Below are positions 1 through 64,000 of a stretch of 64,000 nucleotides of DNA, piece after piece. Every line of letters starts with the position of its first letter. Within the stretch, counting starts at the first letter, position 1. The DNA comes from Modestobacter marinus (GTDB lineage: Bacteria > Actinomycetota > Actinomycetes > Mycobacteriales > Geodermatophilaceae): positions 682,001 through 746,000 of the forward strand of contig NZ_JAAMPA010000002.1 in NCBI RefSeq assembly GCF_011758655.1, in the 5' to 3' direction. A program made the translations under genes and the position numbers. Below the pieces are notes generated by a model. That model had not been told where the DNA came from and searched no databases. It saw only the letters and a program-made list of their open reading frames with translations.

Positions 1-389
1 GCGACCGCGGCACCGACCCCGGCGAGCAGGCCCTCCATCGGGAGGCGCACCCCGATCAGGCCGGTGGAGGCCACCGCGACGTCGACCGCACCGATCGCCA
101 GCTCCGCCGCCACGCGCTCGGCGGTGGTGTGGGTGTCACCGAAGCCGTCGGGACCGGTGCAGGCGTTGGCCCCGCCGGAGTTCAGCACCACCGCACGCAG
201 CCGGTGGTCGGCCAGCACCTGGCGGCTCCACAGCACGGGAGCGGCCGGGAACCGGTTGGTGGTGAAGACGGCGGCCGCGGCGTCGTCGGGCCCGTCGTTG
301 ACGACCAGCGCGACGTCGAGCGCACCGCTGGACTTCAGGCCGGCGGCGACACCGGCCGCGCGGAACCCCTGCGGGGCGGTGACGCTCAC
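1..389 (-). CDS. argJ: Glutamate N-acetyltransferase / amino-acid acetyltransferase ArgJ (partial)
   Basis: N-terminal ~129 residues of ArgJ; the rest runs off the left edge of the window. ArgJ moves the acetyl group from N-acetylornithine to glutamate in the cyclic arginine pathway. The N-terminus VSVTAPQGFRAAGVAAGLK and the segment TTNRFPAAPVLWSR are typical of the family, as is the NSGGANACTG oxyanion-hole region. The GTG start at 389 has GAGGAGG just upstream. It follows argC by 73 nt on the same strand, the usual actinobacterial argCJ order. The self-cleavage Thr motif lies outside the window. Confidence 0.93.
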   Translation of the reverse strand, partial: MSVTAPQGFRAAGVAAGLKSSGALDVALVVNDGPDDAAAAVFTTNRFPAAPVLWSRQVLADHRLRAVVLNSGGANACTGPDGFGDTHTTAERVAAELAIGAVDVAVASTGLIGVRLPMEGLLAGVGAAV

Positions 390-462
390 GAGCCCTCCTC
401 GCTGACGCTCGTCGGCCACGTGACCGACGCTGCTGTGCTCATGCGTGAGCTCGCGAGCTCGC

Positions 463-1623
<1,161 letters not shown>

Positions 1624-1629
1624 TCACCT

Positions 1630-2523
1630 GTGAGCTCGTTCGACCGGATCGTCGTCGTCTTCAACCCGCACAGCACCGGCGAGGCACCGGAGTCCGCCGA
1701 GCAGCTGCGGGACGAGCTGGCGCGGCGGCTCCCGGCCGTCCCCGTGGAGCTCTGCCCCACCCAGCGCGCCGGGCACGCCCGCGAGCTGGCCCGCGAGGTC
1801 GCGGCCACCGGCCGGCCACTGCTGGTCTCGGTCAGCGGGGACGGCGGCTACAACGAGGTCGTCGACGGCGTGATGCAGGCCGGCAACCCGGACGCCGTCT
1901 GTGCGGTGCGGGCCGCCGGCAATGCCAACGACCACCGCCGCACCACGCGCGAGCACCACCTGGCCGATGCGATCGTGGCCGGCGACGTCCGGCGGATCGA
2001 CCTGCTGCGGCTCACCCTCGGCAGCGGCGACGACGCCCACACCGAGACCGAGGTGCGGTACGCCCACTCCTACATCGGGGCCGGCGTCACCCCGGTGATC
2101 GCGGTCGACATCGAGAAGGGCGGCAAGGGCTCGTGGCGGGAGGCCCTCTCGGTGCTCCGGGGCTTCGCCCGCTTCCGCCCCTTCCCGATCCGGCTGGAGG
2201 ACGGCGAGGAGCGCACCATCGACAGCCTGCTCTTCGCCAACATCGCCCAGATGGCGAAGGTGGCCACGCTGAGCGAGGGCGCCCGCCCCGACGACGGCCG
2301 GTTCGAGGTGATCGCCCAGCGGCGGACCGGCAAGCTGCGGGTCCTGGGCACCGCGCTGCGCGCCGCGACCCGGGGGCTGGGCCGGCAGCCGAGCGTGACC
2401 CACTACGCCTTCACCACGCTGGCCCCCATGCCCCTGCAGCTGGACGGCGAACTGGTCGAGCTGGAGGCCGGCACCCAGGTGTCGGTCGACATCGCACCGA
2501 AGGCCCTGGCCACCGTGTTCTGA
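1630..2523 (+). CDS. Diacylglycerol kinase family lipid kinase (DAGK_cat)
   Basis: A 297-aa protein with the DAGK catalytic fold: the N-terminal strand FDRIVVVFNPHSTG (phosphate-binding start) and the ATP-site motif SGDGGYNEVVDG around residues 70-82. The C-terminal beta sandwich contains LDGELVEL, typical of YegS/DgkB-like enzymes. It likely phosphorylates diacylglycerol or a related lipid at the inner membrane face. The GTG at 1630 follows GAGGAGG at 1613-1619; an ATG at 1608 is in frame but lies upstream of that Shine-Dalgarno. Divergent from argC. Exact lipid substrate unknown. Confidence 0.85.
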   Translation: MSSFDRIVVVFNPHSTGEAPESAEQLRDELARRLPAVPVELCPTQRAGHARELAREVAATGRPLLVSVSGDGGYNEVVDGVMQAGNPDAVCAVRAAGNANDHRRTTREHHLADAIVAGDVRRIDLLRLTLGSGDDAHTETEVRYAHSYIGAGVTPVIAVDIEKGGKGSWREALSVLRGFARFRPFPIRLEDGEERTIDSLLFANIAQMAKVATLSEGARPDDGRFEVIAQRRTGKLRVLGTALRAATRGLGRQPSVTHYAFTTLAPMPLQLDGELVELEAGTQVSVDIAPKALATVF

Positions 2524-2561
2524 GCCGCAGTCCCTCGTGCCTGCCGTGCGCCGGGGCACCG

Positions 2562-2993
2562 ATGAGTTCCGCCGCCGGCACCGGTCCCACCGGCATGACA
2601 CCGACCACGAGCACCACGCTGACCGAGCTCGCCGTGACCATGTTCTCCGTCACCGACCAGGACGCCGCCCGCGACTTCTACACCGGGGTGCTGGGCTTCG
2701 AGGTGCGCGGGGACGACCGCTTCGGCGAGGACGGGACGGACCGCTGGCTGGAGGTGGCCCCGCCCGGTTCCTCCGCACGGCTCGCGCTGAACCCGCCGAT
2801 GGGCGGGTCCGCCGGCGGCGGCGCCATCGGGGTGGAGTCCACGGACGTGCTGGCCGAGCACGCCCGGCTCGCCGCCCGCGGGGACGTCGACCTCGACCCC
2901 GCCCCGACCCGGGTGCCCGGCGCACCGCTGCTGTTCTGCGTGCGCGACCCGGACGGCAACGCGATCTGGGTGGTCGAGGCACCGGCCGGCTGA
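2562..2993 (+). CDS. VOC family (glyoxalase/bleomycin-resistance-like) protein
   Basis: A 143-aa single-module VOC protein. The first beta-alpha unit reads LAVTMFSVTDQDAARDFYTG and the last strand LLFCVRDPDGNAIWVVEAP. The second half is a metal-site-like region ending in the usual DPDGN turn and a Glu ligand. This fold includes glyoxalases, dioxygenases and antibiotic-binding proteins; nothing here fixes the substrate. The start is uncertain: ATG at 2562 or in-frame ATG at 2595, both with weak ribosome sites, the second starting closer to the conserved fold. It follows the lipid kinase by 38 nt. Confidence 0.8.
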   Translation: MSSAAGTGPTGMTPTTSTTLTELAVTMFSVTDQDAARDFYTGVLGFEVRGDDRFGEDGTDRWLEVAPPGSSARLALNPPMGGSAGGGAIGVESTDVLAEHARLAARGDVDLDPAPTRVPGAPLLFCVRDPDGNAIWVVEAPAG

Positions 2994-3086
2994 CCACCGG
3001 CGGCCGCGCTCAGGTTTCTGTCAGCAGGGCGGGGCACAGTGGCCCCTGCCCGGCGATCGACGCCGGGCAGGGGGAGGAACACCGCC

Positions 3087-3404
3087 ATGAGCGACGTCCA
3101 GCAGCTGTCCGGTGGCATCGACCTGGTCGAGGAGGACGGCGTGACCGTGCTCCGGCTGACCGGCGAGGTCGACAGCCTGGTGGTCGACGCCTGGGACGCC
3201 GGCGGGCCACACACCCCGGACGCGGGCGCCGTCGACCTGTCGGCGGCGACCTTCCTGGACGGCCGGGCGCTGCGCCTGCTGGTGCGCGAGACCGAAGGGG
3301 CCCGCCGGGGCGGGCGGCTGCCCGAGCTGCGCCGCCCCTCCCCGCTGGTCCGCCGGATGCTCGAGGTCACCGGTGCCGCCGTGTTGTTCGCAGCGGTCTG
3401 CTGA
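3087..3404 (+). CDS. STAS-domain (anti-sigma-factor-antagonist-like) protein
   Basis: A 105-aa small cytosolic protein. It has the STAS pattern: first strand VTVLRLTGEVDSLVVDAW, then VDLSAATFLDGRALRLLV, where the usual D-S phosphoacceptor loop reads TFLDGRAL, so the serine is replaced by Gly. The C-terminal part (RRPSPLVRRMLEVTGA) matches the last helix of STAS proteins. The ATG at 3087 is preceded by GGGGAGG at 3071-3077. It may act in partner switching, but the missing serine argues against simple phosphorylation control. No cognate kinase is adjacent. Confidence 0.72.
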   Translation: MSDVQQLSGGIDLVEEDGVTVLRLTGEVDSLVVDAWDAGGPHTPDAGAVDLSAATFLDGRALRLLVRETEGARRGGRLPELRRPSPLVRRMLEVTGAAVLFAAVC

Positions 3405-3425
3405 GACCTCCCCCGGCTGGCCGGC

Positions 3426-4239
3426 TCAGCCGACCGGGTCGTCGGCTCCGTACGGCCGCAGCCGCAGCTGGCGGGCGGGGCCCTCGGGGGTGGTGGCCCG
3501 GAGCACGTCGAGGTCGTCGGCGCCGGCCCGGAAGAACCGCCCCGACCACTGGTCCAGCTCACCGGCGGCGATCGCAAGGGCCAGGGCGACCACGTCCTCC
3601 GGCCGGGTCCACTCGGTGCGCCCGGCGTGCATCGGCATCGCCCGGGTCATCTCGGTGTCGATCACGCCCGGCGCGAGGTCGAACGCGCGCACCCCGTGCG
3701 CCGCGCCGGCCAGGTCGATCGCCTCGGTGATCCGCATCTGCGCCGTCTTGCCGGCCGAGTAGGCGCTGTAGACGTCGCTGCCCCGGGTGCCCAGGCCGCT
3801 GGCCAGCCCGATCACCCGACCGCCGCCGGCGGCGAGCATCCCGGGGACGACCGCGCGGGAGACCAGGAACGGCCCGCGCACCTGGCTCTCCACCACCTGC
3901 CACCACTGGTCGGGGTCGGCCTCCCACAGCGGCACCTCGGCGGCGTCGATGAGGCCGGCGTTGTTGACCAGCAGGGTGACCGGCCCGAGCTCCGCGACCG
4001 CCTGGGTGACCGCGGCCTGCACGGCGCCGGGGTCGGTGACGTCGGCGGCGACGGCGAGGGTGCGGGCACCGGTGGCGTCGGCGACCTCGTCCATCGCCTC
4101 GTTCAGCCGGTCCGCGGAGCGGGCCAGCCCGGCCACGGTCGCACCGCACTCGGCCAGCCCCTGCGCCAGGTACCGCCCGATCCCGGCCGAGGCCCCGGTG
4201 ACCAGCGCGACCGTGCCGGTGAGGTCGGGCCGGGTCGAC

Positions 4240-4247
<8 letters not shown>
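3426..4247 (-). CDS. SDR family NAD(P)-dependent oxidoreductase
   Basis: A 273-aa classical short-chain dehydrogenase. The cofactor loop is VTGASAGIGRYLAQ; the central NNAG strand is LVNNAGLIDAAEV; the active site has Ser in LASGLGTRG and YSAYSAGK (Tyr-x3-Lys). The GTG start at 4247 overlaps the stop of pheT by 8 nt (GTGGCTGA), so it is translationally coupled to pheST. A role in phenylalanyl-tRNA synthesis is not implied; such tails are common. Substrate unknown. Its 3' end converges on the STAS gene with a gap of 21 nt. Confidence 0.88.
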
Positions 4248-11068
<6,821 letters not shown>

Positions 11069-11160
11069 AGGATCTCCTCTCGCAGGGTGGGGACAGACGA
11101 CGACGCCGTCACCAGCGGGTCACGAGGACCCGCCGGCGACGGCGTCGGCGGTGTTCTGGC

Positions 11161-11550
11161 TCAGGCGGCCTGGGCGCCGGTCGCCTCGGGGTTCGCGGCG
11201 AGCGCGGCCCGGGCGGACTCCACCAGCGTGGCGAAGGTGGCGGGCTCGTTCACGGCGAGCTCGGCCAGGACGCGGCGGTCCAGCTCGATCCCGGCGAGCT
11301 TGAGGCCCTGCATGAACCGGTTGTAGGTCATGTCGTTCTGCCGGGCCGCGGCGTTGATCCGGGTGATCCACAGCTTGCGGAAGTCACCCTTGCGGACCTT
11401 GCGGTCGCGGTAGTTGTAGGTGGCCGAGTGGAGGATCTGCTCCTTGGCCTTGCGGTACAGCCGCGAGCGCTGGCCGCGGTAACCGCTGGCTGCCTCGAGG
11501 GTCGTGCGGCGCTTCTTCTGGGCGTTGACCGCCCGCTTCACGCGTGCCAC
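11161..11550 (-). CDS. rplT: 50S ribosomal protein L20
   Basis: A 129-aa L20 with the conserved N-terminus [15 protein letters not shown] and the rRNA-binding segment [16 protein letters not shown]. It is needed for early 50S assembly and, in other bacteria, represses its own operon by binding the rpmI leader. Third gene of infC-rpmI-rplT. GTG start at 11550. The C-terminus carries a short Ala-rich tail ([15 protein letters not shown]) longer than in E. coli. Confidence 0.98.
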
Positions 11551-11587
11551 GTGAGAGCTCCTGTCTGCTGGTTACGGGAAGGGGCGG

Positions 11588-11782
11588 TCAGAGACCGAGG
11601 AGCTTCTTCATCCGGCTGTTGTCGGCCGGGGAGAGCACCTCGGTGCCGCTGATACGGCGCTTCCGGCTCGAGGACTTGTGCTCGAACTTGTGCTGGTTGT
11701 TCGTGTGCTCCGCCACCAGCTTCCCGGTGCCCGTGACGCGGATGCGCTTGGCCGCGCCCTTGTGGGTCTTGTTCTTCGGCAT
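11588..11782 (-). CDS. rpmI: 50S ribosomal protein L35
   Basis: A 64-aa L35: MPKNKTHKGAAKRIRVTGTG at the N-terminus, HKFEHKSSSRKRR in the middle, and the end MKKLLGL. Small basic 50S protein. Lies between infC and rplT; 37 nt separate its stop from the rplT start. A strong hairpin (11806-11839) precedes its ATG. Confidence 0.98.
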   Translation of the reverse strand: MPKNKTHKGAAKRIRVTGTGKLVAEHTNNQHKFEHKSSSRKRRISGTEVLSPADNSRMKKLLGL

Positions 11783-11805
11783 GTCCTCGTCCTGTTCGTG
11801 TCTGT

Positions 11806-11839
11806 CCGCGCCAGGAGCACGGGGGTGCTCCTGGCGCGG
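11806..11839 (-). promoter_or_regulatory. 15-bp stem hairpin between infC and rpmI
   Basis: Perfect 15-bp inverted repeat (arms 11806-11820 and 11825-11839) with a 4-nt GGGG loop, between the infC stop (11873) and the rpmI ATG (11782). In the mRNA it lies 24 nt upstream of the rpmI start. No T-run follows, so it is more likely a processing, attenuation or L20-feedback element than a full terminator. Function inferred from position. Confidence 0.55.
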
Positions 11840-11872
11840 GCCGTCTGGGTCGTGCGGTGGCTCGCGCCCGGC

Positions 11873-12460
11873 TCAGGCCGGGGGTGCCTGCTCCCCGGAT
11901 GCCGCCTGCTTCTCGGCCTTCGCGGAGCGCCGCGCGTCGTCGGTCGCCGCCTGGTTCCGGTGCGGCGCGATCACCATGACCATGTTCCGGCCGTCCTGCT
12001 TGGGGTTGGACTCCACCACCCCGAGCTCGGAGACGTCGCCGGCCAGTCGCTGCAGCAGCTTGTAGCCCATCTCCGGGCGGGACTGCTCGCGACCGCGGAA
12101 CATCACGGTGATCTTGACCTTGTCGCCGCCCCGGAGGAAGCGCTCGACGTGGCCCTTCTTGGTCTCGTAGTCGTGCGGGTCGATCTTGAGACGCAGCCGC
12201 ATCTCCTTGATGACCGTGAGCGCCTGGTTCCGCCGGGCCTCACGGGCCTTCTGCGCGGCTTCGTACTTGAACTTCCCGTAGTCCATGAGCTTGACGACGG
12301 GCGGCCGGGCCATGGGCGCGACCTCGACGAGGTCGAGCTCGGAGTCCTGGGCCAGGCGCAGCGCCTCGCCGATCGGCACGATGCCGACCTGCTCGCCCTC
12401 CGGTCCGACCAGGCGGACCTCGGGGACGCGGATACGGTCGTTGATGCGGGGCTCGGTGAT
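11873..12460 (-). CDS. infC: Translation initiation factor IF-3
   Basis: A 195-aa IF-3 that prevents 50S joining and proofreads initiator tRNA on the 30S. N-domain begins [18 protein letters not shown]; the linker and C-domain include [28 protein letters not shown] and [17 protein letters not shown]. The most likely start is ATC at 12460, with AGGAGAGG ending 2 nt before it and family homology starting at the next codon. No ATG or GTG lies between, and the nearest in-frame ATG (12574) would add ~38 residues unlike IF-3. A rare start codon on infC is a known self-regulation device in E. coli (AUU). First gene of infC-rpmI-rplT. Confidence 0.93.
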
Positions 12461-12785
12461 GGCCTCTCCTCTGCTGCTGCGGGGAGGAGTCGCACCCGTC
12501 CCGGGCACCGACGCAGGAAGGCCCCGCGAGCTGCTGCTCACGGGGCCCACTCGCCGGGTTGCCGCAGCGGGCACCCCGGGGCGGGGGTGCTCGTGTGGCC
12601 ACGCGGGACGGCCGGGGCCGACCTGCGCGATCCGGGGACCTGGGCGCCTGTACGGCGCCAGGTGGGAGCGGGCTCCTCTTTGGTCAGTGGCCGACGATCT
12701 CTGCAGAACGCCGACCGCTGTGGTTCACGCGCCTCGATGTAGCGGGGGGAGGCGCACCCAGACTACAGCGCCGGGGCCCCCGCCG
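12461..12785 (-). promoter_or_regulatory. infC leader with three hairpins (325 nt without a gene)
   Basis: No coding frame is supported here. Reading toward infC: a ~10-bp stem with one bulge (12638-12663), a GCACCCC/GGGGTGC stem near 12570-12592, and a GGCCCCG/CGGGGCC stem (12520-12547), then AGGAGAGG before the ATC start. The promoter should lie near 12700-12785, but no clear -35/-10 pair can be picked. Layout suits an attenuated or feedback-controlled leader. Confidence 0.5.
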
Positions 12786-13280
12786 TCATTCCCGGGGGTA
12801 CAGCAGCTCCTCGTGCGGCACGGGGTTGCGTGCCTGGTGGTCGGCGAGCAGCGCCCGCAGGCCACGGACGGCGGCCAGCGCGCGCTCCCCGTCCGCTGCC
12901 TGGACGGCGCCGATGGCCACCTCGTCGTCGTTGCTCAGCAGCAGGCTGGCCCACGGCGAGTGCTGGTCGAACCGCACCGCGCGCACCGCCGACCACGGCA
13001 CCTCGTGGTTGATCACGACGTTGCGGATCCGCACCCCGGAGTCGTCGGCGTCCACCCGGGACCGACCCAGCAGCAGCACGCCGGCGCCCATGGCCAGCCC
13101 GAGCCCCACCATGGCGACCTGGTCGGAGGTGTGGAAGGAGACCACGCCGGTGGTCGACTCCTTCAGCAGCAGGGCGACGATGCTCATCACCAGCACCAGG
13201 CCGGCGGCCATCAGCGCGGTGATGATCCGCAGCCGGCGTGGGACGGCGGAGACCGGGCGGGGCGTGGGGTCGGCGGGCAC
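12786..13280 (-). CDS. PH domain-containing small membrane protein
   Basis: A 164-aa protein. The N-terminus is short and Pro/Arg-rich, followed by two hydrophobic helices (~IITALMAAGLVLVMSIVALL and VAMVGLGLAMGAGVLLLG) and a C-terminal bacterial PH-like domain (RVDADDSGVRIRNVVINHEV, then VPWSAVRAVRFD). This topology is common in actinobacterial proteins of unknown role. GTG start at 13280. Lies between the infC leader and the divergent nnaR; no functional link is visible. Confidence 0.75.
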   Translation of the reverse strand: MPADPTPRPVSAVPRRLRIITALMAAGLVLVMSIVALLLKESTTGVVSFHTSDQVAMVGLGLAMGAGVLLLGRSRVDADDSGVRIRNVVINHEVPWSAVRAVRFDQHSPWASLLLSNDDEVAIGAVQAADGERALAAVRGLRALLADHQARNPVPHEELLYPRE

Positions 13281-13380
13281 GTCACCATCCTGCCCGCTCC
13301 GGACGGCCCCGCGCAGACGCGCAGGTGGGGACGCCGACCGCGGCCACGGCAGCCCGGTCGTGGCGGGCGTGGGGCAGCGC

Positions 13381-13396
13381 GTCACACGGATGGAAC
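13381..13396 (+). promoter_or_regulatory. GlnR-like box upstream of nnaR
   Basis: GTCAC (13381-13385), six bases, then GGAAC (13392-13396): the gTnAC-n6-GaAAC pattern of actinobacterial GlnR boxes, also satisfying AC-n9-AC. It ends 22 nt before the nnaR GTG. GlnR is the global nitrogen regulator of Actinobacteria. Binding is inferred. Confidence 0.55.
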
Positions 13397-13418
13397 ACCG
13401 AGGACGCACCATGGACGG

Positions 13419-14570
13419 GTGACCGACAGCCAGCTCGACCACCCGGTGGCCAGCCCTGCCGGAGACGCCTCGGTGCCGGACCTGTTGCCGCTGGCCGGCT
13501 ACACGGTCGCGGTCACCGCCGCCCGCCGCAGCGAGGAGCTGGGCGCGCTGCTGGACCGCCGGGGCGCCCGGGTGCTCTACGCCCCGGCGATCCGGATCGT
13601 GCCGCTGTCCGACGACGCCGACCTGGTCGCCGCCACCCAGGAGGTGCTGGCCGAACCGGTCGACCTGGTGGTGGCCACCACCGGGGTCGGGTTCCGCGGC
13701 TGGCTGGAGGCCGCCGAGGCCTGGGACCTGCCGCTGCGCGAGCACCTGGCCACCGCCCGGGTGCTGGCCCGTGGACCGAAGGCCCGCGGCGCGATCCGCG
13801 GGGCCGGCCTGGTCGACGCGTGGTCACCGGAGTCGGAGAGCTCCGCGGAGGTCCTCTCGCACCTGCTGTCCGGTGCCGAGGGCCCGCTGCCCGGCCGCCG
13901 CATCGCGGTGCAGCTGCACGGTGACCCGCTGCCCGAGCTGGTGGCGGGGCTCGTGCGGGCCGGCGCCGAGGTGGTCAAGGTGCCGGTCTACCGGTGGGTG
14001 CTGCCCGAGGACACCGCTCCCCTGCGCCGCCTGGTGGCGGTGATCGCCGCCCGCGCCGTCGACGCGGTCACCTTCACCAGCGCCCCGGCCGCGGCCAGCC
14101 TGCTGCAGGTGGCCGAGGAGGAGGGCGTGTACGCCGGCGTCCTCGGTGCCCTGACCGACGCGGTGCTGCCGGTCGCCGTCGGCCCGGTCACCGCCGGCCC
14201 GCTCGAGGCGGCCGGCATCCGCACCGTCCAGCCCGAACGGGCCCGGCTCGGTGCGCTGGCCCGCTCGGTCGTCGCCGAGCTGCCGGCCCGGCACCCGGTG
14301 CTGCACTCCGGCCCGCACACCCTGCAGGTGCGCGGACACGCCGTCGTCCTGGACGGCCGGCTCGTGGAGCTGGCGCCGGGACCGATGGCGGTCCTGCGCG
14401 CGCTGGCCCGCCGTCCCGGCGTCGTCGTCTCCCGCGCCGACCTGCTGGGCGAGCTCTCCGGGGGCGGCGACGCGCACGCCGTGGAGATGGCCGTGACCCG
14501 GCTGCGCGCCGCCCTGGGCGCGCCTGTCGTGCAGACCGTCGTCAAGCGCGGCTACCGCCTCGCCGTCTGA
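13419..14570 (+). CDS. nnaR: Uroporphyrinogen-III synthase-like nitrate/nitrite assimilation regulator (NnaR type)
   Basis: A 383-aa protein. Residues ~25-280 form a HemD-type domain (LAGYTVAVTAARRSEELGAL, then VVATTGVGFRGWLEAAE). The C-terminal ~95 residues form an OmpR/PhoB-like winged helix (SRADLLGELSGGG, AVEMAVTRLRAALG, TVVKRGYRLAV). This HemD-wHTH architecture matches NnaR of Streptomyces and Mycobacterium, a co-activator with GlnR of nitrate and nitrite genes. Adjacent cynS, FNT, narK and nasA-nirBD strongly support regulation over sirohaem synthesis, though enzymatic activity is not excluded. GTG start at 13419, just after a GlnR-like box. Confidence 0.88.
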   Translation: MTDSQLDHPVASPAGDASVPDLLPLAGYTVAVTAARRSEELGALLDRRGARVLYAPAIRIVPLSDDADLVAATQEVLAEPVDLVVATTGVGFRGWLEAAEAWDLPLREHLATARVLARGPKARGAIRGAGLVDAWSPESESSAEVLSHLLSGAEGPLPGRRIAVQLHGDPLPELVAGLVRAGAEVVKVPVYRWVLPEDTAPLRRLVAVIAARAVDAVTFTSAPAAASLLQVAEEEGVYAGVLGALTDAVLPVAVGPVTAGPLEAAGIRTVQPERARLGALARSVVAELPARHPVLHSGPHTLQVRGHAVVLDGRLVELAPGPMAVLRALARRPGVVVSRADLLGELSGGGDAHAVEMAVTRLRAALGAPVVQTVVKRGYRLAV

Positions 14571-14620
14571 CCCGCTCGCCGTCTGACCCCCTGGCCGTCT
14601 GACCCGCTCGCCGTCCGGGG
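14558..14620 (+). repeat. 16-bp tandem repeat duplicating the nnaR 3' end
   Basis: Nearly four copies of a 16-bp unit (CCTCGCCGTCTGACCC and close variants at 14558, 14574, 14590 and 14606). The first copy is the nnaR C-terminus and stop codon, so each further copy repeats the stop. Confidence 0.85.
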
Positions 14621-14638
14621 ACGGACGCGTGTCCGCGG

Positions 14639-14727
14639 CCTCACAGCGAGGGCGACGGGCCGGTGCGGTGGTCGTTCCGTACGGGTCATGCCGGCGCTCC
14701 GCCGTCGAAACGCCTCGTCCCTAGCGT
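14639..14727 (+). promoter_or_regulatory. cynS promoter with GlnR-like array (matches the narK promoter)
   Basis: Shares three blocks at identical spacing with 16310-16398: CCTCACAGCG (14639), GAAACGCC (14707, +68) and CCTAGCGT (14720, +81), plus GTGCGG and GGTCA between them. GTTCC (14674), GTCAT (14685) and GAAAC (14707) fall on an 11-bp register, as in GlnR boxes. TAGCGT (14722-14727) fits a TANNNT -10. It would give a ~50-nt leader to cynS. Confidence 0.65.
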
Positions 14728-14783
14728 TCGGGCTGCCCGGCCGGAGCGCCGGGTGACCTGGCCGAACGCACCCGAGGAGCTCG

Positions 14784-15233
14784 ATGACGCCCGTCCTCCC
14801 GAAGTCCGACGCCGCCGCTCTGGTGGTCGCCGCCCGGATCAGGCGGGGCCTGACCTGGGCCCGGCTCGCCGAGGAGATCGGTGCACCGGTCGTCTGGACC
14901 ACCGCCGCCCTGCTGGGCCAGCACCCGATGACCGCGGAGCAGGCCCGGTGCGCCTGCCGGCTGCTGGGCCTGGACGAGAGCGTCGAGGAGAGCCTGCGCC
15001 TGCAGCCCGCCCGGGGCGCCGACCCGGCGATGCTGGCCGACCCGACGGTCTACCGGTTCCACGAGGCGCTGTCGGTCTACGGGCCGGCGCTCAAGGAGCT
15101 GATCCACGAGGAGTTCGGCGACGGGATCATGAGCGCGATCAACTTCCGCGTCGACGTCGCCCGCCGGCCCGACCCGGACGGCGACCGGGTCGTCGTCACC
15201 TTCGACGGGAAGTTCCTGGACTACCGGTGGTGA
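14784..15233 (+). CDS. cynS: Cyanate hydratase (cyanase)
   Basis: A 149-aa decameric enzyme that decomposes cyanate with bicarbonate to ammonia and CO2. The N-terminal HTH-like helical domain is followed by the catalytic domain, with R91 and E94 in YRFHEAL and S117 in FGDGIMSAINF, matching Arg96, Glu99 and Ser122 of E. coli CynS. GAGGAGC lies upstream of ATG 14784. It lies 70 nt before the FNT channel and probably shares its transcript. A matched nitrogen promoter precedes it, so cyanate here likely serves as a nitrogen source. Confidence 0.96.
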   Translation: MTPVLPKSDAAALVVAARIRRGLTWARLAEEIGAPVVWTTAALLGQHPMTAEQARCACRLLGLDESVEESLRLQPARGADPAMLADPTVYRFHEALSVYGPALKELIHEEFGDGIMSAINFRVDVARRPDPDGDRVVVTFDGKFLDYRW

Positions 15234-15303
15234 CCGGGCTCCCCGCTCCGCCGCGCGCCGCCGCGCGCGCCGCCGTCCCTCCCCCACAGCCGAGGAGCAC
15301 CCC

Positions 15304-16182
15304 ATGTCCTACGTGAGCCCCAAGGACTTCACGACCAAGATGATCGACGCCGGTGAGGCGAAGGTCTTCATGGCCACCCGCGACACGTTGATCCGCGCGT
15401 TCATGGCCGGGGCGATCCTGGCGCTGGCCGCGGCCTTCGCCGTCACCGTGACCGTGCAGACCGGGCAGCCCATCGTCGGGGCGCTGCTCTTCCCGGTCGG
15501 CTTCTGCCTGCTCTACCTGCTCGGCTTCGACCTGCTGACCGGGGTGTTCACCCTGGTGCCGCTCGCGCTGTTCGACAAGCGGCCCGGCGTGACCGTGCGC
15601 GGCATGCTGCGCAACTGGGGGCTGGTCTTCACCGGCAACTTCCTCGGCGCGTTCACGGTCGCGGTGATGATGGCGGTGATCTTCACCTACGGCTTCGCGA
15701 TGCCCCCGAACGAGGTCGGGCAGGCGATCGGCACGATCGGTGAGGGCCGGACGGTCGGGTACGCCGAGTACGGCGCCGCGGGGATGCTGACGCTGTTCCT
15801 GCGCGGCGTGCTGTGCAACTGGATGGTCTCCACCGGCGTGGTCGCGGCGATGATGTCGACGTCGGTGTCGGGCAAGGTCATCGCGATGTGGATGCCGATC
15901 CTGCTGTTCTTCTACATGGGCTTCGAGCACTCGATCGTCAACATGTTCCTGTTCCCCTCCGGCCTGCTGCTGGGCGGCGACTTCTCGCTGGGCGACTACC
16001 TGGTCTGGAACGAGATCCCGACCGTCATCGGCAACCTGGTCGGGGGCCTGACCTTCGTCGGGCTCACCCTCTACGCCACGCACGCCCGCACCGGCGCCGC
16101 TCGCCGGCCGGTCCTGCCGGTCAGCGATCTCCCCCGGGACGCCGCCGTCCCGGCCGACACCACGCCCGTCGGGGCCCGCTGA
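15304..16182 (+). CDS. Formate/nitrite transporter family channel
   Basis: A 292-aa FNT protein with six transmembrane helices. The two signatures are RGVLCNWMV (~res 161-169) and FYMGFEHSIVNMF (~200-212), with the central pore histidine in FEHS. The tail of ~30 residues (after LYATHARTG) is polar and cytosolic. In this setting it is likely a nitrite (NirC-like) channel feeding nirBD, but cyanate, formate or hydrosulfide transport cannot be excluded. Starts 70 nt after cynS and is followed by a strong terminator. Confidence 0.93.
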   Translation: MSYVSPKDFTTKMIDAGEAKVFMATRDTLIRAFMAGAILALAAAFAVTVTVQTGQPIVGALLFPVGFCLLYLLGFDLLTGVFTLVPLALFDKRPGVTVRGMLRNWGLVFTGNFLGAFTVAVMMAVIFTYGFAMPPNEVGQAIGTIGEGRTVGYAEYGAAGMLTLFLRGVLCNWMVSTGVVAAMMSTSVSGKVIAMWMPILLFFYMGFEHSIVNMFLFPSGLLLGGDFSLGDYLVWNEIPTVIGNLVGGLTFVGLTLYATHARTGAARRPVLPVSDLPRDAAVPADTTPVGAR

Positions 16183-16204
16183 CACCTGACCCGCGCTGCT
16201 CGGA

Positions 16205-16242
16205 CGACGAGGCGGTCCCCCACCCGGGGGGCCGCCTCGTCG
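16205..16242 (+). terminator. Hairpin terminator after the FNT gene
   Basis: Perfect 11-bp inverted repeat (CGACGAGGCGG at 16205-16215 and its complement at 16232-16242) 22 nt after the FNT stop, ending the cynS-FNT unit before the narK promoter. Confidence 0.8.
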
Positions 16243-16309
16243 CCGTCCGGCGTCAGCAGCACAGGTCCGGTCGGGTCGTGCCCCGGCCCCGCGCCAGGGG
16301 GTCACCGAG

Positions 16310-16398
16310 CCTCACAGCGCCGTCCGACCGCCCGTGCGGGGCATGTACCGCACCGGTCACGCCGACGCGGTCGTGCGGAAACGCCCTGTTCCTAGCGT
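16310..16398 (+). promoter_or_regulatory. narK promoter with GlnR-like array (matches the cynS promoter)
   Basis: CCTCACAGCG (16310), GAAACGCC (16378) and CCTAGCGT (16391) at the same 0/68/81 spacing as at cynS. GTACC (16345), GTCAC (16356) and GAAAC (16378) are on an 11-bp register. TAGCGT (16393-16398) is the likely -10, with the array over the -35 zone, as for an activator-dependent promoter. Gives a ~58-nt leader to narK. Confidence 0.65.
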
Positions 16399-16462
16399 CG
16401 TCCCCGGCGCCGTCCCAGCCGGGCGGGCGCCCGCCGACCGGCCGCTGACCAGGGATGACCTC

Positions 16463-17896
16463 ATGACAGAGACCCAGCTCCACCGTCCGGGCGCCCCCGC
16501 CGCCGCACCCCCCGCCGGGGCGTCCCCGGCGCCCCGGGGCGGCCGGTGGATCGACGAGTACACACCGGAGGACCCGGCGTTCTGGGCCTCCCCGCAGGGC
16601 AAGCCCGTCGCCCGCCGGAACCTGGTGTGGTCGGTGCTCGCGGAGAACATCGGGTTCAGCGTCTGGCAGATGTTCAGCGTCGCCACCGCCGTGCTCGCCT
16701 CGATCGGCTACGGCTTCACCAGCGACCAGCTGTTCTGGCTGGTGGCCACCGCAGGTCTGGTCGGCGCGATCATGCGGGTGCCCTACACCTTCATGCCGGC
16801 GCTGCTCGGCGGCCGGAACTGGACGGTCGTCAGCGCGGCCCTGCTGCTGGTGCCGGTGACCATGCTCGTCATCGCCGCGACCACCGGCCAGCCGTACTGG
16901 TTCTGGGTGCTGACCGCGATCACCTGCGGCTTCGGGGGCGGCAACTTCGCCTCCTCGATGGCCAACATCTCCTTCTTCTACCCGGACAAGGAGAAGGGCT
17001 TCGCCCTCGGCCTCAACGCCGCCGGCGGCAACATCGGCGTGGCGATCATCCAGCTCGTCGGCCCGCTCGCCGTCACCGCCGGCACCATCGCGGTGATCGG
17101 CGGGGCCACCGGGACGACGGAAGGCGGCGACGCCCGGTACGTGCAGAACGTGGCCCTGATCTGGGTCCCGTTCATCGTGCTCGCCGTCGTCGGCGCCTGG
17201 TTCGGGATGAACAACCTGTCCGGGGCGAAGGCCAACATCGCCGACCAGGCCGCGATCGCCCGGCGCAAGCAGACCTGGATCATGTCCTTCCTCTACATCG
17301 GCGCGTTCGGCTCGTTCATCGGGTTCTCCGGGGCGTTCCCGCTGGTGCTGGCCAACGAGTTCGCCGCCGACACCTACCGCTACGCCTTCCTCGGGCCCCT
17401 GGTCGGCTCCCTGTCCCGGCCCTTCGGCGGGTGGCTCGCCGACCGGGTGGGCGGCGCGAAGGTCACGATCGTCACCTTCATCGGCCAGGCCGTGGCCATC
17501 GGCGCCGCCATCGCCGCGCTGGGCGCCGGCAGCTTCGGCGGGTTCCTGGCCAGCTTCCTGGTGCTGTTCGCCGTCGTGGGCATGACCAACGGGTCGACCT
17601 ACCGGATGATCCCGATCATCTACCGGGCCGAGGCCGCCGCGGCGCACTCGGCCGACACCCCCGCCCAGGTGCTCTACCGGGCGCGGCGGGACACCGCCGC
17701 CGCCGTCGGCATCATCTCCGCGGTCGGCGCACTGGGGGCGGTGTTCATCCCGCGGATCGTGTCGGAGTCCTACCTCGCCACCGGCAGCGTGGTGACCGCG
17801 CTGGGCGCCTTCTGCGGCTTCTACATCGCCTGCGTCGCGGTGACCTGGGCCGTCTACCTGCGCCGCGGCACGCTGATGCAGCAGGCCGGCGTCTGA
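16463..17896 (+). CDS. narK: Nitrate/nitrite transporter NarK family (MFS)
   Basis: A 477-aa MFS porter with 12 predicted helices. Both nitrate signatures are visible: GFGGGNFASSMANISFFYP (~TM5) and GAFGSFIGFSGAFPL (~TM8). The substrate-binding arginine of TM2 is in AIMRVPYTF, and a second basic residue lies in SLSRPFGGWLADR. The N-terminal ~45 residues are Pro/Ala-rich and cytosolic. Imports nitrate for NasA and may exchange nitrite. The ATG at 16463 is chosen because upstream in-frame codons overlap the promoter. Monocistronic, between its own promoter and a 14-bp-stem terminator. Confidence 0.95.
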   Translation: MTETQLHRPGAPAAAPPAGASPAPRGGRWIDEYTPEDPAFWASPQGKPVARRNLVWSVLAENIGFSVWQMFSVATAVLASIGYGFTSDQLFWLVATAGLVGAIMRVPYTFMPALLGGRNWTVVSAALLLVPVTMLVIAATTGQPYWFWVLTAITCGFGGGNFASSMANISFFYPDKEKGFALGLNAAGGNIGVAIIQLVGPLAVTAGTIAVIGGATGTTEGGDARYVQNVALIWVPFIVLAVVGAWFGMNNLSGAKANIADQAAIARRKQTWIMSFLYIGAFGSFIGFSGAFPLVLANEFAADTYRYAFLGPLVGSLSRPFGGWLADRVGGAKVTIVTFIGQAVAIGAAIAALGAGSFGGFLASFLVLFAVVGMTNGSTYRMIPIIYRAEAAAAHSADTPAQVLYRARRDTAAAVGIISAVGALGAVFIPRIVSESYLATGSVVTALGAFCGFYIACVAVTWAVYLRRGTLMQQAGV

Positions 17897-17910
17897 CCCG
17901 CTGTCCCCGG

Positions 17911-17941
17911 CCGCCCCGCACCTGCCTCAGGTGCGGGGCGG
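17911..17941 (+). terminator. Hairpin terminator after narK
   Basis: Perfect 14-bp stem (17911-17924 with 17928-17941) and a 3-nt CCT loop, 14 nt after the narK stop. Confidence 0.88.
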
Positions 17942-18017
17942 TCGTCGGCTGCCCCGCGGTGGTGAGACGGGACCTCCGCCAGGTGCAGCACCACCCGCGG
18001 CGGGCCATGATCACCGC

Positions 18018-18812
18018 GTGAGGGAACCCATCGGCGACGAACGCGTGCCCGGCCGGGACCTGGTCGAGACCGGGGACCTGGTCGCCGGGTCGATGAGCCG
18101 GGCCGTCGCCGGGCTGCTCTTCGAGCCCGACACCAGCCCGCTGCAGCTCGACGAGCGGCTCGCCGCCTGCCTCCGGGACGCCGCCACCTCGGCCGCCGAG
18201 CTGCCGCTGACCTGGGAGCGCGCCCGGGCCGGCGCCGTCCTGGCCTTCGCCGCCGAGCTGTCGGTCACCCGCGCCCACCAGGGCCGCCCGGTGCGCGGCG
18301 ACGGCTTCTTCAGCGTGAGCACCGCGGCCCGGTCGGCCGCCGAGCGGCTGGTCGAGGACGTCGTCCAGGCGGCCCGGCAGACCACCGAGGAGCGCCGGGT
18401 GCGGCACCTGGGCTACCTGGTCGCCGAGGTGGTCGTCTCCCCCGACATCGACATGGCCCTCGCCGCCCGGGCACTGCAGCTGGCCGAGTCGTGCAGCTGG
18501 CGGCAGCTGGTCTTCCTGGCCGCCGTCGGCCGGCGCGACCGCGCCCCGCTGCCGCTCGGCGCCCTGGAGGACGACCCGCGCGCCTGGCGGGCCTGGGGCG
18601 CCCGGGAGGACGTCGCGGACCTGCAGCGCAGCGGGCTGCTCGACCCGGCACCGGTCGCCTCCCGTCCCGGCGCCGTCCGGCCTCGGCTGCGCCCGGCCGA
18701 CCTGCGGCTGACCCGCCGCGGCGTGCTGGTGCACCGGCTGCTGGCCCTGAACTTCGTCCGCGAGGACGACGTCACCGCCGCCCTCGCCGACCTCGATCTC
18801 CCACCCGCCTGA
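18018..18812 (+). CDS. Hypothetical protein with C-terminal winged-helix-like region
   Basis: A 264-aa soluble, helix-rich protein I do not recognise. The N-terminal ~150 residues are Ala-rich helices (ALAARALQLAESCSWRQLV near the end). The C-terminal part, with DLQRSGLLDP and LRLTRRGVLVHRLLAL, resembles a winged helix plus dimer helix, so a DNA-binding or adaptor role is possible but unproven. GTG start at 18018. It follows the narK terminator and has no clear partner; 33 nt separate its stop from the minus-strand AraC remnant. Confidence 0.6.
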   Translation: MREPIGDERVPGRDLVETGDLVAGSMSRAVAGLLFEPDTSPLQLDERLAACLRDAATSAAELPLTWERARAGAVLAFAAELSVTRAHQGRPVRGDGFFSVSTAARSAAERLVEDVVQAARQTTEERRVRHLGYLVAEVVVSPDIDMALAARALQLAESCSWRQLVFLAAVGRRDRAPLPLGALEDDPRAWRAWGAREDVADLQRSGLLDPAPVASRPGAVRPRLRPADLRLTRRGVLVHRLLALNFVREDDVTAALADLDLPPA

Positions 18813-19214
18813 CGGCGCGACCGCCACACCCCGCCCCAGCGGTGATCAGCGGACCTGGCTCAGGGGATCGGCTGCCCGGGGGGCCCGGTCGGCCCGACCG
18901 CGGACCGCACCCCGATGCCCGACCGGGCGTAGGCCGCCGGGGTCGTCGCGATCCACCGGCGGAGGGGCCGGGTCAGGTGCGACTGATCGGCGAACCCGGC
19001 TGCGCCGGCCACCTCGGCGGTGGGCATCCCCTCTAGGAGCAGCCGCCGGGCCAGGTCGATCCGCCGTCCGGTCAGGTAGCGGTGCGGTGGCAGCCCGTGC
19101 CGCCGGGTGAACGCCCGGACGACGTGGGCCGCGGAGACGCCGAACCGGGCTGCCGCCTCCTCCAGCGCCAGCCCCTCGGCCAACCGGGCGTCCAGCAGCT
19201 CGCGCACCCGGTCG

Positions 19215-19274
19215 GCCGAGTGCGTCGTCCCGCACCGGCGGCGGGCCGAGTGCGTCGTCCCGCACCGGCGGCGG
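19215..19274 (-). repeat. 30-bp tandem duplication in the AraC remnant
   Basis: Two exact 30-bp copies (19215-19244 and 19245-19274), each encoding PPPVRDDALG in the minus-strand N-terminal frame. In-frame duplication beside the frameshift. Confidence 0.9.
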
Positions 19275-19341
19275 GCCGGTCACGAGCGAGGTGGCCGGCG
19301 AGCCCGTGGCACACCGACGCCGGCGGCATCCAGGTTCGGGC

Positions 19342-19384
19342 GTGCTAGTGCTCTGGCCGCACTGGTGCACCAGAGCACTAGCAC
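19342..19384. repeat. 15-bp perfect palindrome inside the AraC remnant
   Basis: GTGCTAGTGCTCTGG (19342-19356) and its exact complement (19370-19384) around a 13-nt loop. It lies in the middle of a dead gene rather than at a gene end, so it looks like a small inserted palindromic element. No target duplication is obvious. Confidence 0.7.
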
Positions 19385-19755
19385 CCGGAGGTCGACCTGC
19401 TGGGCAGTCCAGGTGGCGGCCTGAGTGGGTGAGCGTCGGCCAGCCGCGCGGGGTCAGCCGCCGGGTCCCGAGCGCGTCATCGTGAGCGCTGACTGCCGCA
19501 GCAACCCCGACGCGGCGGGACCCGAGGGTGTCCGCGGCCAGGTGGAGCACCGCGTGGTGGAAGCCGCCGGTCGGCTCGGACCGGCCGTCGCGCGGCACGC
19601 CCGGCGCCAGCAGGGTGACCTCGGCCCGGGAGACAGCGTGCGGGTACCGGTCCAGGTGTGGCGGGATCGCCCTGATGTCGACCGACAGCTCCATCCAGGT
19701 CTCCTGGGCGTGAGCGGGGGTGGACGTGCGCCTGGGAGACCTCGGTCAGGCCGGC

Positions 19756-20163
19756 TCAGACGGTGACGACGAGGGCGCCGTCCTCGTCGTGGACCGGGAA
19801 GAGCCGGACCGGCGGCGCGGCGCCGGTGCAGGTGCCGTCGGACCAGCGGAAGGCGTACAGGTGCAGCGGGCAGACCAGCACGGCTGCGTCGGTCTGCCCG
19901 TCGGCCAGCGGGCCACCGGAGTGCGGGCAGGCCGCCTGGGTGGCGTGCAGCGAGCCGTCGCGCAGCCGGAAGACCGCGACCTGGACGCCGCCGGCGACGA
20001 ACGCCCGGCCCTCCCCCGGCGGCACGTCGTCCACCCGGCCGACGACGTGCGGCACGCCCGCTCCGCCGGCCGCGGGCCCGTCGGTGACCTCGGTGGCCGG
20101 CGTCCCGGCCTTCGGCGGTGCGGTGGTCGGCGCCGCGGGGGTGTCGGAGTGGGTGACGCTCAT
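19756..20163 (-). CDS. nirD: Nitrite reductase small subunit NirD (Rieske-type)
   Basis: A 135-aa protein. The N-terminal ~40 residues are a Pro/Thr/Ala-rich extension absent from E. coli NirD. The Rieske-like domain follows, with both cluster motifs present: ACPHSGGPL and CPLHLYAF (Cys-x-His and Cys-x2-His). Electron-transfer partner of NirB in NADH-dependent reduction of nitrite to ammonia. The ATG at 20163 overlaps the nirB stop (ATGA), so the subunits are coupled. Last gene of nasA-nirB-nirD. Confidence 0.94.
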   Translation of the reverse strand: MSVTHSDTPAAPTTAPPKAGTPATEVTDGPAAGGAGVPHVVGRVDDVPPGEGRAFVAGGVQVAVFRLRDGSLHATQAACPHSGGPLADGQTDAAVLVCPLHLYAFRWSDGTCTGAAPPVRLFPVHDEDGALVVTV

Positions 20164-22700
20164 CGGACCGGCACCTTCGGCAGGTCGACCAGCGGCAGCG
20201 CGGTGCGGAACTGGCCCGGGGTGGCCGGCTGGGTGCCGTCCTGGCCCCACGGGTCGGTGTAGGCGTCGATCGAGCGCTGGATGCCGGCGTCGAGGTCGGC
20301 GAGGACCTCCGCGCTGCCGTCCAGCACCACCGCCTTCACCTGGTCCAGCCCGACCCGCGGCACGAAGTCGTAGGTGCGCTCCAGCCAGCTGGCGTTCTCC
20401 CGGTAGTACTGGACGAACCGGCCGGTCAGCTGCATCACCGCCGCGGGCGAGTCGACGGTGGCCAGCAGGTCGCCCTTGCGCACGCTGGCCCCGGCCGCCC
20501 CGCCGACGTACACCTCCCACCGGCCGTTGCCGACCGCGACGACGCCGACGTCCTTGACGTAGGCCTCGGCACAGTTCCGCGGGCAGCCGACCACGGCCAT
20601 CTTGATCTTCGCCGGGCTCTCGATGCCCTGGAACCGGGTCTCCAGGTCGATGCCGAGCTGGGTGGAGTCGCCGAGCCCGAACCGGCAGAAGTCGGTGCCC
20701 ACGCAGGTCTTCACGGTGCGCATGCTCTTGCCGTACGCGTAACCCGAGGGCATGCCCAGGTCGGCCCACATGGCCGGCAGGTCCTCCTTGCGGACGCCGA
20801 GCAGGTCGATCCGCTGGCCGCCGGTGACCTTGATCATCGGCACCTCGTACTTCTCGGCGACGTCGGCGATCGTCCGCAGCTGGGCCGCCGTGGTCACCCC
20901 GCCCTTCATCTGCGGGACGACGGAGAACGTGCCGTCGCGCTGGATGTTGCCGTGCACCCGGTCGTTGATGAACTTGGCGTCGTTCTCCTGCTCGTACTCC
21001 GCGCCCCACACCAACCGCAGCAGCGAGGTGAGCCCCATCTTCGACTTGGCGTCCTCCTCCCCGCCCGGGGCCAGGGCGGTGAAGACGGCGGAGACGCTCC
21101 GCAGCTGCTGGTCGCGGATGGCGGCGATCAGCTCCGGCTTGGCCAGCGGGATGCCGGGCACGTACCAGCTCGCCGAGGCGTCCTCGGTCACGTCGCCGTC
21201 GGCGGCCCACTCGACGACCTGCTTCACCAGCAGCTTGCAGGAGCCGCAGCCCTTGCCGGCGCGGGTGGCGTCCATGCAGCCGCCGACGCTGGTGGTGCCG
21301 GCCTTGACGGTGTCGACCAGCGCCTGCTTCGTGACGCCGTTGCAGTTGCAGACCTGCGAGTCGCCGGGCAGCTCCGCGACGCCCACCTCCGCCGCCCCGT
21401 CGGAGAGGTCGACGAGCAGGCGGATCCGCTCGGCGGGCAGCGGGGTGCCCCGGTCGAAGGCCTGGGTCAGGAAGGCGACCTTGCGGGTGTCGCCGAGCAG
21501 GGTCGCGCCGATGAGCTTGTCGTCCCGGACGACGACCGACAGGTGCACCCCGCGGCGCGGCTCGGAGATGACCAGGAACTCGTCGGTGTCCCGCTCGGGC
21601 CGGTTGATGCCCATCGTGGCGACGTCGACGCCGGCGACCTTGAGCTTCGTCGCCGTCCGCGAGCCGTGGTACTCGGCGTCCGGGTCGGTGCCGGTGAGCA
21701 GGTCGGCGAGCACCCGGGCCTGCTCCCAGACCGGGGCGACCAGCCCGTAGAGCTCGCCGCGGTGCTGGGCGCACTCCCCCACCGCGTAGACGTCGGGGTC
21801 GTCGGTGCGCAGCTGGTCGTCGACGACGACGCCCCGCTCGACCTCCAGGCCGCTGAGCAGCGCGACCTCGGTGACCGGCCGGATGCCCGCGGCGATGACC
21901 AGCATGTCGGCGTCGATCGCCCGCCCGTCGGCCAGCACCACGCCGCGCACCCGGTCCGGGCCGATCGCCTCGGTGGTGCGGGTGGCCAGGTGGACGGTGA
22001 TGCCGAGGGCCTCGACGCTGTGCTCCAGGATCGCCCCCGCCTCTGCTGAGAGCTGCTGGTTCATCAGGTGGGTGCCGGCGTGCACGACCTCCACCTGCAG
22101 CCCGTGCCCCTGCAGCGCGCGGGCGGCCTCCAGGCCGAGCAGCCCGCCGCCGACGACGATGGCCCGCTCGTGTTCGGCCGCAGCCGCGAGCATCGCCCGG
22201 GTGTCGTCGATGGTGCGGAACCCGAAGACACCGGGCAGCAGCTGCTCGTCGGCGGTGTACAGGCCGGTCATCGGTGGGATGAACGAGCGGCTGCCGGTGG
22301 CCAGGACGAGCTGGTCGTAGCCGGTCGTCGTCCCGTCGGCGGCGTAGACGATCTTGGCGTGGGTGTCGATCCGGTCGACCCGCACGCCGGCCCGCAGCGT
22401 CACGCCCTGGTCGGCGTACCAGTCGTGGCTGTTGAGCACGATGTCGTCCTCGTGCTCCTCCCCGGCCAGGACGTGGCTGAGCATGATCCGGTTGTAGTTG
22501 CCGTGCGGCTCCTCGCCGAACACGGTGATCGCGAACTGCTCGCCGCCGCCGCGCTCGAGCACCTCCTCGACCACCCGCGCCCCGGCCATGCCGTTGCCGA
22601 CGACGACCAGCCGCTGCCGGGTGTCCACGCCGTCGGCGTCGTCCATGGCGAAGTGCAGCGTGCTCACGCCGGCCGGGCGCCCACCCAGGACGGCCGTCAT
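20160..22700 (-). CDS. nirB: Nitrite reductase [NAD(P)H] large subunit NirB
   Basis: An 846-aa cytosolic sirohaem enzyme reducing nitrite to ammonium. Order: FAD/NAD reductase (VVVGNGMAGARVVEEVLE at ~32, VVGGGLLGLEAARAL at ~176), a BFD-like [2Fe-2S] domain (CNCNGVTKQAL and GKGCGSCKLLV, ~450-490), ferredoxin-like half domains, then the [4Fe-4S]-sirohaem site TCVGTDFC (~665) and CPRNC (~704). The ATG at 22700 shares one base with the nasA stop (TGATG). An internal ATG (MDDADGVDT) nearer the FAD loop is a possible alternative start. Confidence 0.95.
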   Translation of the reverse strand: MTAVLGGRPAGVSTLHFAMDDADGVDTRQRLVVVGNGMAGARVVEEVLERGGGEQFAITVFGEEPHGNYNRIMLSHVLAGEEHEDDIVLNSHDWYADQGVTLRAGVRVDRIDTHAKIVYAADGTTTGYDQLVLATGSRSFIPPMTGLYTADEQLLPGVFGFRTIDDTRAMLAAAAEHERAIVVGGGLLGLEAARALQGHGLQVEVVHAGTHLMNQQLSAEAGAILEHSVEALGITVHLATRTTEAIGPDRVRGVVLADGRAIDADMLVIAAGIRPVTEVALLSGLEVERGVVVDDQLRTDDPDVYAVGECAQHRGELYGLVAPVWEQARVLADLLTGTDPDAEYHGSRTATKLKVAGVDVATMGINRPERDTDEFLVISEPRRGVHLSVVVRDDKLIGATLLGDTRKVAFLTQAFDRGTPLPAERIRLLVDLSDGAAEVGVAELPGDSQVCNCNGVTKQALVDTVKAGTTSVGGCMDATRAGKGCGSCKLLVKQVVEWAADGDVTEDASASWYVPGIPLAKPELIAAIRDQQLRSVSAVFTALAPGGEEDAKSKMGLTSLLRLVWGAEYEQENDAKFINDRVHGNIQRDGTFSVVPQMKGGVTTAAQLRTIADVAEKYEVPMIKVTGGQRIDLLGVRKEDLPAMWADLGMPSGYAYGKSMRTVKTCVGTDFCRFGLGDSTQLGIDLETRFQGIESPAKIKMAVVGCPRNCAEAYVKDVGVVAVGNGRWEVYVGGAAGASVRKGDLLATVDSPAAVMQLTGRFVQYYRENASWLERTYDFVPRVGLDQVKAVVLDGSAEVLADLDAGIQRSIDAYTDPWGQDGTQPATPGQFRTALPLVDLPKVPVR

Positions 22701-25285
22701 CAGACCTCCACCAGGCCCAGGTCGAGCACCAGGTCGCCGGTGACGCCCACCGGTGCGGCCGCGTGCAGCTCGACCACGGTGCCGCCGTCGAGGTCCTCGA
22801 CCACCCGCAGCGGCACGTGGCAGTCGCCCTTGGCGCCGATCGGGAACCAGCGCATCGGCTGGCCGTCGCGCACCAGCAGCACGTAGACGAGCTCGTCGGT
22901 GGAGTTGCCGCCACGGAAGTAGAGCGCCTGTGCGCTCTTGCCCTCGGGGACCTGGTAGCGCAGGGCGGGGTCCAGCGGGCCGGGCTTGCCCAGCCCCTCG
23001 CCGGTGATCGGGTAGACGCCGTTCAGGAAGCGCGGGGTGCTCTTCACGCTGGTGGTCCTCCTCCGTGACGGGGCGTGCGGGGTGTGGGCCGTCGGTCGGG
23101 TGTGCGGGCCGGGCTGGGGCTGGGTGGCCGGTTCCGGCGGCGGGAGCCGCTCCTCGGGCTCGCCGACCCGGGAGACGGCGACCGCGCAGACCTTGAAGGC
23201 CGGCATCCGGCTGGTGGGGTCCAGCGCCGGGTCGGTGAGCGCGTTGGCGCTGGAGCCGCCGCCCCAGTGGAACGGCGCGAAGACGACGTCCGGGCGGATC
23301 GCGTCGGTGATCAGTGCGTGGAAGCGGGCCCGGCCGCGCCGGGTGGCGAGCTCAACGACGTCGTGCTGGCCGATGCCGAGGGTGCGGGCCAGGTCGGGGT
23401 GCAGCTCCGCGCGCGGGGTGGGCGCGACCAGTTGCAGGCTGCGGGAGCGGCGGGTCTGGGTGCCCGACTGGTACTGGGCGAGCACCCGGCCCGTGGTGAG
23501 CACGTAGGGGTACTCGGCGTCGGGGCGCTCGTGGGCGTCGACCTGCTCCACCCGCCAGAACCGGGCCCGCCCGTCGGGGGTGGCGAACCGCTCGGTGAAC
23601 AGCCGCGGGGTGCCGGGGTGCTCGGCGGCCGGGACGGGCCAGAACAGGCCCTGCTCCTCGTCGATCCGCCGGTAGGTGATGCCGGAGTAGTCGGCCGGCC
23701 CACCGGCGCTGGCCCGGCCGAGCTCGGTGAAGACGGTCTCGGCGTCCCCGCTGAAGCCCGCCACCCCCAGCCGGCCGGCCAGCTCGGCGAGCAGCTGCAG
23801 GTCGTCGCGGACGCCGGCGGGTGGGTCCATCGCCCGGCGGCGGCGGAGCACCCGGCCCTCCAGGTTGGTCATCGTCCCCTCCTCCTCCGCCCACATGGCG
23901 CTGGGCAGCACCACGTCGGCGAGCTCGGCGGTCTCGGAGAGGAAGAAGTCGCTGACGGCGAGGAAGTCCAGGTCGCGCAGCCGGCTGATCACCCGCCGGG
24001 CGTCCGGCGCGGAGACGGCGACGTTGGAGGCCATCACCAGCAGGGTGCGCACCCCGCCCTCGGTGCCGAGCGCGTCGAGCAGCTCGAAGGCGCTGCGGCC
24101 GGGGCCGGGTAGATCGTCGGGGTCGACGCCCCAGACGGCGGCGACGTGCGCGCGCGCCGCCGGGTCGGTGATCTTCCGGTAGCCGGGCAGCTGGTCGGCC
24201 TTCTGCCCGTGCTCCCGCCCGCCCTGCCCGTTGCCCTGCCCGGTCACGGTGCCCCAGCCGCTGCCCTCGCGGCCGGGGAGGCCGAGCGCCAGGGCCAGGT
24301 TGATCCAGGCCTGGGTGGTGTCGACGCCGCTGCGGTGCTGCTCGGCGCCCCGGGCGGTGAGGACGATCGACCGCCGTCCCCGGGCGAGGGCGAAGACGGT
24401 GCGGCGCTGCTGCTCGACCGGCACCCCGGTGAGCCGCTCCACCCGGTCCGGCCAGTACCCGGCGACCCCGGCCCGGACGGCGTCGAAGCCGGTGGTGCGC
24501 GCGGCCACGTAGGCCTCGTCGACCAGCCCCTCGGCGATCGCGATGTGCAGCAGCCCGTTGGCCAGGGCCAGGTCGGTGGCCGGCAGCGGCTGCAGGTGCA
24601 GCGTGGCGTTGCGGGCGGTGCTGGTGCGGCGCGGGTCGATCACGATGTGCTCGGCGCCGCGCGCCCGGCCGGCGTCGAACCACTGCATCGCCGGGGGCAT
24701 CGTGTCGGCGGGGTTGCTGCCGACCAGGACGACGACGTCGGCCTCGGCGATGTCGGCCAGCGGGAAGGGCAGGCCGCGGTCCAGCCCGAACGCCCGGATC
24801 GCCGCACCGGCCGCCGAGGACATGCAGAACCGGCCGTTGTAGTCGATGGCGCTGGTGCGCAGCGCCACCCGGGCGAACTTGCCGAACTGGTAGGCCTGCT
24901 CGTTGGTCAGCCCGCCACCGCCGAAGCAGCCGACCGCGTCAAGACCGTGGTCGCGCTGGGTGGCCCGGATGGCGGCGACCACCCGGTCGAGGGCGACCTC
25001 CCAGCTGCTCTCCACCAGCGGGCTGGTGCGGTCGGTGGGGTCGGCGCGGACCAGCGGGCGGGTGAGCCGCTCGGGGTGGTCGAGCAGCTCGGGAGCCGAC
25101 CAGCCCTTGGAGCACAGCCCGCCGCGGTTGGTCGGGAAGTCTGCGGGCACCAGGGTGGCCGGGCGGTCGCCGGCGGTCATCGTGACGCCGCACTGCAGCG
25201 AGCAGTACGGGCAGTGGGTGGCGGTGGTGCGCGTGCCCCCGCCCGGACCCCGGCCGGGGGTGGGCAACGAGACGACTGCGGACAC
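22700..25285 (-). CDS. nasA: Assimilatory nitrate reductase catalytic subunit with a C-terminal extra domain
   Basis: An 861-aa molybdopterin (bis-MGD) oxidoreductase that reduces nitrate to nitrite in the cytosol. The N-terminal [4Fe-4S] motif is HCPYCSLQCGV with the fourth cysteine in GLCSKGW. Further on: CFGGGGLTNEQAYQFGKFAR, YNGRFCMSSA, VVLVGSNPADT, GQGNGQGGREHG, and the molydopterin-binding C-domain (YPYVLTTGRVLAQYQSGT). The usual NasA end is near SRVGEPEERL; a Pro-rich linker and ~110 extra residues follow. The GTG at 25285 is preferred over 25405, because the longer start would read through the GlnR-like box. Heads nasA-nirB-nirD. Confidence 0.92.
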   Translation of the reverse strand: MSAVVSLPTPGRGPGGGTRTTATHCPYCSLQCGVTMTAGDRPATLVPADFPTNRGGLCSKGWSAPELLDHPERLTRPLVRADPTDRTSPLVESSWEVALDRVVAAIRATQRDHGLDAVGCFGGGGLTNEQAYQFGKFARVALRTSAIDYNGRFCMSSAAGAAIRAFGLDRGLPFPLADIAEADVVVLVGSNPADTMPPAMQWFDAGRARGAEHIVIDPRRTSTARNATLHLQPLPATDLALANGLLHIAIAEGLVDEAYVAARTTGFDAVRAGVAGYWPDRVERLTGVPVEQQRRTVFALARGRRSIVLTARGAEQHRSGVDTTQAWINLALALGLPGREGSGWGTVTGQGNGQGGREHGQKADQLPGYRKITDPAARAHVAAVWGVDPDDLPGPGRSAFELLDALGTEGGVRTLLVMASNVAVSAPDARRVISRLRDLDFLAVSDFFLSETAELADVVLPSAMWAEEEGTMTNLEGRVLRRRRAMDPPAGVRDDLQLLAELAGRLGVAGFSGDAETVFTELGRASAGGPADYSGITYRRIDEEQGLFWPVPAAEHPGTPRLFTERFATPDGRARFWRVEQVDAHERPDAEYPYVLTTGRVLAQYQSGTQTRRSRSLQLVAPTPRAELHPDLARTLGIGQHDVVELATRRGRARFHALITDAIRPDVVFAPFHWGGGSSANALTDPALDPTSRMPAFKVCAVAVSRVGEPEERLPPPEPATQPQPGPHTRPTAHTPHAPSRRRTTSVKSTPRFLNGVYPITGEGLGKPGPLDPALRYQVPEGKSAQALYFRGGNSTDELVYVLLVRDGQPMRWFPIGAKGDCHVPLRVVEDLDGGTVVELHAAAPVGVTGDLVLDLGLVEV
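23045..23064 (-). promoter_or_regulatory. Strong internal Shine-Dalgarno and GTG inside nasA (possible separate 115-aa product)
   Basis: GGAGGAGG (23064-23057, minus strand) lies 9 nt before an in-frame GTG at 23047. Initiation there would give a 115-aa protein, 22700-23047, consisting exactly of the extra domain (VKSTPRFLNGVYPITGEG to the nasA stop). The extra domain may thus be a once-separate gene fused to nasA, and may still be made alone. I do not recognise the domain. Confidence 0.55.
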
Positions 25286-25330
25286 ATCTGCGAGCCTGCG
25301 GGGGCCCGGTTTCCCGGTGGCGGCGCTCAG

Positions 25331-25357
25331 GTCAAGGTCGCGTTCCGTCGGTCTCAC
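25331..25357 (-). promoter_or_regulatory. GlnR-like box upstream of nasA
   Basis: On the minus strand: GTGAG (25357-25353), six bases, GGAAC (25346-25342), six bases, TTGAC (25335-25331). The 11-bp register and the GGAAC/TTGAC pair (AC-n9-AC) match GlnR-type sites. Its end is 45 nt from the chosen nasA start. Confidence 0.5.
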
Positions 25358-25466
25358 ACAGGAGCGCCGGGGACCGTGCACCGCTCCCCCGTCGCGGCCG
25401 GACACGCAGCGAGTGACGGCTCAGCGGGGTCTCCCCGGCCTCGTCGGCCCGCTGGGCTGCCACTCG

Positions 25467-25610
25467 GTGCGCCGTCCTGCTGGTGCGCCGTCCTGCTGAT
25501 GCGCCGCCCAGCTGGTGCGCCGTCCTGGTGGTGCGCCGTCCTGGTGGTGCGCCGTCCTGCTGGTGCGCCGCCCTGGTGGTGCGCCGTCCTGCAGGTGCGC
25601 CGTCCTGGAG
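25467..25610. repeat. 16-bp tandem array, nine units
   Basis: Nine 16-bp units, consensus GTGCGCCGTCCTGSTG, starting at 25467, 25483, 25499, 25515, 25531, 25547, 25563, 25579 and 25595, with one or two changes per unit. It fills most of the otherwise gene-free stretch 25358-25684 between the nasA promoter and the next gene. No spacers, so not CRISPR. Confidence 0.92.
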
Positions 25611-25684
25611 GTGCTGGCCTCCGGAACGGCTGACCACCTACCGTCGGGGGACGCGGTTCCGATCGACAGGCGGGCGGGGAGACG

Positions 25685-26119
25685 ATGCGACGGTGCCTGG
25701 TGCTGGCCAACCAGACTCTCGGTGGACCTCGCCTGCTGGACGCGCTGCAGCAGCGGATGGCTGCGCGGGAGCACGAGTTCTACGTCGTCGTGCCCGCCAC
25801 GCCGGTCGCCGAGCAGGAGCGGGAGCCCGGCGGCGAGGGTGAACCGGCCGACCGGGCCCGCGCCGTGGCCGCCCAGCGGCTGACCAGCGCCCTGGCGGAG
25901 ATCCGCGGACTCGGGGCGGCCGCGGACGGCGAGGTGGGCGACCGCGACCCGGTGCAGGCGGTCCGCCTGGCACTGCGACGGTTCTCCGCCGACGAGATCG
26001 TCGTGTCCACCCTGCGCCGCGGGGCCTCGCGCTGGCTGCGCGCCGATCTGCCGAGCCGGGTGGAGCGGTCCTTCGGGCTGCCGGTCGAGCACGTGGTCGG
26101 CGGCTCCGAGGCTGCCTGA
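25685..26119 (+). CDS. Universal-stress-protein-like hypothetical protein
   Basis: A 144-aa soluble protein. It begins with the strand MRRCLVLANQTLGGPRLLDAL and has a conserved middle with GEVGDRDPVQAVRLALRRF, then DEIVVSTLRRGASRWLRADL. The alternating fold resembles a USP/Rossmann-like sandwich, but the ATP-binding GxxG(S/T) motif is not obvious. Such proteins are common in Actinobacteria and not characterised. ATG at 25685 is preceded by GGGGAGACG. Monocistronic. Confidence 0.65.
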   Translation: MRRCLVLANQTLGGPRLLDALQQRMAAREHEFYVVVPATPVAEQEREPGGEGEPADRARAVAAQRLTSALAEIRGLGAAADGEVGDRDPVQAVRLALRRFSADEIVVSTLRRGASRWLRADLPSRVERSFGLPVEHVVGGSEAA

Positions 26120-26137
26120 CCACCCGGCGGCGATGTC

Positions 26138-26211
26138 CGGCGGCCTCAGCCGTGCCGGCCGGGTGGGCCGGAGCCGGCGGCCTCAGCCCTGCCGGCCGGG
26201 TGGGCCGGAGC
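26138..26211 (+). repeat. 37-bp tandem duplication
   Basis: Two 37-bp copies (26138-26174 and 26175-26211) differing at one base, just after the USP-like gene. Confidence 0.9.
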
Positions 26212-26307
26212 CGGCCTGGTCACCCAGTGACGTCGGCGTCGGACAGCCGCACCGCCGCGGGCCGGCGGGGCTGGCGGCCGGGCCGGGACTCGGCCAGGCT
26301 CTCGGCC

Positions 26308-26457
26308 ATGGAGCAGGAGACCGAGCAGCGACTGGTGCAGGTGGCGACCGACGAGATGCGGGTGCCCTTCTGGGTCGTGCTCGCCGGGGTCGGCGTCGGC
26401 TCCTTCTGGACGCTGATGGGCGTCCTCGTCGGCACCCGGGTGGCCCGACGCCGCTGA
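26308..26457 (+). CDS. Small single-pass membrane protein (49 aa)
   Basis: A short frame starting MEQETEQRLVQVATDEMRVP, followed by a hydrophobic helix (WVVLAGVGVGSFWTLMGVLV) and the basic end GTRVARRR, an inside-positive tail. Size and shape are those of a small membrane protein. The ribosome site is weak (GGCCAGG 9-15 nt upstream). No family recognised; could be chance, but the charge-helix-charge layout is convincing. Confidence 0.45.
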   Translation: MEQETEQRLVQVATDEMRVPFWVVLAGVGVGSFWTLMGVLVGTRVARRR

Positions 26458-26653
26458 GCGCCACCCGGCCCCGCCGTCCGGGCTGGTGCGCGAGGACTGG
26501 AGTGGGCGCCTGCCCCTCCTGACCGCGGCGATCGGTGCCGGGATCGCCGGGCCCTTAGGCCGGCGGCTGCGCTGGAGCGGCGGATGCGGGAGGGCCGCAC
26601 GCAGCTGTCCGCGCTCCCTAACCCCCGGCACGCCGCTGTCCCAGGTCGGCCGC

Positions 26654-27031
26654 TCAGTAGCGGGAGATCTCCACCAGGTTGGCGTCCGGGTCGCGGACGT
26701 AGACGCTGCGCATCTCCCCCAGCGCCCCCTGCTTGGTCACCGGCCCGACCTCGACGGGCACCCCGTGCGCCGCGAGCTCGGCCTGCACCTGGTCCAGCGG
26801 GTCCTCGGTGACCAGGCAGAAGTCGGCGGTGCCGGTGCCCGCGTGCGCTGCCCGGGGTTCGAACTCGGCTCCGCGCACGTGCAGGTTGACCTTCTGCCGG
26901 CCGAACCGCAGCGCGGTCCGCCCCTCACCGAAGGTCTCCACGGTCATCCCGAGCACCTGCGTGTAGAAGGCGACGGTCCGGTCGAGGTCGGCCACCGTGA
27001 GCACGAGGTGGTCGATCCGGTCGATGCGCAT
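26654..27031 (-). CDS. VOC family metalloenzyme-like protein
   Basis: A 125-aa two-module VOC protein. Metal-ligand positions are kept: His in IDHLVLTVADLD, His in KVNLHVRG and Glu in ANLVEISRY. It resembles the short type-I dioxygenase / fosfomycin-resistance branch, yet lacks features specific to FosA, so no substrate is assigned. Stands alone, converging with nothing, upstream of arfB on the same strand. Confidence 0.88.
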   Translation of the reverse strand: MRIDRIDHLVLTVADLDRTVAFYTQVLGMTVETFGEGRTALRFGRQKVNLHVRGAEFEPRAAHAGTGTADFCLVTEDPLDQVQAELAAHGVPVEVGPVTKQGALGEMRSVYVRDPDANLVEISRY

Positions 27032-27069
27032 GCGCTGGTCCTACCCTCTCGGCCGGGCCGGCGCCCGGC

Positions 27070-27507
27070 TCAGTCCCACCGGCCGCGCAGGCGCTTGGTC
27101 TCTCCCCGCTGCTTCTTGGCCGTGATCCGGCGTTCCTGGGAGCCGCGGGTGGGCTTCGTCTTCCGCCGGGCTGCCGGCGGTGGCGCGATCGCCCCGCGCA
27201 GCACCGCGGCCATCCTCGCCCGGGCGGCCTCCCGGTTGCGCAGCTGCTGCCGGTGCTCGCTGGCGGCGATGGTCAGCACGCCGTCGACCAGCCGGTCGCC
27301 GAGCCGCTCGACCAGCCGCCGGCGCTGGGTCTCGGTGAGGCCGGGGAGCTGCAGCGGCGAGACCGCTAGCTCCACCCGGGAGTCGGCGGTGTTCACCCCC
27401 TGCCCGCCTGGCCCGGAGGACCGGGAGAACCGCCACGACATTGACCCGGCCGGGACGACCAGGCGGTCACTCACCGGCAGGTCACCGAACGCGTCGTCCC
27501 CGGCCAT
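27070..27507 (-). CDS. arfB: Alternative ribosome-rescue factor ArfB (peptidyl-tRNA hydrolase)
   Basis: A 145-aa ArfB/YaeJ protein that hydrolyses peptidyl-tRNA on stalled ribosomes. The catalytic GGQ motif is in SSGPGGQGVNTADSRVEL (~30-47), and the C-terminal basic tail (RRKTKPTRGSQERRITAKKQ) enters the mRNA channel. The ATG at 27507 is chosen by the length of homologues. Divergent from sixA with only 68 nt between starts. Cytosolic. Confidence 0.92.
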   Translation of the reverse strand: MAGDDAFGDLPVSDRLVVPAGSMSWRFSRSSGPGGQGVNTADSRVELAVSPLQLPGLTETQRRRLVERLGDRLVDGVLTIAASEHRQQLRNREAARARMAAVLRGAIAPPPAARRKTKPTRGSQERRITAKKQRGETKRLRGRWD

Positions 27508-27575
27508 GTCGGACAGTCTCCCGGACGGCGTACGAGGCCACGACCGAGTTGCTGCGGCGGTGCCAGACTCGGGCG

Positions 27576-28070
27576 GTGCCGACCCGCCGCCTCGTGCTCG
27601 TCCGTCACGCCGAGGCGGGGTCCGCCGCCGTCGACGCCGACCGCCCCCTGACCGCCTCCGGGGCCCGCCGGGCCGTGGCGATCGGCGCCTGGCTGGCCGA
27701 CCGCGACCTGGCACCGGACCGGGCGCTGGTCTCCCCCGCACTCCGGACGGTGCAGACCTGGGAGCAGGCCGGCGGGGTGTCGCCCGTCCTGCACCCGCTG
27801 GTCGCCGACAACACCGCGGAGGCGTTGCTGTCGGTGGTGCGGGAGGTCCCGGAGGACGTGGGCCTGCTGGCGATCATCGGCCACAACCCCTCGGTCAGCG
27901 TGCTCGTCGCACTCCTCGACGACGGGCAGGGGGACGACGAGGCCCGGCGGGGCTGCCAGCACGGCTTCCCGACCGGCGGCGTGGCCGTCCTCGACCTGCA
28001 CACGCCGTTCTCCGCCGTCGGCCCCGGCACGGCGCGGTTGTCCGCCTTCGCGGTGCCGGGCAGCGACTGA
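27576..28070 (+). CDS. sixA: Histidine phosphatase family protein, SixA-like
   Basis: A 164-aa protein of the phosphohistidine phosphatase type. The RHG motif is VLVRHAEAG near the N-terminus, and the second catalytic histidine is in IIGHNPSVS. Two acidic/basic partners are in PLTASGARRA and SPALRTVQTW. Acts on phosphohistidine in phosphotransfer systems in E. coli; the target here is unknown. The GTG at 27576 gives the family's length. Divergent from arfB. Confidence 0.85.
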   Translation: MPTRRLVLVRHAEAGSAAVDADRPLTASGARRAVAIGAWLADRDLAPDRALVSPALRTVQTWEQAGGVSPVLHPLVADNTAEALLSVVREVPEDVGLLAIIGHNPSVSVLVALLDDGQGDDEARRGCQHGFPTGGVAVLDLHTPFSAVGPGTARLSAFAVPGSD

Positions 28071-28281
28071 TCACCTCACCGGACCTGCTGCTGTCCGGCA
28101 GAGCCGGTGCCGGTGGCGGCCGGCGGGTCAGCACCGCGGAGCACGACCAGCGCCCCGGTCGGGTGAACGGGTGAGCCCCGCGAGCACCCGCACCGGCGAC
28201 GCGCGGCCCGACTGTCGCCCGGTCGACTGAAGCCCGCCAGTTCACCTGGCCGGGTCCGTCACAGGGTGTGACGCTGGGCGG

Positions 28282-29136
28282 GTGACTCAGGACGCCTCCC
28301 CCCGGCTGCACCTGGTGACCGGCAACTCCGTGGCGGACCTGCCGACCGGGTCCGACCCGACCCGATCCCGGCCGCTCGACGCCGAGCCGACCGACACCCG
28401 GACGACCGGCACCCGGACGACCGCCGCCGGAGTGGCAGGGGCCGAGCCGGCGGGGACGCGGACCGAGAACGCGGTGATGGCCGACCTGCTGCGCCGCGCC
28501 GAGGCCCTGGACGCCCGGGTCGCCGCCGAGACCACCCCCCGCTCGCTGCACCCGGCGGTCCTGGTCGCGGCCGGGGCCGTGCTGACCGTCGTCCTCGCCC
28601 TGCTGGGCCGGCAGCCGTGGCAGCTGCCCACCCGGGCCGGCGGCGCGGTCGCCGACGTCCCGCAGTCACTGGTCACCTTCCTGCTGCTCAGCGCCGCGCT
28701 GTGCGTGTGGGCCGCCGGCCGGCTGGTGCGCCCGGCGGCCACGCTGCGCTCGGCCGCCGCCGTCCAGACCTGGTGGGTGCTGCTGGGCGGAACCGCCGTG
28801 GTCTCGCTGGCCGCCACCGTGTCGCTCGCCTCCTTCGCCGGCAGCGAGGGCCCCGGCGACCACCTGGCGCGCTGCGCGGTGGTCGTCGTGCCCGCCGTCC
28901 TCGCCGGGTTCGTCGCCCGGGACGACGGGCGGGCCGCCCGCATCCGGCTGGCCCTGGGCACCGGGCTGGTCACCGTCCCGCTGTGCGGCCTGGGCTGGGC
29001 GCTGGTCTCCTCCTCCGCCTGGTCGACCGCCGGCCTCGCCGACGTGCTGGCCGTGACGGGCATCGCCGCGGCCGCCCCGCTGGCCCTGGCCGTCGCCTTC
29101 GTGGCGGCCGACCGGCGGCGGCGCACCCCGAACTGA
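28282..29136 (+). CDS. Hypothetical multi-pass membrane protein
   Basis: A 284-aa protein. The N-terminal ~85 residues are polar, Thr/Arg/Pro-rich and include the degenerate repeat RTTGTRTTAAG. They are followed by about six hydrophobic helices (first VLVAAGAVLTVVLALLG) and a basic end RRRRTPN. No family motif seen. GTG start at 28282. It precedes mmuM by 19 nt and may be co-transcribed. Confidence 0.65.
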   Translation: MTQDASPRLHLVTGNSVADLPTGSDPTRSRPLDAEPTDTRTTGTRTTAAGVAGAEPAGTRTENAVMADLLRRAEALDARVAAETTPRSLHPAVLVAAGAVLTVVLALLGRQPWQLPTRAGGAVADVPQSLVTFLLLSAALCVWAAGRLVRPAATLRSAAAVQTWWVLLGGTAVVSLAATVSLASFAGSEGPGDHLARCAVVVVPAVLAGFVARDDGRAARIRLALGTGLVTVPLCGLGWALVSSSAWSTAGLADVLAVTGIAAAAPLALAVAFVAADRRRRTPN

Positions 29137-29155
29137 CCCGGAGGACCTTCGCACG

Positions 29156-30058
29156 GTGACCACCCTCGCGGATGCGCTGCACACCGGGACCGTCGTCCTC
29201 GACGGCGGCCTGTCCACCGAGCTCGAGTCCCGCGGGCACGACGTCAGCTCGTCGCTGTGGTCGGCCCGGCTGCTGCGCGACGACCCGGCGGCCGTCACCG
29301 CCGCGCACGCCGCCTTCGCCGCAGCCGGCGCCCAGGTCGCCACCACCGCCAGTTACCAGGCGTCCTTCCCCGGCTTCGCCGCCGCGGGCATCGACGGGGC
29401 ACAGGCCCGCACGCTGATGGCGCGGTCGGTGGCCCTGGCCCGCGACGGCCTGGCGCTGGCCGGCCGGGACGGCTGGGTGGCCGCCTCGGTGGGCCCCTAC
29501 GGGGCCCTCCTCGCCGACGGCTCGGAGTACACCGGCGACTACGTGGAGAACCTCTCCGTGGCTGAGCTGCGCGCGTTCCACCGGCCACGGCTGGCCGTGC
29601 TCGCCGAGGCCGGGGCCGACGTGCTGGCCTGCGAGACGCTGCCCGCGGCCGCGGAGGTGGAGGCGTTGCTCGCCGAGCTGGCCGAGCTCGGCGTGCCCGC
29701 CTGGCTGTCCCTGACCTCGACGACCGACCGGGACGGCGTCGTGCGCACCCGCCGCGGCGAGCGGCTGGCCGAGGTCTGCGCGATGGCGCGGGACGTCGAC
29801 GCGGTGATCGCGGTCGGGGTGAACTGCACCGATCCCGCGGGCGTGCCCGCCGCGGTGGCCGCCGCCGGGGCCAGCGGCAAGCCCGGAGTGGCCTACTCGA
29901 ACAGCGGCGAGACGTGGGACGCGGCCGGCCGCCGGTGGACCGGGCGGCCCGGCGTCGGCGACGTGTCGGGGTGGCTGACCGCCGGCGCGCGGCTGGTCGG
30001 TGGCTGCTGCCGGGTCCGACCGGACGACGTCCGCACCCTCGCCGACGCCGTCCGGTAG
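29156..30058 (+). CDS. mmuM: Homocysteine S-methyltransferase
   Basis: A 300-aa zinc-dependent TIM barrel that methylates homocysteine from S-methylmethionine or SAM to give methionine. The N-terminal DGGLSTELESRG is the substrate loop. Zinc ligands are Cys in VGVNCTDP and the pair in VGGCCRV. Length equals E. coli MmuM. GTG start at 29156. Possibly co-transcribed with the upstream membrane protein; no MmuP transporter is adjacent. Confidence 0.92.
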   Translation: MTTLADALHTGTVVLDGGLSTELESRGHDVSSSLWSARLLRDDPAAVTAAHAAFAAAGAQVATTASYQASFPGFAAAGIDGAQARTLMARSVALARDGLALAGRDGWVAASVGPYGALLADGSEYTGDYVENLSVAELRAFHRPRLAVLAEAGADVLACETLPAAAEVEALLAELAELGVPAWLSLTSTTDRDGVVRTRRGERLAEVCAMARDVDAVIAVGVNCTDPAGVPAAVAAAGASGKPGVAYSNSGETWDAAGRRWTGRPGVGDVSGWLTAGARLVGGCCRVRPDDVRTLADAVR

Positions 30059-30066
30059 CGGTCCGA

Positions 30067-30924
30067 CTAGAGGATCGGCCGGCCCCCGGTCACGGCGATC
30101 CGGGCCCCGGAGACGTAGCTGGACTCGTCGCTGGCAAGCAGCACGTAGACCGGCGCCAGCTCGGCCGGCTGCGCGGCACGACCCAGGGGCGTGTCACCCC
30201 CGAACGCGGCGACCTTCTCCGGCGGCATCGTCGAGGGGATCAGCGGCGTCCACACCGGGCCGGGCGCCACGCTGTTGGCGCGGATCCCCTTCTCCCCCAG
30301 CAGCTGCGCCATGCTGGCGGTGAAGTTGGCGATGCCGGCCTTGGTCATCGCGTACGGCGCCAGGGTGGGGCTCGGGTTGTCCGAGTTCACCGACGAGGAG
30401 TTGATGATCGACGCGCCCGGCTGCATGTGCGGCACGGCGTCGCGGATCAGGGTGAACATCGCGGTCAGGTTCAGCGCGACGGTGTGGTCCCACTCGTCGT
30501 CGGTGATCTCGTCCAGCGACTCGTGGCTCATCTGGAAGGCCGCGTTGTTGACCAGCACGTCGATCCCGCCCAGTTCCTCGACGGCCTTGGGCACGATCGT
30601 CTTGGCGTGCGCCCGGTCGGCGAGGTCCCCCGCCACCAGGACGCACGTCCGTCCGGCGTCCTCGACGTACCGGGCGGTCTCCTGGGCGTCCTCGTGCTCG
30701 TCGAGGTAGGCGATCAGGACGTCGGCGCCCTCGCGCGCGAAGGCGATGGCGACAGCGCGACCGATGCCGCTGTCGCCACCGGTGATGACGGCGCGCTTCC
30801 CGGTGAGCTTCCCGGAGCCCCGGTAGCTCTCCTCGCCGTGGTCGGGCTTCGGGTCCATCTGGCCGAGCGTGCCGGGCGGGGTCTGCTGCTGCTCGGGCTG
30901 GGACTCGGGGCGGGGCGATGACAC
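30067..30924 (-). CDS. SDR family oxidoreductase, stress-protein-39 (YhdF/YghA-like) type
   Basis: A 285-aa SDR with a ~40-residue polar N-terminal tail (QPEQQQTPPGTLGQMDPKP) typical of the general-stress branch. The cofactor loop is ITGGDSGIGRAVAIAFAREG, then LVNNAAFQMSHESLDEI; catalytic Ser in INSSSVNSD and Tyr-Lys in YAMTKAG. NADP aldehyde/alcohol chemistry likely, substrate unknown; homologues are induced by stress. Converges on mmuM with an 8-nt gap. Confidence 0.9.
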   Translation of the reverse strand: MSSPRPESQPEQQQTPPGTLGQMDPKPDHGEESYRGSGKLTGKRAVITGGDSGIGRAVAIAFAREGADVLIAYLDEHEDAQETARYVEDAGRTCVLVAGDLADRAHAKTIVPKAVEELGGIDVLVNNAAFQMSHESLDEITDDEWDHTVALNLTAMFTLIRDAVPHMQPGASIINSSSVNSDNPSPTLAPYAMTKAGIANFTASMAQLLGEKGIRANSVAPGPVWTPLIPSTMPPEKVAAFGGDTPLGRAAQPAELAPVYVLLASDESSYVSGARIAVTGGRPIL

Positions 30925-31068
30925 GGTGGTTCCTCCTGCAGGGTCGTCGACGGCGACACCCCAGCGCTCTGCTCGCGCAGCCCGTGTGAGGACTCACCAC
31001 CGGCCCGGTGTCGCGACGTGCTCGCGCCTACCCCTGCGGCGCAGCGGCGAACCGGACCCCCGCGGACG

Positions 31069-31218
31069 TCAGGCGGCCCGGCTGGTCAGCCCGGTCCCCG
31101 AACTGGGGAACGCGACGACGGCGCTACCGGCGTGGTCCCACCGCATCTCCAGGTGGCGACGCCCCGCGCCGTCCACGACGGTCACCCAACGACACTCCGG
31201 GCAACGACTCTCACGCAT
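31069..31218 (-). CDS. Small CxxC protein (49 aa)
   Basis: A short frame beginning MRESRCPECRWVTVVDGAG, with a Cys-Pro-Glu-Cys motif near the N-terminus and a short beta-rich remainder. The ATG at 31218 is preceded by GGAAGGTGGAG, a good ribosome site. One CxxC would allow half a zinc ribbon, or metal binding as a dimer. Lies alone between the SDR gene and the divergent helicase. Function unknown. Confidence 0.6.
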   Translation of the reverse strand: MRESRCPECRWVTVVDGAGRRHLEMRWDHAGSAVVAFPSSGTGLTSRAA

Positions 31219-31386
31219 GTCCGCTCCACCTTCCGTTCACCTGTTGTTCACCCAGTGACCAGGATCGTCCGGTTCCAGTCCGAGCTGGAGCTTTCGTGAC
31301 CGGACCGTGACCTGGATCGCACGGAGGCGTCGGCCGACGGCGTCCGTGCGGGAACGTCCGGGGCGTCGGGCACGCTGTTCCCCACG

Positions 31387-34008
31387 ATGACGCTCTCTCC
31401 TGCCGGCACCGACTCGACCCCGGCCGACTCCCCCGCCGCCGCACTGCCCTCGCCGGACGCGCCGGCGCTGATCGCCGACCCCGGCGACCTCTCGGAGCTG
31501 TTCGCCCTGGGCGACGACCCGGACGCCGTCTTCGCCCGGTTCGCCCAGTGGGCCGAGGCCTCCGGCACCACGCTGTACCCGGCGCAGGAGGAGGCGCTGA
31601 TCGAGCTGGTCAGCGGCGCCAACGTCGTCCTGGCCACCCCGACCGGGTCGGGCAAGTCACTGGTGGCCACCGGCGCCCAGTACGCCGCGCTCGCCTCCGA
31701 CCGGGTCAGCTTCTACACCGCGCCGATCAAGGCGCTGGTGAGCGAGAAGTTCTTCGCCCTGTGCGGCGTCTTCGGCGCGGAGAACGTCGGGATGCTGACC
31801 GGTGACGCGAGCGTCAACGCCGACGCCCCGATCATCGCCTGCACCGCCGAGGTGCTGGCCAACATCGCGCTGCGCGAGGGGCCGGACGCCGACATCGGCC
31901 TGGTCGTGATGGACGAGTTCCACTTCTACGGCGACCCCGACCGCGGCTGGGCCTGGCAGGTGCCGATCATCGAGCTGCCCAAGGCGCAGTTCCTGCTGAT
32001 GAGCGCCACCCTCGGCGACGTCACCGCCCTGCGCGAGGACCTCACCCGCCGCACCGGCCGGCCCACCGCGCTGGTCGCGCACGCCGAGCGCCCGGTGCCG
32101 CTGCACCACTACTACGCGACGACGCCGATGCACGAGACGATCCAGGAGCTGCTCGACACCCGGCAGGCACCGGTCTACGTCGTCCACTTCACCCAGGCCT
32201 CCGCGCTGGAGCGGGCCCAGGCGCTGATGAGCGTCAACGTGTCCACGAAGGAGGAGAAGCAGGCGATCGCCGACATGATCGGCGGGTTCCGGTTCTCCTC
32301 CGCCTTCGGGACGACGCTGTCCCGGCTGGTGCGGCACGGCATCGGCGTCCACCACGCCGGCATGCTGCCCAAGTACCGGCGGCTGGTGGAGCAGCTGGCC
32401 CAGGCCGGGCTGCTCAAGGTCATCTGCGGCACGGACACCCTGGGCGTGGGGATCAACGTGCCGATCCGCACCGTGGTGTTCTCCGCGCTCAGCAAGTACG
32501 ACGGCACCCGGATGCGACTGCTCAACGCCCGTGAGTTCCACCAGATCGCCGGGCGGGCGGGGCGGGCCGGCTACGACACCGCCGGCACCGTCGTCGTCCA
32601 GGCGCCGGAGCACGAGGTGGAGAACCTCAAGCAGTTCGCCAAGGTCGCCGACGACCCGAAGAAGCGCCGCAAGCTGGTGCGCCGCAAGGTGCCCGAGGGC
32701 ATGGTGCCGTGGAGCGAGTCGACCCAGCAACGGCTGATCAACGCCGACCCCGAGCCGCTGACCAGCCACTTCCGGGTCTCGACCGGGATGGTGCTCAACG
32801 TGCTGGCCCGGCCGGGTGACCCGGTGGCGGCGATGCGGCACCTGCTCACCGACAACCACGAGCCGCGCTCCCGGCAGCTGCGGCACGTCCGCGAGGTCAT
32901 CGGGATCGCCCGCTCGCTGGTCACCGCCGGCGTGATCGAGCGACTCGAGGTGCCCGAGCCGGACGGCCGGCGCTACCGGCTGACCCTGGACCTGCCACCG
33001 GACTTCCAGCTCAACCAGCCGCTGTCCACGTTCGCGCTCGCCGCGATCGACCTGCTCTCCCCCGGCCCGGACGCCGAGGGCAACGACACCTACGCCCTGG
33101 ACGTCGTCTCGGTCATCGAGGCGACGCTGGATGACCCCCGCCAGATCATCTCCGCGCAGCTGAACAAGGCCAAGGGAGAGGCCGTGGCGCAGATGAAGGC
33201 CGAGGGCATCGAGTACGAGGAGCGGATGGAGCTGCTGGAGGAGATCACCTACCCCAAGCCGCTCGAGGAGCTGCTCGACCACGCCTTCGAGGTCTACTCC
33301 GCCGGCAACCCCTGGGCCGCGGACGCGCAGCTCTCCCCCAAGTCCGTCGTCCGGGACATGTGGGAGCAGGCGATGACCTTCCGCGAGCTGGTCAACCACT
33401 ACGGCCTGACCCGCTCCGAGGGCGCGGTGCTCCGCTACCTCTCCGACGCCTTCAAGGCGCTGCGGTCCGGGGTGCCCGCCGACGCCCGCACCGAGGAGGT
33501 CACCGACCTCGTCGAGTGGCTCGGTGAGCTGGTGCGCCAGGTCGACTCGTCGCTGCTGGACGAGTGGGAGCAGCTGACCAGCGCCGACCAGCCGCTGGAC
33601 GCGCCGGTGAGCGTGCCGGCCCGCCCGCGCCCGCTGACCGGCAACGAGCGGGCGTTCACCGCGATGATCCGCAACGCGCTCTTCCGCCGGGTCGACCTCA
33701 TCGCCCGCCGCCGCTGGTACGACCTGGGCGAGCTCGACTCCACCGCCGGCTGGGACGCCGACCGGTGGGGCGAGGTCGTGCAGGCCTACTTCGCCGAGCA
33801 CGCCGAGGTGGGCACCGGCGCCGACGCCCGCGGCCCCGCCCTGCTGATCGTGGACAAGACCGAGCCGCGGCTGTGGCGGGTGCGGCAGATCCTCGACGAC
33901 CCGGCCGGCGACCACGACTGGGGCTTCGACGCCGAGGTCGACCTCGACGCCTCCGACGAGGAGGGCGTGCTGGTGATGCGCCTGGTGGACGCCGGCCGCC
34001 GGGACTGA
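31387..34008 (+). CDS. Ski2-like DEAD/DEAH-box helicase with DUF3516
   Basis: An 873-aa superfamily-2 helicase, probably acting on RNA. Walker A is ATPTGSGKS; motif Ia FYTAPIKALVSEKF; the DEAD box is DEFH; motif III SAT; motif VI QIAGRAGRAGYD. The C-terminal half is the actinobacterial DUF3516 region (ITYPKPLEELLDHAFEVY onward). The ~45-residue N-terminus is Ala/Pro-rich. Partner or substrate not known. Monocistronic; the GAGCC array follows directly. Confidence 0.92.
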   Translation: MTLSPAGTDSTPADSPAAALPSPDAPALIADPGDLSELFALGDDPDAVFARFAQWAEASGTTLYPAQEEALIELVSGANVVLATPTGSGKSLVATGAQYAALASDRVSFYTAPIKALVSEKFFALCGVFGAENVGMLTGDASVNADAPIIACTAEVLANIALREGPDADIGLVVMDEFHFYGDPDRGWAWQVPIIELPKAQFLLMSATLGDVTALREDLTRRTGRPTALVAHAERPVPLHHYYATTPMHETIQELLDTRQAPVYVVHFTQASALERAQALMSVNVSTKEEKQAIADMIGGFRFSSAFGTTLSRLVRHGIGVHHAGMLPKYRRLVEQLAQAGLLKVICGTDTLGVGINVPIRTVVFSALSKYDGTRMRLLNAREFHQIAGRAGRAGYDTAGTVVVQAPEHEVENLKQFAKVADDPKKRRKLVRRKVPEGMVPWSESTQQRLINADPEPLTSHFRVSTGMVLNVLARPGDPVAAMRHLLTDNHEPRSRQLRHVREVIGIARSLVTAGVIERLEVPEPDGRRYRLTLDLPPDFQLNQPLSTFALAAIDLLSPGPDAEGNDTYALDVVSVIEATLDDPRQIISAQLNKAKGEAVAQMKAEGIEYEERMELLEEITYPKPLEELLDHAFEVYSAGNPWAADAQLSPKSVVRDMWEQAMTFRELVNHYGLTRSEGAVLRYLSDAFKALRSGVPADARTEEVTDLVEWLGELVRQVDSSLLDEWEQLTSADQPLDAPVSVPARPRPLTGNERAFTAMIRNALFRRVDLIARRRWYDLGELDSTAGWDADRWGEVVQAYFAEHAEVGTGADARGPALLIVDKTEPRLWRVRQILDDPAGDHDWGFDAEVDLDASDEEGVLVMRLVDAGRRD

Positions 34009-34019
34009 CGCAGGACGCC

Positions 34020-34440
34020 TCCCGGCCGTCGCCGCTCTCGCGTCGTGCGCCGGGGGCGAACAGAGCCTCGCGAGGGCGAGCGAAGCCGGCCGAGCAGAGC
34101 CGGCAAGGCGGAGCCGGCGAAGCCCGGCCGAACCGGGTCTGCCGAGCAGAGCCGGGCCCGGCCGAGCCGGTAGAGCCGGGGCCGGGCTGGGCTGGCAAAG
34201 CCGGGCTGAGCCAAGCCAAGCCGGCAAAGCCCGGCCGAGCCGGGCCTGGCCGAGCCGGGCCAAGCTGGGCCGAGCCTGCGAACCCAGGCGGGCTGAGCCG
34301 GGCCGGGCCAAGCCAAGCCGGGCCGAGCCGAGCCGAGCCGAGCCGAGCCGAGCCGAGCCGAGCCGAGCCGAGCCGAGCCTGCGAACCCAGGCGGGCTGAG
34401 CCGGGCCGAGCTGAGCCGGCCGAGCCCGGGTGGGCAGCGC
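34020..34440. repeat. GAGCC-type 5-bp repeat tract with a 34-bp direct repeat (519 nt without a gene)
   Basis: The spacer 34009-34527 is made largely of GCCGA/GAGCC-like 5-mers, regular from 34322 to 34375 (about ten perfect units). A 34-bp segment starting GAGCCTGCGAACCCAGGCGG occurs at 34272-34305 and again at 34375-34408, flanking the array; it contains a GCCTG/CAGGC hairpin. No supported gene. Confidence 0.88.
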
Positions 34441-34527
34441 CCGCTGAACCGGAGTGAGTCACGACCTCGCGACGAGAGGCGAGCCGACTCCGCTAAAACT
34501 GTCAGACCTCGAACGTATGTTCGATGC

Positions 34528-35820
34528 GTGACGACGACGGCGATCCCCTCAGGCCCGTGGCGGGGTCTGATCGACATCGTCTTCACCGGTGACTGGCACC
34601 GCCACAACGGTGCAGTGCCCGCCGACGAGCGGCTGGCCACCCGGTTGCGGGGCGTGCAGCGGCGGCGGGCGATGGCCGCCGCCGAGGAGGCCGAGCTGAT
34701 CCTGGAGCTGGCCGGCCACCGGCCCGCCGCCCTGGACCCCGACGGCCCCGGAGCCCGACGGCCCGGGTGGGCCAATGAACCCGGTGGTGAGGAGATCAGT
34801 GAGTTCTTCCTCGCCGAACTCGCCACCGTCCTCAACCTCGGTCGGGGGACGGCGGCGGTCCGGCTGCGACGGGCGCTGACCTGGTCGAGGAAGCTACCGG
34901 CCACCTTCGCCGCCCTGGCCACCGGGGAACTGGACGAACGCCGCGCCCAGGTACTGGCCGATGTCCTGGAGCACACCCACGCCCAGCTCGCCGGCCAGGT
35001 GGAGGCCGCATTGTTGGACCAGGCGCGGGACCTGTCGGTCGCGCGGCTGGAGAAACGCGCCACCGAAGAACTGCTCCGCCTGGACGCCGCCGCCAGTGAG
35101 GAACGCCAGGCCGAAGCCGCGAAGTCCGCCGACGTACGCCTCTACCCCTCAGGGATCGACGGCCGGTCCACGTTGGCCGCGGACCTGCCCACCGACGAGG
35201 CCGCCGAATGCCACGACCTGCTCGACCAACTCGCCCGGATGCTCAAAGCCGACGGCGACCCCCGCCCGATCGGGGCGCTGCGGGCGCACGTGCTCTCGGC
35301 GCTGATCCGCCGCCCCGCCGACACCGGCCTGCCCGCGGTGGCCGCCCACCTCACCATCACCGCCGACCTGCACGCCCTCACCGGGACCAGCAGCACACCG
35401 GGTGAGGTCAACGGCCTGCCGATCACCGCCGCCCACCTGCGCGAACTCCTCGCCCGGGTCGGCGCCCTCGGCCTCACCACCCCCGAGGGCGGCACCCTGA
35501 CCTACGCCCTCACCGGCCCGAACGGGCAGCTGCTGGCCACGCTCACCCCCACCGAACTCGCCCGCCTGGCCCGCCGCAGCTGCCCGACCCACACAGACCC
35601 ATCCAGCTGCGAGTGCGCAGTGCTCGGACCGCCGCCACCGACCGACGCCTACACCCCGACCGACCGCCAACGCGCCTTCGTCCTCACCCGCGACCAACGC
35701 TGCCGGTTCCCCAACTGCGGCCAACGCGTCGGCTGGACCGACCTCGACCACGTCACCGCCCACGCCTGCGGCGGAGCCACCGACTGCACCAACCTCAGCC
35801 ATACCCAGGACCACCCCTGA
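34528..35820 (+). pseudogene. DUF222-HNH endonuclease, 5' part (split by an integrated element)
   Basis: Encodes 430 aa: a DUF222 helical region (~20-340) and the first part of an HNH domain (RFPNCGQRVGWTDLDHVTAH, then a Cys/Asn turn). After codon 423 (Leu of TNL, base 35796) the sequence changes to element DNA and stops after SHTQDHP, losing the CCLCRSHH end. The missing 78 codons lie at 40595-40828 in frame. HNH proteins of this type occur in many actinobacterial copies; their role is unclear. The current truncated product probably cannot cut DNA. Confidence 0.9.
35789..35796. other. attL core (CCAACCTC)
   Basis: Identical to the 8 bp at 40587-40594 while the bases on either side differ, marking the crossover of a site-specific insertion. 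Next to it, on the element side, is GCCATACCCA (35798-35807), an inverted partner of TGGGTGGC at the right end. Confidence 0.82.
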
Positions 35821-35946
35821 CGGTCTGCCCGTGCCCTGGGGCGGCGGAGAGCGGCCGACTCGTCCGCTAGGTGACACCAGCACCGACCACCTTGGAGATC
35901 ACCGAGGTTCGCGCGGCGCCAAGCTCACCTTGGGTGGGCTCAGCCG

Positions 35947-37374
35947 CTACCCACGACTAGCTTTCCAAGAGACCTCGGCCGCAGCGAGTAGCTGAGCCAT
36001 GCCACCCGCGACCTGCCCGTCCACCCATCCGGCTACTTTCAGGCGCAGGGTGGCCGACACCGCAGGGACAATCTCCCTAAGAGCGACCTCCAGCACCTCG
36101 TCGTTCACATCGGAAGCGATAGCGAAGTCAGAAGATGCCTCAGGCGTATTCCTAACAAAGACAGCCAGACCGAGAAAGAGTTGGGCTCTCGCTGGCGGAG
36201 CACTGGACAAGACCAAGTGCGTATTCGCCTGACGCGCAGCCTGCCTATAAGAGGTTGGATTCTTCGGCATTGACGAGAGCCGTTGAACGCGGACGGTGAT
36301 CATTTCGGAACGCGGAAGGGCCTCCACCTGCGCTTGAAGCTCGTCGTGCAAAAGTTTCGCCAGCCGCACTGCTGCTGTGTCGAACTCGGCTTCTGAGGTT
36401 GTGGACGCATAAAAGCGTTCCATGGCTGCCAGGCTCAGTGCGGCTGACTGAACATCTGGGTGAACGCTCGCGCAGACAACTCCCACGGTGTCCACCACGC
36501 ACGACTCAATAAAATTGATGAACAGTCGGGAATTCCCTGCGTCAGCCGCCTCTAGTGCATCAAGATACTGGTCGCGCTGATCTGCGAAGACCACTAGCGG
36601 AACACCGGGGCGTCGGTACAGGAAGGCCGAAGATAGCGCACGAGCGACCCGCCCGTTGCCGTCTGCGAACGGGTGTATGCACACGTAGGCGTAGTGGGCA
36701 TAGGCGGCTTGAGTCACCGGGTGTGCTTGCTGGAAGGCGTCTGACCGCAACTCATCCACAAGTCGTGCCATTTCAGCTCCCACATCTGAGACGGGCGCGT
36801 AGTGATGGATGCGCCCCGTGCTCGCGTTCGAGGGATTGTTAGGCATCGTCTTGTACGTACCCTTGGGGAGAGGGCGTTGCTGCGGCCCTACAGGCGTATA
36901 GACGGTATACGTCTCCTGGCTGGCGCAAATGGTGGCATGGAGCTGTCGAATCCACACCTCGCTCACTGGCGCACTTTCGGTGGCCGCGTCTAGCACAAAC
37001 TCGTAGGCCCTCAGTGCGTCATCGATTGCGCGAACTACGTGCTCCCCGCGAGAAGCGACCGTAGCTTCCCAAGCTGCCGCCTGAGTGGCCACGGTTCGCG
37101 TAAATCCTCGATCTACCTGATACAGGCCCTCGATGGCTCCTGTATCCACGGCCGCCGACCTCGTGGCGGTGACCACTGCGGCGGTGAGAGCTGCCTCGCC
37201 CGCCACCTCCCGCCGCTGCTGCAACAATGCTTCATTGCGCGCGAATACGGAGTCTTCGAATTCGCCCGCATCCCATTCGGAGAAAGATGGAAACGGGCGA
37301 TAACTTGTTGAGTGTTCCGTTGTGGGCGGCTCGCCATGCTGTCCGACGTTCTGATCCTGCTCACCCATTTCCAT
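35947..37374 (-). CDS. Fic family AMP-transferase with N-terminal inhibitory motif
   Basis: A 475-aa Fic protein. Residues ~75-85 contain TGAIEG (T78-G83), matching the inhibitory (S/T)xxxE(G/N) motif of class II Fic enzymes. The catalytic loop HPFADGNGR lies at 234-242 with His, Asp/Asn and Arg intact; the flap region is near TYKTMPNNPSN. The C-terminal ~200 residues are helical and include a winged-helix-like end. Likely adds AMP (or a related group) to a hydroxyl of a target protein when inhibition is released. Cargo of the element; markedly lower GC and different codon use from the host. ATG at 37374, or the third codon. Confidence 0.9.
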   Translation of the reverse strand: MEMGEQDQNVGQHGEPPTTEHSTSYRPFPSFSEWDAGEFEDSVFARNEALLQQRREVAGEAALTAAVVTATRSAAVDTGAIEGLYQVDRGFTRTVATQAAAWEATVASRGEHVVRAIDDALRAYEFVLDAATESAPVSEVWIRQLHATICASQETYTVYTPVGPQQRPLPKGTYKTMPNNPSNASTGRIHHYAPVSDVGAEMARLVDELRSDAFQQAHPVTQAAYAHYAYVCIHPFADGNGRVARALSSAFLYRRPGVPLVVFADQRDQYLDALEAADAGNSRLFINFIESCVVDTVGVVCASVHPDVQSAALSLAAMERFYASTTSEAEFDTAAVRLAKLLHDELQAQVEALPRSEMITVRVQRLSSMPKNPTSYRQAARQANTHLVLSSAPPARAQLFLGLAVFVRNTPEASSDFAIASDVNDEVLEVALREIVPAVSATLRLKVAGWVDGQVAGGMAQLLAAAEVSWKASRG

Positions 37375-37941
37375 CGCTACAACCTAGACGGATGCGCCGC
37401 CGGCGGTCGCAGTCCGGGGCGCTTGCCCAATGAAGCAACCAACATTGAGCTGTCCTGGCGTCCACCCCCCCGGCCCCCCGGTAGTGAGTGCATTTGCCGC
37501 GGGGGTCGTCGTGGTGCACGGGTCTGCCCGAAGGGTCGCCCGGAGGGCGCCCGTGCGCTGCGTCGGCACCTGTGGCGCCCTCGACGGACGGGGGGACGGC
37601 CGCAGGTCGCGGCTGGAGGGTGCGCAGCGCCCGAGTCGCGGCCTGTGGCCGACCCCGCCCCGAGCGGGCGTTCTGGGCGGCGACCCCGAAGGGGTCGCCT
37701 CTTGACCCTCCTCCTGCACTAACTCAACACGCGTCTGGCCTGCGGCTGCTTCCGCTCGCGCCAGGGCTCGTGTCACTATGTCGACTGCACCCCGGGGTCC
37801 ATCGAGGCAAACCCCGCCCGGGACAAGCCACTTACAGGGGATCGGCCCGCGAGACGACATCACAGATGCGTCCCCGACCGGCGGCCGACCGGCGGGCGAC
37901 AACGCACATCTGTCGCGTCCCGTCGTCTCCCTGGAAGCCTC
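37375..37941. other. Gene-poor GC-rich stretch of the element with a hairpin at 37679-37699
   Basis: 567 nt without a convincing gene. The perfect 9-bp hairpin GGCGACCCC-GAA-GGGGTCGCC is at 37679-37699, and G/C-rich inverted segments also occur around 37535-37560. It lies between Fic and the rep side and could hold a terminator for incoming transcripts or a replication origin; neither can be proven. A 73-codon frame at 37778-37999 has no known relatives and is not called. Confidence 0.4.
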
Positions 37942-38037
37942 ATGTTCGCTCGTTCCACGCGTGCCCGCGCTGTCTGCTGTGGCCGCCCCGTCTCCCTGAC
38001 CGACGCTTCCGGCCGCGTCCGTGTCTGCGCCCGCTGA
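37942..38037 (+). CDS. Possible 31-aa cysteine-containing peptide upstream of rep
   Basis: MFARSTRARAVCCGRPVSLT followed by a short end with one more cysteine. Cys-rich short proteins are frequent just before Rep genes in actinobacterial elements. It overlaps the proposed rep start by 17 nt in another frame. No strong ribosome site, so support is weak. Confidence 0.3.
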   Translation: MFARSTRARAVCCGRPVSLTDASGRVRVCAR

Positions 38038-38992
38038 GCCGGCGCGCCGTCATGTCCAACCATCGGAAGAGAAGCCGGGGTGCGTCTGCCCGCCGGGCGT
38101 CCGAGGCCTGCGCGTGGTGGGCTACCTGCCTGCAGGCGGCGTCGATGGGTTGGACTGCACTTCGCCCCTGCTCGTCGTGTGTCGCGTCTGCGACCGTCGT
38201 CTCGTCTGGGCTTGCCGGGCACACCGGGCTTCCCGATGCGTGCCCTGCTCCGACCGATACCGACGGCTGCTCGTCCGGATAGCGGAGTCCCGTACCGCGA
38301 CGGCGCACCGTGGCCACGGCAGCTTCCTGACGTTGACCGCGCCGGGTGAACGCGCGCACGCCCGGTGGGTCCCTGGTCGGCCTGGTGGCGGTGGTCCCTG
38401 TGGCTGCCGGGTCGGGGACTTGGCGGAGTGGAACGCGGCTGCCGGTCAGTCGTGGAACCGCTTGCGGTTGGGCCTCTCGCGGGTGAGCCGGTTCGAGTAT
38501 TTCCGGGTGGTTGAGGTCCAGAAGCGCGGCGCGCTGCACCTGCACGTCCTGGTGTGGTCTGCCGAGCCGCTGCGACGCGACCAGGTCCAGCGGATCGCGC
38601 TAGCTGCTGGGTTCGGCTGTCAGGTAGACCTGACGCCCCTGTCGCCTCAGCAGCACGCCCGCTACGCGGCGAAGTACGCCACGAAAGCCACCGATCAGCG
38701 CGGAGACGCTCCCTGGGCGGTCGACGTGGTGAACACCCGCACCGGAGAGGTCACCCGAGGCAGCGCGCCTGCGCGGTATCGCACCTGGTCGTCCTCGCGG
38801 CAGTGGGGGCTCACGGTGCGGGACGTGCGAGCGGCCAACCGCGCCGCCATGGAGAACACGCGGCTCACCCGAGCCGCCGCCGCAGCGTCGACCGACCAAC
38901 CGGCCCCGTCGGCGGCGATCGGACCGACCTCGCCAGCTGCCGAGTCCAGCCGGGATAGCAGGCCTACTGCGGTGAAGCTCGCATGGAGTTGA
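38021..38992 (+). CDS. RepSA-like rolling-circle replication initiator
   Basis: A 323-aa protein with features of the pSAM2 RepSA family. A zinc-finger-like part (CRVCDRRLVWACRAHRASRC and VPCSDRYRRLL), then FLTLTAPGERAHARW, the HUH-like strand FRVVEVQKRGALHLHVLVW, and the candidate catalytic tyrosine region HARYAAKYATKATDQ. It would nick the element's origin and allow replication as a circle. The start is uncertain (GTG 38021 or a later codon). Ends overlapping the next small frame by 10 nt. Confidence 0.8.
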   Translation: MSAPAEPARRHVQPSEEKPGCVCPPGVRGLRVVGYLPAGGVDGLDCTSPLLVVCRVCDRRLVWACRAHRASRCVPCSDRYRRLLVRIAESRTATAHRGHGSFLTLTAPGERAHARWVPGRPGGGGPCGCRVGDLAEWNAAAGQSWNRLRLGLSRVSRFEYFRVVEVQKRGALHLHVLVWSAEPLRRDQVQRIALAAGFGCQVDLTPLSPQQHARYAAKYATKATDQRGDAPWAVDVVNTRTGEVTRGSAPARYRTWSSSRQWGLTVRDVRAANRAAMENTRLTRAAAAASTDQPAPSAAIGPTSPAAESSRDSRPTAVKLAWS

Positions 38993-39252
38993 GTCGCGAG
39001 GCCGTCGCGGCCTGGCTGAGCGCATCGTGCGCCGAGCAGGGCGTTCCGGTGCTAGTCACCGACCCGCACGTGCTGGCGAAGGTGGCCGCACTGCTGTCCT
39101 CGCCCACGGCAGCCTCTGACACCACACGAAGTACGGTCCCAAGTCGATCGCGGGGCAGGTCACAGGCGCCAGATCGGCCGAACACGGGTCGGGTCCAGGG
39201 AACGGCTGCCCGGCTGACCGGGAGCGATGACGGCGTGGTCGAGAACCGCTGA
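38983..39252 (+). CDS. Small element protein downstream of rep
   Basis: An 89-aa frame beginning MELSREAVAAWLSASCAEQG, then VPVLVTDPHVLAKVAALLSS. The ATG at 38983 overlaps the rep stop by 10 nt, suggesting coupled translation. The N-terminal ~40 residues look like a genuine helical domain; the rest is low-complexity and overlaps the 3' end of the recombinase gene by 93 nt on the other strand, so its true end is doubtful. An excisionase role is possible by position only. Confidence 0.5.
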   Translation: MELSREAVAAWLSASCAEQGVPVLVTDPHVLAKVAALLSSPTAASDTTRSTVPSRSRGRSQAPDRPNTGRVQGTAARLTGSDDGVVENR

Positions 39253-40563
39253 GACGATGGCCGCCTGCCGCGTGAGGTTGAGTTCAGGCCATTGCTCGCG
39301 GAGTGGACCGCTGTTGCCGGGCAGACCGGCCAGCGCGTCGGTGCTCGTTGCCGCCGACAGCTGCCGCTGCCGGTCGGTCATGCGCCGCTCGATCGGTTCC
39401 CTGGCCGCTCGCCATTCGCGGGCGCTGATCTCCTGCTTGCCGAACATCACCGCCAACTCGTCCAGCTGCTCCTGGTCGGCGGCCAGGCCGTCGCTGAGCT
39501 CGAGCGCCACCACGTCACCGCTCCGACCGGTGAGAGTCTGGGCCAGGTGGGGGCTGTCGAGGCGCTGCAAGACCGCTTCGACCAGCAGCTGCTCGACCGG
39601 TTCAGCCACGACGGTCAATCGTCCGCACCCGCCGCCGTGATCCGGGCCGGACACGCACACGTAGCGGCGCGTGTCGCCTCGCGGGGAGGAGAACAACTTC
39701 CCTCCGCACCGCCCGCAGCGCAGTAAGCCCGACAGCAAATACCGACGCGGTGACCGGCGGCCGGTCACCGCCGCCTCCGCCATTCGAGCCAGCACCCGGT
39801 CCCGGTCGGCCGGGCTGATGATCGCGTCCCACACCGCCGGGCCGACCACCTCGCCCCGGTGCTCCCGCAGCCCAGCGATCCGGCCCGACTTCAGCACACC
39901 CCGCAGGGAAGGGCTGTGCCACTCCACCCCGGTCGTGGTCCTCACCCCGTTGGCCTCCAGCCAGCTGCACAGGGACCGCGAGCTCTCCCCGGCCAGGTAG
40001 CGGGCCACCAGCTGCCGGATCACCTCGGCCTCCTTCGGCCGAACCGTCACCCGGTCGTCTTCGTAGCCGAACGGCCGCCGATTGCCGCCGTGCGGGCGGC
40101 CTTCGGCAGCGATCTGCTCCAACTTCCGGAGCACTCGCCGGCTCTTCGCCGCTGACTCGTTCGCTGCCACCGCCGCCATGATCCTTCCGATCAGCAAGCC
40201 GTCCCCGGTGCCCAGGTCCATGTCCCCGGACACGAACCGGACCTGCCGCACGCCGGCGGCGTCCACGGTGGCCACGAACTGCTCCAACTCCACCGGTCGG
40301 CGGGTCAGCCGGTCCACGTGATAGCAGATCACCGCGTCCCGCAGCCCGTCTGCTACGTCGGCCAGCAGCTGCTCGTATGCCGGGCGGCGCTTACCCGAGT
40401 ACGCCGACAGATCGTTGTCGACGTACTCCTGAGCCACCGACCAACCCAGACTCTCGGCCAGCCGCCGACAGTCCTCCAACTGTCGGGTCACCCCCAGCGC
40501 CCGACCCTCGGTGTCACTGCTGATCCGCGCGTACACCGCCGCCGCGCTCACCCGTGCTGACAT
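39160..40563 (-). CDS. Large serine recombinase (integrase)
   Basis: A 467-aa site-specific recombinase. N-terminal resolvase domain with the catalytic serine S15 in YARISSD and the RLTRRPVELEQF helix; the Recombinase domain (~165-270, HGGNRRPFGYEDD); a zinc ribbon (LLRCGRCGGKL to SGPDHGGGCGRL); and a coiled-coil C-terminus. It starts 24 nt from attR and reads inward. It should catalyse insertion at CCAACCTC inside the HNH gene; excision would normally need a directionality factor not identified here. ATG at 40563. Confidence 0.94.
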   Translation of the reverse strand: MSARVSAAAVYARISSDTEGRALGVTRQLEDCRRLAESLGWSVAQEYVDNDLSAYSGKRRPAYEQLLADVADGLRDAVICYHVDRLTRRPVELEQFVATVDAAGVRQVRFVSGDMDLGTGDGLLIGRIMAAVAANESAAKSRRVLRKLEQIAAEGRPHGGNRRPFGYEDDRVTVRPKEAEVIRQLVARYLAGESSRSLCSWLEANGVRTTTGVEWHSPSLRGVLKSGRIAGLREHRGEVVGPAVWDAIISPADRDRVLARMAEAAVTGRRSPRRYLLSGLLRCGRCGGKLFSSPRGDTRRYVCVSGPDHGGGCGRLTVVAEPVEQLLVEAVLQRLDSPHLAQTLTGRSGDVVALELSDGLAADQEQLDELAVMFGKQEISAREWRAAREPIERRMTDRQRQLSAATSTDALAGLPGNSGPLREQWPELNLTRQAAIVSAVLDHAVIAPGQPGSRSLDPTRVRPIWRL

Positions 40564-40582
40564 GGGGGCAGACTAGCGATGG

Positions 40583-40828
40583 GTGGCCAACCTCTGCTGC
40601 CTGTGCCGCTCCCACCACCGACTCAAGACCTTCGCCCCCGGTTGGCACTTCGCCATCGACGACGACGGCACCTTGCACGTCACCACCCCCAGCGGCGTCA
40701 CCCGCACCACCCGACCACCCGGGATGCGAGCACTGAGCCAACGCGCTGGAGCAGCCGATCCACCTCCTGGAGACGACTCGCCACCGGCGGCGGTCCGCTC
40801 ACCCGTCGACGACCCCCCGCCCTTTTGA
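40583..40828 (+). pseudogene. DUF222-HNH endonuclease, 3' part
   Basis: The first host codon is 40595: CCLCRSHHRLKTFAPGWHF, then IDDDGTLHVTTPSGVTRTTR and a Pro-rich end, 78 codons with the stop. It supplies the second Cys pair and the HH of the HNH domain missing from 34528-35820. A GTG at 40583, in element DNA, could allow translation as an 81-aa fragment (VANLCCLCRS), but this alone is not an enzyme. Confidence 0.9.
40587..40594. other. attR core (CCAACCTC)
   Basis: Second copy of the 8-bp core. On the element side is TGGGTGGC (40580-40587), which pairs imperfectly with GCCATACCCA at the left end when the ends are joined as attP. Confidence 0.82.
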
Positions 40829-40902
40829 CCGGTCCGCCGGCCAGGGACGTCCCGTGCCCGGACGTATCCGGTCGACATCTGGGAGCTGCGCCACGTCTGG
40901 AG

Positions 40903-41212
40903 GCTGCTCGACGCCCAGGAGCTGCTCGACGCCCGGAGACGAGCTCGGCGCCCGGGAGATGCTCAACGCCCGGAGAGAAATTTGCCGCCCGCAGGCGAAC
41001 TTGCCGCCCGGGGGCGAACTTGCCGCCCGGGGGCGAACTCTGCGTGCGGGGGCAGCTCGGCGTCCGAGGGCAGCTCGGGGTCCGGGGCAGCTCGGCGTCC
41101 GGGGGCAGTTCGACGTCCGGGGGCAGTTCGACGTCCGGGGGCAGTTCGACGTCCGGGGGCAGTTCGACGTCCGGGGGCAGTTCGACGTCCGGGGGCAGTT
41201 CGACGTCCGGGG
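40903..41212. repeat. 18-19-bp tandem array between the HNH remainder and lysE
   Basis: Six exact 18-bp copies of GCAGTTCGACGTCCGGGG at 41105-41212, preceded by diverged 18-bp and 19-bp units back to about 40903. It fills the 385-nt spacer 40829-41213 and ends 2 nt before the lysE stop codon. No spacers, so not CRISPR. Confidence 0.92.
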
Positions 41213-41213
41213 G

Positions 41214-41837
41214 TTACTCGGTGATCAGTCGGGCGCCGAAGCCGAGCAGTGCGACTCCCGTGACCGCGTCGAGGGACCGGCGCACGCGCCGGCGCATGAG
41301 CACGTGCCGGGCGCGATGCAGTCCGGCGACGACCAGCAGCAGGGACAGCAGGGTCAGCGCGGCGTGCGTCAGTGCCAGCGCACTCATCGCGACGAGACTC
41401 GGATCCGGGCCGAGGAACTGCGGCAGCAGCGCGAGGTAGAAGACCAGCACCTTCGGATTGGTGATGTTCGCGAGGAAGCCCTGCCGCCAGCCGGTGAGCG
41501 CGCCGCGAGCTGAAGGGGCACCGCCCGGGCCGAGCGGTGCATAGCGCCCAGCGACCGCGGAACGGAGTGCCTGCGCGGCCAGCAGGACGAGGTAGCCCGC
41601 CCCCACCCAGGTGATCACCCGGAAGACCGGCTGGGCGTGCGCGATCGCGGCTCCGAGACCGGCTGCCGCGGCGATGCCCTGCACGGCGGCTGCACTGGCG
41701 ACTCCGAGCGAGCTCCACGCCCCACGGCGTCGGCCGCCGGCCAGCGCGTTCTTGGTGACCACCGCGAAGTCCGGTCCGGGGATCACGATGAGGACCACTG
41801 CGACCACGACGAACGACCCGTACGTCGACCAGCTCAC
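41214..41837 (-). CDS. LysE family amino-acid exporter
   Basis: A 207-aa membrane protein with about six helices, exporting amino acids or related small molecules. Motifs: VVLIVIPGPDFAVVTKNAL at the N-terminus (the family's PGP signature), then GFLANITNPKVLVFYLALLPQF. GTG start at 41837. Its stop abuts the 18-bp array. Substrate not known; no LysG-like regulator is adjacent. Confidence 0.92.
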   Translation of the reverse strand: MSWSTYGSFVVVAVVLIVIPGPDFAVVTKNALAGGRRRGAWSSLGVASAAAVQGIAAAAGLGAAIAHAQPVFRVITWVGAGYLVLLAAQALRSAVAGRYAPLGPGGAPSARGALTGWRQGFLANITNPKVLVFYLALLPQFLGPDPSLVAMSALALTHAALTLLSLLLVVAGLHRARHVLMRRRVRRSLDAVTGVALLGFGARLITE

Positions 41838-41975
41838 GGCCGGATGCTCCCACGGCCATGCCGTCCGTTCATCGCTCCGGAACTCCCGCGACGGCCGCTC
41901 CGGCGGACAACCCCCCAGCCGCGGCTCGGACGTCCCTCAGAGCCGGGCGAGCTGATCCAGGACGGTCGGCCTCCA

Positions 41976-42041
41976 GGACATCGACGACGACGGCACCCTG
42001 CACGTCAGGACGTCCATCGGCGTCGCGGAGGCCATGCGACC
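41976..42041 (+). pseudogene. Remnant of a second HNH endonuclease 3' end
   Basis: Reads DIDDDGTLHVRTSIGVAEAM and is nearly the same, in DNA and protein, as the C-terminal IDDDGTLHVTTPSGVTRT of the HNH gene ending at 40828. No HNH domain precedes it; the 5' side is unrelated sequence. A decayed copy or recombination scar. Confidence 0.7.
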
Positions 42042-42048
42042 ACGTGAC

Positions 42049-42597
42049 TCAGCGGGCGGAGCCGGCTCGCCGGAAGGTCGGCCCGGGCGGCCGGGGGACA
42101 TCGGCGGCCGGGTCGCGCCGGCGGCGGAGCTCCAGCGCCAGGCTCTCCTCGCCACGGGCCATCGCCCACCGGTGGTTCGCCTCGAACGCCGGCCGCAGCA
42201 GCCAGCTGAGCCGAGCCAGCAACGGCTTGGCCGCGCGCACCTGCCAGTCGTAGGTGATCACCACCTCCGGCCCCTCCTGCACGAAGGTCCACCGGCCGGT
42301 GCCCACCAGGTCACCGACCGCGGCCAGAGCGAAGCCGGTGTCGGTCATCGTCTCGGTGATCCGCAGCGTCCAGCGCAGCGTGTAGGGCAGCCAGCCCGTC
42401 GTGAAGAGCTCGACCGTGCGCCCCAGCCCATCCGGCTCCCCGTCGGCGACCGGGACGACGTCGAGGTAGACGGCCGGCCACCAGCGGGGCAGCGCGGCGC
42501 TGTCGCTGAGCACCGCCTGCACCTCGGCGATCGTGCCCGGCACCCGCCAGACGGTGACGAAGCAGTACGCGGGCGGCGGCGAGGGCACGGTCGGCAC
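42049..42597 (-). CDS. SRPBCC family (polyketide cyclase/START-like) protein
   Basis: A 182-aa soluble helix-grip protein. Starts near PPPAYCFVTVWRVPGTIAEV, followed by ALPRWWPAVYLDVV and the long closing helix LLRPAFEANHRWAMARGEES. The fold binds hydrophobic ligands; no specific role seen. The GTG at 42597 (VPTVPSPPP) fits the family better than the ATG at 42687. Upstream lies the 23-bp array. Confidence 0.78.
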   Translation of the reverse strand: MPTVPSPPPAYCFVTVWRVPGTIAEVQAVLSDSAALPRWWPAVYLDVVPVADGEPDGLGRTVELFTTGWLPYTLRWTLRITETMTDTGFALAAVGDLVGTGRWTFVQEGPEVVITYDWQVRAAKPLLARLSWLLRPAFEANHRWAMARGEESLALELRRRRDPAADVPRPPGPTFRRAGSAR

Positions 42598-42709
42598 TCT
42601 GCTCACCGGCGCGAAGGCTGTCCACCGCACCTCCCGGACGACGGCCGTAGCACCGCACCCGAGGACGAGGCTGCCCGCCGACGCCACGGGACGCTGCCCC
42701 CCGCATCAC

Positions 42710-42826
42710 CGCAGAGCCGTCCACTGCGTCACCGCAGAGCCGCCCGCCGCCTCCCCACAGAGCCATCCACCGCCTACCCGTAGAGCCGTCCACCGCCTCC
42801 CCGCGAAGCCGTCCACCGCGTCACGG
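42710..42826. repeat. 23-bp tandem array, five units
   Basis: Five diverged 23-bp units, with AGAGCCRTCCACCGCCTCCC-like cores at 42713, 42736, 42759, 42782 and 42805. Lies in the gene-free 42598-43078. Followed by a GTCGCC-type codon-like run (42826-42880); the rest of the spacer shows nothing clear. Confidence 0.85.
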
Positions 42827-43078
42827 CCGTCGCCGTCACCGTCGCCGTCGCCGCCGCCGCCGCCCTCGCCGCCGCCGTCGCCGTCAGCTCGCGCCCCACT
42901 CGCCCCACCTCGTCCGTCCTGCGCCATGGGCTCCCGCCCTGGCAGGCAGCCCGCGGGGAGATCCGAGCCGCAGACGTCCGGATCGACCCGGACGGGTGAT
43001 GGAGGCCGCGGCTGCGGATGCCGAAGACCTGGGTGAACGCGCCGGCGAGCGGAGCCGGGCACGACGACGAGGACCGCC

Positions 43079-44611
43079 ATGACCCCACCACCCGTGACGT
43101 CGCCTGCGACACGCCGGTCGGTCTTCCGTCGCCCCACCGACCTGGTCGAACGCACCCGGTGGCTCTTCGGCGCCTGCGCCGTCGTGTCCCTGGTGCTCAC
43201 CACGGGCGGCGCGGTCGCCGGCGCCGGCACCTGGCGGCTGCTCGCGATCGCGGTGGCCGTGGCGGCACTGCTCGGGTCCTGGCTGCACCGGTACACCGCT
43301 CGCCGCGGGTCGTTCGCCCTGGACCTCCTCGACGCCGTGGCCATCTGCCTGTTCGCCCTCGCCTCGCCGGTGCCGGCGGTCGCCCTGGGCGTCACCTTCT
43401 CCGCGCTGTGGTTCCGCGCCGTCTACGGCCGCGACCGGGACACCTGGGCCTACACGACCGCCCAGTGCGCCGGTCTGGTCGCCGCCCTGGCGCTGTGGGA
43501 GGTCTTCCCCGGTCACACCGCCCCGGCCCCGGCCGCCCCGCTGCTGGGCGCACTCCCCATCGCGCCGCTGCTCGCCGTCGTCGCCCGGCACCTGGCCCGG
43601 GTGCTGCAGGAGCACCAGGCGGCGCAGGCCTGGGACGCCACTCTCTCCCGGCTGACCACCCAGCTGCTCGGTGTCACCGACGTCGAGCAGATCAGGGAGC
43701 GCGGCTGGGAGGCCGCCGAGCACATCTGCCGGATCACCCCCGGCCTGTCCGTCGTCATCGTCGAGGACGACGGGGAGCGACTGCTGGTGCAGCGCTCCGT
43801 CGGCCCTGTCCACCAGCTGCCCGGCACCCTGGACCGGACGCCGTCCGCCGTGGGCCTGGCGGCTGCCGCCGGCTCGCAGGAGCCCCGGGACGTCACGGCT
43901 CCGCCGGAGCTCGTCGCGGCGGCCGGCGGAGCATCCTGCTGGGCGGCGATCCCACTGCCCGACGAACCCGGCAGGAACCTCCTGCTGGGCGGCAGCGTGC
44001 TCCACCCCGCGGGCGTGGCGCTGTTCCAGCAGCTGGTGAACCAGGCGGCCCTCGCCGTCCGGGCGACCAGCGCGCACCGGGAGCTCGAGGTCCAGGCGCG
44101 CACCGACGCCCTCACCGGCCTGGCCAACCGCGGCACCTTCTCCGCCGCACTGGCGGCAGCGACCCCCAGCGCCGCCGGGGACCCGTGGCTGCTGTTCGTC
44201 GACCTCGACGACTTCAAGCTGGTCAACGACCGGCTGGGGCACGCCGCGGGTGACGACCTGCTGCGCGCGGTGGGCGCGCGGCTGGCCGGCGTCGTCCGCG
44301 CACCGGACCTGTGTGCCCGGCTGGGCGGCGACGAGTTCGCCGTCCTGGTGCACGCCGCCGACGCCGCGGAGGCCGAGACGCTGGGACGGCGACTGGTCGA
44401 GGCGGTCTCCGCACCGGTCCCGCTGGCCGCCGGCACGGCCCGGGTGGGCGCCAGCATCGGCGCCGCGCGCGTGCTGCCCGGCGCCTCGTGGACCAGCACG
44501 CTGCAGCAGGCCGACCTGGCGATGTACGCGGCCAAGGCCGCCGGCAAGAACCGGGTGCACGTCTCCGGCGCCGCACCGCAGCTCACCAGCGGGGCGCTGA
44601 TCCCGTCCTGA
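43079..44611 (+). CDS. Membrane GAF-GGDEF diguanylate cyclase
   Basis: A 510-aa protein. About five to six hydrophobic helices (~25-170), a GAF-like domain (~185-330, ending FQQLVNQAALAVRA), and a GGDEF domain (TDALTGLANRGTF to the end). The catalytic site is RLGGDEFAVLV; metal site DLDDFKLVNDRLGHAAGDD. It should make c-di-GMP on an unknown membrane or ligand signal. ATG at 43079 after GACGAGGACC. A second c-di-GMP protein in the window after 7935-10184; the two are not neighbours. Confidence 0.92.
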   Translation: MTPPPVTSPATRRSVFRRPTDLVERTRWLFGACAVVSLVLTTGGAVAGAGTWRLLAIAVAVAALLGSWLHRYTARRGSFALDLLDAVAICLFALASPVPAVALGVTFSALWFRAVYGRDRDTWAYTTAQCAGLVAALALWEVFPGHTAPAPAAPLLGALPIAPLLAVVARHLARVLQEHQAAQAWDATLSRLTTQLLGVTDVEQIRERGWEAAEHICRITPGLSVVIVEDDGERLLVQRSVGPVHQLPGTLDRTPSAVGLAAAAGSQEPRDVTAPPELVAAAGGASCWAAIPLPDEPGRNLLLGGSVLHPAGVALFQQLVNQAALAVRATSAHRELEVQARTDALTGLANRGTFSAALAAATPSAAGDPWLLFVDLDDFKLVNDRLGHAAGDDLLRAVGARLAGVVRAPDLCARLGGDEFAVLVHAADAAEAETLGRRLVEAVSAPVPLAAGTARVGASIGAARVLPGASWTSTLQQADLAMYAAKAAGKNRVHVSGAAPQLTSGALIPS

Positions 44612-44666
44612 CCGCCGTGCGCGGGCTCACACCTGACCGCTGTGACACCCTCGCCGCGATGGCGTC

Positions 44667-45452
44667 ATGACCGGGTGGGAGATGCTCGCGGTCGCCGCCG
44701 CCGGATTCGCCGCGGGCGGCATCAACGCCGTCGTCGGCTCCGGCACCCTGGTCACCTTCCCCGTGCTGCTGGCCGTCGGGCTGCCGCCGGTGACCGCGAC
44801 GATCACCAACTCCCTCGGCCTGGTGCCCGGCAACCTGACCGGCGCGATCGGCTACCGCCGGGAGCTGCACGGTCAACGCCGACTGCTGCTGCGGCTGCTG
44901 CCGGCGTCGGTGCTGGGCGCGCTCACCGGCGCCTTCCTGCTGCTGCACCTGCCCGCCTCCGCGTTCGAGACGATCGTGCCGGCGCTCGTCGGGCTGGCCG
45001 TGGTGCTGGTCGCCGTCCAGCCGCTGCTGCAACGCCGGCTGGCCGCCCGCCGGGCCCGGGCGGGCACCGTCGAGCAGGAGCAGGTGCTCGGCCGCGGCCG
45101 GGTCGCCGCGCTCTTCGCCGGCGCCTACGCCACGGGCACCTACGGCGGCTACTTCGCCGCCAGTCAGGGCGTGCTGCAGATCGGCATCTTCGGCATGCTG
45201 CTCCGCGAGCCGCTGCAGCGGCTCAACGCGATCAAGAACGTGCTGACCCTGGCCGTCAACGCCGTGGCCGCGGTGGCCTACGTGGTGGTGGCGACGGAGC
45301 GGATCGACTGGCGCGCGGCCGCCCTGGTGGCCGGCGGCGCCGTGGTCGGCGGATACGTCGGGTCGACGCTGGGACGGCGACTGCCCGCCGCGCTGCTGCG
45401 GACCGCGATCGTGCTGCTCGGGCTGACCGCCATCTGGGTGCTGCTGCGCTGA
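44667..45452 (+). CDS. TSUP family (TauE/SafE) permease A
   Basis: A 261-aa membrane protein with eight likely helices and the duplicated TSUP motif: AGGINAVVGSGTLVTFPVLL early and TGTYGGYFAASQGVL in the second half. Proteins of this family export sulfite, sulfoacetate or related sulfur anions; substrate here unknown. The ATG at 44667 is close to the family's start. Its stop overlaps the start of permease B (TGATG). Confidence 0.9.
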   Translation: MTGWEMLAVAAAGFAAGGINAVVGSGTLVTFPVLLAVGLPPVTATITNSLGLVPGNLTGAIGYRRELHGQRRLLLRLLPASVLGALTGAFLLLHLPASAFETIVPALVGLAVVLVAVQPLLQRRLAARRARAGTVEQEQVLGRGRVAALFAGAYATGTYGGYFAASQGVLQIGIFGMLLREPLQRLNAIKNVLTLAVNAVAAVAYVVVATERIDWRAAALVAGGAVVGGYVGSTLGRRLPAALLRTAIVLLGLTAIWVLLR

Positions 45453-46219
45453 TGGACCCCCTGGAGTTCGGGCTGCTGGTGCTGGCCGGTCTCGGCGCCG
45501 GGCTGATCGGCAGCATCGCCGGCCTGGCGTCGCTGATCAGCTACCCCGCACTGCTGGCCACCGGCCTGTCGCCGGTCTCGGCCAACGTGACCAACACCGT
45601 GGCCCTGGTGCTCAGCGGGGTCGGCGCGGTCAGCGCGTCCCGGCCGGAGCTCACCGGGACGCGCCACCGGCTCGTCCGGCTGGGGGTGGCCGGGCTGCTC
45701 GGCGGCGTCGTCGGTGCGGCACTGCTCCTGCTGACCCCGACCGAGGCGTTCGAGAAGGTGGTGCCCTTCCTCATCGCCGGCGCGGCCGCCGCGATCCTGG
45801 TCCAGCGCCCGCCCCGGGAGCTGGCCGCCGAGGGCGCGGCGGCCGGGCAGCCGCGCCACGACTCCTGGGGGCTGGTGCTGGGCACCTTCGCCGTCTCCAT
45901 CTACGCCGGGTACTTCGGGGCGGCCGCCGGGGTGGTGTTGCTGGCGATGTACCTGCTGGTCGGCGGGGAGGGCGTGCCCCGCAGCAACGCACTGAAGAAC
46001 GTGGTCCTGCTGCTGGCCAACGGGGTGGCCGCGCTGGGCTACGCCCTCCTCGCCGACGTCGCGTGGCTGGCCGCCCTCCCCCTGGCGATCGGCTTCCTGC
46101 TCGGCGGCCGGCTCGGTCCGCGGGTGGTGCGCCGGGCGCCGCAGACGCTGCTGCGCCGGCTGATCGCCGTCGCCGGGCTCGCCCTCGCCGTGCGCCTGGG
46201 CCTCGACGCCTTCGGTTGA
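45452..46219 (+). CDS. TSUP family (TauE/SafE) permease B
   Basis: A 255-aa permease of the same family as its neighbour: GLIGSIAGLASLISYPALLA in the first half, SIYAGYFGAAAGVVLLAMYL in the second. The one-base-overlap start (ATG 45452) shows coupled translation with permease A, and the two may form a heteromeric carrier or derive from tandem duplication. Pairs of TSUP genes are common in this group of bacteria. Confidence 0.9.
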   Translation: MDPLEFGLLVLAGLGAGLIGSIAGLASLISYPALLATGLSPVSANVTNTVALVLSGVGAVSASRPELTGTRHRLVRLGVAGLLGGVVGAALLLLTPTEAFEKVVPFLIAGAAAAILVQRPPRELAAEGAAAGQPRHDSWGLVLGTFAVSIYAGYFGAAAGVVLLAMYLLVGGEGVPRSNALKNVVLLLANGVAALGYALLADVAWLAALPLAIGFLLGGRLGPRVVRRAPQTLLRRLIAVAGLALAVRLGLDAFG

Positions 46220-46301
46220 CCCCCCGGGTGGTGCACGACCGTCCGTACAGGCATGGTGACCCGAGATGGTGCGACGCGCGTCGCCCTCGACAGGAGGCGT
46301 G

Positions 46302-47048
46302 ATGAACGGGCCCGGTCCCTCGGCACAGCGGTTCGCCCACGAGCTGGACCAGCTGCCACCGGCGGAGCTCCGCGGGCCGGAGATGCTCGCCGTCCGGCTG
46401 GCCCGGGCCTGCGTGGCCGCCCTGCCGGTCGACGGTGCCGGGTTGAGCATCCACGACCCGGACGGGCTCCGGACGCCGATCGGCGCCAGCGACCCCCTGA
46501 CCTCACGGGCCGAGCGGCTGCAGTTCACCCACGGCGCCGGCCCCTGCCTCCGCGCCCACGACGACGGCGTCCGGATCGCCTTCGACGAGGGCGAGATCAC
46601 CCGGAACTGGCCCGAGCTGCACGACGCGCTGACCGCCGAGACGCCGTTCCGCGCCGTCCTGTCGGTGCCCTTGCTGCCGCCCCTGGGCCCCCTGGTGGTG
46701 CTCGACCTGTACGTGCACGAGCTCGCGGCGCTGCCGGCCACCGACCGCGAGGACGTCGACGACGTGGTCATCGCGCTCACCCGCGCCATGGTGGCCGCCG
46801 CCCTCGGTGCCCCCGTGACGGAGGGGCAGCGGGGCTGGTGGGACGGGCCGGACGCCCTGCGCCGCGCCCGCGTCTGGCAGGCGACCGGGATGGTGGACGT
46901 CGCCCTGGGCCTGGACACCGCCGACGCGCTGGCCGTGCTCAAGGCACACGCCTTCGCCACCGACCGGCTGGTCGACGACGTCGCCGAGGACCTCGTCAGC
47001 GGGCGGCTGTCCCTCACCGAACTCCGGACCGCCGTCTCCGACACCTGA
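46302..47048 (+). CDS. GAF-ANTAR domain transcription antitermination regulator
   Basis: A 248-aa protein. N-terminal GAF domain (~25-165, with ARACVAALPVDGAGLSIHD) and a C-terminal ANTAR domain (~185-245): ARVWQATGMVDVALGLDTAD, then ALAVLKAHAFATDRLVDDVA. ANTAR binds dual hexaloop RNA leaders and prevents termination. The ATG at 46302 follows AGGAGG with a 5-nt spacer. No obvious dual-hairpin target is near, so the regulated genes lie elsewhere. Confidence 0.9.
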   Translation: MNGPGPSAQRFAHELDQLPPAELRGPEMLAVRLARACVAALPVDGAGLSIHDPDGLRTPIGASDPLTSRAERLQFTHGAGPCLRAHDDGVRIAFDEGEITRNWPELHDALTAETPFRAVLSVPLLPPLGPLVVLDLYVHELAALPATDREDVDDVVIALTRAMVAAALGAPVTEGQRGWWDGPDALRRARVWQATGMVDVALGLDTADALAVLKAHAFATDRLVDDVAEDLVSGRLSLTELRTAVSDT

Positions 47049-47088
47049 CGGGCAGCGCCCAGCGCACGCCCGCAGCGCCGGCCGGCTC

Positions 47089-47152
47089 GAGGACGCCGCC
47101 GCAGACGATCTCGTCAGCGGTCGGCTGCCCCTGCCCGAGCCGCGGACGGCGG
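47089..47152 (+). pseudogene. Degenerate copy of the ANTAR gene 3' end
   Basis: The segment encoding ADDLVSGRLPLPEPRTA closely matches the last part of the neighbouring gene (AEDLVSGRLSLTELRTA) in sequence and order, 40 nt after its stop. No start or upstream domain, so a partial duplication in decay. Confidence 0.65.
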
Positions 47153-47230
47153 GTCCGGTAGCCGAGCGGGCACCCGCGACGAGCACCGGTCCCCGCTCTT
47201 GCGGCACACGACGACGCACGGACAGCTTGT

Positions 47231-47294
47231 TCAACCAAGGGGTTGACAACGACCCGCCATGCGGCCCACCCTCTTCATCAACCAGTTGGTTGAT
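47231..47294 (+). promoter_or_regulatory. Twin operators TCAACC-N4-GGTTGA before the ArsR-type gene
   Basis: Two perfect 16-bp palindromes of the same half-sites: 47231-47246 and 47278-47293 (the second extends to ATCAACCA/TGGTTGAT, 47277-47294). Centres are 47 bp apart. TTGACA (47243-47248) overlaps the first as a likely -35; the second lies 16 nt before the regulator's GTG. Fits autorepression by the ArsR protein. Confidence 0.75.
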
Positions 47295-47309
47295 CTGAGA
47301 GGAGGTCCC

Positions 47310-47675
47310 GTGGCGGCAGATTCCCTGTCCCGGGTGTTCTCGGCCCTGGCCGACCCCACCCGGCGCGACATGGTGGCCCGGCTCGCCGTCGGCGATGCCA
47401 CGGTCAACGAACTCGCCGCCCCCTACGACGTGAGCCTGCAGGCGGTCTCCAAGCACCTGAAGGTGCTCGAGGACGCCGGCCTCGTCAGCCGCAGCCGGGA
47501 GGCCCAGCGCCGCCCGGTGCACCTGGAGGCACAGGTGTTCGACCTGATGACGAAGTGGATCGAGCGCTACCGGCGCCAGGCCGAGGAGCGCTACCGCCGG
47601 CTCGACGACGTCCTCGCCGCGATGCCGGACGACGTCTCTCCCATCCCACCCGCAGCGGAAGGCCCTCCGACATGA
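47310..47675 (+). CDS. ArsR/SmtB-family HTH regulator (SRPBCC-linked type)
   Basis: A 121-aa winged-helix repressor: LSRVFSALADPTRRDMVARL, recognition helix region LQAVSKHLKVLEDAGLVSRS, and a C-terminal helix. It lacks the metal-binding CxC box, and belongs to the group paired with AHSA1-type SRPBCC genes. GTG at 47310 with GAGAGGAGG upstream. Its stop overlaps the SRPBCC start (ATGA). Likely represses this operon from two upstream palindromes. Confidence 0.93.
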   Translation: MAADSLSRVFSALADPTRRDMVARLAVGDATVNELAAPYDVSLQAVSKHLKVLEDAGLVSRSREAQRRPVHLEAQVFDLMTKWIERYRRQAEERYRRLDDVLAAMPDDVSPIPPAAEGPPT

Positions 47676-48154
47676 CCACCACCGACGCCCCCGAGACCCA
47701 GATCGTCGCCGACCCCGACGTCCCCCTGGTCCGGATCACCCGCGAGTTCGACGCCCCCCGGGAGAAGGTCTTCCGGGCGCACACCGACCCTGAGCTGGTC
47801 GTCCAGTGGCAGGGACCCAGCGGCATGGAGGCCCGGGTCGAGCACTACGACTGCCGCACCGGCGGCTCCTACCGCTACGTGCACGCCCAGGACGGCGTCG
47901 AGTACGGGTTCCACGGCTGCTTCCACGAGGTCCGGCCGCCCGAGCTGATCGTGCAGACCTTCACCTTCGAGGGCATGCCCGACGGCGTGGCCCTGGAGAA
48001 GCTCGTGCTGGAGGAGCTGCCCGGTGGGCGCACCCGGCTGACCGCGACCTCGCTGGTCGACTCCTTCGCCGACCGGGACGCGTTCCTGGCCAGCGGTATG
48101 GACAGCGGGGTCCGCGAGGGCTACCAGCGCCTCGACGCCCTGCTCGCCCGCTGA
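47672..48154 (+). CDS. AHSA1/SRPBCC-domain protein
   Basis: A 160-aa helix-grip protein. Starts MTTTDAPETQIVADPDVPLV, then VRITREFDAPREKVFRAHTD and the middle GGSYRYVHAQDGVEYGFHG; ends VREGYQRLDALLAR. Typical partner of an ArsR-type regulator; function usually unknown (lipid or small-ligand binding). Translationally coupled with the regulator by ATGA and followed by DoxX 20 nt later. Confidence 0.93.
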   Translation: MTTTDAPETQIVADPDVPLVRITREFDAPREKVFRAHTDPELVVQWQGPSGMEARVEHYDCRTGGSYRYVHAQDGVEYGFHGCFHEVRPPELIVQTFTFEGMPDGVALEKLVLEELPGGRTRLTATSLVDSFADRDAFLASGMDSGVREGYQRLDALLAR

Positions 48155-48174
48155 GCCGGGCCGGACGGGAACCG

Positions 48175-48564
48175 ATGATGACCACGACCGGGACCCGCCG
48201 ACGGCCTCCGCCGACGCGCGGGAAGGTGGCCCACTGGGCCGCGCGGATCGGGCTCGCCGCCGTCTTCGCGGCGGCGGGTCTGGCCAAGCTCGGCGGCGAC
48301 GCCGCGATGGTCGAGCTGTTCGACGACATCGGCGCCGGCCAGGGGCTGCGCCTGTTCGTCGGAGCGCTGGAACTGGCCGGCGCGGTGGGCCTGCTGGTGC
48401 GTCGCCTGCACCGGGCGGCCGCGGTCGGCCTGGCCCTACTGATGGTGGGCGCCACGGTCACGAACGTGGCGGTGCTGCACACCAGCCCGGTGCTCACGGT
48501 CGCGCTGGGGCTCGCCGCAGCCGGAGTGGCCTGGGCGCGGCCCGGTCAGCGGGGGCAGAGCTGA
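48175..48564 (+). CDS. DoxX family membrane protein
   Basis: A 129-aa protein with four hydrophobic helices: WAARIGLAAVFAAAGLAKLG at the first, then LFVGALELAGAVGLLV, ALLMVGATVTNVAVL and VALGLAAAGVAWA. DoxX proteins are linked to redox or quinone processes and stress. Starts at two adjacent ATGs (48175/48178). Third gene of the ArsR-AHSA1-DoxX unit and probably controlled by the twin operators. Confidence 0.88.
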   Translation: MMTTTGTRRRPPPTRGKVAHWAARIGLAAVFAAAGLAKLGGDAAMVELFDDIGAGQGLRLFVGALELAGAVGLLVRRLHRAAAVGLALLMVGATVTNVAVLHTSPVLTVALGLAAAGVAWARPGQRGQS

Positions 48565-48591
48565 CCGGCCGCGACCCGGCGAGTCCCCGGG

Positions 48592-49257
48592 TCAGACCCC
48601 GCCGTTGGTGACGTAGGCGCTGAGCAGCAGCACGAAGGCGCTCGCGGTGATCAGCAGCCGGGCCGGGGTCAGGCCGTTGAGCAGACCGGCGATCGCCCCC
48701 ACGTTCGAGGCCCGCACCTCGGCGGCCTGGGCGCCGCGGCGGAGGAGCCGCACCTCGTCGGCCAGCAGGGTGCCCCCGGCGCCCAGCAGGGTCAGCCCGA
48801 GGACGACGAAGACCAGGGACAGCCGCTGGTCGAAGGTGTCCACCGCCGGCGCCAGGGAGAGCACCACGACCAGGCCCAGGAGCAGGCCGATCCCGGCGCC
48901 GGCCACCGGCGCCCAGGGCCCCATCCGCACCATCGGTTCCCCGCGCCGGGGCAGCCGAGGCCGTGGCCGGGCGCCGACCGGCGCCGTCGGGTGCGGAGGG
49001 GGCGGCGGTTCGGGAGCCGGCTCCTGCTGTGGGTCGGGCCGGGCCTCCGCACCGGCCGCCGCAGCCGCCTCGGCCGGTGCGACCTGGGGCGGCCCGTCCG
49101 GCCGCTCCCCCGCCGGCGGCACCGCCGGGGTCGACGGGACCTCCGGTTCACCTTGTGTCCGCTGGTCGGGCACGACCACGGCCGCCGTCGACCCGGTCGC
49201 CGTCCGTCCACCCCGGTCGGCCGGTCCGGCCGCCAGTACGTCCTGCTCGTCGCTCAT
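48592..49257 (-). CDS. Hypothetical Pro-rich membrane protein
   Basis: A 221-aa protein. The N-terminal ~115 residues are disordered and rich in Pro, Ala and Glu. Then come three likely helices (PVAGAGIGLLLGLVVVLSLA, LSLVFVVLGLTLLGAGGTLL and ARLLITASAFVLLLSAYVT), with LLADEVRLLRRGAQAAEVRA between. No family recognised. ATG at 49257 with GAGGTGATC before it, or GTG at 49269. Converges on doxX. Confidence 0.65.
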   Translation of the reverse strand: MSDEQDVLAAGPADRGGRTATGSTAAVVVPDQRTQGEPEVPSTPAVPPAGERPDGPPQVAPAEAAAAAGAEARPDPQQEPAPEPPPPPHPTAPVGARPRPRLPRRGEPMVRMGPWAPVAGAGIGLLLGLVVVLSLAPAVDTFDQRLSLVFVVLGLTLLGAGGTLLADEVRLLRRGAQAAEVRASNVGAIAGLLNGLTPARLLITASAFVLLLSAYVTNGGV

Positions 49258-49384
49258 CTGTGTGATCACCTCGGGTGCGGACGGTAGGTGGGCCCTCCGA
49301 CGAACCGGCGCAGCACCCCGGGTGTGGCGAGTGGGACCGGCGGGACCACGGCGGGGAGTGACCCACCGTGGTCCCGCGAGATCA

Positions 49385-49486
49385 CAGCGTCAGCTGAGCC
49401 CCAGCGTCAGCTGAGCCACAGCGTCGGCTGAGCCACCGCGTCAGCTGAGCCACTTCGCCGGCCGAGCCGCAGCGCCGGCTGTCCGC
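49385..49486. repeat. 17-bp tandem array, six units
   Basis: Units near CAGCGTCAGCTGAGCCC begin at 49385, 49402, 49419, 49436, 49453 and 49470; the last two are more diverged. Lies in the 313-nt spacer 49258-49570 between the membrane protein and the GH13 gene; the remainder shows no feature. Confidence 0.88.
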
Positions 49487-49570
49487 TGCGGCAACGGGTC
49501 GCTGCCCTGGCCGGCGACCGCCTCGGCCGGCCACCGCATCACCTGCACCCTCGGCCCGCGACCACCCCGG

Positions 49571-51250
49571 CTAGAGGATGCGGCGGCTGTCCTCGGCGAC
49601 CACCCGCAGCCAGCGGAACCCGTAGCCCTCCAGCGCCAGCTCGACCGAGCCGTCGTCGGCCAGCTGCGCGCCGCCCGCGGTGAGCAGGTCCTCCAGCCGG
49701 TGGGTGGCCCCGCAGCCGGGCACGGTGAGCGGGACCGTCAGCGGCTCGGCGCCCAGGTTGTGCACGGCGACCAGCGCGCCGTCGTCCCAGGTGCACAGGT
49801 GCGCCAGGACGGCGGCGTGCGGCTGCTCCAGCAGCTGGAAGCCACCCCACCCGAGCTCCGGGGACTCCCGGTAGCGGCGGATCAGCAGCTTCATGAACGA
49901 CAGCAGCGAGTCCGGGTCACGGCGCTGGTCGGCGACGTTGACGAACTCGGGGGCGAAGCCGCCGTCGACCACCGGGCGGGTCAGCTGCTTCGCCGGGGCG
50001 TCGGAGAAGCCGCCGTTGTCGCCGCTGGTCCACTGCATCGGGGTGCGCACCGAGAGCCGGCTGCCGGCCGAGAGGTCCTCCCCCATGCCGATCTCCTCGC
50101 CGTAGAACAGCACCGGGGTGCCGGGCAGGGAGAACAGCAGGCTGTAGACCATCCGCACCCGCCGCGGGTCACCGGCCAGCATCGGCGGCAGCCGGCGGAT
50201 CAGGCCGCGGTCGTAGACCTGCATCTCCTCCTCCGGCCCGAAGGCGGCGAAGACCTCGGCCCGCTCGTCGTCGCCGAGCTTGTCCAGGGTGAGCTCGTCG
50301 TGGTTGCGCACGAACGTGCCCCACTGGCTGTCCGGGGAGATCTCCGGGCGGGCGGCCAGCGAGGCGGCCAGCGGCCCGGCGTCCCCGCGGGCCAGCGAGA
50401 GGTACATCTGCTGCATCGTGTTGAAGTCGAACTGCATGGTGAGCTCGTCGCCGTCCTGACCGCCGAAGAACTCCGCCTGCTGCTCGAACGGCAGGTTCAC
50501 CTCCCCCAGCAGCACCCCCGAGCCGGTGCGCCGGCCCAGGAACGCGCGCAGCGCGCGCAGGTAGGCGTGCGGGTCGGGGAAGTGCGCGGCGGACTCCTCG
50601 TCCACCCCGGCGGTCTCCAGCAGGAACGGGACGGCGTCGACCCGGAAGCCGGACAGGCCCAGCTCCAGCCAGAAGCCCATGATCTTGGCGATCTCGTCGC
50701 GGACCCGGGGGTTGGTGACGTCGAGGTCGGGCTGCTCGGCGTAGAAGCGGTGCAGGTACCAGGTGCCGGTCTCCGGGCTGTGCGTCCAGATCCCGTCCTC
50801 GGCGTCGGGGAAGACCACCTGGTCGCTGGTGTCCGGCGGCTCGTCCTCCCGCCACACGTAGAAGTCCCGGTACGGGGAGTCGGTGCTGGCCTTGGCCGAC
50901 TGGAACCACGGGTGCTGGTCGGAGGTGTGGTTGACGACCAGGTCGGCGATGACCCGCATGCCGCGGTCCTTCGCCGTCCGGATCATCTCCACCAGGTCAC
51001 CGAGCGTGCCCAGCCGGGGGTCGACCGCGTAGTAGTCGGTGATGTCGTAGCCGTCGTCCCGGCCGGCGGTCGGGTAGAAGGGCATCAACCACAGGCAGGT
51101 GACGCCGAGGTCGGCGAGGTGGTCCAGGCGCTGGGCCAGGCCCTCCAGGTCGCCGACCCCGTCGCTGTTCCAGTCCATGTACGTCTCGACGTCCAGGCAG
51201 TAGACGACGGCGTTCTTCCACCACAGGTCGGACGTGTCGGTGATGCGCAT
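49571..51250 (-). CDS. GH13 alpha-amylase family enzyme, trehalose-synthase-like
   Basis: A 559-aa GH13 barrel protein. N-terminus WWKNAVVYCLDVETYMDWNS and GVGDLEGLAQRLDHLADLGV. Conserved regions: DLVVNHTSDQHPW, GFRVDAVPF (nucleophile Asp), LLGEVN (acid/base Glu) and FVRNHDELTL (third Asp). No signal peptide, so intracellular alpha-glucan or trehalose/maltose metabolism is likely. Closer to the TreS/oligo-glucosidase branch than to secreted amylases. ATG at 51250, 33 nt after the LLM gene. Confidence 0.88.
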   Translation of the reverse strand: MRITDTSDLWWKNAVVYCLDVETYMDWNSDGVGDLEGLAQRLDHLADLGVTCLWLMPFYPTAGRDDGYDITDYYAVDPRLGTLGDLVEMIRTAKDRGMRVIADLVVNHTSDQHPWFQSAKASTDSPYRDFYVWREDEPPDTSDQVVFPDAEDGIWTHSPETGTWYLHRFYAEQPDLDVTNPRVRDEIAKIMGFWLELGLSGFRVDAVPFLLETAGVDEESAAHFPDPHAYLRALRAFLGRRTGSGVLLGEVNLPFEQQAEFFGGQDGDELTMQFDFNTMQQMYLSLARGDAGPLAASLAARPEISPDSQWGTFVRNHDELTLDKLGDDERAEVFAAFGPEEEMQVYDRGLIRRLPPMLAGDPRRVRMVYSLLFSLPGTPVLFYGEEIGMGEDLSAGSRLSVRTPMQWTSGDNGGFSDAPAKQLTRPVVDGGFAPEFVNVADQRRDPDSLLSFMKLLIRRYRESPELGWGGFQLLEQPHAAVLAHLCTWDDGALVAVHNLGAEPLTVPLTVPGCGATHRLEDLLTAGGAQLADDGSVELALEGYGFRWLRVVAEDSRRIL

Positions 51251-51283
51251 GTCGCTCCTCTTCTCGGGGCGGGTGGAGCGAGG

Positions 51284-52333
51284 TCAGGGCAGGACGGCGG
51301 GCTGCGGCTGCTGCCGCGGGCGCAGCGGCTCGGCCGGCCCGGGCGGGTCGATGGCGACGGCCGGGGCGGGCACGGTGACGTCGAGCTGCGGCAGCACGTG
51401 CTCGCCGAACGCGTCGAGGAAGGGCAGCTGGTCCTTGGGCACGTGGTGCAGGTACACCTGGTCGAAACCCAGGTCGACGTACTCGGCGATCCAGGCGGCG
51501 TGCTGGCCGAGGTCGCTGGAGACCCGGACCGAGGCGTGCATGTCCTCGGGCCGGACGTGCGTGCTGGCCTGGTCGAAGGCGCGCGTGGTGTCCAGGTCCC
51601 AGCACAGCGGCGGCGGGAAGACGTTGCTGCGCCACTGGTCATGGGCGAGGGCGAGCGCCCGGTCGGGATCCGGGTCCCAGGACACGTGCACCTGGATGGT
51701 GAGCGAGCCCTTGCCTCCGGCGTCGCGGTAGGCGGCGATCACCTCGCGGAGCACGTCGTGCGGCTGGTTGATCGTGACCAGCCCGTCGGCCCACTCCGCG
51801 TGCCGGGCGGCGGTCTTCGCGCTGACGGCCGGGGCGATCAGCGCCGGCTGCTGCTCGGGCAGCGTCCAGATCCGGGCGCGGTCGACGGTGACCAGGCCCT
51901 CGTGGCTGACCTCCTCGCCGGCCAGCAGCGCGCGGATCACGTCGACGCACTCGCGCAGCCGGGCGTCGCGCAGGTCCTTGTTCGGCCAGACGTGCCCGGT
52001 GACGTGCTCGTTCATCGCCTCACCGGAGCCCAGCGCCACCCAGAACCGGCCCGGGAACATCGACCCGAGGGTGGCGATCGCCTGGGCGATGATCACCGGG
52101 TGGTACCGCTGGCCGGGGGCGTTGACCGCACCGAACGGCAGCCCGGTGGTGGCCAGTGCCGCGCCCAGCCAGGACCAGGCGAAGCCGGAGTGGCCCTGCC
52201 GCTCGTTCCAGGGCTCGAGGTGGTCGGAGCACATGGCCGCGGTGAAGCCGACCTGCTCGGCGTGCTGCACCGCGCGGAGCAGGTCGGCGGGGTGCACCTG
52301 CTCGTGGGAGTTGTGGAAGCCGATCACCGTCAT
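51284..52333 (-). CDS. LLM class flavin-dependent oxidoreductase
   Basis: A 349-aa luciferase-like monooxygenase fold protein: [40 protein letters not shown], then FPGRFWVALGSGEAMNEHVTG. FMN- or F420-dependent; the F420-type branch is frequent in Actinobacteria, and short members of this subgroup sit beside GH13 genes as here. Substrate unknown. The proline-rich tail (PGPAEPLRPRQQPQP) is unusual. Probably co-transcribed with the GH13 gene. Confidence 0.88.
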   Translation of the reverse strand: MTVIGFHNSHEQVHPADLLRAVQHAEQVGFTAAMCSDHLEPWNERQGHSGFAWSWLGAALATTGLPFGAVNAPGQRYHPVIIAQAIATLGSMFPGRFWVALGSGEAMNEHVTGHVWPNKDLRDARLRECVDVIRALLAGEEVSHEGLVTVDRARIWTLPEQQPALIAPAVSAKTAARHAEWADGLVTINQPHDVLREVIAAYRDAGGKGSLTIQVHVSWDPDPDRALALAHDQWRSNVFPPPLCWDLDTTRAFDQASTHVRPEDMHASVRVSSDLGQHAAWIAEYVDLGFDQVYLHHVPKDQLPFLDAFGEHVLPQLDVTVPAPAVAIDPPGPAEPLRPRQQPQPAVLP

Positions 52334-52497
52334 GGCGCATGCCTACCTGGCCGGGTGATCATCCGCACGACGGGTGCAGGCGGCAACGACCTCGCACGAG
52401 GAGATCATCTCGGCCGCACCGCGGTCTCCCGCACCGTGCGACCCCGCCCGGGCCGAGCTGATCCACGCGGCCACGTCCGCAGGACGGGCGGCGACGA

Positions 52498-53703
52498 TCA
52501 GGTGCCGGCCACCCGGCGGTAGATCCGCCGGCCGGGCGCGGAGGTGATCCCGTGCGCGACCGTGCTGGCCACGACCACCAGGGTGCCGGCCGCCCACAGC
52601 CGGGGATCGGTCACCCCCTCCTCCTCGCTGAAGCTCAGGTAGAACAGCGCGCTCACCCCGATCGGCCCGAACCAGCCGAGGAACACCGCGTCCCGCAGCT
52701 GCAGGCCCAGCGGCCTCATCAGCGCGAGCAGCACGGGGGGCCGCCGCAGCAGCAGCACGGCGACTGGGAAGACCAGCGCCGCCCAGCCCAGGTCGGCCCA
52801 CTCCGACCAGGGCAGCAGGATGCCCAGCAGCAGGAACAGCGGCAGCACCAGGTACCGGTTGATCCCCTCGTCGATGGTGTTCTGCGGGCCGACCTCGTCC
52901 TGGCCGACGGCGAAGTTGTAGGCCAGCCCGGCGACGAAGACCGCGAGGATGCCGTCGGCGTTGGCGATCCGGGCGAGGCCGAGGACGGCGATGGCCAGCA
53001 CCAGCGTGAACACCAGCGAGGCGCCCTCGGAGACGTCGTTGCGGCTGATGGCGAAGCTCACCGCACGCCCGGCGACCAGCCCGGCCACGATGCCGACGAC
53101 CACGGCGACGACCACCTGGTAGACCCCGTCGAGGGCGGCGTGCCCGAGGGAGTCACCGAGCACCAGGGCGATCGCCAGCAGCACGAGCGGCAGCGCCAGC
53201 CCGTCGTTGGTGCCCGACTCCGCCGACAGCAGCTGGCGGGTGCGGGCCGGCAGGTGCTCCTCGGCCGGCTTCCCGGTGACCACGCTGGAGGCGAGCACCG
53301 GGTCGGTCGGCGCGATGCAGGCGCCGATCAGCGCGGCCAGGGCCACCGGGACGCCGAGCACCAGCCAGGCCAGGCCGGCCGAGAGCACCGCCATCCCGAC
53401 CATCCCCAGGGTCACCAGCAGCGCGGTCGGGGTGACGATCGGGCGCAGCCGGCGCACCGGGTAGCGCAGCGCCACGCCGATCAGCGACACGGCGAGCAGC
53501 ACCCGGGCGGTCTCCTCGACCAGCGTCGAGCGGCTCGCCTCGGCCACCTCGATCAGCCCCAGGACCTGCGGGCCCACGACCACGCCGAGCAGAAGCGCCA
53601 GCAGCGGCTCGCTGAAGGGCAGCTCGCGCATCTTGCTGGACAGCGCGGCCAGCGCCACCGCCAGGGTGCCGACCAGCGCGTACCCCAGGTGCAGGTCCTC
53701 CAC
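52498..53703 (-). CDS. Cation:proton antiporter (NhaP/CPA1 type)
   Basis: A 401-aa membrane protein with about 11-12 helices. The N-terminus has MRELPFSEPLLALLLGVVVG; the ion-binding stretch is CIAPTDPVLASSVVTG and the ESGTNDGLALPLV region follows. Exchanges Na+ or K+ for protons across the plasma membrane. The short C-terminus lacks regulatory domains. GTG at 53703 with GAGGAGGGG before it. It follows the DASS gene on the same strand with a 213-nt gap. Confidence 0.92.
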   Translation of the reverse strand: MEDLHLGYALVGTLAVALAALSSKMRELPFSEPLLALLLGVVVGPQVLGLIEVAEASRSTLVEETARVLLAVSLIGVALRYPVRRLRPIVTPTALLVTLGMVGMAVLSAGLAWLVLGVPVALAALIGACIAPTDPVLASSVVTGKPAEEHLPARTRQLLSAESGTNDGLALPLVLLAIALVLGDSLGHAALDGVYQVVVAVVVGIVAGLVAGRAVSFAISRNDVSEGASLVFTLVLAIAVLGLARIANADGILAVFVAGLAYNFAVGQDEVGPQNTIDEGINRYLVLPLFLLLGILLPWSEWADLGWAALVFPVAVLLLRRPPVLLALMRPLGLQLRDAVFLGWFGPIGVSALFYLSFSEEEGVTDPRLWAAGTLVVVASTVAHGITSAPGRRIYRRVAGT

Positions 53704-53916
53704 GGTCCCCTCCTCGCCCGGCTGGGCTGCTGCGGGGCGACGCGCCGGTCCCGTGCCCCGGCGGCCCGTGCCCGCCGACCGGTCGGCGGCAAACACCCTC
53801 CCGGCTCGACCGCGGGCCGGGGCCGGGCCGGTGGCGACCGGGGAGCCGCCGATGCGGCTGTGGAGGGACTCGGCGACCCGCACCGTCCGCGGCGGCCGCC
53901 ATCAGGCGGTGGCGCC

Positions 53917-55581
53917 TCAGAAGGTGATGCCCAGGGCGACCCCGCCGAGCAGGTAGACCGCGGCGGTGATCAGCACGATGCCGATCACGTTGAGGACGGC
54001 GCCCGCGCGGATCATCTGCCCGATGGTGACGTAGCCCGACCCGAACACGATCGCGTTGGGCGGGGTGGCCACGGGGAGCATGAAGGCGCAGGTGGCGGCC
54101 AGTGCGGCGGGCACCAGCAGCACCAGCGGGAAGAGGTCGAGCCCGAGGGCGACCCCGCCGAGGACCGGCAGGAAGGCCGCCGCCGTCGCCGTGTTGCTGG
54201 TGACCTCGGTGAGCAGCAGGACCACCCCGGCGGTGACCACGACCAGGACGATGGCCGGCAGCGTCCCCACCGCGCCCACCTGGTTCCCCACGTACTCGTC
54301 CAGCCCGCTCGCCTGCACCGCGGCGGCCAGGGCCAGGCCACCACCGAAGAGCAGCAGCACGCCCCAGGGCAGCTTCTGCGCCTGCTGCCAGTCCAGCGCG
54401 GACACGCCCTCCCGCGCCTTGACCGGGATGAGGAACAGGGCCACGGCCGCCGCGATGGCGATGACGGCGTCGTCCATGTTCGCCACGAACGGCAGGACGT
54501 CGGTGAGCGCCGTCCAGCCGGTCAGGGGCTGGCGGAACACCCACAGCAGGGCGGTGGTCACGAAGACCACGAGCACGGTCCACTCGCCCCGCGACATCGA
54601 GCCGAGCTTGTCGATCTCCTCCTGGATCACCCGCCGGCCGCCCGGGATCTCCCGCAGCTCGGAACGGAACACCAGCTTCGTGAGCACCAGCCAGGCGAGG
54701 GTCAGGAAGACCACGGCGAGCGGCAGGCCCATCAGCATCCACTCGCCGAAGCCCAGCTCGATGTCGTAGTTCTGCTCGACGAAGGCGGCGAGGATGAGGT
54801 TGGGCGGGGTGCCGATCAGGGTGGCCAGCGAGCCGATGCTGGCCGCGTAGGCGATGCCCAGCATCAGCGCGACGGCGAAGTTGCGGGTGTCGGCGTCCTG
54901 GATGAGCTCGGTGACCGCCGGACCGCCGTCACCGGGGGTGTCCGTGTCGGCGGCCGCCTCGACGGCCTCGGCGTCGACGTTGCCCGCGGCCACCCGGTCC
55001 AGCACCAGCATGAGCACGCTGAGCCCGATGGGGAGCATCAGCACCGTGGTCGCGGTGTTGCTCACCCACATGCTCAGGAAGGCGGTGGCGATCATGAAGC
55101 CGGCGATCAGCCGCGGCGGCTTCGTGCCGACCGCCCGCACGGTGAGCAGCGCGATCCGCCGGTGCAGCTCCCACTTCTGCATGGCCAGGGCGATCATGAA
55201 GCCGCCCATGAACAGGAAGATGTTCGGGTTGGCGTAGGGCGCGGTCGCCTCCTCCACCGACAGCACGCCCAGCAGCGGGAAGGCGACGATCGGCACCAGC
55301 GCCGTCGCCGGCAGCGGAAGCGCCTCGGTCATCCACCAGACGGCCAGCAGGACGCCGACCGCCGCCGTCGTCCGGCCGGCCGTGCTCAGCGCGTCGTCCT
55401 GCCGGAGCAGGAAGTAGACGACCAACGCGGCGACCGGCCCGCCGATCCGGCCCGCCCACTGCCGCCCGGGCGGGACCGACGTGTCGGAGACGTCCGCCTG
55501 CTCCCCACCCCGGCCGGTGGCGGGCCTGCTGCGATCGGTCACCTCTGCTGCGGGTGCCTGCTGCTCTGCCCGTCGGGCCAC
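53917..55581 (-). CDS. SLC13/DASS family anion symporter
   Basis: A 554-aa transporter for dicarboxylates, sulfate or similar anions. The N-terminal ~45 residues are polar. The hairpin motifs with Ser-Asn-Thr are present twice: FLSMWVSNTATTVLMLPIGL and LLTEVTSNTATAAAFLPVLG. The other signature is ANPNIFLFMGGFMIALAMQK; GTPPNLILAAF and TPPNAIVFGSG are the paired loops. GTG at 55581 with GAGGAGAGG upstream. Follows EF-G2 by 44 nt. Substrate unclear. Confidence 0.92.
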   Translation of the reverse strand: MARRAEQQAPAAEVTDRSRPATGRGGEQADVSDTSVPPGRQWAGRIGGPVAALVVYFLLRQDDALSTAGRTTAAVGVLLAVWWMTEALPLPATALVPIVAFPLLGVLSVEEATAPYANPNIFLFMGGFMIALAMQKWELHRRIALLTVRAVGTKPPRLIAGFMIATAFLSMWVSNTATTVLMLPIGLSVLMLVLDRVAAGNVDAEAVEAAADTDTPGDGGPAVTELIQDADTRNFAVALMLGIAYAASIGSLATLIGTPPNLILAAFVEQNYDIELGFGEWMLMGLPLAVVFLTLAWLVLTKLVFRSELREIPGGRRVIQEEIDKLGSMSRGEWTVLVVFVTTALLWVFRQPLTGWTALTDVLPFVANMDDAVIAIAAAVALFLIPVKAREGVSALDWQQAQKLPWGVLLLFGGGLALAAAVQASGLDEYVGNQVGAVGTLPAIVLVVVTAGVVLLLTEVTSNTATAAAFLPVLGGVALGLDLFPLVLLVPAALAATCAFMLPVATPPNAIVFGSGYVTIGQMIRAGAVLNVIGIVLITAAVYLLGGVALGITF

Positions 55582-55625
55582 GGTGGGTCCTCTCCTCGAC
55601 GCTCGACCGGTGCCGCCGGCCCGGG

Positions 55626-57713
55626 TCAGGCCGGTTGCAGGTCGGCGACGACGGCGGCCGGGGCCGGTTCGTGGCCCAGCCGGCGGCGGGTGAACCGGCC
55701 GGTGCCGTGCGACACCGACCGCAGGGCCCGCGGGTACTCGATGAGCTCCCGCTCCGGCACCTCGGCGTGCACCGTCGTCTCCTCGCGCGCAGGGTCCGCG
55801 ACGCTCCCGGTGACCCGCGCCCGCCGGCCGGCCAGGTCGCCCAGCACCGGGCCGACGTGCTCGGCCGGGACCGTCACCTCCACGGCGCACCAGGGCTCCA
55901 GCACCCGGGTGCCGGCCGCGGCGGCGAGCTCCCGCAGGGCCAGCGCACCGGCGGCGGAGAAGGCCGCGTCGGAGGAGTCGACCGAGTGCGCCTTGCCGTC
56001 GACCAGGACGACCTCCACGTCGACCAGCGGCCGGCCCCGGCTCACCCCGCGGGCGGCCTGGGCGCGCACCCCCTTCTCCACGCTGCCGTGGAACTGGCTG
56101 GGCACGGCCCCGCCCACCACCCGCTGGCTGAAGGTCACCCCGGACCCGGCCGGACCCGGCCGGCCCTCCAGGACGACGACCGCGTACTGCCCGTGCCCGC
56201 CGGACTGCTTGACGTGCCGCCCGGTCACGGTGGCCGGGCCGGCGAGCGTCTCGACCATCGGCACCTGCACCGGCGGGGTCTGCACGGCGACGCCGTACCG
56301 GCCGCGCAGCCGGTCCAGCAGCACCTCGGCGTGCGCGTCGCCCACGCACCACAGCAGCAGCTGCCCGGTGTCCGGCCGCCGCTCCACCCGCACGGCCGGG
56401 TCCTCGACGACCAGCCGGGCGAGCGCCCCGGCGAGCCGGTCCTCGTCGCTGCGCGAGGCCGCCTCCACCGCCACCGGCAGCTGCGGGTCGGGCAGCGGCC
56501 AGGGTGGCACCACCAGCGGGTCCCCCGGGTCGGAGAGGGTGTCCCCGGTCTCCGCGCTGGCCAGCCGGGCCACCGCGCACAGGTCGCCGGCCGGGCACTC
56601 GGCGACCGGCCGCAGCACGCTGCCGAGCACGCTGGCCAGGCCGCCGACCCGCTCGTCGGCGTCGTGGTCGGGGTGCTGCTCGCCCCAGCCGTGCCCCGAT
56701 CCCGCGCCGCAGACGTGCACCGGGACGTCGGGGCGCAGGGTGCCGGAGAAGACCCGCACGAGGGAGATCCGGCCGAGGTAGGGGTCGGTCGTCGTCCGCA
56801 CCACCTCGGCCACGAGCGGCCCCGCCGGGTCGCAGGCCAGGTGCCCGGCCGGTCGCCCGTCCGGCCGGGTGACGGCGGGGCACGGGCGCTCCAGCGGAGA
56901 GGGGAAGGCGCTCACCAGCAGGTCCAGCAGCTCCGCCACCCCGAGCCCGGTGGGCGGCGCCGTGACCAGCACCGGGTGGAAGTCGCCGCGCGCGACCGCC
57001 GTCTCCAGGTCGGCGACCAGGTCGGCGACCTGGATCGGTTCACCGGCGAGGTAGCGGTCCATCAGCGTCTCGTCCTCGCTCTCGGCGATCACCCCCTCGA
57101 TCAGCTCGGCACGCAACCGGTCGCGCTCCGGGTCACCGGGCAGCGGTTCCAGCAGCGAGCTCAGCTCCCCGTCGGCCCCCAGTACGTGCAGCGGGTGCAC
57201 ACCTGCGCCGAGCCGTTCCCGGCAGCTGCGCACGACGGCCGGGACGTCGGCCCGCGGCCGGTCGACCTGGGTGACCACCACCGCCCGCGGCAGCCCGGCG
57301 GCGACGCACTCGTCCCACAGCTGCACGGTCGCGGCGTCCACGCCGGCCACCGCGGAGACGACGACCAGCGCGGCGTCGGCGGCCCGCAGCGCGGCCCGCA
57401 GCTCGCCGATGAAGTCCAGGGCGCCCGGGGTGTCCAGCAGGGTGACCCGGTGACCGGCGTGCTCGACCGTCGCGGCGTGCAGCGAGACCGAGTGCTGGAG
57501 CCGGACCTCCACCTCCTCGGTGTCCAGGCAGGTGGTGCCCTCCTCCACCCGGCCACCGCGGGGCAGCGCGCCGGCGGCGACCAGCAGCGCCTCGGCCAGG
57601 GTGGTCTTCCCGGCTCCGGCGCGGCCCACGAGCGCCACGTTGCGCACCTTCTCGGGCGGGCGGGGCGCCGGTGCACCGCCGCCGGCTCGGTTGCTGCCGC
57701 TGTGAGTCGCCAC
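55626..57713 (-). CDS. Elongation factor G-like protein EF-G2
   Basis: A 695-aa protein with EF-G domains in order: G domain (~20-280), domain II, III, IV and V. G1 is VGRAGAGKTTL and G3 DTPG. The G4 NKxD motif is replaced by TQVD (VVVTQVDRPRAD), which should weaken guanine specificity. Switch I is also altered. This is the mycobacterial FusA2-like paralogue, not the housekeeping EF-G; FusA2 in Mycobacterium is reported to lack normal translocase function. GTG at 57713. Divergent from hrpB (128 nt). Confidence 0.88.
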   Translation of the reverse strand: MATHSGSNRAGGGAPAPRPPEKVRNVALVGRAGAGKTTLAEALLVAAGALPRGGRVEEGTTCLDTEEVEVRLQHSVSLHAATVEHAGHRVTLLDTPGALDFIGELRAALRAADAALVVVSAVAGVDAATVQLWDECVAAGLPRAVVVTQVDRPRADVPAVVRSCRERLGAGVHPLHVLGADGELSSLLEPLPGDPERDRLRAELIEGVIAESEDETLMDRYLAGEPIQVADLVADLETAVARGDFHPVLVTAPPTGLGVAELLDLLVSAFPSPLERPCPAVTRPDGRPAGHLACDPAGPLVAEVVRTTTDPYLGRISLVRVFSGTLRPDVPVHVCGAGSGHGWGEQHPDHDADERVGGLASVLGSVLRPVAECPAGDLCAVARLASAETGDTLSDPGDPLVVPPWPLPDPQLPVAVEAASRSDEDRLAGALARLVVEDPAVRVERRPDTGQLLLWCVGDAHAEVLLDRLRGRYGVAVQTPPVQVPMVETLAGPATVTGRHVKQSGGHGQYAVVVLEGRPGPAGSGVTFSQRVVGGAVPSQFHGSVEKGVRAQAARGVSRGRPLVDVEVVLVDGKAHSVDSSDAAFSAAGALALRELAAAAGTRVLEPWCAVEVTVPAEHVGPVLGDLAGRRARVTGSVADPAREETTVHAEVPERELIEYPRALRSVSHGTGRFTRRRLGHEPAPAAVVADLQPA

Positions 57714-57841
57714 GCAGACCTCCGGACGTCGTCGTCCCAGGTGCCCACCCTGGCCCGGCAACCCGGCGCGGACAAGAGCTGGGCGTGTGCCGACCGGGTC
57801 CGGAGGCGTGTCGGCTGGGTGCACGGGCGAGACTGGCCGTC

Positions 57842-60319
57842 GTGCTGCCGCCGCCGGGGACGCCCGGGACCGACCTGCCGGTCCGCTCGGTGCTGCCCGC
57901 CCTCGACGCCGCCCTGAGCGGGGCCGGGGCTGCGGTGCTGGTCGCCCCGCCGGGCACGGGCAAGACCACGCTGGTGCCGCTGGCGCTCGCCGATCGGGTG
58001 CCCGGCCGGGTGCTGGTGGCCGAGCCCCGGCGGGTGGCCGCCCGGGCCGCGGCCCGCCGGATGGCGTCGCTGCTGCGCGAGCCGGTGGGCCGTTCGGTGG
58101 GCTACAGCGTCCGCGGGGACAGCCGGCGCAGCGACGCGACCCGCGTCGAGGTGGTCACCACCGGCCTGCTGGTCCGCCGGCTGCAGGCCGACCCCGAGCT
58201 GGCCGGGGTGTCGGCCGTGGTGCTCGACGAGTGCCACGAGCGGCAGCTGGACACCGACCTCGCGCTGGCCTTCACCCTCGACGTCCGCGCCGCGCTGCGC
58301 CCGGAGCTGCAGCTGCTGGCCATGTCGGCGACCGCGCAGGCCGGCCGGCTGGCCGAGCTGATGGGGCGGGCGCCGGTCGTCGAGGCGACCGGCTCGCTGC
58401 ACGACGTCGAGCCGGTGTGGTGCCCGCCGACCCCGCCGGTAGCCCCACCGCACGGCACCTCGGTCGACCCGCGGCTGCTCAGCGCGGTCGCCGACACCGT
58501 CCGCCGCGCGCTGGCCGAGACCTCCGGCGACGTCCTGGTGTTCCTGCCCGGCGCGTTCGAGATCGGCCGGGTCGCCGGCCTGCTGTCCGGGGTGGACGCC
58601 GACGTCCGGCCGCTGCACGGCCGGTTGCCGCCCGACCAGCAGGATGCCGCGCTCACCCCCGGCCCGCGGCGCCGGGTGGTGCTGTCGACCGACGTGGCCG
58701 AGACCAGCCTCACCGTGCCCGGGGTGCGCACGGTGGTCGACGCCGGCCTGGCCCGGGTGCCCCGGTTCGACGTGGCCCGCGGCATGGGCGCGCTGGTCAC
58801 CGTCCGGGTCTCCCGCGCCTCGGCGGTGCAGCGGGCCGGCCGCGCCGGGCGGGAGGCGCCCGGGCGGGTGTACCGGTTGTGGTCGTCCGCCGAGCACGAC
58901 CGGCTGCCGGCCGCGGCCGAACCGGAGGTCGCCCTCGCGGACCTGACCGGGCTGGCCCTGGAGCTGGCCGTCTGGGGCGCCCCGGACGGCGCCGGCCTGG
59001 CACTGCCGGACGCCCCGCCGGAGGCCGCGTTCACCGTCGCCCGGACGACGCTGCGCCGGCTGGGCGCGGTGGACGACGACGGCCGGGTCACCCCCCGCGG
59101 CCGGGCACTGACCGCGGTCGGGGCACACCCCCGGCTGGCCCGCGCCCTGCTGGACGGGGCTCCGGTGGTCGGCCGGCGGCGGGCCGCGGAGGTGGTGGCC
59201 CTGCTGTCGGCCGACGTCCCGACCCGCTCCGACGACCTGGTCGCCGAGTGGCGGTCGCTGCGCTCGCGCTCCGACGGCCCGGCCGCGCGCTGGCGGGAGG
59301 AGGCCGCCCGGCTGTCCCGTGCGGCGCCGGCCGCCCCGGACACCGGGGTGCCCGACGACGTGAGCGCCGGGCTGGTCGTCGGCCTCGCCCACCCCGAGTG
59401 GCTGGCGCGGCGGCGTCCGGGCACCGGGCGCACCTACCTGCTGGCCGCCGGCACGGGCGCGGAACTGGCCCCGGGCACCGCCCTGGCCGGGGCGCCGTGG
59501 CTCGCGGTCGCGGCCGCCGACCGGGCACCGGGCCGCCGGGACGCCCGGGTGCGCGCCGCGGTCGCGGTCGACGAGGCGACCGCGCTGGAGGCCGGCGCGG
59601 CGGCACACACCGAGGGGCCGGAGGTCACCTGGCGGGACGGCGACGTGGTGGCCGCCCGGGTGACCCGGCTGGGTGCGATCGTGCTGGCCGAGCGGCCGCT
59701 GCCCGACCCCGACCCGACCGCGGTGACCGCCGCCCTGGCCCAGGGCCTGCGCCGGGAGGGCCTGGCCCTGCTCACCTGGTCGCCCGCCGCCCGGGCGCTG
59801 CGCGAGCGGCTGGCCGCCGCGCACGCCGGCCTGGGCGAGCCGTGGCCGGCCGTGGACGACGAGTCGCTGCTCGCCGCCCTGGCCGCGGGCCCGGCGCTGT
59901 CGGGTGCCCGCAGTCGCCGGGACCTGGTGCGCATCGACCTCGTCGCCGCGCTCCGCGGACTGCTGCCCTGGCAGCTGGCCGGCCGGCTGGAGGACCTGGT
60001 GCCCGAGCGGGTGCAGGTGCCGACCGGCTCGAACGTGCGCGTCGACTACGGCGACCCCGAGGTGCCGACGCTGTCGGTGCGGGTGCAGGAGGTGTTCGGC
60101 TGGGCGGCGGCCCCGGTGGTCGCCGGCCGCCCGTTGCGGCTGCAGCTGCTCTCCCCCGCCGCCCGGGTGGTCGCCACGACCGCGGACCTGGCCGGCTTCT
60201 GGGTCACCGGGTACCCGGCGGTGCGCAGCGAGCTGCGCGGCCGCTACCCCCGCCACCCGTGGCCGGAGGACCCGGCCACCGCCGCCCCCACCCGCCGCGC
60301 CAAGCCCCGCGGCACCTGA
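57842..60319 (+). CDS. hrpB: ATP-dependent helicase HrpB
   Basis: An 825-aa DEAH-type RNA helicase. Walker A is APPGTGKTT; motif Ia VAEPRRVAARAAARRMA; DEAH box as LDECHER; SAT; motif V STDVAETSLTVPGVR; motif VI QRAGRAGRE. HrpB C-terminal domain (~520-825) with RGLLPWQLAGRLEDLVPERV. E. coli HrpB has no clear essential function. The GTG at 57842 fits the family start (LPVRSVLPALDAAL). Confidence 0.94.
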   Translation: MLPPPGTPGTDLPVRSVLPALDAALSGAGAAVLVAPPGTGKTTLVPLALADRVPGRVLVAEPRRVAARAAARRMASLLREPVGRSVGYSVRGDSRRSDATRVEVVTTGLLVRRLQADPELAGVSAVVLDECHERQLDTDLALAFTLDVRAALRPELQLLAMSATAQAGRLAELMGRAPVVEATGSLHDVEPVWCPPTPPVAPPHGTSVDPRLLSAVADTVRRALAETSGDVLVFLPGAFEIGRVAGLLSGVDADVRPLHGRLPPDQQDAALTPGPRRRVVLSTDVAETSLTVPGVRTVVDAGLARVPRFDVARGMGALVTVRVSRASAVQRAGRAGREAPGRVYRLWSSAEHDRLPAAAEPEVALADLTGLALELAVWGAPDGAGLALPDAPPEAAFTVARTTLRRLGAVDDDGRVTPRGRALTAVGAHPRLARALLDGAPVVGRRRAAEVVALLSADVPTRSDDLVAEWRSLRSRSDGPAARWREEAARLSRAAPAAPDTGVPDDVSAGLVVGLAHPEWLARRRPGTGRTYLLAAGTGAELAPGTALAGAPWLAVAAADRAPGRRDARVRAAVAVDEATALEAGAAAHTEGPEVTWRDGDVVAARVTRLGAIVLAERPLPDPDPTAVTAALAQGLRREGLALLTWSPAARALRERLAAAHAGLGEPWPAVDDESLLAALAAGPALSGARSRRDLVRIDLVAALRGLLPWQLAGRLEDLVPERVQVPTGSNVRVDYGDPEVPTLSVRVQEVFGWAAAPVVAGRPLRLQLLSPAARVVATTADLAGFWVTGYPAVRSELRGRYPRHPWPEDPATAAPTRRAKPRGT

Positions 60320-60459
60320 CCCCCGGGACCCGCCCGCCCGGCACCCGCGTTCGGTGCGGCGGCATCGAGACTCGGCCTGCCGCGGCATCCTCGACTCGGG
60401 TCACCGCAGCCCGCCGCGTCTCGCCGTCCGGCCGTGTCCACCGACCCCGCCGCGAGCCC

Positions 60460-60499
60460 TGCGTACAGGTGTACGCATCGGTGTGTACGGTCGTACACA
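60460..60499 (+). promoter_or_regulatory. Twin palindromic operators ahead of and over the acetyltransferase start
   Basis: Two 18-bp palindromes sharing GTAC-N4-GTAC cores: TGCGTACAGGTGTACGCA (60460-60477) and TGTGTACGGTCGTACACA (60482-60499). Centres are 22 bp apart, two helical turns. The second ends on the A of the ATG start (60499). Likely site for the TetR-type regulator encoded downstream. Confidence 0.75.
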
Positions 60500-61068
60500 T
60501 GACCAGCGACACGCACTCGATGTACGAGCGGATGACGGCGGGCGACCCCTACATCGCCGACGACCCGGAGATCGCCGCCGCCAGCACCCGCGCCCAGGCG
60601 CTGTCGCACCGGTACAACACCATGGACCCGACCGACGGCGCCGTCCGCCGCGCGGTGCTGGAGGAGCTGCTGGGCGCGTTCGGCCCCGGCAGCGAGATCC
60701 GTCCGCCGTTCCACTGCGACTACGGGCGGCACACCACGGTGGGCGCCCGCACCTTCGCCAACTTCGGCCTGGTCTGCCTGGACGTCGCCCCGATCACCAT
60801 CGGCGACGACGTGCAGCTGGGGCCCAACGTCCAGCTGCTCACCGCCACCCACCCCCTGGAGCCCGGCCCGCGGCGGGACAAGTGGGAGTCGGCCGAGCCC
60901 ATCGTGATCGAGGACAACGTCTGGCTCGGCGGCGGCGTCATCGTCTGCCCCGGCGTCCGGATCGGCGCGAACACGGTGGTCGGCGCGGGCTCGGTGGTCA
61001 CCCGCGACCTGCCGCGGGACGTCGTCGCGGTCGGCAGCCCGGCGCGGGTCGTCAGACCGCTGCCGTGA
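60499..61068 (+). CDS. Sugar O-acetyltransferase (maltose acetyltransferase/NodL-like)
   Basis: A 189-aa left-handed beta-helix acetyltransferase. N-terminal Mac domain (~5-60, MYERMTAGDPYIADDPEIAA), then hexapeptide repeats with the catalytic His in TATHPLEP, and GGGVIVCPGVRIGANTVVGA at the C-terminus. Uses acetyl-CoA to acetylate a sugar or glycan; precise acceptor unknown. ATG at 60499, partly covered by an operator, so transcription may be leaderless. Its 3' end is duplicated twice downstream. Confidence 0.9.
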   Translation: MTSDTHSMYERMTAGDPYIADDPEIAAASTRAQALSHRYNTMDPTDGAVRRAVLEELLGAFGPGSEIRPPFHCDYGRHTTVGARTFANFGLVCLDVAPITIGDDVQLGPNVQLLTATHPLEPGPRRDKWESAEPIVIEDNVWLGGGVIVCPGVRIGANTVVGAGSVVTRDLPRDVVAVGSPARVVRPLP

Positions 61069-61120
61069 ACGGCATCGTCAGGCCACTGCCGTGACCAGCA
61101 TCGTCCGGCCGCTGCCGTGA
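61057..61120 (+). repeat. 26-bp tandem repeat of the acetyltransferase 3' end
   Basis: CCRCTGCCGTGA recurs at 61057, 61083 and 61109 (period 26 bp). Each copy repeats the RPLP-stop end of the gene in frame with itself, and the last copy also supplies the GTG start of the TetR gene at 61117. Confidence 0.82.
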
Positions 61121-61716
61121 GGGCCGGCCCCGCGGCCGAGGCGGGCGACCGGCCGGTGCGGCGGCACGACCCCGACCGGCGGCAGCGGATCGTCGAGGCC
61201 ACCGTGGACGTGATCGCCGAGCACGGCGTCGCCGGCACCACCCACCGGCTGATCGCCGCGGCCGCCGACGTCCCGCTGGGCTCGCTCACCTACCACTTCA
61301 CCGGCCTGGACGACCTGCGCGCGCAGGCCTTCGCGCTGCACGCCGAGCGGATGGCGGTGAAGTACGAGGCGCACTTCGCGCAGGTCAGCAGCATCGAGGA
61401 CGTCGTCGACGCCGTCACCGCGCTGGTCCACGCCGACGCCGACGCCGACGACCGCGACTGGGCGGTCGCCTACGAGCTCTTCCTGGCCGCGCTGCGCGAC
61501 CCGGCGCTGCGCAGCGTCACCGAGTCGTGGATGCGCCGCAGCCGCAGTGTGCTCGAGCGGTTCGTCGACCCGACCACCTCGCGCGGCGTCGATGCGCTGA
61601 TCGAGGGACTGGTCATGCACAAGGTCCTCTCCACCCGCCCCGTCTCCCGCGCCGAGACCCGGGAGATCATCGCCCGGGCCGTCCGCCCCACGAACTCCCA
61701 GGAGCCCCCTCGGTGA
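61117..61716 (+). CDS. TetR/AcrR family regulator
   Basis: A 199-aa repressor. The N-terminal HTH is RQRIVEATVDVIAEHGVAGT, then TTHRLIAAAADVPLGSLTYH; the C-terminal helical ligand domain is ~70-190. It probably binds the paired GTAC palindromes ahead of the acetyltransferase gene, and controls acetyltransferase-TetR-MFS as one unit. GTG at 61117; its stop overlaps the MFS start in GTGA. The inducer is unknown, presumably an MFS substrate. Confidence 0.93.
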   Translation: MRAGPAAEAGDRPVRRHDPDRRQRIVEATVDVIAEHGVAGTTHRLIAAAADVPLGSLTYHFTGLDDLRAQAFALHAERMAVKYEAHFAQVSSIEDVVDAVTALVHADADADDRDWAVAYELFLAALRDPALRSVTESWMRRSRSVLERFVDPTTSRGVDALIEGLVMHKVLSTRPVSRAETREIIARAVRPTNSQEPPR

Positions 61717-62921
61717 CCAGCACCGACGTCCGCCGGTCCCCCGACCCGGCCCAGGTCACGACCGCCATGCGGGCGGTCTACGTCGCCTTCATCGGCGCGG
61801 GGTTCGCCTTCGCCAGCTGGGCCAGCCGCATCCCGCAGGTGCGCGACCGGCTCGACCTCGACCCGGCCGCCCTGGGCCTGGTGCTGCTGGCCATCGCCGC
61901 CGGGTCGGTGATCGCCCTGCCGCTGGCCGGCACGCTGATCGGCCGGATCGGCTCGCGCGCGACGGTGATCGTCATGGCGCTGGTGCTCGCCGCGGCGATG
62001 GGCGTCATCGCGGTCGGCTCGGTCACCTCGGTGGCGGTGCTGACCGCCGGGTTGTTCGTGATGGGCCTGTCCAACGGCGCCTGGGACGTCGGGATGAACG
62101 TCCAGGGCGCGGTCGTCGAGCGGCACCTGCGCCGGGTGGTCATGTCCCGCTTCCACGCCGGCTTCAGCCTGGGCACCGTCGCCGGGGCGCTGCTGGGGAC
62201 GGCGATGGTCGCCCTCGACGTGCCGGTGCCGGCCCACCTGGCCGGGGTGGCGGTGCTGGTCACGGTGGTCGTCCCGCTGACCACCCGCGGGTTCGTCCCC
62301 GACGTCGACACCGACCCCGACGGCGTCCCGGTCGAGCGGGTCAGCGCACTGGCCTCCTGGCGCGAGCCGCGCACGCTGGTGATCGGGGTGGTCGTGCTGG
62401 CCTTCTCCTTCGCCGAGGGCACCGCCAACGACTGGCTGGCGGTGGCGCTGATCGACGACCACGGGACGTCGGCGACGGCGGGCACGCTCGGCTTCGCGCT
62501 GTTCCTCACCGCGATGACCCTGGCCCGCTGGTTCGGCGGCTCGCTGCTGGACCGGTACGGCCGGGTGCCGGTGATCCGGCTGCTGGCCGGCCTCGCCGTC
62601 GTCGGCCTGCTGCTGTTCGTGTTCGGCCCGACCCCGGTCGCGTTCCTCGGTGCGCTGCTCTGGGGCGCCGGGGCCTCGCTCGGGTTCCCGACCGGCATGA
62701 GCGCCGCCGCCGACGACCCGGCGAAGGCCGCCGCCCGGGTCAGCGTCGTCGCCTCGATCGGCTACTGCGCGTTCCTGGCCGGGCCGCCGCTGATCGGGCT
62801 GCTCGGCCAGCAGGTCACCGTGCTGCGGGCACTGACCGTGGTCGCCGTCCTGCTGGGGGTCGCCGTCCTGGTGGCCGACTCGCTGCGGCCCCCGGCGGGC
62901 ACCCCGGACGAGCAGGTGTGA
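61713..62921 (+). CDS. MFS transporter
   Basis: A 402-aa major-facilitator protein, 12 predicted helices. FIGAGFAFASWASRIPQVRD is the first helix and the loop; motif A-like loop AGTLIGRIGSRATVIVMALV; a charged loop between the halves (TTRGFVPDVDTDPDG). Resembles the FucP/YbjJ-like exporters often found next to TetR genes. GTG at 61713, translationally coupled with TetR. Probably exports the regulator's ligand, or imports a sugar related to the acetyltransferase. Confidence 0.92.
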   Translation: MTSTDVRRSPDPAQVTTAMRAVYVAFIGAGFAFASWASRIPQVRDRLDLDPAALGLVLLAIAAGSVIALPLAGTLIGRIGSRATVIVMALVLAAAMGVIAVGSVTSVAVLTAGLFVMGLSNGAWDVGMNVQGAVVERHLRRVVMSRFHAGFSLGTVAGALLGTAMVALDVPVPAHLAGVAVLVTVVVPLTTRGFVPDVDTDPDGVPVERVSALASWREPRTLVIGVVVLAFSFAEGTANDWLAVALIDDHGTSATAGTLGFALFLTAMTLARWFGGSLLDRYGRVPVIRLLAGLAVVGLLLFVFGPTPVAFLGALLWGAGASLGFPTGMSAAADDPAKAAARVSVVASIGYCAFLAGPPLIGLLGQQVTVLRALTVVAVLLGVAVLVADSLRPPAGTPDEQV

Positions 62922-62978
62922 CCGCCTCCGCAGCCACCCCACTCGGCGGGGCCGAGCCGGACCGGTGAGGATCGGGGG

Positions 62979-64000
62979 GTGACGAGCACCGCCCCGAACC
63001 CCGTGACCGGCGCCCCGACGACGGACGCATGGGGCATCGACGCCAGCTGGCTCGACGCCCTCGACGAGGAACACACGGTCGCGCAGGCGACGATCGACCG
63101 GCTGCGGGAGGTGATCGGCACCCCGCCCGAGGACCTCCTCGACCGCGCGCCGATCGTCGCCCGCCCCGGGGACGCCCTGGAGGTGGACCTCGCCGACGTC
63201 GAGTGCGAGGACGGCCGGACCCGCCAGGTCGACGGCGAGCTGCCCGAGGACTTCCCGCTCGGCTACCACCGGCTGCGCACCCCCGACGGCCGCTCCCGGC
63301 GGCTGATCGTCTCCCCGGGCCGCTGCTGGCTGCCCGAGGGCTGGCGCGCCTGGGGCTGGGCGGTGCAGCTGTACGCCACCCGCGGCCGGGAGAGCTGGGG
63401 CATCGGCGACCTCGGCGACCTGCGGACCGTGCGGGAGTTCGCCCAGGCGCAGGGCGCGGGGTTCGTGCTGGTGAACCCGCTGCACGCGGTCGCCCCGACG
63501 CCGGCCCAGGAGGACAGCCCCTACCTGCCGGCCACCCGCCGGTTCCGCAACCCGGTCTACCTGCGGATCGCCGAGGTGCCCGGCGCCGACGCGGTGGACG
63601 TCGAGGCCGACGCCGGCCGGGCGCTCAACGACGGCGAGCTCATCGACCGCGACGCCGTCTGGGCGCTCAAGCGCCGGGTGCTCCAGCGGGTCTTCGACGC
63701 CGGGGTCGACGAGGGTCCCTTCCGCGACTGGTGGTGGCACGAGGGCCAGCCGCTGATGGACTGGGCGACCTGGTGCGCGATCGCCGACGAGCACGGCCCC
63801 GACTGGCACACCTGGCCCGAGCCGCTCCGCGACCCCCGGGGCTCGGGCGTGGCCGACTTCGTGACCGGCCACGACCGGGAGATCGCCTTCCACGCCTGGC
63901 TGCAGTGGCTGCTCGACGTCCAGCTGAAGGCGGCCACCGAGGGCACCACCGTGATCCAGGACCTGCCCATCGGGGTGGCCGGCGGCGGCGCGGACGCCTG
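62979..64000 (+). CDS. malQ: 4-alpha-glucanotransferase MalQ (partial, 3' cut by window)
   Basis: The first ~340 residues of MalQ (GH77), which transfers alpha-1,4-glucan segments among maltodextrins. The N-terminal ~140 residues form an accessory domain (LDALDEEHTVAQATIDRLRE onward). The barrel follows: WAVQLYATRGRESWGIGDL, VLVNPLHAVAPTPAQEDSPY, then YLPATRRFRNPVYLRI. The catalytic residues lie beyond the edge. GTG at 62979. Alpha-glucan metabolism is also represented by the GH13 gene at 49571-51250. Confidence 0.93.
   Translation, partial: MTSTAPNPVTGAPTTDAWGIDASWLDALDEEHTVAQATIDRLREVIGTPPEDLLDRAPIVARPGDALEVDLADVECEDGRTRQVDGELPEDFPLGYHRLRTPDGRSRRLIVSPGRCWLPEGWRAWGWAVQLYATRGRESWGIGDLGDLRTVREFAQAQGAGFVLVNPLHAVAPTPAQEDSPYLPATRRFRNPVYLRIAEVPGADAVDVEADAGRALNDGELIDRDAVWALKRRVLQRVFDAGVDEGPFRDWWWHEGQPLMDWATWCAIADEHGPDWHTWPEPLRDPRGSGVADFVTGHDREIAFHAWLQWLLDVQLKAATEGTTVIQDLPIGVAGGGADA

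What the first reader, a model, noticed from the sequence alone, without database searches (positions are those of the whole stretch)
35789..40594. 4.8-kb element inserted exactly inside the HNH motif of a DUF222 endonuclease gene; excision would restore 500 aa
The same 8 bp CCAACCTC stand at 35789-35796 and 40587-40594, and flanking bases differ at once. Codons 1-423 end at 35796; joining to 40595 continues TNL directly into CCLCRSHH and 78 more codons in frame. A large serine recombinase starts 24 nt from the right end. The target lies between conserved N and H codons of a multi-copy gene family, so the integrase may have many homologous attB sites in one genome.
Basis: partly seen in the sequence, partly recalled or inferred. 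Interest (0 to 1): 0.8.

Follow-up and report, generated by a model that had tools for sequence, protein, structure and literature searches.

The report
Mini mobile element inside HNH codon
A 4.8-kb piece of mobile DNA has inserted itself into the catalytic asparagine codon of a nuclease gene in an actinobacterium, and relatives of its integrase often break genes for DNA uptake, which hints that this unexplained nuclease family may also be tied to DNA uptake.

Summary
A 4,798-bp element (35791-40588) splits a DUF222-HNH gene that is unbroken at the syntenic locus of a same-genus species and in a paralogue of this genome. It encodes a large serine integrase, a RepSA-like HUH protein, a small conserved protein S and a Fic protein. 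Relatives insert into the same AAC codon, for the middle N of H-N-H; the symmetric attP centres on that AA (14 elements: 13.1 of 25 matches, shuffles 7.2). Mycobacterial relatives lie in the opposite orientation. Sister elements carry other cargo; one has a complete Thoeris set. Serine integrases in DUF222-type genes are a known kind (phiRv1 in REP13E12; possibly Frankia AICE Faln2929), so this is a Tra-less variant. Newer is the target pattern: of 50 insertions by this integrase family across the order, 20 hit DUF222 and 26 transformation genes (TadA, TadC, ComM, ComEC, ComEA), against 1 of 26 other serine-integrase loci; but 17 of 28 loci from named genomes, Streptomyces above all, have other or unidentified targets. 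DUF222 is hit at four different sites. This suggests, without showing it, that DUF222-HNH proteins act in DNA uptake or against mobile DNA.

The parts
34528..35820 (+). N-terminal part of the DUF222-HNH gene (codons 1-423 up to 35796; reads on into the element to a stop at 35818-35820)
   Evidence: PF02720 E 2e-11; intact homologues
35789..35796 (+). left core CCAACCTC of attL; likely crossover AA at 35791-35792
35793..35817 (+). distal arm of attP (25 nt outward from the AA centre)
   Evidence: symmetry with the proximal arm, 13 of 25 matches, best of the offsets tried
35947..37374 (-). Fic-domain protein, 475 aa (cargo; possible toxin or defence protein)
   Evidence: PF02661 E 2.7e-17; PADLOC SoFic 3.9e-22 and PDC-S04 2.1e-15
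38021..38992 (+). RepSA-like HUH rolling-circle replication initiator, 323 aa
   Evidence: PF20199 E 2.6e-13, PF23343 E 2.6e-10
38983..39252 (+). small protein S (89 aa, about 40 conserved); overlaps the rep stop codon and the int 3' end; candidate recombination directionality factor
   Evidence: S profile found in the DUF222-Asn elements; two-helix model, mean pLDDT 68.9, pTM 0.29
39160..40563 (-). large serine integrase, 467 aa (Resolvase + Recombinase + Zn ribbon)
   Evidence: PF00239 1.7e-26, PF07508 9.9e-11, PF13408 7.7e-11; PHROG 95 integrase 3.2e-88
40564..40588 (+). integrase-proximal arm of attP (25 nt up to the AA centre)
40587..40594 (+). right core CCAACCTC of attR; likely crossover AA at 40589-40590
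40595..40828 (+). C-terminal part of the DUF222-HNH gene (CCLCRSHH ..., 77 codons and stop)
   Evidence: HNH profile 55-89; syntenic C part 90% over 39 aa

Best explanation
It is a small integrative element, a Tra-less relative of actinomycete integrative elements. Its serine integrase recombined a symmetric attP (25 + AA + 25 nt) with an attB inside a DUF222-HNH gene, with crossover at the AA of the AAC codon for the middle N of the H-N-H motif. The insertion breaks the nuclease gene, and excision would restore it. Shown here by sequence: the insertion, the empty site, the same codon in relatives, the two-fold symmetry of attP and the two orientations in the family. Inferred: AA is the crossover dinucleotide, and its polarity (AA or TT as read from int) sets the orientation; Rep replicates the excised circle; S is the directionality factor; Fic is cargo that helps keep the element or protects the cell; transfer needs a helper, because no Tra is present. 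Also inferred: the family gains by breaking genes that let cells lose integrated DNA through transformation, and DUF222-HNH is one more such gene.
For: Syntenic empty site and intact paralogue. Both HNH halves collinear at the ends of 11 window-type elements (window, L100, L101, L013, L102, L015, L107, L110, L111, L113, L116) and of three elements of the opposite orientation. All 14 share the AA of the Asn codon at both ends; no neighbouring dinucleotide is shared by all 14 (read from the output). Mean attP symmetry 13.1/25 at AA; of 24 other offsets the best is -8 with 10.0 and the rest are at most 7.4; shuffled arms 7.2 +/- 0.58, highest 9.7 in 2,000. Targets of 50 distinct insertions in the order-wide sample: DUF222 20, TadA 12, ComM 8, TadC 3, ComEC 2, ComEA 1, MgsA/RarA 1, unresolved 3. 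Control: 1 of 26 other serine-integrase loci had such a target. Tree: the clade with all DUF222-Asn rows (20 such rows, 2 unresolved; support 100/99) is sister to a TadA-inserting pair.
Against: No excision, circle or integrase activity was observed. AA is the best centre in 9 of 14 elements only; in five another offset is as good or better (L100, L102, L107 and L111 at -8, L015 at +3). attB shows no clear symmetry at AA (mean 8.1, less than 9.5 at +1 and 8.7 at +4). Of the 28 loci from named genomes 17 have no identified target of these kinds: L020 and L021, close to the DUF222-inserting mycobacterial ones, seven Streptomyces-type loci (L022-L027, L030), and L028, L031-L035, L038, L039, the last two not examined. 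So the pattern is not universal. S is not found in the held stretches of most relatives that hit other genes. LSR targeting of competence genes is a general trend in print (PMC10083194), so the tie of DUF222 to transformation rests on association only.
Confidence: 0.85

Rival explanations
1. The target choice is about sequence conservation only: the integrase family uses codons that hardly change (HNH Asn, Walker A of TadA, ComM motif) in common non-essential genes, and the loss of the gene product is neutral. DUF222 then says nothing about transformation.
For: Sites lie at conserved motifs: HNH Asn codon, Walker A GKTTLL, ComM GSGFDL, ComEC AVSGAN. DUF222 genes are common: 11 profile rows, about 10 genes, in this genome. 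Many loci of named genomes hit none of these genes (17 of 28).
Against: Within DUF222 four different sites are used (about aa 129, 383, 422 and 437 in window numbering), and ComM too is hit at more than one place (GSGFDL motif; near the end of the AAA part in L036; elsewhere in L143). TadA, TadC, ComEA, ComEC and ComM share a pathway, not a motif.
Confidence: 0.45
2. DUF222-HNH proteins are defence nucleases against plasmids or integrative elements, and the element disarms one copy by inserting into it.
For: HNH nuclease motif and many divergent paralogues per genome; targeting by elements with rolling-circle Rep.
Against: Paralogues remain intact in the same genome, so disarming would be partial; the sister targets are uptake genes, not defence genes; Durrant et al. 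report no enrichment of LSR targets within or near anti-phage defence genes (PMC10083194, passages).
Confidence: 0.25
3. The element is a decayed fragment, now immobile, and the split gene is simply a pseudogene.
For: No transfer gene found; only four ORFs with family matches or conservation; no experimental excision.
Against: Integrase, Rep and S are open and keep the family pattern; core and both attP arms are intact; nine of the ten other window-type elements are 3.1-5.4 kb (L116 is 8.6 kb) and carry int with different cargo.
Confidence: 0.12

Closest known systems
phiRv1 of Mycobacterium tuberculosis in REP13E12
   Same: Serine recombinase; lies in REP13E12 (PMC9317374, passage). The core GGTTGGCCGTGG in Table 1 of PMC3986857 (passage) reads CCACGGCCAACC on the other strand and holds the same GGCCAACC as the right end here. 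REP13E12, HNH endonuclease and DUF222 are named together in PMC10589994 (passage).
   Different: 9.3 kb (PMC3986857) and PICI-like (PMC10654092, passage), versus 4.8 kb with Rep and Fic and no capsid found. The phiRv1 integrase and locus were not fetched or compared.
AICE Faln2929 of Frankia alni (PMC3218068, passages)
   Same: Serine recombinase gene convergent with tra and a RepSA-type rep; disrupts a putative endonuclease gene; excision detected although no directionality factor was identified.
   Different: Has a tra gene. Its sequence was not compared here, so kinship is possible but untested, and whether its target is DUF222 is not stated in the passages.
AICE-like elements lacking tra or rep (PMC3218068, passage)
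   Same: [quoted passage not shown] the window element too lacks tra.
   Different: The passage says that Frankia AICEs other than Faln2929 integrate into tRNA genes by tyrosine recombinases; those elements were not compared.
Elements inserted in competence genes (PMC4774983) and LSR target genes enriched in competence genes (PMC10083194)
   Same: Relatives of this integrase sit in ComM, ComEC, ComEA, TadA and TadC.
   Different: DUF222 is not among the targets in the passages read; the word occurs 0 times in the main text of PMC10083194 (supplements not readable here).

Membership tests
Large serine recombinase (serine integrase) | Resolvase + Recombinase + Zn ribbon domains in a protein of about 450-700 aa (size range recalled) | tested here: met
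   all three Pfam domains over cut-off, 467 aa; PHROG 95
Large serine recombinase (serine integrase) | recombination of attP with attB | not testable with these tools
   only the products attL and attR and the empty site were seen
DUF222 / 13E12 HNH family (target gene) | DUF222 domain followed by a C-terminal HNH motif | tested here: met
   PF02720 E 2e-11; HNH profile on both halves
AICE | RepSA, RepAM or Prim-Pol replication gene | tested here: met
   RepSA PF20199 E 2.6e-13
AICE | FtsK/SpoIIIE-like Tra | tested here: not met
   no such domain in the four ORFs scanned; an FtsK-like protein is present in the relative L108
AICE | excision with Int, usually helped by an Xis | tested here: inconclusive
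   Int present; S is only a candidate directionality factor
phiRv1-like prophage / PICI | capsid or other virion gene | tested here: not met
   PHROGs scan of the four element ORFs finds none
phiRv1-like prophage / PICI | insertion at the REP13E12 core by a phiRv1-type integrase | tested here: inconclusive
   core letters agree with the Asn-Leu codons, but the phiRv1 locus and integrase were not fetched

The most novel reading that the evidence does not exclude
DUF222-HNH (13E12) proteins, a large family of unknown function in Actinobacteria, are part of or gate natural transformation. Elements of this integrase family have evolved more than once to break them, for the same reason that they break TadA, TadC, ComEA, ComEC and ComM: to stop the cell from losing the element by transformation. 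The integrase lineage switches target gene, and flips orientation by turning the central AA of attP into TT, and the elements carry exchangeable defence cargo.
Probability: 0.3. Interest if true: 0.85.

Novelty: new variant of a known kind. Interest (0 to 1): 0.6.

Why it matters
The element itself is a compact, well-bounded integrase module with a predicted 52-bp attP and crossover codon. The family context gives a testable lead on what DUF222/13E12 genes do: REP13E12 regions are said to lack a defined function (PMC13061034, passage). The family also offers a natural series of related integrases that differ in target gene and orientation, useful for learning how serine integrases change targets, and a set of mostly 3-5-kb elements that carry defence-like genes.

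Tried and rejected
The 8-bp repeat as evidence on its own: rejected, since it occurs 146 times in the genome. Crossover in the next codon: considered, because 10 of 11 window-type elements share its first two letters at both ends, but L101 and two of the three opposite-orientation elements do not, while AA is shared by all 14. G248a was first placed 4 nt off and corrected. A hairpin upstream of rep (37835-37945) as a replication origin: DNA fold z -1.95, 6 of 200 shuffles fold as well; the repeat finder did not list it, but lists a 26-nt inverted repeat at the same place, between cargo and rep, in L110 (3623-3702), and none there in L111 or L102: left open. S as a universal partner of the integrase: not supported, as it is not found in the held stretches of most relatives that hit TadA or ComM; the S profile was built from 16 of the loci that it then found. 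The S model shows two helices and a low-confidence tail; no fold search was made. G093 (L117) was assigned to DUF222 by eye from a worn C half; the DUF222 gene 5 kb away in that locus has an unbroken HNH motif and is not its other half. Two TadC cases (L138, L139) are by eye; Pfam found nothing in L138. L019 has its N half by eye only. L080 lies beside a Maf gene that does not look broken and was left unresolved, with L103 (by eye a worn HNH end) and L142. The control is not perfect: its flanks are about 1 kb, it took the 30 loci given for the best scores, and rows are related, so the Fisher value (7e-15) overstates. The tree was given 70 integrases; five (L096, L037, L097, L129, L158) were dropped as too short, both ComEC cases of the 50 among them. 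Counting DUF222 gains on that tree: L130 stands apart from the rest but on a long branch; L085/L086 and the Asn clade are parted by a TadA pair, which may be a second gain or one loss.
Full report
What is there. One same-family genome (G381) has a contig of the same length, 49,976 bases, as the Blastococcus sp. MG754426 contig that holds L012, so the host is probably a member of Geodermatophilaceae (inference). A DUF222 gene (34528 on) runs in frame to 35796; its last 77 codons stand at 40595-40828. Joining the two flanks gives 500 aa. Between them are a Fic protein, a RepSA-like HUH initiator, a small ORF S and, facing them, a 467-aa large serine integrase.

Is it an insertion? Yes. The syntenic locus in same-genus genome G016 carries an unbroken gene: helicase orthologue 94%, N part to 4575, C part from 4576, then an SRPBCC-like gene 83%. 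The paralogue L010 in the same genome is unbroken and has the same AAC-CTC site. Of 59 relatives searched with the N part, 29 had a match at E <= 1e-60; of the 29 relatives' loci aligned (L041-L069), 28 show the HNH motif unbroken at the site and L056 departs from it in the frame read.

The family. The integrase has relatives at E <= 1e-60 in 43 of 397 genomes of the order, the window's own included, and in 28 loci of named genomes. Eleven elements, the window one included, have both HNH halves at their ends, with int antisense to the gene and the int-proximal end against the C half. Mycobacterial-type relatives (57-60% identical) have the N half against int, in sense, so they lie the other way round; for three of them the distal C half was found 8.4, 20.9 and 21.7 kb away. 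Two mycobacterial loci, L020 and L021, show no DUF222 flank.

Where the crossover is. Across these 14 elements the only dinucleotide shared by both ends in every case is AA of the codon for the middle N of H-N-H. With AA as centre, the two arms of the reconstructed attP match as an inverted repeat at 13.1 of 25 positions on average; of 24 other offsets the best is -8 with 10.0 and the rest are at most 7.4; shuffled arms give 7.2 +/- 0.58 with a maximum of 9.7 in 2,000. AA ranks first in 9 of 14 elements, second in L100 and L102, third in L015, L107 and L111. The attB halves show no such symmetry (8.1 at AA, 9.5 at +1). Since AA is not its own complement, the simplest account of the two orientations is that attP carries AA in one lineage and TT in the other as read from int. 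That leans on the known rule that the central dinucleotide sets polarity in serine integrases (recalled).

The rest of the element. Rep starts about 650 nt after the Fic start, divergently; S overlaps the Rep stop codon and the int 3' end. An S profile finds S in each of the DUF222-Asn elements whose int 3' side is held, including L105 and L106, where S lies 3-5 kb from int, which argues that S is a real gene and not an echo of int. It was not found in the held stretches of most relatives that hit TadA or ComM, though it was in L115 and L140 (TadA), in L085, and weakly in Streptomyces-type L022-L027 and L030. In pSAM2 the xis gene follows repSA (recalled), so S sits where a directionality factor would sit. 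Faln2929 of Frankia, which has a similar layout, was seen to excise with no directionality factor identified (PMC3218068, passages); S-like proteins are candidates for such a factor.

Cargo. The left part differs between elements: Fic here; in L111 a full Thoeris set (PADLOC ThsB E 3.6e-91, ThsA 1e-131, ThsC 2.3e-70); in L110 an AAA/NACHT-like ATPase (below the Pfam cut-off); in L107 a DndB-like protein (PF14072 E 1.1e-12); in L113 a NOV_C protein (PF13020 E 3e-6). The L100 and L013 cargo proteins scanned matched nothing in Pfam or PADLOC. HUH Rep (PF23343) was confirmed by Pfam in the window, L102 and L110; L107, L111 and L113 have homologues of it by eye; none was recognised in L100, L101, L013 or L015. 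L108, of mycobacterial type, has an FtsK-like protein. So the window element is best seen as a Tra-less integrative element of AICE stock with exchangeable cargo.

Targets of the wider integrase family. All 52 rows were looked at; two are second halves of split integrases (G028, G093; for G028 the merging of two contigs is inferred), leaving 50 insertions. Int-proximal targets: DUF222 20 (one, G093, by eye only), TadA 12, ComM 8, TadC 3 (one by Pfam, two by eye), ComEC 2 (one by eye with a Pfam match below cut-off), ComEA 1, MgsA/RarA 1, unresolved 3. TadA is hit in both orientations, as DUF222 is. In the control, 30 loci of PF07508 integrases out of the matches in 121 genomes, four belong to this family by score (TadA, DUF222, TadA, none) and of the other 26 only L161 has such a target: by reading frame it breaks ComEC at about the same place as L129 and L097. 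Against the pattern, of the 28 named-genome loci only 11 have such a target (DUF222 in L012-L019, with L019 by eye; ComEA in L029; ComM in L036 and L037); 17 do not or were not resolved, among them seven Streptomyces-type loci. On the integrase tree (65 rows of 70 given) the DUF222-Asn rows form a clade with a TadA-inserting pair as sister (100/99); DUF222 is also hit by the pair L085 and L086 and by the distant, long-branched L130, at three other sites (about aa 437, 129 and 383).

What it may mean. In Micrococcus luteus the tad and comEA/EC genes were tied to transformation by deletion (PMC4322843, passages). Elements in comM, comEC, comYC and comFA have been read as a defence of the element against removal by transformation (PMC4774983, passages), and LSR target genes are enriched in competence genes, with a magnesium chelatase-type gene (which I take for ComM) targeted by 12.4% of site-specific integrases (PMC10083194, passages). 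Against this background DUF222 is the one frequent target of this family without a known tie to transformation. I infer, with modest confidence, that DUF222-HNH proteins act in or near that pathway, or otherwise harm the element. The main rival is that conserved codons in dispensable genes are simply good attB sites. A search for papers with both DUF222 and competence gave one, on Legionella in water (listing and start of abstract); DUF222 is not in the main text of PMC10083194, and neither HNH nor DUF222 in that of PMC8467076. The library lacks most subscription papers; Bibb and Hatfull 2002 and 2005 on phiRv1 were seen only in reference lists.

Verdict. The element is a new variant of a known kind (serine-integrase elements in 13E12/DUF222 genes). 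The family-wide target pattern is the more interesting outcome.

Noticed in passing
L111:6249-8055: A related 4.7-kb element carries a complete Thoeris defence set (ThsB TIR, ThsA macro, ThsC HIT) in its cargo part.
   Followed up: partly
L110:1042-3489: Cargo of another related element is an 815-aa AAA/NACHT-like ATPase with a weak effector-associated-domain match near its end; may be an undescribed defence protein.
   Followed up: partly
L091, L131 (both genome G003): Two relatives of the integrase sit next to the Walker A part of TadA genes on two contigs of one genome.
   Followed up: partly
L091/L131 versus L098/L133: Closely related integrases are found in TadA in opposite orientations, like the two DUF222 lineages.
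   Followed up: no
L022-L027, L030: Streptomyces-type relatives with RepSA-like Rep; six of the seven share by eye one unidentified insertion site.
   Followed up: no
window 37835-37945: GC-rich hairpin upstream of rep, a possible replication origin; fold only moderately better than shuffles (z -1.95).
   Followed up: partly
window 34320-34380 and 41060-41200: Short tandem repeats (a GAGCC-type unit and an 18-bp unit) lie on both sides of the split gene.
   Followed up: no
L136:4441-4713: One relative of the integrase is inserted next to the C-terminal part of an MgsA/RarA gene.
   Followed up: partly
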